Positions 1 to 34,300 of a stretch of DNA of 34,300 bases are shown here, piece after piece. The notes beneath the pieces are model-generated. The model searched no databases. It had not been told where the DNA came from and saw only the letters and a list, made by a program, of their open reading frames with translations. The position numbers were made by a program, and so were the translations under genes. Location: NCBI GenBank assembly GCA_001920415.1, contig MNJR01000113.1:4978-39277 (forward strand), given 5' to 3'. The stretch comes from Acidobacteria bacterium 13_1_20CM_3_53_8. GTDB taxonomy: Bacteria; Acidobacteriota; Blastocatellia; Pyrinomonadales; Pyrinomonadaceae. Each line of letters opens with the position of its first letter. Position 1 is the first letter of the stretch.

Positions 1-1
1 T

Positions 2-742
2 GCGCAGGCTTTACGAGATCGAGGTCATCAAGTATTTTCACTTGATATTAAGAGCGGTTGTGATCTTCGCTACGCGGATGACACCACCTTCATCAGTTCT
101 GACAGGGTCTGGTTCTTGGCATGGGATACGGGCGGTACTAAGTACATAGAAGCTGCTGATCGGCAGCACGAAATATACAAGCACAACTGCGAATTGTCGG
201 CCAGAGTGTTTGACGTTTTGGAGCGATTGCGCCTTCCTTTCCTTTTTACAACTTCACAGCTTGCGGGACAGCCCAACGCTTACGGACTTACCAAGTTGAT
301 GGCAGAGAGACGAGCGATGCAGCTTGGAGGAAAAATAGCGCGCTTGTGGAATATTTTCGGGTGGGAAACGCCAGGGCAGAAAAGTCATGTCATTACAGAT
401 CTAGTGCTCTCCGGTCTGCTTAAAGGGCGCGTGCGTTGCCATACAACAGGGCGCGAGCGTCGTCGCTTCCTATACAGAAGTGATTGTGTCTCTGCTCTAA
501 TTGCCCTCGCTGATAGCGCACAGCAGACAGCCGATATTGCTGGCATAGAGTGGCTAACTATTCAGCAAGCCGCTGAAGAGATTGCGCGTCAACTGGAAGT
601 TGATGTTGGGTTCGGAGAAGTGGAAGGCGCTGAAGTGATGATTGATCCTGAACATCTTTTAATGGACTGGCAGCCAACAGTCTCCTTCAGCGAAGGAATT
701 AGCAAAGTCATTAATGAAGCCCGATTGTTTTTGAAGAGATAA
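2..742 (+). CDS. NAD-dependent epimerase/dehydratase (SDR), 5'-truncated by the window edge
   Basis: The frame is open from base 2 with no stop, so the gene begins upstream of the window; the ATG at 116 is internal. The visible protein starts in the Rossmann fold ([14 protein letters not shown], then a GCDLRYADD acidic stretch typical after the second beta strand). It carries the SDR catalytic YxxxK motif as [14 protein letters not shown], about 94 residues into the visible part, preceded by [10 protein letters not shown], the usual position of the catalytic Ser/Thr. The C-terminal part resembles the substrate-binding lobe of extended SDRs acting on nucleotide sugars. The glycine-rich NAD motif must lie off the window. 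The next gene starts 19 bp downstream and is another nucleotide-sugar SDR, so the two are probably co-transcribed for surface polysaccharide synthesis. The exact sugar substrate cannot be read from the sequence. Confidence 0.85.
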
Positions 743-761
743 CGAGCCAAGTCTTATAAGC

Positions 762-1712
762 ATGAATTCATTCTGGGAAAATCGACGCATATGTGTAACG
801 GGGGGCGCAGGGTTTCTAGGCTCCTATGTTGTATTACGTCTTAAAGAACTTGGTTGTCGCAATATTTTCATCCCGCGTTCAGCACAATTTGACTTGCGCG
901 ATAAAGCTGCGGTGAAACGTCTTTACGATTATGCACGGCCTGATATTGTCATACACTTGGCTGCTGTTGTCGGCGGCATCGGCGCAAATAGCGAGAATCC
1001 AGGTCGTTTCTTCTATGATAATTTGATTATAGGTGTTGAGATGATGGAAGAGGCACGCAAACAAGGGATTGAGAAGTTTATAGCTGTCGGAACCGTTTGC
1101 GTTTATCCGAAACACGCTACCGTTCCCTTTTGCGAAGATGAGTTATGGAATGGTTTCCCAGAAGAGACGAATGCACCTTATGGGCTGGCTAAGAAAATGC
1201 TGCTTGTTCAATCCGAAGCCTATCGTAAGCAGTATGGCTTGAACTCTCTTTACCTCATTCCAGTTAATCTCTACGGGCCACGAGACAACTTCGATGTGAA
1301 AACTTCGCATGTAATTCCTGCCCTGATACGAAAGTGCGTGGAGGCCGTAAACACTGGTCAATCAAGTGTTATTGTCTGGGGAACGGGAAACGCAACACGT
1401 GAATTCTTGCACGCGGATGACTGCGCTCGCGGTATCCTTCTTGCGACGGAGCATTATAACTCTTCAGAGCCGATTAATTTAGGCTCGGGCATCGAAGTCT
1501 CGATTCGAGATATAGCGTGCGATATCGCACGGCTGACAGGCTTCGGCGGCAAGTTTATCTGGGATGCGACAAAGCCTGACGGGCAACCACGTCGTTGTCT
1601 GGATATAACGCGCGCCAAAGAGAGATTTGGATTTGTAGCGGAAATCCCCTTCGAAGAAGGGCTTCGGCAGACAGTTAATTGGTATATAGATAGGCTAACT
1701 TTGCCTACATAA
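762..1712 (+). CDS. fcl: GDP-L-fucose synthase-like NAD(P)-dependent epimerase/reductase
   Basis: 316 residues, the usual length for GDP-L-fucose synthase, which converts GDP-4-keto-6-deoxymannose to GDP-L-fucose in the cytosol. The NAD(P) motif GGAGFLG is at residues 14-20. The family stretch [16 protein letters not shown] follows at 65-80. The catalytic region has GTVCVYPK (Cys113 matching the family's catalytic Cys; Thr111 replaces the usual Ser), Tyr140 and Lys144 in [17 protein letters not shown] supplies the family's catalytic His, and [10 protein letters not shown] is also conserved. It lies 19 bp after another SDR, which suggests a small sugar-nucleotide operon. No GDP-mannose dehydratase is visible, so a related sugar specificity is possible. 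A 13-bp stem hairpin lies just downstream. Confidence 0.88.
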
Positions 1713-1727
1713 ACAGAAAACAGAAGT

Positions 1728-1762
1728 AATTTATAGGCAGCCTCACATTCTGCCTATAAATT
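1728..1762. terminator. Hairpin between convergent fcl-like gene and transposase remnant
   Basis: AATTTATAGGCAG (1728-1740) pairs perfectly with CTGCCTATAAATT (1750-1762) over 13 bp, with a 9-nt loop. It overlaps the last codons of the transposase remnant (stop at 1743-1745) and begins 15 bp after the fcl-like stop. It could serve as a bidirectional terminator or belong to the end of the insertion sequence. There is no clear T-run. Confidence 0.45.
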
Positions 1763-2970
1763 CAACTTCGATCCCCAGTTCGTGAATAGATTGAATAACG
1801 ACGCAGATGTTGTGACAAAGTACCTTGCACAAGGCTTCATTTATCTGCGCGCGTTCGGTCTTGCTCCTCAGCCTCTCTCCGAAGCGAGATTTAATCATCG
1901 AAAAAGTTGATTCCGCGTTGCTGCGCTTGTGATAGTGGTGATTAAACTCCTCTTGATTGTAGAGGTAGAAGTGGAGCATCCGATTCCACACGCTATCTTT
2001 TTTGCTCTGCTTTGAGTTTGACTTAAAAGGGGTGTAAGGATGTCCGCTCTTTATAGCGAGTTGCAATTGAGTGCGACCGTTGCGACACAGCCGCTTGGTC
2101 AGTACCGCCTGCGGTAGCGGGCGGGTAGTTACCGCGCACATCACCCGCCCGCTACCGCAGGCGGTACTGACTTGAGTCGCATTCAATTGCAAACCGTAAT
2201 ATTAACGTCAGCCGAATACTCTTGCTCGAAAGGTACTCCTTATCTGCCGAGACTTCGCGGATCGTGAAACCGCTCTCAGCCGTCTTATTCAGCAAAGGTT
2301 TGAAATACGGGCTGTCATTCGCATACCTGCGCGAAATCTCGCAGCTTGTAACAATATTCGTTTTTACTCCTGTCATCAGGCGCAGCTTTATCCAGTGGTG
2401 CCAGTCCTCAGTATTGCCATACTTCACATCGAACCAGCGTTTGTATTGGCACGTGCCGAACCCGCTGCTGTCAATCGCAAAGTCAACCTCTACGCTTTTC
2501 AAAGCGAGACTTGATTCGGTGATCAGTTGCTGCAAATAACCTGTCATCACTTCCAACTCAAGATACTTGAAGATCGTATTATAGCGAATAGGGCGAGAGA
2601 GAAATCCGCGCCTCAAAGCGTCGTCTAAGTCGCTTTGATTGCGACGGCCTGACATGCAGTTATAGGTCTTCAGACATGCGGCGTAGATGAGATCGCAGAA
2701 CGGCGCTGTTGGGCGTCCACGACCTTTCGGCTTTTCGGGTTCTATTACTGTGGAGCAGAGTTCAAACAGTAATGATTTGAAATAGGCTTCTTCGCGCGTC
2801 TGACTCAAGTTGTATTTATGCCATTGCTGCTTGTAAGTCGGTCTGGAAGTGTTCTCAAGCGGGGGAAGCTCTAGATTACTTTGCTTTCTCAGCAAGAACT
2901 CAACGGCATAAAGATGCTTGCACTTGACTCTGTTAGTTTCAAAGTCAGCGCATGTGCAGGTTTGCAGGGC
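1743..2970 (-). pseudogene. DDE transposase with N-terminal SWIM zinc finger, broken by a palindromic insertion
   Basis: Two minus-strand frames together encode one IS5/IS1182-like DDE transposase. Reading from about 2958, the frame gives CTCADFETNRVKCKHLYAVEF, a SWIM-type CxCx(n)CxH zinc finger, then a conserved region with AIDSSGFG (first Asp) and VSADKEYLSS (second Asp). At about 2192-2061 a 132-bp palindromic element interrupts it. The reading then resumes in another frame (from about 2060 to 1743) as PYTPFKSNSK and KRSNAESTFSMIKSRFG, the YREK-like region with the catalytic Glu. Joining the halves across the insertion restores the usual spacing between ADK-Y and PFKSN. No ATG precedes the SWIM finger in frame (the frame closes at 3066), so the N-terminus is also degraded or uses an unrecognised start. 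The gene is almost certainly inactive. Confidence 0.8.
2061..2192. repeat. Nested palindromic (REP/MITE-like) element, copy 1, inside the transposase
   Basis: The inner inverted repeat has 29-bp perfect arms (2098-2126 and 2143-2171, starting GTCAGTACCGCCTGCGGTAG) around a 16-nt loop. The outer inverted repeat TTGCAATTGAGTGCGAC (2061-2077) pairs with 2176-2192 with one mismatch. The inner arms are identical to those at 19056-19129, which also have a 16-nt loop. The outer arms differ from that copy but share a recognisable GTT..GCA.TTGA core, so this is probably an older, diverged member of the same family. I see no clear target-site duplication here. It splits a transposase gene. Confidence 0.85.
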
Positions 2971-3066
2971 GAGATCTGGAGACGTTGCGCAGCATCGAGT
3001 CCAAAGACTTTGAATTAATAGAAGCGATTCTCTTTCTTGTACGTTATGGCTGTTCGGAGCGCTTCA

Positions 3067-3563
3067 GGAAAAATTTAGGAAATATTTTCAAAGTCTGTAA
3101 GGACTTACTGATGGGTATCCTAGTATTAATATAGGTTAGGTGTCATTCATAAGGTTCAAGTCGAAAGCTGGGGCTGCATACAGATTCTAGTTTTAGTCAG
3201 CGAGGGACACTAAGGAATATAGGTTGATATATCCTGATATCAGATAACTGAAGGTATGTTGATCAATCTACGACAGCTCTTGAGCAATGGGCTGAAACTA
3301 ATTCAGCCGTCGGTATCAAAGGGCCAGCCCGTATTCCATATCAATGGAACATACTTAACAGGGAGCAGGGTTCCTTAGTGGCTGTACGTACACAGCACTA
3401 TTTAATCAGTAAGTAAACATTACTCTGACTGTTAAGAAGGCGCAGATTAAAGAAGCAATCTCCTAACCCGCAACTTTCATTAATGAAGTCAGTAAAATCA
3501 ATGGACTGAGTGATTAGTTAATCTAATAATCGCTTGTTTCAATTACATTGAAGAGGACAGCAA
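3067..3563. other. Intergenic stretch without recognisable gene
   Basis: About 500 bp between the transposase remnant and the secreted P-domain protein. It is AT-rich, has no convincing ORF with a ribosome-binding site, and contains no tRNA-like structure or tandem repeat that I can see. It should hold the left end of the decayed insertion sequence and the promoter of the downstream gene, but neither can be fixed by eye. Confidence 0.5.
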
Positions 3564-5669
3564 ATGTTTTCATTGAGACCTAAAATTAGTGCACACAGGA
3601 TTATCCTTGCAGGCTCGTCACTTTTAATCGCTTCAATTCTCTCAGTAGCAGGATACTTCCACACACGCGCTTTTGCTGCAAATCTTGAAGTTTATTCAGG
3701 TCATACCCCGAAGGTTATTAATAAGGCGGATCCGATTGTGTCTGCTGTGATATACGGCAGCCCTACGTTAGATATTAATATGATTGACCCTGCTTCGATA
3801 AGGCTCTCTGGCGCACAACTTAGGCGCAGAGGGGATGGTCGCGCTAAAATGAAGATTAGAGATGTCAATGGCGACGGGATTCCCGATTTGAATTTCGTCC
3901 TTTTGACGGATGAATTACATTTGAGTGAAGGCTCACATATAGCATCTCTTGAGGCGAAGACCTTCGATGGCAGAGCAGTTATTGGTAAACATTTGGTCGA
4001 GGTTGTTAATAGGCCGTTACATACAGAAAGCGCCCAGGATAATCAGCAGGACAATAATGTCTCTAACGGAAAGCCGCCAGATGTTACGCCGGATGTTGGT
4101 TCTACGTTTACTAATTCAGCCCCGATTACTATCAACGATGGTCCAACTCCGCCAACCATAGCGACTCCTTATCCTTCAACTATTACAGTTACTGGCCTAA
4201 CTGGCAACGTCTCTAAGGTTTCGGTAAAACTCAACGGTCTTAGCCATACTGCGCCGGACGATATTGATATACTGCTGGTCGGGCCAACGGGCGCGAAACT
4301 GGTTATACAGGCAGATTCCGGTGGATTCGCCCCGACCGGTAGTGTAACAAATATAACTTATCAACTAGTTGATGCTGCACCAGCATGTCCACCCGATGGT
4401 GCTGGTCTGACTAATAATGCAGTATACAAACCCGCAAAATTCGGCGGAACCATAGAGAGTTTTCCGGCACCCGCTCCCGTTGGGCCTTACCCTGAGCCGA
4501 CACCCTGCGCAACTACGACTAATACGTTCACCAACACCTTCGCAACATTGACCCCAAATGGCATTTGGAGTTTGTATATAGTGGATGACAGCTTCGGTGA
4601 TGTGGGCGCTATTTCTGGCGGTTGGACGTTGACTATATTGACAACCACTGCCGCCAACACCGCTCTCAGCGGAATAGTCAACATGGCGGATGGCACGCCA
4701 CTAGGCGGCGCGGTGATGGATTTGAGTGGTATGACTTCGGCCCGCACGATAACAGATGCTAGCGGTCATTACAGCTTCGATAATCTGGCAACCGGTTTCT
4801 ACACAGTATCGCCTGCTTTAGCTAATTATACGTTTGGCCCGATCAGTCGTAGTTTCTCATTAACTGGCAGCAGGACGGACGCTGCGTTCACTGCCACGCC
4901 AGATGCTATACAGGTCTCTAATCCTCTGGACACTTCAGAATATTTCGTCCGTCAGCAGTATATTGATTTCTTAGGTAGAGAGTCTGACCAAGGAGGATTG
5001 GATTTCTGGTCTTCAAAGATCAACGCATGCGGCTCGGACGCTGCGTGCATTCGTCAAGAGCGCATAGAGGTCTCCGCTGCCTTTTTCTCGTCTGAAGAGT
5101 TTCAACAGACAGGCTCTTTCATCTACAGCCTCTATAATGCAGGCTTAGGCAGGAATCTCTCTTATTCAGAGTTTTCTGCCGACAGGTCTCAAGTCATTAA
5201 TGGCGCAGATCTGGACGCGCGCAAGGCAGCATTTGCTAAGGCATTCGTCGAGAGGCGGGAGTTCGCGCAAAAGTATCTAGGTATGACTGCATCGGACGTG
5301 TTCGTTGATGCGCTCTTGCGAAACATCAAGCAAACAAGCGGTATTGATCTGTCCGCTCAGAGGGTCGCGCTCATAGCAAATTACAACTCTGGACAGAGCA
5401 TGAGCGAAAGCCGAAGCCTTGTTCTCAGAGAGTCTATAGAGAACGCATCGTTTAAGCAGTCAGAACTCAACGAAGCTTTCGTGCTAATGCAGTACTTCGG
5501 TTACCTGAGAAGAGACGCAGACACGGGCGGATTCGACTTCTGGCTTGATGTGCTAAACAACCGTGTGTCCGGCAATTATAGAAGCATGGTATGCGCTTTC
5601 ATTACCAGTGCTGAGTATCAACGTAGGTTCTCGTCCATCATCTCTTACTCTAATAGTGAGTGCAGATAA
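3564..5669 (+). CDS. Secreted multidomain protein: P-domain, carboxypeptidase-regulatory-like domain, two DUF4214 domains
   Basis: 701 residues, preceded by a GAGGA ribosome-binding site (start at 3564). An N-terminal signal sequence covers about 1-38. Residues 100-108 (DVNGDGIPD) form a calcium-binding EF-hand/dockerin-like loop. Residues about 205-358 look like a proprotein-convertase P-domain: an ITVTGLTGNVSKV opening, APDDIDILLVGPTG, and closing PNGIWSLYIVDDSFGDVG..GGWTL. Residues about 366-445 match a carboxypeptidase regulatory-like beta-sandwich (SGIVNMADGTPLGGAVMDL, DASGHYSFDNLATGFYTV). The C-terminal 240 residues contain two DUF4214 units, each with FVRQQYIDFLGRESDQGGLDFW or a close variant (YFGYLRRDADTGGFDFW). 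No peptidase domain is present, so an extracellular adhesion or scaffold role is an inference. This architecture is common in Blastocatellia-type Acidobacteriota. Confidence 0.88.
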   Translation: MFSLRPKISAHRIILAGSSLLIASILSVAGYFHTRAFAANLEVYSGHTPKVINKADPIVSAVIYGSPTLDINMIDPASIRLSGAQLRRRGDGRAKMKIRDVNGDGIPDLNFVLLTDELHLSEGSHIASLEAKTFDGRAVIGKHLVEVVNRPLHTESAQDNQQDNNVSNGKPPDVTPDVGSTFTNSAPITINDGPTPPTIATPYPSTITVTGLTGNVSKVSVKLNGLSHTAPDDIDILLVGPTGAKLVIQADSGGFAPTGSVTNITYQLVDAAPACPPDGAGLTNNAVYKPAKFGGTIESFPAPAPVGPYPEPTPCATTTNTFTNTFATLTPNGIWSLYIVDDSFGDVGAISGGWTLTILTTTAANTALSGIVNMADGTPLGGAVMDLSGMTSARTITDASGHYSFDNLATGFYTVSPALANYTFGPISRSFSLTGSRTDAAFTATPDAIQVSNPLDTSEYFVRQQYIDFLGRESDQGGLDFWSSKINACGSDAACIRQERIEVSAAFFSSEEFQQTGSFIYSLYNAGLGRNLSYSEFSADRSQVINGADLDARKAAFAKAFVERREFAQKYLGMTASDVFVDALLRNIKQTSGIDLSAQRVALIANYNSGQSMSESRSLVLRESIENASFKQSELNEAFVLMQYFGYLRRDADTGGFDFWLDVLNNRVSGNYRSMVCAFITSAEYQRRFSSIISYSNSECR

Positions 5670-5968
5670 GTAAACATGGGCAATAATATATTTGACTCAC
5701 TTGATGTTCATTCCGGGGCAATTAGTAATGATATGGCAATAAGCTCGTTAGGGTGCTAGCTTGAACATGAATAGTCAAAAGCTTTAGCGAGGTCTCGCAA
5801 TATCAATATTGCTCTGTTGTACCTCTGGATTCACCGAGTGTTATAAGCCAGTGACTAAAAGTGGGTTGCCATCCTACGTGCGTACGGGCTGGCTGTTTGG
5901 ATTTCCTCATCAAATCGAATCAGGTCAGAGATAGACCCGGCGCTTATTTACGCGTACGCCAAAACAGA

Positions 5969-6172
5969 ATGATTGTAACGGAGCGCAACGAAACTCAGTG
6001 GCCTGAAAAAGATTTGGCCGAGCGTAATGATGCGATTGATGAGGTTGATAATGAATACACGGGAGAATCCGATTTAGATTTAGCGTTAATGCGGTTGCGC
6101 AACAGTGCCTTGCCTACGCGCCTGTCGAGCCGTGATAGGCGCTTTCAGCGTAAGAAACCCAAACAACATTGA
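5969..6172 (+). CDS. Small charged hypothetical protein
   Basis: A 67-residue frame starting at ATG 5969; a GTG at 5861 would give 103 residues, but the extra part looks unlike protein-coding sequence. The product is strongly charged: an acidic middle (AIDEVDNEYTGESDLDLAL) followed by a basic tail (RLSSRDRRFQRKKPKQH). There is no signal peptide or membrane segment. No family is recognised and no strong Shine-Dalgarno sequence is visible upstream. The gap to the next small ORF is 70 bp. It could be a real small cytosolic protein or a chance ORF. Confidence 0.35.
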   Translation: MIVTERNETQWPEKDLAERNDAIDEVDNEYTGESDLDLALMRLRNSALPTRLSSRDRRFQRKKPKQH

Positions 6173-6242
6173 AATGAGCAATTGTTTAATGAGCATATTT
6201 TGTGACGTCTGTTAGAACATCTAATATTCGTTATGCCGCAAC

Positions 6243-6617
6243 GTGAAAAGTATGTTTAAGTGGAATGAATATGAATTTATTGAATGTCTCGGAGTCCTCC
6301 CTCTAGTTGGGCCAGATGAGCAATTTCATTTCTTCCGAGTAGAAAAAGATAGCCTCCGATTAGAGCTTGTGGTTTTCCAGTATGAAGCAGATGTTCGCAT
6401 TGAGATTTACAAACAAGGCTTGGATGCTCCAATCTTTCAAACACAAATCATGTCTTGTCCGGGTGTCATATATGTGAGTGAGAAAAATGAAAGAGAATCT
6501 TTGGAATTTGCGGGGCTATTTGGTTACAGCAGGCTTGATGAAGAGCCACCCCTTGTTCCGATGGTAACGAGGGTTATGGTAAATCCGCAAATCAGAGTTG
6601 AATTATCTATCCTATGA
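6243..6617 (+). CDS. Hypothetical cytosolic protein, no recognised family
   Basis: The frame opens at GTG 6243; an ATG at 6252 (MFKWNEYEF) is an equally likely start. It encodes about 121-124 residues with an amino-acid pattern like a compact beta-rich domain: alternating hydrophobic strands (DSLRLELVVFQYEADVRIEIYK, VTRVMVNPQIRVELSIL) and no signal peptide or transmembrane segment. No catalytic or metal-binding motif stands out. It lies alone between an uncertain small ORF and a 400-bp gap. Composition is AT-rich compared with the right half of the window, as in the other accessory genes here. Function unknown. Confidence 0.55.
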   Translation: MKSMFKWNEYEFIECLGVLPLVGPDEQFHFFRVEKDSLRLELVVFQYEADVRIEIYKQGLDAPIFQTQIMSCPGVIYVSEKNERESLEFAGLFGYSRLDEEPPLVPMVTRVMVNPQIRVELSIL

Positions 6618-7025
6618 GCGGCATAACAACTCATTCAACCGGAGCGCGGATTGAATGGCTCTCATCATTCATAGCTTTGATGGAAGTTGAATGCTTTTTC
6701 GCTGCGCCAGGTTAATTAACCGGGTGAGGCACTAGCTCATGAAAGTCGATGTGCTGGTGCGGCGCTTGGGGCGTATTAATGCGCTGCCACGATGCACCTT
6801 TCTCACTAATCACAGGACGTATTCCGTAATTCGGTCCGATAAGTGCAGTGATTAACTATTGGGGTGTTTTGAGGCGCAATTTGAGCCTCAATGGGGCAGT
6901 GTATCCACCTACTATGCCCGTCAACGGGCATTTTGCCACACCATCAAAACTTACTCTCAGGTAGAACCTGATCTGCTAAGCCGTGCCCGGTATAAGTCCT
7001 GCAAGTAACTCAAGGTGGCTATTTA
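6618..7025. other. Intergenic stretch with a small hairpin
   Basis: About 400 bp without a supported gene. The one clear local structure is a 7-bp hairpin, ATGCCCG (6914-6920), loop TCAA, CGGGCAT (6925-6931), followed by a short T-run; it resembles a weak intrinsic terminator but is about 300 bp from the nearest upstream stop codon. The last 20 bases hold the AAGGTGG ribosome-binding site of the downstream TPR gene. Confidence 0.45.
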
Positions 7026-8510
7026 ATGGAAGAATCAGCTAAAGAATTTGATACTGCCCCTGACTTCACCGACATAGTGCCAGCATTGGGTGTTGAGCAG
7101 ATTGACTCGCTCAACGAGCAGGGATGGAATATCAAGAAAACTGATACGAAGCGTACTTTAGAGTTAGCTATACAAGCACGCAAGTTAGCCCAAGCCCATT
7201 CATACGAGCGGGGGATAGCTTACAGTCTGCGTAACAGCAGTTATTCTCACTATCTCCTAGGTGATTACGCATCTGGGCTTGATGACGCGCTCGAAGCAAT
7301 GAGTCTGTTTGAGAGATTGGAAGACAAGGACGGTGTTGCGAGTGCCTTGAACTGCCTCGGAAATATTTATAGATGTTTGGGCGAGTACTCAGAGTCAATC
7401 AAGTCTCACTCCAGGAGCTTACAATTATGTGAAGAACTCAATAATAAACATGAGGCAGCAAAAGCGCTTAATAATCTGGGGGGAGGTTATCTTCATCTAG
7501 GCGATTACGCTAAAGCACTAGAGGTCAATCAGCAGAGTTTGAAGATAAAAGAAGAAATCAAAGCGCCAGATTTACCAACAACTCTGTCCAACATAGGACT
7601 GATTTATCAACATCTGGGTGATCATAAGCAATCAATAGACTATTTCCTTAAAGGTCTGCAAAAGAGCCGGGAGATTGGAGACAGCAGAAGTGAAAGCGTT
7701 TGTCTAGCGCACCTTGGCGAGGCTTACAGGTTCATGGGGAATTATACAAGCGCTCTTGAATATCAATTACAGGCTATGGAGGTTTCGCAAAAGAATGAAA
7801 ACAGGCGTATTGAGGGGGGGATTTTCATCTACCTTGGGAAACTTTATCAAGACATGGAAGAGCATGATAAAGCTTTGGCTTCTTACTTGAATGGGCTGAG
7901 GGTCGCACAACAGATTGGTCACAGGCTATCGGAGAGCGAAGCATTCATGGCATTGGGGGAACTATACTGTAAGCGAGAAGAATACGCTAAAGCAATCGAA
8001 TCTCTTTCCAGCGGCCTGAGCATTGCCGAGGAAATCGAATGCAGCGAAAATATCTTCAAAGCTCATCATATGCTATCCCTGATCTATGAACGGCAGGGAG
8101 ACTTTTCTTCGGCATTGAATCACTATAAAGCCTTCTACGAATTCAGGCAGAAAGTCTTCGGAGAAGAAGCAGATAGGAACTTGAAGAGATTGATGATTCA
8201 AGCCGAAGTCGAGAAGGCGCAGAAGGAGGCAGAGATCTATCGGCTAAAACATGTGGAGCTAGCCGCTCGTGTCAGAGAGTTAGAGAACGCGCTTGCGCAG
8301 ATCAAGCAACTTCAAAGCTTGCTGCCAATCTGCTCTTATTGTAAATCAATCCGCAATGATGAGAATTATTGGCAGAGCGTAGAAAGCTATATTAGCTTAA
8401 ACACGAGGACTAAGTTCAGTCATGGTATTTGTCCTGATTGCTATGAGAAGGTGATGCGGCCACAGTTGGAAGAGATGAAGAGGAAGCGAAATTTGAGCCA
8501 CTCAGGTTAA
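7026..8510 (+). CDS. TPR-repeat protein with coiled coil and C-terminal Cys-rich (zinc-ribbon-like) domain
   Basis: 494 residues with AAGGTGG upstream of the ATG. Residues about 30-380 are a run of TPR units of about 40 residues each (for example ALNCLGNIYRCLGEYSESIK, ALNNLGGGYLHLGDYAKALE), of the kind found in bacterial signalling proteins. Residues about 390-430 form a charged coiled coil. The C-terminal 60 residues (LLPICSYCKSIRND..YW..VESYI.........FSHGICPDCYEKV) carry CSYC at 436-439 and CPDC at 469-472, a probable metal-binding pair. This tail is familiar from the ends of PAS/response-regulator proteins and some diguanylate cyclases. There is no kinase or cyclase domain here and no signal peptide, so it is probably a cytosolic adaptor or sensor. 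It ends 122 bp before a convergent gene. Confidence 0.85.
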   Translation: MEESAKEFDTAPDFTDIVPALGVEQIDSLNEQGWNIKKTDTKRTLELAIQARKLAQAHSYERGIAYSLRNSSYSHYLLGDYASGLDDALEAMSLFERLEDKDGVASALNCLGNIYRCLGEYSESIKSHSRSLQLCEELNNKHEAAKALNNLGGGYLHLGDYAKALEVNQQSLKIKEEIKAPDLPTTLSNIGLIYQHLGDHKQSIDYFLKGLQKSREIGDSRSESVCLAHLGEAYRFMGNYTSALEYQLQAMEVSQKNENRRIEGGIFIYLGKLYQDMEEHDKALASYLNGLRVAQQIGHRLSESEAFMALGELYCKREEYAKAIESLSSGLSIAEEIECSENIFKAHHMLSLIYERQGDFSSALNHYKAFYEFRQKVFGEEADRNLKRLMIQAEVEKAQKEAEIYRLKHVELAARVRELENALAQIKQLQSLLPICSYCKSIRNDENYWQSVESYISLNTRTKFSHGICPDCYEKVMRPQLEEMKRKRNLSHSG

Positions 8511-8632
8511 TTTATTGTAAGGCCGAAGATACTATTCTACAGACCAGAGTGATGCAAAGAACAGGGGCAAAGCATTTCTACTGAGAGGTGTCCGGGCTAA
8601 CTACTAGACTAGCTGCTCTATGTGTGGCGAAA

Positions 8633-10111
8633 TTAATTGCCTTGGTGTGGACCTAGCGAAACAAATTGCAGTGGGGCAAGTTTAATCCGTGTGTTTGAAA
8701 TCGGAGCACCGCGCAAGAATTCTAACATCACGTCCCTGATCTTAGGTGAAGAAAGAAACAAAGGATCACCATGCCATGCGCCTTCAATAATAAGGTGCGT
8801 GCTGTGCGAGAATCCTTTCCGAACCTCTTCTGCATTACTGATCGGTGTTCGCCCGTCCAGCGTGCCGCTAATGAATAGAACGGGAATGTTTGATCTGATA
8901 GGCTTGCGAAAGGATGAACCCAAGTCTGGATTTCCCCAAACATTACAAACGTCTGGATATACAAGGTCGGCGGCATTCCCTAAAAGGGTAGTTCGGGCTT
9001 CTCGTTCTATTCGCTGGCGGCGCTTAGGGGATGCGCCGGATGAGCAGTCCATCATGAACGACATCGCTGAGCCTATCCCTGATCTCAATTCGTCCAGCCA
9101 ATATCCGGCTATGAGATAAAAATCGCCTCTGGATGCGCGATAGTAGAGCATAGGAAAAGCCATCGTGTCTCCAGTCCCTATGGTCGAAGCGGTAAGATAT
9201 TGCATCACGAATTTACTAACTACGACTTTCTGTTTAGCGTTGGATACAGGCACCTCAACTATTACGGGTTCTCTTTCCAGCCGATCAAGAACTCCTTTCA
9301 TCAAACCGAGGAAATCAGGGATCCCCCGGCTCAAACCTGAATCTGCATGAACGAGTCTATCAATATCAACGAGAGCTTGTTGGACCTTACTAGGCAACTT
9401 TAACGTATGATCAGGTCCTTCTACCCCAGCCAATATCGCATGGTCAATGCTTCCTTCATGTCTTCGGATTGTAGTGAGCGCTAGATGTGTTCCGTAACTA
9501 ATAGCCCATAAATTGATCTTCGTCGCGTCTAATGCCTTGCGTAACGCTTCCAGATCATCCGCGCTTTCGTTTGTATTATATCCTGATAGATCAGTACCTT
9601 GATTGCGCCAATACTCAGCACATTGGTGTGCTTTCTCTCTGGTAAGACGTATGAAAAGATCGCGGGTCGGCACTTGGTCAAGCGGAAAGTCTTCTAATGT
9701 TTCATGGCACTCGAGGTTTGGTTTTGATAGTCCGACGCCGCGTTGGTCAAGCGCGATGACATCACCAAATTCACGCATCGCCATGAACAAAGGGAAACGG
9801 CTACCTTTTGCCGAAGAGATGCCCGAGTTGCCGGGGCCACCTGCCAGATAAATGATCGGCGCACCCGGATTCGGTGATGTGCTTTTGAATCTGATAAATG
9901 CAAGCTCAATCAGACGGCTACGCGGATTGTTACGGTTCTCCGGCACATACAATCTACCAAACTCTGCCTCAACCTTCTGGTGACTTGAATTCTCGAAAAC
10001 ATATGGCTCAATCCATACGTCGCCCGCCTTATATTGACCGAAACTTACTGTAGCAAACATAAGATAGATTATTGGTATGAGTAAGAGTTGGAGTGCCCTA
10101 AGTAAATCCAT
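8633..10111 (-). CDS. Secreted alpha/beta hydrolase, S33 / TAP-like tripeptidyl aminopeptidase family
   Basis: 492 residues from the ATG at 10111, chosen because AAGGA lies 8 nt upstream and a signal peptide follows directly (MDLLRALQLLLIPI.., cleavage near TVSFG-QY). An upstream ATG at 10129 and a longer frame lack a ribosome-binding site. YLAGGPGNSG supplies the oxyanion-hole loop of S33 peptidases. The nucleophile elbow is WAISYGTHLA (Ser205), where Ala replaces the first Gly of GxSxG. DQRGVGLSKP is the usual family stretch. The acid is Asp419 in SGTLDGRTP and the base His447 in GAWHGDPL, so the triad is complete. The family releases N-terminal residues or tripeptides from peptides outside the cytoplasm. 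It is not clearly in an operon with the M56/BlaI pair 144 bp upstream. Confidence 0.88.
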   Translation of the reverse strand: MDLLRALQLLLIPIIYLMFATVSFGQYKAGDVWIEPYVFENSSHQKVEAEFGRLYVPENRNNPRSRLIELAFIRFKSTSPNPGAPIIYLAGGPGNSGISSAKGSRFPLFMAMREFGDVIALDQRGVGLSKPNLECHETLEDFPLDQVPTRDLFIRLTREKAHQCAEYWRNQGTDLSGYNTNESADDLEALRKALDATKINLWAISYGTHLALTTIRRHEGSIDHAILAGVEGPDHTLKLPSKVQQALVDIDRLVHADSGLSRGIPDFLGLMKGVLDRLEREPVIVEVPVSNAKQKVVVSKFVMQYLTASTIGTGDTMAFPMLYYRASRGDFYLIAGYWLDELRSGIGSAMSFMMDCSSGASPKRRQRIEREARTTLLGNAADLVYPDVCNVWGNPDLGSSFRKPIRSNIPVLFISGTLDGRTPISNAEEVRKGFSHSTHLIIEGAWHGDPLFLSSPKIRDVMLEFLRGAPISNTRIKLAPLQFVSLGPHQGN

Positions 10112-10255
10112 TGTTTTGTTCCTTATCATTGGAAGGCGAAAGCTATTGGACGCGATCAGTGGTCTCACTAACTCATTCTCGACTCAACGTCACGTACATG
10201 GTTGAGCGCTAGAAAAGTTCCGAAACCGCTAACGCCTAATTATCCATGAAGATTT

Positions 10256-11770
10256 CTAATTAGACCTTTCCATTCTTAGGCTTATCTCATCTTGTTTCGA
10301 CTCGCCCGTAAGCACTAACTCCCATTCACTGCCGCTGACGAGCGTCATCTCTGCGTTGAACATCATTTCATCGCCAACGTCCTCGGTAAACTTAAATGAC
10401 AAAGTGTTGCCGTCCAGTTCCACATCTCGGATCGAGAACTCGTTTTCTCTGACCATTTTGATCCCCGTATCAGTGCGGAACATGGCTTCACGAACAACAG
10501 TACCAGTTAATCTGTCCCCATCCATTCTCAGATTGAGCGTTAGCACCTCCGCCTCAAAAGCGCCCTCCGTCCTCCTGTTACTATCAGTTGAGAGAGCGGG
10601 TTCTGGGGGTGGCGAAATCTCAGCTTCGCTCGGAATCTCTGGCTCAGGAAGTTTTCCTTTCCAAATACCAACAAGATTCTGGGCAACGATAATGTTGTTC
10701 TGAGCAGTGGTGGGGTTCACCGACCGTTCATGCCCTCGTGGACTGAACGAGAGTGCTGAAGCCCCGATGCCCGTCACCCCCAAGAGCAGCATGGCGATAA
10801 AAAATGTGGCACTTCCTGCGCGTGCACTAATGCTGTGATTCGTTTTGATCAATTTCATGATACGTGCTTCCAAAGTATCGGTGTCAAAAACACCTAGAGT
10901 GTAAGCATGATGTCTTGGAGGCAGTGCGGACTTGGCAATCTGAAGAAGCGACTGCACATACCTCACAGGCTCTATCAGATGCCTAGTTACCATCTCATCA
11001 CAAGCCATTTCACGATCCCGGGCTATCTGCCGCTTCATCCAGATGGCTGCCGGATGAAACGAGATGGGTAGATAAAGTAGTTCGCAAGCGAGATTGAGCG
11101 CAAAGTCTTGACGACGGATGTGCGCCATCTCATGTCCTAACGCGGTGACTAACATCGCCTCGGACTCTATTTTGAGGAACTCGGTCGGTAGGATGATCAC
11201 AGGATTGCGCGCGCCCAGCGTCGCCGGACTAGTTGCTTTTGAGGAGAAGAGAATAGAAAAATTACTTATTCGTAGAGCCAAGCGACACTTCTCCGCAACT
11301 GCGCTAACCGGTTGAGGCATCGAGAGAACTCTAGATGATAGGCGGACTCCTTTTGTCGCCCTCAATACTTGCCACAGACGAACCACGCGGTAGAGGAAGA
11401 ACAGCGCGTAGGATACAATCAGTAACGCAGACATAGTCGGAGCGTTAGAGGGATTTGACCATTCGCGACGTGCGGAATTTTCACTCCATGCGATAATCTC
11501 TTCATTCGCCAAGACCGTAATCGCTTGCGTCTCAATTCTCTTAATTGGCAGTTGGAGAAAAGAGAGCGGACGGTTTCCCCAGAAGTTGCAAGCGCTCCAC
11601 ACGGGCAGTCCGATGCTCAATACAAGCGCAGCCACCCATAGAAGATGGCGGAATCGCGCTTGAGCGTGACGCAGCAGCCATGCACAGACGGCTGCTGCCA
11701 CAGCCACAGCAATAATCTGCCAGACTGCGTTGAGCAGGAAAGTCAATACTAGGTAGCTAGCCTTTTCCAT
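10256..11770 (-). CDS. BlaR1-like M56 membrane zinc peptidase with a non-beta-lactam C-terminal domain
   Basis: 504 residues from the ATG at 11770, with AGGAGG 6 nt upstream; the start overlaps the end of the blaI-like gene by 14 bp, implying translational coupling. Hydrophobic helices at about 7-30, 40-60 and 115-135 precede the zinc peptidase motif HEMAH (213-217) in LVTALGHEMAHIRRQDF. The downstream ACELLYLPISFHP.. and RDREMACDE segments are conserved in M56. A further membrane helix lies near ATFFIAMLLLGVTGIGA. The roughly 150-residue C-terminal domain (LVGIWKGKL.., DGDRLTGTVV..) is beta-rich and is not a penicillin-binding sensor, so it probably senses another envelope signal. By analogy with BlaR1 it would cleave or inactivate the paired repressor; that is inferred. 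Confidence 0.88.
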   Translation of the reverse strand: MEKASYLVLTFLLNAVWQIIAVAVAAAVCAWLLRHAQARFRHLLWVAALVLSIGLPVWSACNFWGNRPLSFLQLPIKRIETQAITVLANEEIIAWSENSARREWSNPSNAPTMSALLIVSYALFFLYRVVRLWQVLRATKGVRLSSRVLSMPQPVSAVAEKCRLALRISNFSILFSSKATSPATLGARNPVIILPTEFLKIESEAMLVTALGHEMAHIRRQDFALNLACELLYLPISFHPAAIWMKRQIARDREMACDEMVTRHLIEPVRYVQSLLQIAKSALPPRHHAYTLGVFDTDTLEARIMKLIKTNHSISARAGSATFFIAMLLLGVTGIGASALSFSPRGHERSVNPTTAQNNIIVAQNLVGIWKGKLPEPEIPSEAEISPPPEPALSTDSNRRTEGAFEAEVLTLNLRMDGDRLTGTVVREAMFRTDTGIKMVRENEFSIRDVELDGNTLSFKFTEDVGDEMMFNAEMTLVSGSEWELVLTGESKQDEISLRMERSN

Positions 11771-12143
11771 CACTTTCCTCCTTGTCTAGAAGCGCATTGA
11801 GGCTGGCAAGTTTTTCAGGAGTGATGTGGCGCGTTTCGACCAGACTCATCACAAGGCTCTCAGCCGAACCTTCAAACAAGCGATCAATCAAATCTCCTAT
11901 TGTCTGACCGATTACTTGACGGCGGCTGACTACCGGGCGGTAATAATAGGCTTTATCTTTTAGTGTACGTTTGACTTTGCCTTTACGAAGAAGAATATTC
12001 AACATCGTCTGCACGGTTGTGTATGCCAGCTCCCGCCCCAAACGTTTCTGAACGATCTGGACGTTAGCGGGAGCGGCTTCCCAAAGGACTTTCATAATCT
12101 CTAGCTCTAAGGGAGTTAACTGTTCACTCTTGCTGCGCGCCAT
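11757..12143 (-). CDS. BlaI/MecI/CopY-family transcriptional repressor
   Basis: 128 residues, the family's normal size. The N-terminal winged helix (LTPLELEIMKVLWEAAPANVQIVQKRL, YTTVQTMLNILLRKGKVKR) is characteristic, followed by KAYYYRPVVSRRQV and a helical dimerisation tail. AGGAGG lies just upstream of the ATG. The gene is the first of a two-gene unit with the M56 peptidase. Its promoter (TTGACA, 17-bp spacer, TAGACT) lies between two similar dyads that are the likely operators, so it should repress its own unit. Which signal relieves repression is unknown; nothing nearby is a beta-lactamase. Confidence 0.93.
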   Translation of the reverse strand: MARSKSEQLTPLELEIMKVLWEAAPANVQIVQKRLGRELAYTTVQTMLNILLRKGKVKRTLKDKAYYYRPVVSRRQVIGQTIGDLIDRLFEGSAESLVMSLVETRHITPEKLASLNALLDKEESDGKG

Positions 12144-12151
12144 AAGACCTC

Positions 12152-12208
12152 CTAAATTTTTAGTAGTCTAGACGCGTAAGTCTTGCTTGTCAACTAAAAA
12201 ATTAGTAG
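12152..12208 (-). promoter_or_regulatory. blaI-like promoter with two flanking operator dyads
   Basis: On the minus strand: -35 TTGACA (12193-12188), a 17-bp spacer, -10 TAGACT (12170-12165). One dyad, CTACTAATTTTTTAGT, spans 12208-12193 and touches the -35. The other, CTACTAAAAATTTAG, spans 12166-12152, lies just after the -10 and overlaps the AGGAGG ribosome-binding site. Both share a CTACTAA..TTTAG-type pattern consistent with BlaI-family winged-helix dimers. Binding is inferred. Confidence 0.75.
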
Positions 12209-12357
12209 CAGCTAAAGGTTTATGCGGATTAACGGGTACGCTCTAATATATAAGATTCATGGACGGCGAGAGATAATCTTTACCATGCATCTCTGTCCCG
12301 GCTTGTTTAATAATAGCTCTTGGTAGGCGGGATATTATAATTGCAGCTAGGTACTAT

Positions 12358-12582
12358 ATGATATCGGATGTGCAGAATAAATTGAGGCTTATATTCAAAA
12401 GAACGCTTCTGTTGTTGGCAGTATTCTTCATCGCTTGTTTGATTGCCGATGTAGTCTTGCGCATCTATGGTTTCACATATTTCAACCCTTACATCGTTGA
12501 TCCTGACGTTGGCTTTTCGCTTAGACCGCATGCGGAAGGTTTGCGGAGCAATGAAGGGATGACTTATATAAAAATTAGGTGA
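12358..12582 (+). pseudogene. N-terminal fragment of an SGNH/GDSL-hydrolase-like membrane protein, cut by the IS1595 element
   Basis: The 74-residue frame starts with a basic segment and one membrane helix (LLLLAVFFIACLIADVVLRIYG), then NPYIVDPDVGFSLRPHAEGL and GMTYIKI. That order (helix, RIYGF, DP..G.SLRP.AEG, then a strand leading to NSDGLRD) is typical of the start of membrane-anchored SGNH hydrolases. The expected NSDGLRD continuation is missing: coding similarity stops at about 12577, where the terminal inverted repeat of the insertion sequence begins, and the stop codon is supplied by the element. Nothing resembling the rest of the gene appears beyond the right end of the element, so the remainder has been lost. 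The family assignment is moderate because only the leader is left. Confidence 0.6.
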
Positions 12583-12621
12583 TTATCTACTTGACTCAAG
12601 GGGAAGTCAAAGGATAGACTT

Positions 12622-13308
12622 GTGGGCATGTCTCAACCCATGCCTGAGCAACCCAAGCAACCTAGTAGTTCGGAGACCCACACCTTTACTGTGCCTTTGC
12701 TCCGCCATGTCGGACAATACTTGTCTACGATTCTTCATGGATGGGTGTCTCTCGTGAGCGGCATAGCGGGCATTGTGTTGTTAGTTCTGGTCATCTTTTG
12801 GGAAGACAAATATGCTTTCCTTAGAGATAACAAGGCGACATTTGTATGGATGGCTTTCATCTGTTTAATGGTCGCGGGATTCTCGGCTTGGCGCAAAGAA
12901 CGGCAGAAATGGGAACAACTTGGCGGGCTGGCGACGCTTTCGGCCACACCAAAAGAAATAGTAAGCGTATTCAAGGGTCGAACAACCGCTCAGGGTGAGA
13001 AACTGGCAAAAAATTATGTAGGAAAGTGGATGAGAGTTAGTGGGCCTATACAGGACGTTGAAGTAGAAACTGACCCGTTCCTGCCGCTATCGGTTGCTAG
13101 AGTTAATTTGAGAACGGGCCTGGGAGAGGCGGGTATATTCTTAAGGTTTAGCAGAAAATGGGTTGATTCTCTTTCTGTATTAAGAAATGGAGATACCATC
13201 AGCGTGTTTGGTCAAATCAAGTACGTCGCTCGTAATCATATATCGCTCAAAAAATATGAACTTCTGGAAATAGGCGCGCTAGAAACAGATAAGAAAGGTG
13301 AGGGGTGA
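12622..13308 (+). CDS. IS1595 passenger gene: two-helix membrane protein with OB-fold-like C-terminus
   Basis: 228 residues from GTG 12622, chosen because AGGA is 7 nt upstream; ATG 12628 is an alternative. Two hydrophobic helices (about residues 40-62 and 72-90, WVSLVSGIAGIVLLVLVIFW and FVWMAFICLMVAGFSAW) follow a polar N-terminus. The C-terminal 120 residues look like a cytosolic OB-fold: KNYVGKWMRVSGPIQDVEV, then a middle strand region, then NGDTISVFGQIKYVARNHISLKKYELLE. This pattern resembles small nucleic-acid-binding-like OB domains found in hypothetical membrane proteins. It lies wholly inside the transposon and converges on the transposase with an 8-bp gap. Function unknown; cargo of the element rather than a transposition protein is the simplest reading. 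Confidence 0.75.
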   Translation: MGMSQPMPEQPKQPSSSETHTFTVPLLRHVGQYLSTILHGWVSLVSGIAGIVLLVLVIFWEDKYAFLRDNKATFVWMAFICLMVAGFSAWRKERQKWEQLGGLATLSATPKEIVSVFKGRTTAQGEKLAKNYVGKWMRVSGPIQDVEVETDPFLPLSVARVNLRTGLGEAGIFLRFSRKWVDSLSVLRNGDTISVFGQIKYVARNHISLKKYELLEIGALETDKKGEG

Positions 13309-13316
13309 TTGTTCCT

Positions 13317-14264
13317 TCAAGCCGCCTCTTCTTTCGTCAACTCTTTATATTCAAGGTTAGGCGATGCAATGAGCCGAAGCAACGTATCACGGAACAGGTA
13401 AGGGTTATTCCGATTATTGAAACGAAACTCAAATTCATCTAGGTAACGGTCAAGATGCTTCTCAGAAACTTGATGATACGCGCCAATGATAGAACGCTTG
13501 AACAGAGACCATACGCTCTCAACCGTGTTCGTGTGAGCCTCGCCGCGCACATATTCGCCCAAGTGATGATTGACTGTTTCGTGGCGCGTGTTCTCATCTT
13601 CAATTCCGTTATAGGCAGGCCACGTATCAGTCATAACGCATTCGGTCGAATCATCAAGGCAGGCTTTGATGAAGTTATGAAGCGTGCGACGATCATTAGA
13701 CTTCTCAACCTTGAGACGAACGCCGCCGCCGCGCTGAATCGCTCCGAGAACCATTGCCTTGCCAACTGCGCCGCGACCTTGAATAACTTTCTCTCTACGG
13801 CTTCGGTGCATGTTCTTAGCCTTGCCGCCTATGTACGTTTCGTCAACCTCTACAATCTCTTTGAGAAGCGATGTGTCAGCATCCGCGACAGCCGCGCGTA
13901 CACGGTGGCAGAGATACCATGCGGTTTTGTAGGCCACGCCAAGCGTGCGCTTGAGTTGCAGAGCAGACACACCTTTTTTAGCTTCGCACATCAAATAGAC
14001 GGCCAGAAACCATTTAGTCAGAGGCAGGTGCGAGTCGTGAAAGATAGTGTCAACTTTGACGGAGAACTGATAGCCGCAAGCATCACAGGCGAACAGGCCG
14101 CGCTCGTACACGCGCGAAAGCTTCTCCGATTGGCAACGAAGACACTTTACTCCGTCCGGCCAGCGAAGATGTTCAAGGTATACGCGACAGGTTTCTTCAT
14201 CGCTGAACTTTTGCATCAAAGTGGTTAGATTGACTTCTTGTTTCTGTTTTTTAGCTTTAGCCAT
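13317..14264 (-). CDS. IS1595-family (ISXO2-like) transposase
   Basis: 315 residues. An N-terminal zinc ribbon (CLRCQ...CDACGYQF, about residues 40-67) is followed by the helical LTKWFLAVYLMCEAKKGVSALQLKRTLGVAYKTAWYLCHRVR region that defines the family. The catalytic domain has VDETYIGGK (first Asp), VMTDTWPAYN (second Asp) and AHTNTVESVWSLFKRS (the HTNxxE motif in place of a plain DDE Glu), then YLDEFEFRFNNR. All key residues are present and the frame is intact, so the enzyme could be active. AGGAG sits 9 nt before the ATG as one half of a palindrome shared with the divergent gene at 14280. It should cut and paste the surrounding 1.9-kb element. Confidence 0.95.
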   Translation of the reverse strand: MAKAKKQKQEVNLTTLMQKFSDEETCRVYLEHLRWPDGVKCLRCQSEKLSRVYERGLFACDACGYQFSVKVDTIFHDSHLPLTKWFLAVYLMCEAKKGVSALQLKRTLGVAYKTAWYLCHRVRAAVADADTSLLKEIVEVDETYIGGKAKNMHRSRREKVIQGRGAVGKAMVLGAIQRGGGVRLKVEKSNDRRTLHNFIKACLDDSTECVMTDTWPAYNGIEDENTRHETVNHHLGEYVRGEAHTNTVESVWSLFKRSIIGAYHQVSEKHLDRYLDEFEFRFNNRNNPYLFRDTLLRLIASPNLEYKELTKEEAA

Positions 14265-14267
14265 GAC

Positions 14268-14278
14268 AGGAGACTCCT
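14268..14278. promoter_or_regulatory. Palindromic Shine-Dalgarno serving two divergent genes
   Basis: AGGAGACTCCT is an 11-bp palindrome with one central unpaired base. Read on the plus strand, AGGAG lies 7 nt before the ATG at 14280; on the minus strand, AGGAG lies 9 nt before the transposase ATG at 14264. Only 15 bp separate the start codons, so the promoters must lie inside the opposite genes. Confidence 0.65.
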
Positions 14279-14279
14279 A

Positions 14280-14468
14280 ATGCCAGAGAAGAAGAAAGAA
14301 GAAAAGAAACCGTTAGATATGACAACGGATGAAGCGATTGAATTTCTGTTCGGTCAAGAAGGTGCGGAGAAGTTAAAGGGCTACGTGCGCGAGAAAGTGA
14401 ACCCGCCGCCAGATGAAAAGAGTTTGAAGGTTTCCGCGAAATCATCACGGAAGCATATTAGCAAATAA
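14280..14468 (+). CDS. Small accessory protein encoded in the IS1595 element
   Basis: 62 residues from ATG 14280 (AGGAG 7 nt upstream); the longer frame back to 14238 runs into the transposase and is not needed. A lysine/glutamate-rich start (MPEKKKEEKKPLDM) leads to TTDEAIEFLFGQEGAEKLKGYVREK, a short amphipathic helical segment, and a basic tail. Small proteins of this form, with a T(D/E)EAI..LF core, often accompany ISXO2-like transposases as I recall the family. It ends just inside the right terminal repeat. A role in regulating or assisting transposition, or an antitoxin-like role, would be guesswork. Confidence 0.7.
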   Translation: MPEKKKEEKKPLDMTTDEAIEFLFGQEGAEKLKGYVREKVNPPPDEKSLKVSAKSSRKHISK

Positions 14469-14553
14469 TCTACCTTGAGTCAAGTAGATAATAACCCAAA
14501 ATAGGAACTGCGGTCGGGCATCACGGTTCAACGCAACCGAGCAGACGGCGTAA

Positions 14554-17163
14554 ATGTCAATCATGGCACAACAGGGTAGCCGAGAGTTGGGCGGAAGAGC
14601 ATATTTGCTTGGGCTGGTGGGCACATTGGCCGGGCGTAAGTTCCTCATCGAGGGCGAACGGGTCGTCATCGGGCGCGATGCTCGTGAGTGTCAGATAGTT
14701 CTCGAACAGGCCGTCATCTCGAAACGTCATGCTGTTCTTGAAATGGATGAGCGCCACCGCACCACTATCATTGACCTCAACTCGAAGCAGGGAACATTCG
14801 TCAACGGAGAGCAGGTGATGCGGCGCGAACTGAGAGACGGCGACCGCGTGGGCTTCGGGCCGGGCGGCGTGATCGCTTTTACTTATTACGCTGCCACTGC
14901 TGATACGACTCCAGTTAGTACGGAACCAGCAATAATTCCGAGCGCGTTAGAACCAGAGCGCATTCAGCCACAGCTTGCCGCGACCGTGATGGGGTACGGT
15001 AATATCGGCGCTCAATCAAGCGCTGCCACAGAAGCGACTACGAGCTTGCGTCTTGCCAACCTGCCCATGCTACGTTTGGGGCGAGCGCCTGACAATGACA
15101 TCGTTCTGGAAGCGCCAAGCGTCTCTCGCCACCATGCGGTTCTGACTTACAGCGACAACCCTCAGCCAGTTATCGCGGATCTGGGCAGCACCAACGGCAC
15201 GTTCGTCAATGGTGAACTACTTACGGAGCCGCGCCTTCTCGCTACCGATGATCTGGTTTTCCTCGGCGGCTTTCTGTTGCAGGTGAACGGGCGCAACATC
15301 AAGCGTCACGACCTGAGCGCAAGCCGAATCATCGCGCGAAACATTCATAAAGAGATAGCGAATAAGACGATTCTTAAAGACATCTCGCTGGCGATCTATC
15401 CGCGCGAGTTCGTTGGACTGATGGGCCCGTCAGGCTCCGGCAAATCAACGCTGATGGACGCGCTCAACGGCCTGCGCCCGGCAAGCCGAGGCTCTGTTTG
15501 CATTAACGACGTCGATCTTTACAGAAACTTCGACGCGCTCCGCCGCTCAATCGGTTACGTGCCTCAGCGCGACATACTGCACGATGCCTTAACCGTCGAA
15601 CGCACACTCTATTATGCTGCAAAGCTGCGCCTGCCCGGAGCGACGAAGCGGGAAGCTCTCCGGCGCGCTATAGATGATGTCATTGAAACAGTAGGCTTGA
15701 GCGAGCAGCGCGCGACGCAGTTCCGCCAGCTTTCGGGCGGGCAGCAGAAGCGCTTGAGTCTCGCGCTCGAACTTATCACCAAGCCGAACTTCATCTTTCT
15801 TGATGAGCCTACTTCTCCGCTCGATCCTGAGACCACAGAGAACATGATGCTGCTTTTCCGGCAGCTAGCCGACGAGGGGCGCATCGTGGTGATGGTCACG
15901 CACAAGTTCGAAAAATTCGGCGTGATGCACCAGATTGCGATGCTGACACGCGGCGGGAGGCTCGCCTTCTTCGGCCCGCCGCATGAGGCTTTGACGTACT
16001 TTGATTGTCAGGAGCCTGGAGACATCTACCGTCGCATCGGCGCGCGTGACCCTGACGAACTTAGCCGCTCTTTCCAGCATTCGCCGCAGTACCAGAGGTA
16101 CATCAGTAAAAGAATCGCAGAGATAGAGGATATAACGCGAACCACCGGGCCGCTGCCTCTGGATGCGACAGAAGGGCAAGGCGGCCCGGAGCGGCGCTTC
16201 GGAATCAGCCAGTGGTGGACGCTCACCAGGCGCTATCTCGAAGTGAAGCTCAAGGATAGGCGTAATACTCTGCTGCTGCTAGTGCAGGCACCCGTTGTCG
16301 CCATCCTTTTGGCGATCATCGCCGGAGACGCGCTGAACGATGCTAAGACTTTATTTATCGCTGCGATCATCTCCATCTGGTTCGGAGCCAACAACGCGAT
16401 TAGAGAGATCGTATCAGAGAATCCGATCTACACGCGCGAGCGATTGGTTAATCTAAAGATTCCTTCTTACGTCTTCTCGAAATTCGCCGTGCTGAGCGGC
16501 ATCGGTCTCGTTCAGTGCCTGCTGTTTATCAGTATTCTGGTCGCTATGGGTCGTCTAAGTAAGGGAGACTTCCTTCCGCTCACTCTAATACTCTACCTGA
16601 CATTACTGGCGGGCGCAGGCGTAGGGCTTTCCTTCTCGGCGCTGGTCAACTCGACGGAAAAAGCGATGAGCATTCTGCCGCTCATACTGATCCCGCAGTT
16701 GTTGCTGAGCGGTTTTCTCAAGCCGCTCGATGACCTGTACGTGAACGCGCGTACAGGTAAACCTGCTACCGCCGCCGAGTACCAGCAGTATGAAGATGCG
16801 AAAAGAAATTTCCCAACCGCAGTTGATAACTCTACAAGTGCCGGAGCGGTTATGCCTCCTGACCCGATAACCGAGTGGCCGGGCTTGGGCGCGGCACGAT
16901 ACGGGGCGGCGCTGATGGTGGCGCGCTGGGCTGTAGAAGCGCTTGCGCACGAAGTGAGCATTAATGATGAGAAGGCGCGTGAAAAACTTGCAACGCAGAT
17001 GACTGTAGTAGAGTATAAGCGGGTTCTCGAAGGAAGCCCGCCAGCTAATATCAAGACCGCCTACCGGCATAGAGTCTGGACGGACTTATGGTTACTCGCT
17101 CTCTTTAATCTCCTGTTCCTGGCTCTAACGATGTGGGCACTCAAGCGTAAAGACGCTTTGTGA
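14554..17163 (+). CDS. ABC transporter with two N-terminal FHA domains fused to ATPase and ABC2 membrane domain
   Basis: 869 residues. FHA 1 (about 35-105: VVIGRDAREC.., ISKRHAVLE, GTFVNG) and FHA 2 (about 172-245: LRLGRAPDNDIVL, VSRHHAVL, GSTNGTFVNG) have the phosphothreonine-binding Arg, Ser-Arg-His and Asn residues. The ATPase has Walker A GPSGSGKST (291-299), signature LSGGQQKR (393-400) and Walker B FIFLDEPTS with SPLDPET. The last 300 residues form an ABC2-type membrane domain with about six helices. The layout matches M. tuberculosis Rv1747, an FHA exporter phosphorylated by kinase PknF. A Ser/Thr kinase gene follows 185 bp downstream, supporting phosphorylation-linked export. Substrate unknown. 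The start could also be the ATG at 14563. Confidence 0.95.
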   Translation: MSIMAQQGSRELGGRAYLLGLVGTLAGRKFLIEGERVVIGRDARECQIVLEQAVISKRHAVLEMDERHRTTIIDLNSKQGTFVNGEQVMRRELRDGDRVGFGPGGVIAFTYYAATADTTPVSTEPAIIPSALEPERIQPQLAATVMGYGNIGAQSSAATEATTSLRLANLPMLRLGRAPDNDIVLEAPSVSRHHAVLTYSDNPQPVIADLGSTNGTFVNGELLTEPRLLATDDLVFLGGFLLQVNGRNIKRHDLSASRIIARNIHKEIANKTILKDISLAIYPREFVGLMGPSGSGKSTLMDALNGLRPASRGSVCINDVDLYRNFDALRRSIGYVPQRDILHDALTVERTLYYAAKLRLPGATKREALRRAIDDVIETVGLSEQRATQFRQLSGGQQKRLSLALELITKPNFIFLDEPTSPLDPETTENMMLLFRQLADEGRIVVMVTHKFEKFGVMHQIAMLTRGGRLAFFGPPHEALTYFDCQEPGDIYRRIGARDPDELSRSFQHSPQYQRYISKRIAEIEDITRTTGPLPLDATEGQGGPERRFGISQWWTLTRRYLEVKLKDRRNTLLLLVQAPVVAILLAIIAGDALNDAKTLFIAAIISIWFGANNAIREIVSENPIYTRERLVNLKIPSYVFSKFAVLSGIGLVQCLLFISILVAMGRLSKGDFLPLTLILYLTLLAGAGVGLSFSALVNSTEKAMSILPLILIPQLLLSGFLKPLDDLYVNARTGKPATAAEYQQYEDAKRNFPTAVDNSTSAGAVMPPDPITEWPGLGAARYGAALMVARWAVEALAHEVSINDEKAREKLATQMTVVEYKRVLEGSPPANIKTAYRHRVWTDLWLLALFNLLFLALTMWALKRKDAL

Positions 17164-17169
17164 GAAGAG

Positions 17170-17205
17170 CGCGCGGCAGCCAATGGTTGCTATAACCTCC
17201 GCGCG
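17170..17205 (+). terminator. Possible hairpin after the FHA-ABC gene
   Basis: CGCGCGG (17170-17176) pairs with CCGCGCG (17199-17205) a few bases after the stop codon. It lacks a clear T-run, so it may slow or stabilise the transcript rather than terminate it. Confidence 0.35.
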
Positions 17206-17348
17206 ATGATGATTAATAACTTACAGATCGTTGCATTTGAAAGTTAAGCTCTTCGACAAGATTAGCCTGTATTTACGGGCTTAAAATCACTTTCGACTTA
17301 AGCTTCGTCTGCAATGATCTATAATCCTGCCGGAAGCGAGGTGGAAGA

Positions 17349-19016
17349 ATGCTTTGTGTAAAATGCGGAAGATCAAACCCTAGTGACGCTCTGTACTGCA
17401 CAGGCTGTGGCACCCCGCTTCATGATGCGCCGCAGTCTCCTCGAACGCCTGACTACGCGAAGACGTTTAGCGACGCGACGGCACAGCTTAACGAGCAGGT
17501 AGCCGATGCTCTGGTCGGGCGCACTCTTGATGGCAGATACCGCCTGGATGAAAGGCTCGGCGTAGGCGGCATGGGCGCTGTCTACGTCGCCACGCGCCTG
17601 CACATCGGTGACACCGTAGCAGTCAAGGTTCTTCACCAGGAGCATGTCACAGACCGTCAGTCGGCGGAGCGTTTTAGGCGCGAAGCACAGATGGCGGCTC
17701 GTCTCAAACATCCGAACGCGGTCAGCGTCTATGACTTCGGCATCACGCCCGACGGGTTGATGTACTTGGTCATGGAGCAGGTCGAAGGCCGCAGCCTGCG
17801 GCAGATCATCAAACAAGAGGGGCCGCTGACACTTTCGGCGGCGACGGATATTTCCATGCAGGTGTGCGCGGCTCTGGATGAAGCGCACCGGCAGAACATC
17901 ATTCACCGCGACATCAAACCCGATAACATCATCGTCAACATGAGACCGAGCGGCCTTCACGTCAAGGTTCTCGATTTCGGCATAGCCAAACTGCGCGACC
18001 TGACAACCAGCAACTTGACGGAGACGGGAAGCGTGATGGGCACGCCGCACTACATGTCGCCGGAACAGTGCATGGGCGAAGAGCTAGACAGCCGCTCGGA
18101 CATCTCGCCGCAGCCGCGCTCTATAAAGGCTGACATCTCGCCTGCGGTCGAAGCGGTCTTGCTGCACGCCCTTGAGAAGCGACGCGAAGCGCGGCCACAG
18201 ACCGCCGGGGCGCTGGCGCAAGAACTATCCGCTGCCGTTCATGGGACTATGCCTTCACGAACGACTGTTCCATCCCTAATAGATAAAGCCCCGACCACAG
18301 GAAGAACAGAGGCACAGCCCACGCATGAAATGGAACCAACTCTCGCCTTCTCAACACCGAGTTCTGGTAGAAAGCTGACCATGCCGGGCGGCGCAGGAGG
18401 ACAAGTTAAAAAGAGAAACACACCTTTGATTATCGGTGGAGTCCTTGCGGTACTCATCGGGATAGTAGCAGTGGCCGCAATCACGATCATGGTAATGAAA
18501 TGGACTCAGACATCTCCAACCGAACCGGGCAGCAATCAAGCGAACACTTCCAACAGTGGACAGGCGGGAAACACACAAAGCAGAGCGAATAATAATTCGG
18601 GGCCAACACGGTCGGCTTCACCACAGCCATCCGCAACCGAATCAGCCGATGATCTGTTCAACTCGCTAAGTCGCAGGGGACGATCCAATCCCACTCCCGC
18701 CGAGGTTTCTCAGATCAGTTCAGACCTGATGGCGGCGGAAACGAAATATCCAACTGATTATCGTTTCACTTACGAGCGCGCCAGGCTTTACATCAGACCA
18801 CACGAATCACATGATGAAGCCTTCAGCCTCTTTGCGCGCGCAGGACAAAAGGCGATTGACAATAACAGGTCTGACCAGATGCTTAGCGATCTGACGAGAG
18901 ACGGAAACAGCGATGCCCAAATCCATAAACTCACAGACCATCCAGAATGGAAGGTTTTGCAGCAGGCGTTGAGGAATAGAGATAGGAGCGCATTAGAAAC
19001 ATTGATTCACCATTAA
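17349..19016 (+). CDS. Zinc-ribbon Ser/Thr protein kinase with apparent in-frame C-lobe deletion
   Basis: 555 residues, GAGGTGG upstream. A zinc ribbon (CVKCGRSNP..YCTGCG, residues 3-21) precedes a Hanks-type kinase: glycine loop GVGGMG (71-76), Lys93 in VAVKVL, catalytic HRDIKPDN (186-193), DFG (209-211), and GTPHYMSPE (231-239). After SRSDIS (248-253), where YSLG and helices F-G with the LTG.PF segment should follow, the protein jumps to PQPRSIKADISPAVEAVLLHALEKRREARPQT, the helix H-I region with the conserved Arg. About 35-45 residues are missing without a frame break. A proline/threonine-rich linker, one membrane helix (about 359-384) and an outer domain with a helical (TPR-like) look follow. 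The enzyme may be poorly active or a pseudokinase. It probably acts on the FHA-ABC exporter encoded just upstream. Confidence 0.88.
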   Translation: MLCVKCGRSNPSDALYCTGCGTPLHDAPQSPRTPDYAKTFSDATAQLNEQVADALVGRTLDGRYRLDERLGVGGMGAVYVATRLHIGDTVAVKVLHQEHVTDRQSAERFRREAQMAARLKHPNAVSVYDFGITPDGLMYLVMEQVEGRSLRQIIKQEGPLTLSAATDISMQVCAALDEAHRQNIIHRDIKPDNIIVNMRPSGLHVKVLDFGIAKLRDLTTSNLTETGSVMGTPHYMSPEQCMGEELDSRSDISPQPRSIKADISPAVEAVLLHALEKRREARPQTAGALAQELSAAVHGTMPSRTTVPSLIDKAPTTGRTEAQPTHEMEPTLAFSTPSSGRKLTMPGGAGGQVKKRNTPLIIGGVLAVLIGIVAVAAITIMVMKWTQTSPTEPGSNQANTSNSGQAGNTQSRANNNSGPTRSASPQPSATESADDLFNSLSRRGRSNPTPAEVSQISSDLMAAETKYPTDYRFTYERARLYIRPHESHDEAFSLFARAGQKAIDNNRSDQMLSDLTRDGNSDAQIHKLTDHPEWKVLQQALRNRDRSALETLIHH

Positions 19017-19019
19017 TAG

Positions 19020-19155
19020 TAGGAGTTACGCAGTTGATAGGAAAGTGCAGCAAAAGTCAGTACCGCCTGCGGTAGCGGGCGGGTCGTTAGTCGCAGTCAC
19101 ACCCGCCCGCTACCGCAGGCGGTACTGACACGCTCGTTCAACTGCGTAACTCCTA
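19020..19155. mobile_element. MITE with nested REP-like palindrome, copy 2, flanked by a 5-bp target duplication
   Basis: Perfect 18-bp terminal inverted repeats, TAGGAGTTACGCAGTTGA (19020-19037) and its complement (19138-19155), enclose a 29-bp-arm palindrome (19056-19084 and 19101-19129) with a 16-nt loop. AATAG flanks the element on both sides (19015-19019 and 19156-19160), a clear 5-bp target duplication. The left copy overlaps the kinase stop codon (19014-19016), so insertion left the protein end unchanged. The element encodes nothing. Its inner arms match the element at 2098-2171 exactly. It could also act as a terminator for the kinase transcript. Confidence 0.92.
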
Positions 19156-19308
19156 AATAGAAGTTATCAGAAGCTTAACGAGGAAATCTAAACCCAGGAA
19201 GAGCTTCGCAGAAAAGTTGACTCCCGAATATTTGGTGTGTATCCGCTCCTAGACGTGTGACCGCTCACTTTACTCAGTGACAGGACAGCCTTGCCCAAGA
19301 CCACTTCT

Positions 19309-19331
19309 TATATCAGCGCTCTGGTGATATA
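19309..19331. promoter_or_regulatory. Inverted repeat upstream of the copper module
   Basis: TATATCA (19309-19315) and TGATATA (19325-19331) form a perfect 7-bp inverted repeat with a 9-nt spacer, 49 bp before the first gene of the copper-related run. The size suits a dimeric regulator. No regulator gene is adjacent, so its identity is unknown. Confidence 0.35.
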
Positions 19332-19380
19332 GTTAGGCACCTGATTAAGCTCCAAAAGGCATCATAGGCTTTCTGCTTTT

Positions 19381-19848
19381 ATGCGCAAGCGTTTTCTCTC
19401 TACCGTCGTGCTGACCTTCGCGCTCATCTTGAGCGCGTGGGGCAATGTGCTGGCTGCCGCCCTCTGCCCGCACATGGGACAAGATCACGCTTGCTGCCAT
19501 GCACAGCTTGCACATCATCCCAGAAATCATCACGAAATGGCTGGTATGCAGATGGATGAGATGCAGACGGAGCCAGTGGCAGAACAGAGGACGGAGGCAA
19601 ACGCCTTCAGCCAACTAGCCGAGCCGTGCGAGCACTGCATGAGCCACTCGCAGTTAGCGACATCATCAGCCACTTTGCGAGAGGCCGATCAAACGAAGCG
19701 CGGTGAAGATGTCGCTGCGCCGCACGCTTTATCAAAGTCCATGTCAATCGCCACCTCATTCGTAACAGTCGTTCCCGCAAGAGAGCACTCTCCGCCATGT
19801 GCATCGCTTTCCGCCCGTCACGTCCTTATCAGCATCTTCCGTATTTAG
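19381..19848 (+). CDS. Small secreted His/Cys/Met-rich protein, putative copper binding
   Basis: 155 residues with a signal peptide (RKRFLSTVVLTFALILSAWGNVLAA). The mature part begins with a dense set of soft-metal ligands: CPHMGQDHACCHAQLAHH, then NHHEMAGMQMDEMQ, and later CEHCMSHSQ. The rest is low-complexity and polar. No enzyme motif is present. Such clusters of His, Cys and Met suit Cu(I)/Cu(II) binding in the periplasm, and the next genes (Met-rich outer-membrane protein, CopC-CopD) support this. The start ATG has no strong Shine-Dalgarno sequence. It might be compared with DUF2946-like proteins, but I cannot confirm that. Function as a copper chaperone or sponge is inferred. Confidence 0.65.
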   Translation: MRKRFLSTVVLTFALILSAWGNVLAAALCPHMGQDHACCHAQLAHHPRNHHEMAGMQMDEMQTEPVAEQRTEANAFSQLAEPCEHCMSHSQLATSSATLREADQTKRGEDVAAPHALSKSMSIATSFVTVVPAREHSPPCASLSARHVLISIFRI

Positions 19849-19995
19849 TTCCCACAGAAAGCGCCAACTCTATCCATGAGTTGAGCACCGTAGACTCGCG
19901 TTCACTACACAATCGAATCTTTACCGAGTAGAGCAGTGAAGCTTTCCAATGCGCTTTTCTGCTGGCTCCAAGATTATTACAGAGGGGGAGGATCA

Positions 19996-21813
19996 ATGAA
20001 TAGCAGCAATCTTTTTAGATTGGGTATGCGAGCAAAGCTTTGCACGCTTGCGTTGGTGGCTCTACTTACCGCTAGCGGAGCGACCGCATGGGCACAGCAT
20101 CAAGGACACAACATGCCGGGAATGAGCCAGCCCAAGCCGACGCCGACACCAAAGAAGAAGCAGACGACTAAACCCAGACAAGATGAGATGGGCAACATGC
20201 CGGGCATGCAGATGCCTATGGCGTCTCCAACACCTTCTTCATCACCAACGCCAAAGCCTTCTCCGAGCGCCTCGCCTGAGCAGATGGAGAATATGCCCGG
20301 CATGAATATGCCTGCATCGTCGCCATCGCCCGGTTCATCTCCGCAGGCATCACCAGAGCAGATGAACATGAGCATGCCGATGGCTTCTCCGTCTCCAGCC
20401 CCAACTCAAAACAGCGCAGGCGGCATGGGCAATATGCAGATGGGAAACACGGGCGGGGGAGCAACGGGGAATATGAGCGGCATGAACATGGGTGGCATGA
20501 ACTCTATGAACATGGGGCCGTTGATGGTCATGTCCGAGAACGACATGGGCATACGCGTAGGCTCAAGTCAGACGAACGTGATGTCTATGGGCCAGATGGG
20601 ATCGGGCACGGCATGGCAGCCCTCTTCAGGGCCAATGCACATGTATCACAAGGTGGCGGGTGACTGGCTCCTGATGTTCCACTACAACCTTATTGCAGGA
20701 TTGAATAGACAAGGTGGCCCGCGCGGCATCACTAAATTCGACTCGCAGAACTGGTTCATGCCTATGGCCTATCACCGACTGGGCCGAGGCACGTTGCAAC
20801 TGCGCGGCATGTTCAGCGCAGAGCCTTTCACTTTCCCGCCGGGCAGCTCGCCGCTTCTATTCCAAACAGGTGAGACATACAGGGGACAGCCTTTGATTGA
20901 TCACCAACACCCGCATGATCTTTTCATGGAGTTGTCGGCCACATACACAATGCCTCTGGGTGAGCGAGGAACATGGCTCACTTACTTCGGCTATCCGGGA
21001 GAGCCTGCTCTTGGCCCCGTAGCCTTCATGCACCGCATGTCTGCGTCGGAGAATCCTTCGGCAACACTCGCGCACCATCTTCAAGATTCCTCGCACATCT
21101 CATTCGGCGTCTTCACCACAGGTTTCACTTATCGCTGGTTCAAGTTGGAAGGCTCAATCTTCAACGGGCGGGAGCCTGATGAGAACCGCTACGACTTTGA
21201 CTCGCACAGGTGGAACTCACGCTCGGCTCGCCTCTCATACGCTCCGAACCGAAACTGGGCGATGCAGGTCTCTTACGGATTTCTGCGCAGCCCCGAAGCG
21301 CAAGAGCCTGATGCGGACATTCGGCGCGCGACCGCATCGGTGCAGTACAACCGTCCATTAGCGCGCGGCAACTGGGCATCGTCCCTCATCTGGGGACGCA
21401 ATCATGTGAGCGAGCGGGGCGAGACGCGCAACCTCAACGGCTACACTTTGGAGTCCACAGTTAACTTCCTGGACAGCAACTATCTTTACACTAGGATGGA
21501 ATGGGTGGACAGAGACGAGTTGTTGCGAGCAACAGACCGCGCTCGTCTAGGCATCGCGGCAGCCCATCCCGTTTTCCGCGTCGGCGCTTACACCTTCGGA
21601 GGCGTGCGCGACATTGTTGATAGCAGCAATGTTTCGCTGGCTATCGGTAGCGACGTAACCTTCTACACCAAGCCTGTGATTCTTGATCCGCTCTACGGGC
21701 AGAATCCAGTCTCTTGGAAGCTCTTCTTTCGCATTCGCCCGGGCAGGATGAACATGAACAGTATGCACTTGATGCACAGGAGCATGAACGGAAGCAATCA
21801 ACCGCAGCAGTAG
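19996..21813 (+). CDS. Met-rich secreted protein with predicted outer-membrane beta-barrel
   Basis: 605 residues from ATG 19996, chosen for the strong GGGGGAGG just upstream and a signal peptide ending near ATAWAQ. Residues about 35-200 are low-complexity with repeats of the type NMPGM, QMPM and MNMG separated by Pro/Ser linkers, a likely methionine-based copper-binding region. From about residue 205 to the end, alternating aromatic strands (GITKFDSQNWFMPMAYHRLG, TWLTYFGYPGEPALGP, FKLEGSIFNGREPDENRYDF, WKLFFRIRPGRM) indicate an outer-membrane barrel. The plan is comparable to CopB/PcoB (Met/His-rich N-terminus plus barrel), though sequence identity to CopB is not evident. It lies 69 bp before copCD and probably handles copper at the outer membrane. 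Confidence 0.78.
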   Translation: MNSSNLFRLGMRAKLCTLALVALLTASGATAWAQHQGHNMPGMSQPKPTPTPKKKQTTKPRQDEMGNMPGMQMPMASPTPSSSPTPKPSPSASPEQMENMPGMNMPASSPSPGSSPQASPEQMNMSMPMASPSPAPTQNSAGGMGNMQMGNTGGGATGNMSGMNMGGMNSMNMGPLMVMSENDMGIRVGSSQTNVMSMGQMGSGTAWQPSSGPMHMYHKVAGDWLLMFHYNLIAGLNRQGGPRGITKFDSQNWFMPMAYHRLGRGTLQLRGMFSAEPFTFPPGSSPLLFQTGETYRGQPLIDHQHPHDLFMELSATYTMPLGERGTWLTYFGYPGEPALGPVAFMHRMSASENPSATLAHHLQDSSHISFGVFTTGFTYRWFKLEGSIFNGREPDENRYDFDSHRWNSRSARLSYAPNRNWAMQVSYGFLRSPEAQEPDADIRRATASVQYNRPLARGNWASSLIWGRNHVSERGETRNLNGYTLESTVNFLDSNYLYTRMEWVDRDELLRATDRARLGIAAAHPVFRVGAYTFGGVRDIVDSSNVSLAIGSDVTFYTKPVILDPLYGQNPVSWKLFFRIRPGRMNMNSMHLMHRSMNGSNQPQQ

Positions 21814-21882
21814 TCAAGCAGTGGAGGGGGAGGGCAGTTTAAAAGGGACAGCCTTACTCATACCATTCACAGGAGAGCGATA

Positions 21883-23442
21883 ATGAATCTACTATCAAAA
21901 AGAGCGGGACGAGAGAGAAGACTTGTCGCGGGCTTAGTCCTCATCCTTGTATTAGTGCTTTATTCATCTGTTGCGTTCGCACACGCCAAACTTCTACGTT
22001 CGCAGCCCGAGGCCAATGCTACTTTGAAGCAGGCACCGAAGACAGTTGAACTGTGGTTCAGCGAGGAGTTGGAGCAGAGCGCGAGCACCATCATCGTCAC
22101 TGACCAGAATGGAAAGCACGTTGATAAAAACAACGTCAGTCTTGGGGAAGGGAATAAGAAACTCCAGATTGACGTGGAGGAGTTAGGGCCGGGAACGTAC
22201 ACGGTCGAATGGAAAGCTCTATCCACAGACGGCCACACGATGAAGGGCAAGTTCACCTTCACAGTTGCGCCCGCCGGAACTCAAGCCGCAGCAGGGCAGC
22301 CGCGTCAGGCAGGGCAAGCGCAGCCTTCACCGCCACAGCCGTCCGGCTCGCCTACAGAGTCAATGCAGGAGTCGGGTACGAGTTGGACGCAGAGCGTTGT
22401 GCGCTGGTTCAAGTATCTGGCGATGATGTTGCTCGTGGGCGGCTTCGCTTTTCACGCTCTCGTACTCAGCCCATCGCTCCGGCAATCTCGCAGTATGAAT
22501 AATGCGCAGAAAGCAGTAGTCGAAACGGTAAGCGCGCGGCGCATCGTCTTATTCTCTTGGCTGAGTCTCGCACTGCTCATCATCGTCTCATTTGTCGAAC
22601 TGGTTCTACAGGCCGCAACCGTTTTCGATAAGAGCTTTGGTGAAGCGCTCTCGCCCACGTTGCTTAATCAGGTGATTACTCAAACGGGTTTCGGCTTATC
22701 TTGGTGTCTTCAGGTATGGGCCATCATCGTGCTCCTCGTCATCGTCTTTTATCTCTCGAGGCTTACAAAGCGTGAGCCGACGGGCAATCACAGATTGTGG
22801 TGGTGGGTGGCGCTTGCTTCCGGCGCGGTGCTGCTTCTGGCTCCGGGCTTTACGGGACACGCTGTTGCGGCTTCCAAAGAATTCCCGTTCGCCATCGGCA
22901 CAGACTGGCTGCACCTTCTGGCTGGCGGCTTCTGGGTCGGAGGTCTCTTTCATCTCGCGCTCACACTTCCCGCGAGCCTTTCAGTGCTTGAAGGTCGGCA
23001 TCGCCTGCACGTGCTTCACCGCGTGATCCCACTCTTCACGCGCCTAGCCATAGCGAGCACCATTCTGATCGTGCTCACGGGTCTCTACAATTCATGGATG
23101 CACGTTGACCGCTTCGGAGAGTTATGGACGACCTCTTACGGAGAGACGTTGCTACTGAAAGTGCTGCTCGTCGTCCCTATGATAGTGCTAGGCGGGATTA
23201 ACACATTCGTCATCCACCCACGCGCCTCTCGTCTCATCGAGAGAGAAGAGAGCGTAGAAGATGGTGAGCCTGCAAACTTGAGTCGCAGCTTCTATCGCTC
23301 TGTAAGAGTTGAAGCGGCGCTCGGCGTCCTCGTCCTTCTGGTCGCGGCCATCCTCGTATTCCTACAACCGGCGCGTGAGCACCCAATGAGTCGTGATTCT
23401 CATTCGGAGCCGACAACAGAAGCGCGCATGGCAATGAGGTAA
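21883..23442 (+). CDS. copCD: CopC-CopD fusion, copper resistance/uptake protein
   Basis: 519 residues, AGGAG before the ATG. After a signal peptide (about 1-33, ending SVAFA) the mature chain starts with His34, the N-terminal histidine that binds Cu(II) in CopC; DGHTMKG (His118) supplies another ligand. CopC spans about 34-128 and a Pro/Gln/Ser linker follows to about 165. The remaining 340 residues form CopD, with about eight membrane helices and conserved H/W residues (VRWFKYLAMMLLVGG, APGFTGHAVAASKEFPFAIGTDWLHLLAGGFWVGG, YGETLLLKVLLV). CopC captures periplasmic copper and CopD moves it across the inner membrane. It is in line with the Met-rich genes upstream and 29 bp before an EamA gene. 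Confidence 0.95.
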   Translation: MNLLSKRAGRERRLVAGLVLILVLVLYSSVAFAHAKLLRSQPEANATLKQAPKTVELWFSEELEQSASTIIVTDQNGKHVDKNNVSLGEGNKKLQIDVEELGPGTYTVEWKALSTDGHTMKGKFTFTVAPAGTQAAAGQPRQAGQAQPSPPQPSGSPTESMQESGTSWTQSVVRWFKYLAMMLLVGGFAFHALVLSPSLRQSRSMNNAQKAVVETVSARRIVLFSWLSLALLIIVSFVELVLQAATVFDKSFGEALSPTLLNQVITQTGFGLSWCLQVWAIIVLLVIVFYLSRLTKREPTGNHRLWWWVALASGAVLLLAPGFTGHAVAASKEFPFAIGTDWLHLLAGGFWVGGLFHLALTLPASLSVLEGRHRLHVLHRVIPLFTRLAIASTILIVLTGLYNSWMHVDRFGELWTTSYGETLLLKVLLVVPMIVLGGINTFVIHPRASRLIEREESVEDGEPANLSRSFYRSVRVEAALGVLVLLVAAILVFLQPAREHPMSRDSHSEPTTEARMAMR

Positions 23443-23471
23443 ATGAATAGTCACCAGATGGAGGAAAGTAG

Positions 23472-23900
23472 ATGAAATTTCCGCTTTCAGGATTTGCTTT
23501 CTTGCTTGGCTATATAGTGCTGGTCGGGGTCGCTTCTTTTCTGGAGAAGTTCAGCATGAAACAGCTAAACCCTTATCAGGTCAACTTTCTCATGGCGATA
23601 GGCATGGCCGTGACCGCCGTGCCGGCACTCTGGATTAAACAAGGCAGTCTCACAGTTCCGACAAAGGCGTTGCCATTAGGAGCGCCCATCGGACTATTGA
23701 TGGCGCTCGGCTCTATATCTTTCGTCCTCGCGTTGTCAGAGCTTCCGGTCGGCGTGGCGACAGGGATTTCAGTCAGCTATGTCCTGCTGGTGATGCTGCT
23801 TTCATGGTGGCTCTTAAATGAGAGCATGACTTGGATAAAGATCACGGGTGCGCTGCTCACAATCGCGGGCGTGGCGCTCCTCTCGTGGCAGCAGAAGTGA
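23472..23900 (+). CDS. Small single-domain EamA/DMT permease
   Basis: 142 residues with GGAGG upstream. Five hydrophobic helices and the EamA half-unit signature (PLGAPIGLLMALGSISFVLALSELPVGVATGISVSYVLLVML..., then ESMTWIKITGALLTIAGVALLSW) show one EamA domain instead of the usual two, so it must dimerise like small multidrug-resistance or paired DMT proteins. It lies 29 bp after copCD and could be in the same operon. Substrate unknown; metal or small-metabolite efflux is a guess from context. Confidence 0.85.
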   Translation: MKFPLSGFAFLLGYIVLVGVASFLEKFSMKQLNPYQVNFLMAIGMAVTAVPALWIKQGSLTVPTKALPLGAPIGLLMALGSISFVLALSELPVGVATGISVSYVLLVMLLSWWLLNESMTWIKITGALLTIAGVALLSWQQK

Positions 23901-24013
23901 GGACTGAGAGTCTTTCGTGAAGCTGAATAAAGAATGGTTCTTCGGTAATTCATCTGTGGCGCGAGCCGCCGCGCTTAATAGAAAGTAGACTGAAGATTGA
24001 GGAGATAACTGCA

Positions 24014-24520
24014 ATGTCCAAACGAATAAATAGATCAAGCTTACGGATCGCTCTTATTCTCGCGCTTGCCGTAACACTCATCGCTGGTTTGGGAATCACC
24101 CTGCGGCAGACGACACGCGCGCAGAGTCGTGCGGAGGCCGCCGTGCGCGATACGTTGATGAAGAGCACGCTCAGTTTCGAGCGAAACGATCTCGCCATGG
24201 CTACTAAGGTTTGGGCCAACGACGAGTCGCTGACAGTCTTCGAGCAGGGACATGCAAATTACGGCTGGGCCGATTACCGGGATCACCATCTGGTGCCGGA
24301 GATGGCCGAGTTCAAGAACACCAAATACTCGCTCGATAACATCAAGGTGCATCTCGTAGGCAAGACCGCCTGGGCGACATTCACTTACACCATCTCGGGG
24401 GACGTTGACGCACGCCATGTTGATAGCGTAGGACTCGGCACGGCTGTGCTTGAAGAGCGGCAGGGCAATTGGCAGATCGTTCACTGGCATTCCAGCGCAC
24501 CACGTCGCGCGCCCGCGTAA
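24014..24520 (+). CDS. Secreted NTF2-like (SnoaL/DUF4440-type) protein
   Basis: 168 residues with GAGGAG before the ATG. A signal anchor (LRIALILALAVTLIAGLGITL) precedes an NTF2-like cone fold: RDTLMKSTLSFERNDLAMATKVWANDESLTVFEQG, then GWADYRDHHLVPEMAEF, then strands ending in AVLEERQGNWQIVHWHSS, the usual last strand of this family. Such domains bind small molecules or act as stress-related accessory proteins; no catalytic set can be assigned. It is 113 bp after the EamA gene and convergent with the hemerythrin gene downstream. Confidence 0.8.
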   Translation: MSKRINRSSLRIALILALAVTLIAGLGITLRQTTRAQSRAEAAVRDTLMKSTLSFERNDLAMATKVWANDESLTVFEQGHANYGWADYRDHHLVPEMAEFKNTKYSLDNIKVHLVGKTAWATFTYTISGDVDARHVDSVGLGTAVLEERQGNWQIVHWHSSAPRRAPA

Positions 24521-24557
24521 TTTCAGATCAAGTAATGTCGAATGCTGCTTTGTTTAC

Positions 24558-25136
24558 CTATGATGGACTAGCAAAGCGAGGTGGCATGTTCTCAATCTCG
24601 CGCCGCACGCACTCGGCCAAGTGCGCTTGCTGTTCTAAGTTCAAGAGCACCGTAGGCCAACGATAGATTTGCTCTTCTTCCAGCTTGTTATGTTTTTCCA
24701 GACAAGCCTTGATGGTACTAATCGTTTGCCGCACGTCTAGAAGTCGCTCCTCTACTAATCTTGTGTCGGAGGAGCTTTTTATCTCCCGCATAGTATTGAC
24801 GGCTCCGGCCAACTCGCGCATGAAAAAGTCATGATCGCGTCGGAGTCGGCTGATTGCGCTCTGCGCTTCGTCGAACTGCGGGGCGTCTGCCCTGCGCGAA
24901 GAAAGCTGCTTGGCCGCATCGAGAATGGCAGGGAACAGGCACAAGTGTTCGGCGCGAATGTGAACTGCCAATCGCGCCCACACTAGATCAAGCAGCGCAA
25001 AAGACCGCGCCACGTCGCTCCCGTCCAAAGCAGCGCATAGTTCTTCTATGAGACCGCCAAGCGATGCGTGATCTTCTTCGAGCAAACTTTTGGTTGAATC
25101 TTGCTTCATTGAATTAGAGCGAGATTCAAGCTCCAT
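24558..25136 (-). CDS. Hemerythrin-like HHE-domain protein
   Basis: About 192 residues from the ATG at 25136; the open frame extends upstream into the RIC gene but that part looks non-coding, and an ATG at 25109 is an alternative. Candidate di-iron ligands follow the HHE pattern: EEDHASLGGLIEEL, VHIRAEHLCLFPAI, RRDHDFFMREL, and CLEKHNKLEEEQIYRWP. It starts 28 bp after the RIC stop on the same strand, so they are likely co-transcribed. Hemerythrin-like proteins bind O2, NO or iron; with RIC next door, NO or iron handling is the better guess. Confidence 0.8.
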   Translation of the reverse strand: MELESRSNSMKQDSTKSLLEEDHASLGGLIEELCAALDGSDVARSFALLDLVWARLAVHIRAEHLCLFPAILDAAKQLSSRRADAPQFDEAQSAISRLRRDHDFFMRELAGAVNTMREIKSSSDTRLVEERLLDVRQTISTIKACLEKHNKLEEEQIYRWPTVLLNLEQQAHLAECVRREIENMPPRFASPS

Positions 25137-25164
25137 CAGTGGCCGCCATTCCTTCGACCCAAGT

Positions 25165-25899
25165 TTAGACGGAACAAGCCGCGCTTTCCATCTCCGTTGC
25201 TCGCGGGAAGAGAATGTTGTTCTCCAGATGAATATGCTGGTGCAGGTCTTGCTCGAATGCCTCAAGCGCCTGATACAAAGTTCTATAACTGATGCAGGCG
25301 TCCGCAGGCGCTGCATAATTAGAGCTTGCTTCGCGCATTCCGCGCAACAATTCCCCAGCCGTGTCATGCTCCATCATCATCATAAGCACGGGATTGCGTA
25401 CCGTTCCGAATGGTGGAGGGAGGGGCATCTGTTTGCGATTCACTGCCTCTTCTAACCGGACGATGTAAGGGAAAAGCACTTGCTCTTCTTTGAACATATG
25501 CGGCTTCAGGTCTGCACACAAGCTCTGGAATAAAGCCTTAATGCGTAGCAACTCTGTATGGTTCTGCCCATGCACGTTGCAGACCTTTTCAAGCAACGCA
25601 TTGAGCCGCTCCATCTCCTCTTTAGTGAAGACGTGATGTTTTTCCAAGATGTATTTCACCAGCTCGGTCAATGAAGCTGATTGAAAATCTATTGCCTCTG
25701 CGCCGTGCGCTTCAAGCACTTTGGTCTCTTCCAACAGTCGCCGGACATCTTCAGTCTTCAAGCCTGCGGCTGCGCAAGCATCTTCAAGCGTCCTCGCGCC
25801 GCCGCAGCAGTAATCAATTTTCAGCCTCTCGAAAATCCGCGTTGCGCCCGGCATTTCGACGGCCAGTTCGCGGACGGTTGTTGATGTGTTGAGTGTCAT
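25165..25899 (-). CDS. ric: RIC (YtfE/ScdA/NorA) di-iron repair-of-iron-centres protein
   Basis: 244 residues with GGAGG 9 nt upstream. The N-terminal ScdA domain has TTVRELAVEMPGATRIFERLKIDYCCGGARTL, including the CCGG motif. The C-terminal hemerythrin-like domain supplies the di-iron ligands in EKHHVFTKEE, NVHGQNHTELL, KPHMFKEEQVLFPYI, MEHDTAGELL and DLHQHIHLENNILFPR. RIC proteins restore Fe-S clusters damaged by NO or oxidants and are usually induced during nitrate/nitrite respiration. Placement beside molybdenum, Rieske and hemerythrin genes agrees. No obvious NsrR or FNR box was found by eye in the 137 bp upstream. Confidence 0.95.
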   Translation of the reverse strand: MTLNTSTTVRELAVEMPGATRIFERLKIDYCCGGARTLEDACAAAGLKTEDVRRLLEETKVLEAHGAEAIDFQSASLTELVKYILEKHHVFTKEEMERLNALLEKVCNVHGQNHTELLRIKALFQSLCADLKPHMFKEEQVLFPYIVRLEEAVNRKQMPLPPPFGTVRNPVLMMMMEHDTAGELLRGMREASSNYAAPADACISYRTLYQALEAFEQDLHQHIHLENNILFPRATEMESAACSV

Positions 25900-26036
25900 G
25901 GATAAGTCCTCCGTAGTTTGTAGATTAAGAAAGTAACAAGATCACTTCGAGCAGAGCACGCGCTCGAGCGCAAGAACTCTTGACGGTCAGGCTCTCATCT
26001 TCCGGCCTAAACAAAAATAGTGATTCTCTTCGCGTA

Positions 26037-26891
26037 TCAAAGACCTAGAAAATGGCCGAGTGCTACTGCAATGACAGTCATCGCGCCGAAGCAGAGTTCA
26101 CGAATGCCTATCTGTCTGGCGCTCGCAGCCCTGTCGTATTCTGAAAAGCCAAGCAAGGCGCGCATGAGCAAGATAAAGAGCGCGACTGCTGCGAGAACTG
26201 AAACGAGTTTGGCCCACGAGAGCGCCAGCGCAACGGCGAGCGCCAGGAGATGCATCGTCAACACTGCGGTCGGAGAAGTATGTTGACCGCGCGTCATTCT
26301 CAACCGGGCGCGCACGTAAAGAATCGTAGGCACAACACGCGCCGCGAGCACAGCCCAGAGTCCGAAAGCTGCTGGACGCGGCCATCCACCGGCGAGCGCT
26401 ATGCTGGAAGCAATAGAGGCCATCGCAGTCGCTCCGGCCAACTCCGGCAGCAACGCGCGGCTTCGGCTCGCGCGATCATATATGAGTTGAATCAACGCAA
26501 ACGGCGCGGCCAGCAGTAGCGGCAACAAAAATTCATAAGAGGCGGCGGTCTTGATTGCGGTCAACAATGAGAGCGCGGCAATCGTTGCGTAAAGCTGAAC
26601 GAAGCGTTCGGCGTAAGCCGTGCGCGGGAATCTTCGGGCGCGACGACGATCAGCCATGACCAGCTTCAAAGGATGGCGCAAGAGAAATGTCGCAATCGTC
26701 GCCACTGACAGAAATAGACCGGAGAGTGAAGACGCGACGAGCAGCCCCAACACAATTGGCTCAAGCGAAAGTCCCCAGCCGCCATGCTCTACAGGCAAAG
26801 CAACGGTCTTGAGGCGCACGCGATTTTGTGGCCTACTTACTTCGCCCACTTGTTCCTGTAGCTGATTTGTAAACGGTGTTGCCTGATTCAT
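26037..26891 (-). CDS. ywiC: YwiC-like integral membrane protein
   Basis: 284 residues with seven to nine membrane helices. The conserved start of the fold, [22 protein letters not shown], is the family signature (HGGWG), followed by [19 protein letters not shown]. The family is UbiA-like in look but its activity is unknown; B. subtilis ywiC lies next to the narK-fnr-narGHJI genes, which links it with nitrate respiration. Its ATG overlaps the stop codon of the TDT-channel gene in ATGA, so the two are translationally coupled. Confidence 0.88.
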
Positions 26892-27964
26892 TTCCTCTTA
26901 AAGAGCAGGCTGTGAATAAGCCCTATGAATGTCGCCAGCCATGCGGCAAGAGCAACGTAAATAAAATAGCGTGGGATGACCATTAGAAAATCAGAATTGA
27001 TCGCTCTGGAGAGTTGAAAAGTGCAGGCCGTGTACATGCCCAAGGGGAAGACCATGCCCCAGTAGAGCGGGTCATAACGGAGAGGAAAATGTTTGTGTAT
27101 GTGCCGCCAGACTCCGAGTATGAACAGCAACGGAATCCACCAAGTGCCCGCCGCCCAGAAGAACAAAGTAAATCCTTTGAGGAACGGTAGAAGCTCGCCT
27201 AGAAAATTCCACGCGGGGGCAGCAATTATCAATCTAGCTCCCGCCAGAGTCGTAATGGCGACCGCACCCATGTTGATCCAGTAAGGCGGGGTGAGCGTCA
27301 CAGTCGTCAGATTAACGAACGTGAAGCGATAGAAGATGAGCGTGATGAGCAAGAGGTAGAGCATGCAGCCCAAGAGGAACATCGAGAGCGTGAAGAAAAG
27401 CAGAGGCTCGCGGTATGCGCCAAACTGATTTGCCAGCAGCGTTCCCAACACAGAAATTGATTGCGTCGCAACGGCAGAGATTAACCACGTGCCGCTGAAG
27501 CCTGTCTCCAAAGAGGGCTTATTCTCCCGCACTGTAACAGCCGTGAAGAAGGTGTAGATGACGAGCGCCCAAAGCACGAGTCCGACGAGCCAGAGAATGA
27601 ACGCCGCTTTGTACTGCCCCGTGACGATTATTAACTGGCTGCCGAGCACGCACGTCCCTGCAACGACCGTAAAGAATCCCGGCCCGCGCACGTGATCCGT
27701 GATGTCCGCTTTGACTCGCGGGAAAAAACGTATCAAACGAATCAGTAACAGCAGCCAGAGAACAACGTAGGCAACGAGATTGATGACCAGCAGCGCCCAA
27801 GCAAGCGGCTTCATCTCCAGCAGAAACGTAGCGATAGAGATGATTCCTGTCGCCATGACCAGAGCGAAGTAGCCCGGAAACAGGTTGGCCGCCGCCTCAC
27901 CTATTCTGCTGCTCTTTATATTCGTTTCCTTCACTACTGGATTATAAACTGTGGTCGTCGCCAT
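26888..27964 (-). CDS. TDT/SLAC1-TehA-type anion channel or transporter
   Basis: 358 residues with about ten membrane helices. The start [25 protein letters not shown] is typical of the tellurite-resistance/dicarboxylate transporter family, which includes plant SLAC1 (a nitrate- and chloride-conducting channel) and bacterial TehA. The late [26 protein letters not shown] segment is also conserved. It is the first gene of a unit with ywiC, ric and hemerythrin downstream. A nitrate/nitrite conducting role fits the neighbours but is inferred. A GGCGG/CCGCC hairpin (27977-27993) lies just before its start codon. Confidence 0.88.
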
Positions 27965-28069
27965 GAAGTTTTAATAGGCGGACATGAGCCGCCAAGCAAC
28001 TTTGGCAACGTGCGTGCCAGATGAAAGCCTTGAAATAAGCGTAGGCTAGTTGTGCAGGGTGCGAATTTC

Positions 28070-28097
28070 TCCCCGAATCGGACGGAATAATCGGGGA
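28070..28097. terminator. Hairpin between the two redox gene groups
   Basis: TCCCCGA (28070-28076) pairs with TCGGGGA (28091-28097) around a 14-nt loop in the 174-bp gap after the DUF3565 gene. It could end the upstream transcript. On the minus strand it is followed by GAAATT rather than a T-run, so the call is weak. Confidence 0.4.
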
Positions 28098-28138
28098 ATT
28101 TTCCGCCGCGCCGCATTAGAGCAGGGTGTGAAGTGGGA

Positions 28139-28348
28139 CTAAGGCTGCGCGTTATCGTCTTTCTCTTCGTCGCAACGTTTACAATCGAGTTCTAGACCGA
28201 GACGAGCGGCGCGCCCCTCTTCCGTGAGCACCCATGCGCGGGTTGTGAGCGGCGGATCATGGCGTACGTGCTGGCAGTGTCCGCACTCAAGCTCCGCTCT
28301 CCAATGAGACTCATCATCCCTGTTGAAGCCTATGATTTTGCGCTTCAT
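28139..28348 (-). CDS. DUF3565 small zinc-binding-like protein
   Basis: 69 residues matching the DUF3565 pattern: GFNRDDESHWRAELECGHCQHVRHDPPLTTRAWVLTEEGR, ending LDCKRCDEE. The Cys/His arrangement (CGHCQHVRH and CKRC) suggests one zinc site. It starts 3 nt after the stop of the preceding small membrane gene, so it is in the same operon as the Rieske and molybdenum genes. The role of the family is unknown; it is often found near anaerobic metabolism genes. Confidence 0.9.
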   Translation of the reverse strand: MKRKIIGFNRDDESHWRAELECGHCQHVRHDPPLTTRAWVLTEEGRAARLGLELDCKRCDEEKDDNAQP

Positions 28349-28351
28349 TGC

Positions 28352-28648
28352 CTATCTCTTTTGCAGCCGGACGTAACCCGTGCTCGTGTGGCGGCGCGAT
28401 ACGGGACGCCACCAGAGCACAATCGAAAGCGTGATGAGCCAGCAGACGAAAGTTGCTGCGACGAGAGGCAAGAGCACTCTGTAGTTTGCGCCAAGCGCAG
28501 CTTCAACCGTTGCCGCAAGAATCCAGAGCTGCGCGACGTTTATCATCACGAGCAGGATAAGCCTCGCCTGCTCAACCGCCGTGCGGCCACGCCCTGCACG
28601 ATGACGAACGGCATGCTGTTCTCTCTTTTCAGATAAGACGTTCACCAC
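28352..28648 (-). CDS. Small two-helix membrane protein, DUF6755-like
   Basis: 98 residues from GTG 28648, chosen for AAAGG 7-8 nt upstream; the frame stays open further upstream through the Rieske gene but that is out-of-frame overlap. A polar start (VVNVLSEKREQHAVRHRAGRGRTAVEQAR) precedes two helices (LILLVMINVAQLWILAATVEAAL and VLLPLVAATFVCWLITLSIVLWW). It overlaps the Rieske gene by 20 bp. The pattern resembles DUF6755 as I remember it. It may anchor the Rieske or molybdenum complex in the membrane. Confidence 0.65.
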   Translation of the reverse strand: MVNVLSEKREQHAVRHRAGRGRTAVEQARLILLVMINVAQLWILAATVEAALGANYRVLLPLVAATFVCWLITLSIVLWWRPVSRRHTSTGYVRLQKR

Positions 28649-29210
28649 TGCCAGCCTTTCTGCCGATGGCCCAGACTTCGCTACCGTTGCGTATCTCCAA
28701 TTCGATTCGGTCGAGCGGGCGCGGCGGCGGCCCTGAAATGTTGTTGCCGGTCTGCAAATCGAAAGCCCCTTCGTGGCACGGACACTGAAGCTGCCCCTTC
28801 GCGCGCTCGTAATAAACCGGACAAGACAGGTGCGTGCACTTCTGCCCATAAGCGTAATACTGGCCGTCCGCCGCGCGCACTAGAATCGCCGTGTCTTTCT
28901 CAGCCGGGTAACGGAAATTCATGGATGAGCCGGGAGGTAAAACTTCAGCGCCTTCTATCTTCGCTGGCGCGTAAGCTGGCAGCTTGCGGGCATCAATCGC
29001 CGCCTTGCCCGCGAAGCCTGCCGCCCCGACGAAGAGAGCGGTCGAAGTGAGCGCTAGAAAATTGCAGAACTCACGCCGCGTTACCTGAGCCTCTTCGCCG
29101 CGATCATAAGGAAATTCGCGTTGATGCTCGGCTGTAGCAGCGCGCACGTCTTGCTCATCAGAAAGCCGTTCGACATTTCCGCGCATTTGGTCTGGATTAT
29201 CTATACTCAT
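28629..29210 (-). CDS. Rieske [2Fe-2S] protein with N-terminal membrane/Tat-type anchor
   Basis: 193 residues. TRREFCNFLALTSTALFVGAAGFAG (44-68) is a Tat-like twin-arginine plus hydrophobic anchor. The Rieske boxes are CTHLSC (125-130) and CPCHEG (143-148), which give two Cys and two His ligands plus the disulphide cysteines. The domain is compact, like that of cytochrome bc/b6f or arsenite-oxidase small subunits rather than ring hydroxylases. It is encoded between the ferredoxin and a two-helix membrane gene, and is expected on the outer face of the cytoplasmic membrane, passing electrons between quinol and the molybdenum enzyme or a cytochrome. No cytochrome b gene of the bc1 type is seen in the window. 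Confidence 0.93.
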   Translation of the reverse strand: MSIDNPDQMRGNVERLSDEQDVRAATAEHQREFPYDRGEEAQVTRREFCNFLALTSTALFVGAAGFAGKAAIDARKLPAYAPAKIEGAEVLPPGSSMNFRYPAEKDTAILVRAADGQYYAYGQKCTHLSCPVYYERAKGQLQCPCHEGAFDLQTGNNISGPPPRPLDRIELEIRNGSEVWAIGRKAGSGERLI

Positions 29211-29231
29211 AAATTTTTGAGAGACGAGCAG

Positions 29232-29328
29232 GAAACAGTTTACAGTTTTTAGTTTTCAGTTTTCAGTTTTCAGTAAAAGCCTTTCGCTTCTTTCTGAAAA
29301 CTGAAAACTAAAAACTGTAAACTGTTTC
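29232..29328. repeat. 35-bp-arm inverted repeat made of TTTTCAG heptamers (ferredoxin/Rieske gap)
   Basis: Arms 29232-29266 and 29294-29328 are perfectly complementary. The left side holds three successive TTTTCAG heptamers and the right side two, so the hairpin can slip. It fills most of the 131-bp gap between the ferredoxin and Rieske genes. Confidence 0.9.
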
Positions 29329-29341
29329 TTGTCACTGCCTT

Positions 29342-29992
29342 TCAGAACTCATTGCTCTTGTCCGATTGTTCGACCTGTGTATCAATCCAAGATTCAAGTT
29401 TTGGTTGCTGCGCATCTGCCTCGATGTGACCTTCAAAGACTCCGCAGCCGTCCACTTCAACCGTGTCTGCATCAGTCGGCAGCATCAAATAAACCTTCGT
29501 CTCGACTCTTTGATTTCCGAAGACGTGTGCGTTGACGGGCTTCGTGCGACGAAGGGGAACGATCTCTTCGTAGCGCCCGAAACTGATTGCGCCCGTCGGG
29601 CAAACGCTCGCGCACATGGGCTTCAGCCCCTCGCTCGAACGGTCAAAGCACATGTCGCACTTCATCTGAAGATGCATCTCCGTGTTGTACTTCGGCACGC
29701 CGAACGGACAGGCGTTGACACAGTTGCGGCAATCCAGGCAACGCGGCTTCAGAGCAGACATCACAATGCCTTCTTCTGAAACCTTGATTGCATCCGCAGG
29801 GCAAACGAGCGCGCAGGTCGGCTCCACACAGTGCATGCAGACGGTCGGCATCGTTGCCGTAGTCTCCGAGCGGTCAAGATAATCAACGTAGATCATCGAA
29901 TAGCCCTTGTGCGTAGCACACTCGCGGCAGGCGGCGACGCAGGCTCGGCAGCCTATACAACGCTGCGGGTCTATGAACATAGTCTCTTCCAT
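29342..29992 (-). CDS. Four-cluster 4Fe-4S ferredoxin-type electron-transfer subunit (DmsB/HybA-like)
   Basis: 216 residues. Four cysteine groups are present: CIGCRACVAACREC (12-25), CMHCVEPTCALVCP (52-65), CLDCRNCVNACP (85-96) and CDMCFDRSSEGLKPMCASVCP (112-132), the arrangement of DmsB/NrfC/HybA subunits that carry four [4Fe-4S] clusters. No signal peptide. The C-terminal 60 residues (VFEGHIEADAQQ..) are an unusual tail. It is the partner gene of the molybdopterin oxidoreductase upstream. AAGGA lies 6 nt before the ATG, partly inside a small hairpin. Confidence 0.93.
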   Translation of the reverse strand: MEETMFIDPQRCIGCRACVAACRECATHKGYSMIYVDYLDRSETTATMPTVCMHCVEPTCALVCPADAIKVSEEGIVMSALKPRCLDCRNCVNACPFGVPKYNTEMHLQMKCDMCFDRSSEGLKPMCASVCPTGAISFGRYEEIVPLRRTKPVNAHVFGNQRVETKVYLMLPTDADTVEVDGCGVFEGHIEADAQQPKLESWIDTQVEQSDKSNEF

Positions 29993-29993
29993 A

Positions 29994-30010
29994 AAATTCC
30001 TTCGGAATTT
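29994..30010 (-). promoter_or_regulatory. Hairpin covering the ferredoxin ribosome-binding site
   Basis: AAATTCC (29994-30000), loop TTC, GGAATTT (30004-30010). On the minus-strand transcript the Shine-Dalgarno AAGGA (30002-29998) lies in this stem and loop, directly before the ATG at 29992, so folding could limit translation. Confidence 0.4.
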
Positions 30011-30011
30011 A

Positions 30012-30086
30012 GTTTCAAGTTTCAGGTTTCAGGTTTCAAGTCAGAAAGGCTCTTTAACTTGAAACCTGAAACTTGAAACTTGAAAC
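30012..30086. repeat. 30-bp-arm inverted repeat made of GTTTCAR heptamers (Mo enzyme/ferredoxin gap)
   Basis: Arms 30012-30041 and 30057-30086 pair with one mismatch around a 15-nt loop. Each arm is four heptamers of the form GTTTCAA/GTTTCAG. It fills the gap between the ferredoxin start and the end of the molybdenum gene. Confidence 0.9.
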
Positions 30087-30089
30087 TTC

Positions 30090-32312
30090 CTATCTCACTT
30101 CGCTGCGTGATATACCCCGTCTCTTCTCGCCCATAATTGGCAATTGCCGGGAATGAATCTTCTCAATGCGCGCGGCGCAGGCTTTGAACTCCGGTATCTT
30201 CGAGACGGGATCGAGCGCCGGATTGGTCAATTGATTCGCAGCGAGTTCTTCGCCCCAATGATAAGGAATGAAGATAGTATCGGGACGAATCGTTTTGACG
30301 ATGAGCGCTGGGAAGACGCCCTCGCCCCGACGCGAAACGACCTTCACACGCTCGCCATCGTTGACTTTGAGCTTCATGGCCGTAATGGGGTGAATCTCTA
30401 CGTAAGGCTCAGGGCATTGCTCTACGAGAAAGCCTATGCGCCGCGTCTGATTTCCAGAAAGATATTGATAGACGACGCGTCCGCTCGTCAGAATCAAAGG
30501 GTACTCTTCATCGGGCGTCTCTGCGGGCGGGTTGTATTCGATGGCGTGAAACTTTGCACGGCCATCTGCGTGATAGAAGCGTTCTTCAAAGAGTCGTGGC
30601 GTGCCCGGATGATCTTCAGTCGGGCAAGGCCAGAAGACGCCGTTCTGTTTTTCGATCTTTTCATACGAGATGCCGTAGTAATCAGCATTGCCGCCCTTTG
30701 ATGCGACGCGCAGCTCATCGAAAATCTCGCGCGGGCTGTTGAACTGAAAATATTTTCCGCGTCCCATGCGCCGCGCGATCTCCTGCACAATCCACCAATC
30801 CTCGCGCGCTTCGCCCGGCGGGTCTGCGGCCTTGTTGATTTTCACAACGCGCCCCTCGCTGTTGCACGTCACGCCTTCATCTTCGCTCCAGGTCGAGCCG
30901 GGCAAAACAACATCTGCATAGCGCGAGCCTTCCGACATGAAGAAGTCTATGCAGACATAGAAATCTAAACCTTCGAGCGAGCGGCGCACTTGATTTGTAT
31001 CAGGAAGGCTCACCATCACATTGTTGCAGAGCGAAAGCAGGCCGCGTATCTCACCTTCGCGCATCTTATTGAACATCTCTACGACGGAGACGCCAGCCTG
31101 CGGCAACTCTTCTTCTGGCAATCCCCACACCTGACAGACATACTTGCGATGCTCTGGATTCAGAATTGAACGCTGCCCCGGCAGTTGGTCTGCCTTCTGC
31201 CCGTGCTCGCGCCCGCCCTGCCCGTTACCCTGACCTGTAATCGTGCCGTAGCCGCTTCCCGGCTTTCCAATCTTGCCCGTAGCGAGAACCAGATTGATAT
31301 ATGAGAGAACATTGTTGACGCCGTTCGTGTGATGCTCAATGCCGCGCGCGTGCATAACCATAGCCGTCTTCGCGCGACCATAGAGACGCGCGGCCTGCAC
31401 AATCTTCTCAGCCGGAACATCCGTGATCTCGGAAGCGACCTGCGGCGTGTAACGCGCGGCCAGGAGCTTAGTCTCTTCCCAATTGTTCGTGCGCGCGTTG
31501 ATGAATGCTTCGTCCGTGTAGCCTTCTTCGATTAGGACATGCAGCATTCCATTGGCAAGTGCGACATCCGTTCCGGGCTTGAGTTGAAGATGAAGATCAC
31601 CCTGTCGCGCCGTCGGCGTCTCGCGCGGGTCAACGATGATCCAGCGCCCGCCGTTGTCGCGTTGCTGCCAGAGGAATTTGTTGAGCACCGGAAAAGTCTC
31701 GGCGCAGTTTGCGCCAGCGATGAGCAGGATTTCTGCGAGCGGGATGTCGCTCCACGGATTCGCCGCGCGGTCAATGCCGAACGCCTTGTTGTTGCCGGCA
31801 GCAGCAGAGACCATGCAGAGCCGCCCGTTGTAATCAACGTAGCGCGTCTGAAGTCCTGCCCGCGCGAACTTGCCCATAAGGTAAGTCTTCTCCGTCGTCA
31901 AAGACGAGCCGGAATAGACGCCTATTGAGTCCTTCCCATACTTCGCTTGTAGCTCTTTGAATTTTGAGACGACCAGATCAAGCGCCTCGTCCCATGTTGC
32001 GCGCTCAAACATGCCGTTACGTTTGATGAGCGGGTGAAGTAGCCGGTCAGGATGATGAACTTGAAGATAAGCCGTGACGCCCTTCGGACAGAGACGGCCT
32101 TCGTTGACGGGGAAATCATAGCGCGGCTCAAAGCCTACGACGTGGTTGTTCTCTACAAGCAGATTCATGCCGCACTGCACTGCGCAGTAAGGACAATGTG
32201 TCGGCACAACCTTGTCAATAACACGGTCAGCGCGCCAGCCGTCATACGGCGCGTCGTGCAGGTGCGGCCCGAACTCTTTGATGATCTGTTCTAAATTTTC
32301 TACCTTACTCAT
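30090..32312 (-). CDS. Molybdopterin oxidoreductase, NasA/NarB-like nitrate reductase catalytic subunit
   Basis: 740 residues. An N-terminal [4Fe-4S] site, CPYCAVQCG (Cys40, 43, 47) and LCPKG (Cys75), leads into the molybdopterin domains (AYLQVHHPDRLLHPLIKR). The molybdenum ligand is Cys166 in YNGRLCMVSAAAG, the form found in NasA/NarB (NSRLCM) rather than the selenocysteine/Cys-His of formate dehydrogenases. TGQGNGQGGREHGQKADQLPG also matches assimilatory nitrate reductases. The C-terminal MopB domain (TSGRVVYQYLSGNQTRR.., IFIPYHWGEELANQLT-like) is complete. No Tat signal, so it is cytosolic. Neighbours encode a four-cluster ferredoxin, a Rieske protein and a membrane protein, which suggests a quinol-linked membrane complex. 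Nitrate is the best guess; formate or another oxyanion cannot be excluded. Confidence 0.9.
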   Translation of the reverse strand: MSKVENLEQIIKEFGPHLHDAPYDGWRADRVIDKVVPTHCPYCAVQCGMNLLVENNHVVGFEPRYDFPVNEGRLCPKGVTAYLQVHHPDRLLHPLIKRNGMFERATWDEALDLVVSKFKELQAKYGKDSIGVYSGSSLTTEKTYLMGKFARAGLQTRYVDYNGRLCMVSAAAGNNKAFGIDRAANPWSDIPLAEILLIAGANCAETFPVLNKFLWQQRDNGGRWIIVDPRETPTARQGDLHLQLKPGTDVALANGMLHVLIEEGYTDEAFINARTNNWEETKLLAARYTPQVASEITDVPAEKIVQAARLYGRAKTAMVMHARGIEHHTNGVNNVLSYINLVLATGKIGKPGSGYGTITGQGNGQGGREHGQKADQLPGQRSILNPEHRKYVCQVWGLPEEELPQAGVSVVEMFNKMREGEIRGLLSLCNNVMVSLPDTNQVRRSLEGLDFYVCIDFFMSEGSRYADVVLPGSTWSEDEGVTCNSEGRVVKINKAADPPGEAREDWWIVQEIARRMGRGKYFQFNSPREIFDELRVASKGGNADYYGISYEKIEKQNGVFWPCPTEDHPGTPRLFEERFYHADGRAKFHAIEYNPPAETPDEEYPLILTSGRVVYQYLSGNQTRRIGFLVEQCPEPYVEIHPITAMKLKVNDGERVKVVSRRGEGVFPALIVKTIRPDTIFIPYHWGEELAANQLTNPALDPVSKIPEFKACAARIEKIHSRQLPIMGEKRRGISRSEVR

Positions 32313-32324
32313 AATTTCATAATT

Positions 32325-32348
32325 TGAGATTTCAAATTTGAAATCTCA
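32325..32348. repeat. 24-bp perfect palindrome (membrane subunit/Mo enzyme gap)
   Basis: A perfect 24-bp palindrome fills the 44-bp gap between the membrane-protein stop and the molybdenum enzyme start, 12 nt before that ATG. No Shine-Dalgarno sequence is visible there, so it may shape translation or mRNA stability. Confidence 0.85.
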
Positions 32349-32356
32349 GATGCGCT

Positions 32357-33430
32357 TTAGTCTGGCTCTTTCTCTATTCGTGACCCGCGAAAGACTTCCG
32401 CGTTCCTGTCAGGCAATGAAGCGTAAGCCAGACCGCGTATGATTCGTTTGCAGCGCGGGCAGTAGTCCTGTAGGTAGCGCCCGTCGCCCATCGAATAATC
32501 GAAGCCGAGTTTTTCTACAACCTTCTTGAGATCGTCGAGCCACATCTCCGCGACGAACTCCACTCCGCATCGGGTGCATTTGGCCTGCGGCATCTCGCGT
32601 GCGCGCCGCTGGTAAAGTTCGACGCCGATAGAGGCCGGGCGCTGTACGACGTGAAAGAGTTTGCCGAAAGGGAGATAGAAGAGCGTCATGATGACGACCG
32701 CTTGGTGCGTGAGAGCGATAAACGAATACATGTAGCCGCCGAGCCAGAGGCTTGAGGCCGTGAGCATCAAACCCGTCACGGAAATCGCAATCAGCAGCAG
32801 GTGCGGAACGAAATCCAGTATGTACTGTTGAAGGGCAATCGCTCCGCGATCATGGAGGCGGCGGTGAATGGCTATGGCGCATCCAGCAATCACCATGATG
32901 GCCGTGAAGTCGAGCGCGTGAAACGTAATCCAGGCGAGGATGGTGCGCCCGTCCATGACCATCAGAGGAAAACCGAAGACGTAAGGACGATAGCCGCGCT
33001 CGCCCTCCAACTCAAAATGCACCCAGCCGAAGACGAGTGGAAAGGTAATCAATGCAGAGATGACGCAGCCCCACATGATGAGCGCGTGCATTAGCCAACG
33101 TGTGAAGCCGCGCTTGAAGATGAATTTCTGTTCGATGAGGCTGTTGGCGAATGTCCTGGCTGCGCTTGATGTGTTTGCGATAAACTTCTTGCGGTCACGA
33201 AAGAGTTGCCAGCCGCGCATCCAGTAAACGCGCGTCGCTGGCCTTTCGAGCCAGAGCGCGTAGCGATAGACGACCGCGCCAAAGGCTACGATGCTCGCCA
33301 CCGTGTAGCCGAAGAGCGCGGCGTCGTAGTGCTCAAGGTTGCGCGAGCCGACGATGACGAGAAGAGTAAGCCCCGCTGAAGCGGCCAGAGCCAGAAGCGT
33401 CGGCCTGATATTCTTGCGAGGCGCTGTCAT
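32357..33430 (-). CDS. Multi-helix membrane electron-transfer subunit (NarI/HdrE-like) with C-terminal zinc-ribbon-like tail
   Basis: 357 residues from ATG 33430 (GGGGAA 9 nt upstream; the longer frame overlaps the upstream gene). It has about seven membrane helices. Several His residues sit in helices (FTRWLMHALIMWGCV, WITFHALDF, IALTHQAVVIM, GKLFHVVQRPA), the pattern of di-haem cytochrome b subunits such as NarI/DsrM-type quinol oxidases. The soluble C-terminus has CTRCGVEF and YCPRCKRIIRG, a probable zinc or Fe site. It would pass quinol electrons to the ferredoxin-molybdenum pair downstream. The haem assignment is inferred from helix histidines. Confidence 0.8.
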   Translation of the reverse strand: MTAPRKNIRPTLLALAASAGLTLLVIVGSRNLEHYDAALFGYTVASIVAFGAVVYRYALWLERPATRVYWMRGWQLFRDRKKFIANTSSAARTFANSLIEQKFIFKRGFTRWLMHALIMWGCVISALITFPLVFGWVHFELEGERGYRPYVFGFPLMVMDGRTILAWITFHALDFTAIMVIAGCAIAIHRRLHDRGAIALQQYILDFVPHLLLIAISVTGLMLTASSLWLGGYMYSFIALTHQAVVIMTLFYLPFGKLFHVVQRPASIGVELYQRRAREMPQAKCTRCGVEFVAEMWLDDLKKVVEKLGFDYSMGDGRYLQDYCPRCKRIIRGLAYASLPDRNAEVFRGSRIEKEPD

Positions 33431-33452
33431 CCCTTTGTATTCCCCTTGACCT

Positions 33453-34082
33453 TCATGCGCCCATTGCCATTGCGCGAATGGTAGCAACCATCTCTGTCAA
33501 ACGCGCTGTCGCACCTGCTCGCGCCATCGGACGATAGAAGTAGATGTACCAGTCATGCGGGCTGCGCTCTTCAGCCCAGCTTGCAAGCCCGCGCGTTGCC
33601 AGCAAGTCACGCAACGGAATAGGGTCGAAGCGATGGTGGATTAACAGCACTTCGTCCGCGTCTTGAAGCAACGCCAGTTCATGCATGATTGCTGGTTGCG
33701 GGTCTTGATTGTACTCGGCCTGCGGCGTTACATCAACGAAGTGCACGCGCGGGTCGTCATCCTTTAATCCCGTAAGTTCGCGCGGGCGTCGTGTCGGATT
33801 CTCTGCAACGTACTCGAAGGCTTCAGGTCGCATCTGCTCTATCTCGCAAGTGAGTTGCTTCTCGTCTTCGCCCGCCGCGAGATTGAGCACGTAGAGCGCT
33901 TCGGTGAGCGGCACGCGAGCGATGCGCGCAGCCTGATGGACGGAAACGCGCCCGGCCATCAAACGCCTGAGACGCGGATTGCGCAGACGCTCGAAGTCAG
34001 GCGTGAGCCAACGGAATGCTTCTATCATATGCTCGTTGATCGCAAGCACATCTTTGATCTTCATGTCGGCTGTGACTCTCAT
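33453..34082 (-). CDS. DUF1858-DUF2249 two-domain protein
   Basis: 209 residues. The first 65 (TADMKIKDVLAINEHMIEAFRWLTPDFERLRNPRLRRLMAGRVSVHQAARIARV) match DUF1858, a small helical fold. The C-terminal half (HFVDVTPQAEYNQDPQPAIMHELALLQDADEVLLIHHRFDPIPLRDLLATRGLASWAEE, WYIYFYRP) matches DUF2249, a SirA/TusA-like domain. Both families recur near nitrate, hemerythrin and RIC genes. Its start overlaps the CBS gene in ATGA. Function unknown; redox or sulfur-relay sensing is a guess. Confidence 0.85.
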   Translation of the reverse strand: MRVTADMKIKDVLAINEHMIEAFRWLTPDFERLRNPRLRRLMAGRVSVHQAARIARVPLTEALYVLNLAAGEDEKQLTCEIEQMRPEAFEYVAENPTRRPRELTGLKDDDPRVHFVDVTPQAEYNQDPQPAIMHELALLQDADEVLLIHHRFDPIPLRDLLATRGLASWAEERSPHDWYIYFYRPMARAGATARLTEMVATIRAMAMGA

Positions 34083-34300
34083 ATTGATCTTCCTTTCGCT
34101 AGTGTCAGTTCGGATGAAAGCAACTCTTCTCTTTGTGCAGCGTCCACTTGAGGCGCGAGATATTTCTCGAACAAGCTGGCGGAGGCGGCTAGAAAGTCGT
34201 AAGCGGTGATTATCCCGACGAGGCGGTCGCCTTCCACCACAGGAAGACAGCCGACTCTGTGAGCGCGCATGAGCCGGATTGCTTCGAGGGACGGAGTTGA
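34079..34300 (-). CDS. CBS-domain protein, 5'-truncated by the window edge
   Basis: The frame is open to base 34300, so the gene starts outside the window. The visible C-terminal part (TPSLEAIRLMRAHRVGCLPVVEGDRLVGIITAYDFL) is one CBS motif with its HRVGCLPVV and GIIT signature, followed by a helical tail ending LTLAKGRSI. CBS pairs bind adenine nucleotides and regulate partner proteins. The stop overlaps the start of the DUF1858/DUF2249 gene (ATGA), so they are translationally coupled and the operon begins upstream of this window. Confidence 0.88.
   Translation of the reverse strand, partial: STPSLEAIRLMRAHRVGCLPVVEGDRLVGIITAYDFLAASASLFEKYLAPQVDAAQREELLSSELTLAKGRSI

Follow-up and report, generated by a model that had tools for sequence, protein, structure and literature searches.

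The 136-bp element at positions 19020–19155 of the window (the whole stretch of 34,300 nucleotides that was analyzed) is very probably built of two layers: a MITE with the ends of a DDE-type (IS701-type) insertion sequence (IS) and, within it, a REPIN-like palindrome carried as a passenger. RAYT enzymes are generally regarded as what REP sequences rely on. Under the above reading, DDE-type miniature elements would provide a second route of multiplication for a REP doublet, one that leaves clean target duplications behind, with one selfish element being spread as the passenger of another.

The element is a nested set of perfect inverted repeats. Its two 18-nt terminal inverted repeats are 100% complementary (19020–19037, TAGGAGTTACGCAGTTGA, forward strand; 19138–19155, reverse strand), the left one being matched exactly by either end of an IS of 1044 bp from a sister genus (L104, see below) and the right one being recognized by this complementarity and by the genome-wide hits of the end. 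Inside these lie a long subterminal MITE segment (19038–19055, TAGGAAAGTGCAGCAAAA, forward), which is common to the copy L002 and nearly so to L004 and L005, and a short one (19130–19137, ACGCTCGT, forward), delimited by comparison of the copies. Between the two segments stands the core palindrome, with REP arms of 29 nt each that are again 100% complementary (19056–19084, GTCAGTACCGCCTGCGGTAGCGGGCGGGT, forward; 19101–19129, the inverted copy, reverse) and a 16-nt loop (19085–19100, CGTTAGTCGCAGTCAC, forward), which recurs, one base apart, in two other copies at unrelated sites. The motif AATAG abuts the element on either side (19015–19019 and 19156–19160). The position, the 18-bp ends, the AATAG pair and the palindrome had all been described correctly in an earlier note on this DNA. 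Since the single-strand DNA fold of the element has a z-score of −15.2 versus shuffles, and since its end and arm sequences recur in the genome as opposed to zero hits for the controls, we do not consider it a product of chance.

The insertion point is three bases past the stop codon of a Ser/Thr protein kinase gene (17349–19016, forward strand; Pfam PF00069, E = 2.6e-40). The last two bases of its stop, TAA (19014–19016), are overlapped by the duplicated AATAG, and the stop was left unaltered by the insertion. One alternative is that the element is mainly a terminator or mRNA stabilizer of the kinase, selected at this site; a terminator role had been voiced as a side possibility in the earlier note. 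A very strong hairpin does follow directly upon the stop (in RNA form, −101.7 kcal/mol for 181 nt, z = −13.4), but it has no T-tract on the kinase (+) strand, and the region 18900–19400 shows neither a promoter-like site nor, on the kinase strand, a terminator-like one. Together with the near-identical copies at unrelated sites and the intact target duplication at this one, this makes such a role improbable as the reason for the element's presence. The hairpin may affect the 3' end or the decay of the kinase mRNA as a side effect; the sequence bears no sign of its being kept for this purpose, and the copy beside the kinase is probably near neutral. Immediately before the kinase, the window encodes an FHA-FHA-ABC transporter fusion (14554–17160, forward strand). 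As FHA domains bind phosphothreonine, the kinase may have this fusion as its substrate or partner. An IS1595-type (ISXO2-like) transposase gene with a zinc ribbon (13317–14264, reverse strand) lies two genes upstream of the kinase.

The outer layer is a repeat family with its own history of transposition. In the 6.1-Mb genome the 18-bp end has hit counts of 28/29 at up to two mismatches, versus none for a reversed-pattern control; counting the element at the kinase, its own Pyrinomonadaceae genome holds about 28 copies. Paired ends yielded 25 distinct elements with flanks, mostly of 134–136 bp, followed by forms of 158 and 191–216 bp and a single one of 103 bp (L064, target duplication GAATG), which has the same ends and no palindrome. 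Exact flanking duplications are present at 18 of these 25 copies (5 bp in 11, 6 bp in 7), as against 6 of 600 mispaired combinations that join the left flank of one copy to the right flank of another, and the duplicated sequence differs at almost every one of the 18; the AATAG pair is therefore not a coincidence. The remaining seven copies have imperfect or no flanking repeats, as is expected of older or rearranged copies. An unusual configuration is seen at L010 (G000:C86:63797-63930), which is flanked by an inverted rather than a direct repeat (ATTGAATCAAT / ATTGATTCAAT), as though the element had inserted mid-way into another palindrome.

We also scanned 119 genomes of the same family, Pyrinomonadaceae; a second genome of the element's own genus is not among them. 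The 18-bp ends occur in 14 of them, from 8 of the 29 genera, and the copies in these relatives display exact duplications of at least 5 bp in 16 of 29 cases versus 8 of 812 mispaired ones. The sister genera possess REP-less copies of 103–124 bp with the same ends, and also MITEs with other cores. Six loci of these genera (L116, L117, L118, L119, L122 and L123) combine the 18-bp ends with other palindromes (e.g., AAAACAGGCTGACAGCCTG, CAGGATGGACAGGAT and CGAATAGTTGACAGCGAACAG), and target duplications are seen at most of these. In two sister genomes, G011 and G014, the core palindromes have few copies (4/6 and 3/1 hits, respectively), so that for these two there is no support for an abundant REP in each MITE of this kind. 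Well beyond the family, the exact 18-bp end is found in contigs (L194–L273) titled as belonging to, among many phyla, Chloroflexota, Desulfobacteraceae, Thiotrichaceae, Planctomycetota and archaea (Methanosarcina and Methanothrix); the IS or its MITEs seem to be very widespread.

Full-length IS with identical or nearly identical ends, for which the earlier note had proposed a search, are present in the relatives at four loci (L104, L105, L118 and L132), with lengths of 1044–1047 bp. The first of these, at 1044 bp, has identical 18-bp ends, a target duplication of CATTG and one gene of 331 residues, whereas L132 represents the 1047-bp form; the duplication is of 5 bp at both L104 and L105. Going by its matches to the NCBIfam model of the IS701 family (NF049921; 372 bits against a cut-off of 250, E = 2.2e-111) and to the Pfam domains PF13546 (DDE_5) and PF01609 (DDE_Tnp_1), the L104 protein is a DDE transposase. 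Its gene (L104:971-1966, reverse strand) is laid out such that the last codons and the stop fall within the right terminal repeat, as part of TCAACTGCGTAA. The terminal inverted repeats and a transposase that clears the curated NF049921 cut-off are in keeping with the IS701 family; however, a review of the IS4 group (PMC2266710) describes the members of this family as being 1400–1550 bp long and as duplicating exactly 4 bp of their target, as against the 1044–1047 bp and the 5–6 bp duplications seen here. Hence, we call the parent IS IS701-type by its transposase only. In the MITE-bearing genome itself, no autonomous IS was found within 2.5 kb of the ends, and a search of the assembly (95.9% complete) for the IS transposase, run without a positive control, gave no match, so that by this search the MITEs look like orphans there.

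The core palindrome, in turn, is a REPIN-like repeat that is independent of the MITE ends. Its 29-bp arm has hit counts of 132/130 in the genome, with no hits for the controls. Looking for end and arm separately in the genome and its relatives, as had been suggested, revealed differing distributions: the palindrome is present in 70 of the 119 family genomes (22 of 29 genera) as opposed to 14 of the 119 for the ends; at least 56 of those 70 are without the ends, and in three genomes (G012, G013 and G017) the ends are present but the arm is not. From the approximately 130 palindromes of the genome, 68 were sampled with their flanks, the sample being enriched for MITE copies like that of the window; about 17 of these 68 are free and the rest are within MITEs, the classes having been re-read by hand and being approximate. 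The free palindromes have sharp limits (GTCAG/CTGAC), unrelated flanks and loops mostly of 33–38 nt, while the loops across the sampled palindromes range from 14 to 95 nt. At eight loci of the genome (L018, L044, L056, L061, L063, L065, L184 and L193) the REP loop holds a further, purine-rich palindrome of 80–95 nt (AAAAGTAAAAAGGCAAAAGG type), and this third layer is seen in MITE-borne and free REPs alike.

In its two inverted conserved REPs with a variable loop, its capacity to form a hairpin, its more than 100 copies and the RAYT-like gene flanked by copies, the palindrome matches the REPINs of Bertels and Rainey 2011 (PMC3116915); it differs from them in that about half of the copies (~60/130) lie in MITEs of two families. 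It further departs from classical REPs, which bear a GTAG or GT(A/G)G tag at their end (PMC3733652, PMC2817692), in that GTCAG stands at the arm's outer end and GTAG occurs only within the arm. The genome has four Y1 (IS200-like) genes. One of these, on contig C23, is complete (169 residues) and is placed between two palindrome copies, an arrangement like that of REP-RAYT systems, where a Y1 gene is flanked by inverted palindrome copies (PMC2817692). The best curated match of its product is the REP-associated tyrosine transposase, at 25.6 bits against a cut-off of 80 (NCBIfam). Homologs of this protein are found in 68 of the 119 family genomes, and at 11 of the 30 homolog loci that were taken, including the first seven listed, inward-facing arm-like sequences (up to 7 mismatches) lie on both sides within 600 bp, versus no loci with a shuffled-arm control. 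This Y1 protein is thus likely to be the enzyme of the inner layer, and free REPINs would be moved by it.

The same palindrome is also carried by a second MITE family. The window holds a member at about 2052–2201, with the ends TATAGCGAGTTGCAATTG / CAATTGCAAACCGTAATA, enclosing a further copy of the palindrome with 29-bp arms and a 16-nt loop (2098–2171) that was picked up by the arm hits in the window; it overlaps two predicted reverse-strand ORFs (1743–2192 and 2152–2895). Elements of this family are 133–150 bp long and have the ends TATAGCGGTTCTCACTTG or TATTACGGTTTGCAATTG with the same arms inside. Their ends suggest an element that targets TA; no parent IS for them was present at the loci examined. 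The second-family end has hit counts of 36/32 in the genome; taken with the 28/29 of the first family, these place about half of the genome's ~130 palindromes in MITEs of one family or the other. Consequently, REP copy number is not a measure of RAYT activity alone.

These observations bear on a second alternative, namely that the palindrome is intrinsic to the MITE, as the long stem of a foldback element, and that the free palindromes are decayed MITEs that have lost their ends. In its favor, L064 (103 bp) is the only full-length copy with these ends in the genome whose core lacks a palindrome, and a REP-free form of exactly these subterminal segments (~62 bp expected) was not found. Nevertheless, free copies that stop sharply at GTCAG/CTGAC amidst unrelated flanks, mostly with different loops, are hard to view as remnants of MITEs; nor would such decay account for the many palindrome-bearing genomes without the ends, the presence of the arms in another MITE family that has different ends, or the REP-less and other-core MITEs of the sister genera. 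We regard this alternative as largely refuted and highly improbable. Instead, the central proposal of the earlier note, that a REP-type palindrome was carried by a DDE-type element, is borne out by ends that exist apart from the core (L064, the REP-less copies of other genera and the full-length IS), by a core that exists apart from the ends, by the target duplications with their site-specific sequences and by the parent IS. The carrier model thereby withstands both conditions that the earlier note had named as refuting it.

That the two layers traveled together follows from copies with near-identical composites in unrelated surroundings. Across all 136 bp, with the loop and the subterminal segments counted in, five pairs of copies show 95.6–99.3% identity, whereas the identity of their left flanks is no more than 18–32%. 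For example, L001/L002, L001/L003 and L004/L005 are 99.3%, 97.1% and 99.3% identical over the 136 bp, with left flanks at 20–32%, and a single loop is common to the window's copy, L002 and L003. Further, the internal position of the palindrome is the same in almost every MITE copy, which points to one or a few original nestings. The least likely alternative, that a Y1 enzyme inserted each REPIN separately into resident MITEs so that the composite never moved as a unit, could appeal to the several loop types in one MITE family (14–16, 36–38 and 81–95 nt), but it is at odds with this constant position and with the near-identical composites that have target duplications of their own, and exchange between identical arms would better account for the variety of loops.

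In light of this, we favor the following course of events for the two-layer element. The outer layer would be a non-autonomous MITE whose 18-bp ends match those of a DDE (IS701-type) IS of approximately 1.05 kb; the transposase of this IS would have acted on it in trans in the past, inserting it with a target duplication of 5–6 bp, and would later have been lost from this genome. The inner layer, a REPIN-like REP doublet with a RAYT-like Y1 gene flanked by its copies, would have been spreading on its own and at some point came to lie between two MITE ends. As REP-less MITEs have the same ends and other cores, this entry was probably an insertion of the REPIN into an existing MITE. The composite would then have multiplied by way of the IS ends, with the REP as passenger.

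REP dimers within longer palindromes are already known: in Anabaena variabilis (GTAG-15) and H. neapolitanus (CGTC-1) they regularly occur in such a setting, and the outer repeats, none of which were found without a REP, were termed target palindromes in a paragraph of PMC3733652 (section 7). The outer consensus of A. variabilis, which starts with TATAGGA and ends with TCCTATA, in our reading resembles a MITE end. Common to those cases and ours is a REP dimer centered within a longer inverted repeat that is unrelated to it. The difference is that those palindromes are described in that paragraph without a target duplication or a parent IS, whereas the ends in our case are linked to a DDE IS, and there are duplications, relatives without a REP and movement as a unit. 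The element also resembles the classical MITEs such as Nezha, NEMIS and RUP (PMC3733652) in being short and non-coding, with inverted ends, a target duplication and a parent IS elsewhere; it differs from them in having as its core a second, independently spreading repeat. Over and above the precedent of PMC3733652, the new points are that a parent IS has been identified, that target duplications are present and that one palindrome occurs in two carriers. Our search of the open-licence literature found no paper on such elements in Pyrinomonadaceae and none tying IS701-type MITEs to REPs.

A broader, rather speculative possibility, which we consider unlikely on present evidence, is that the loop of a MITE hairpin, being single-stranded, is a favored landing place for REPINs, and the REPIN loop in turn for further palindromes. 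Nesting would then be a general route by which stacked elements come to be multiplied by whichever transposase recognizes the outermost ends. Within the present family, one set of ends encloses REPINs, other palindromes, or palindromes rich in purines that lie inside the REPIN loop.
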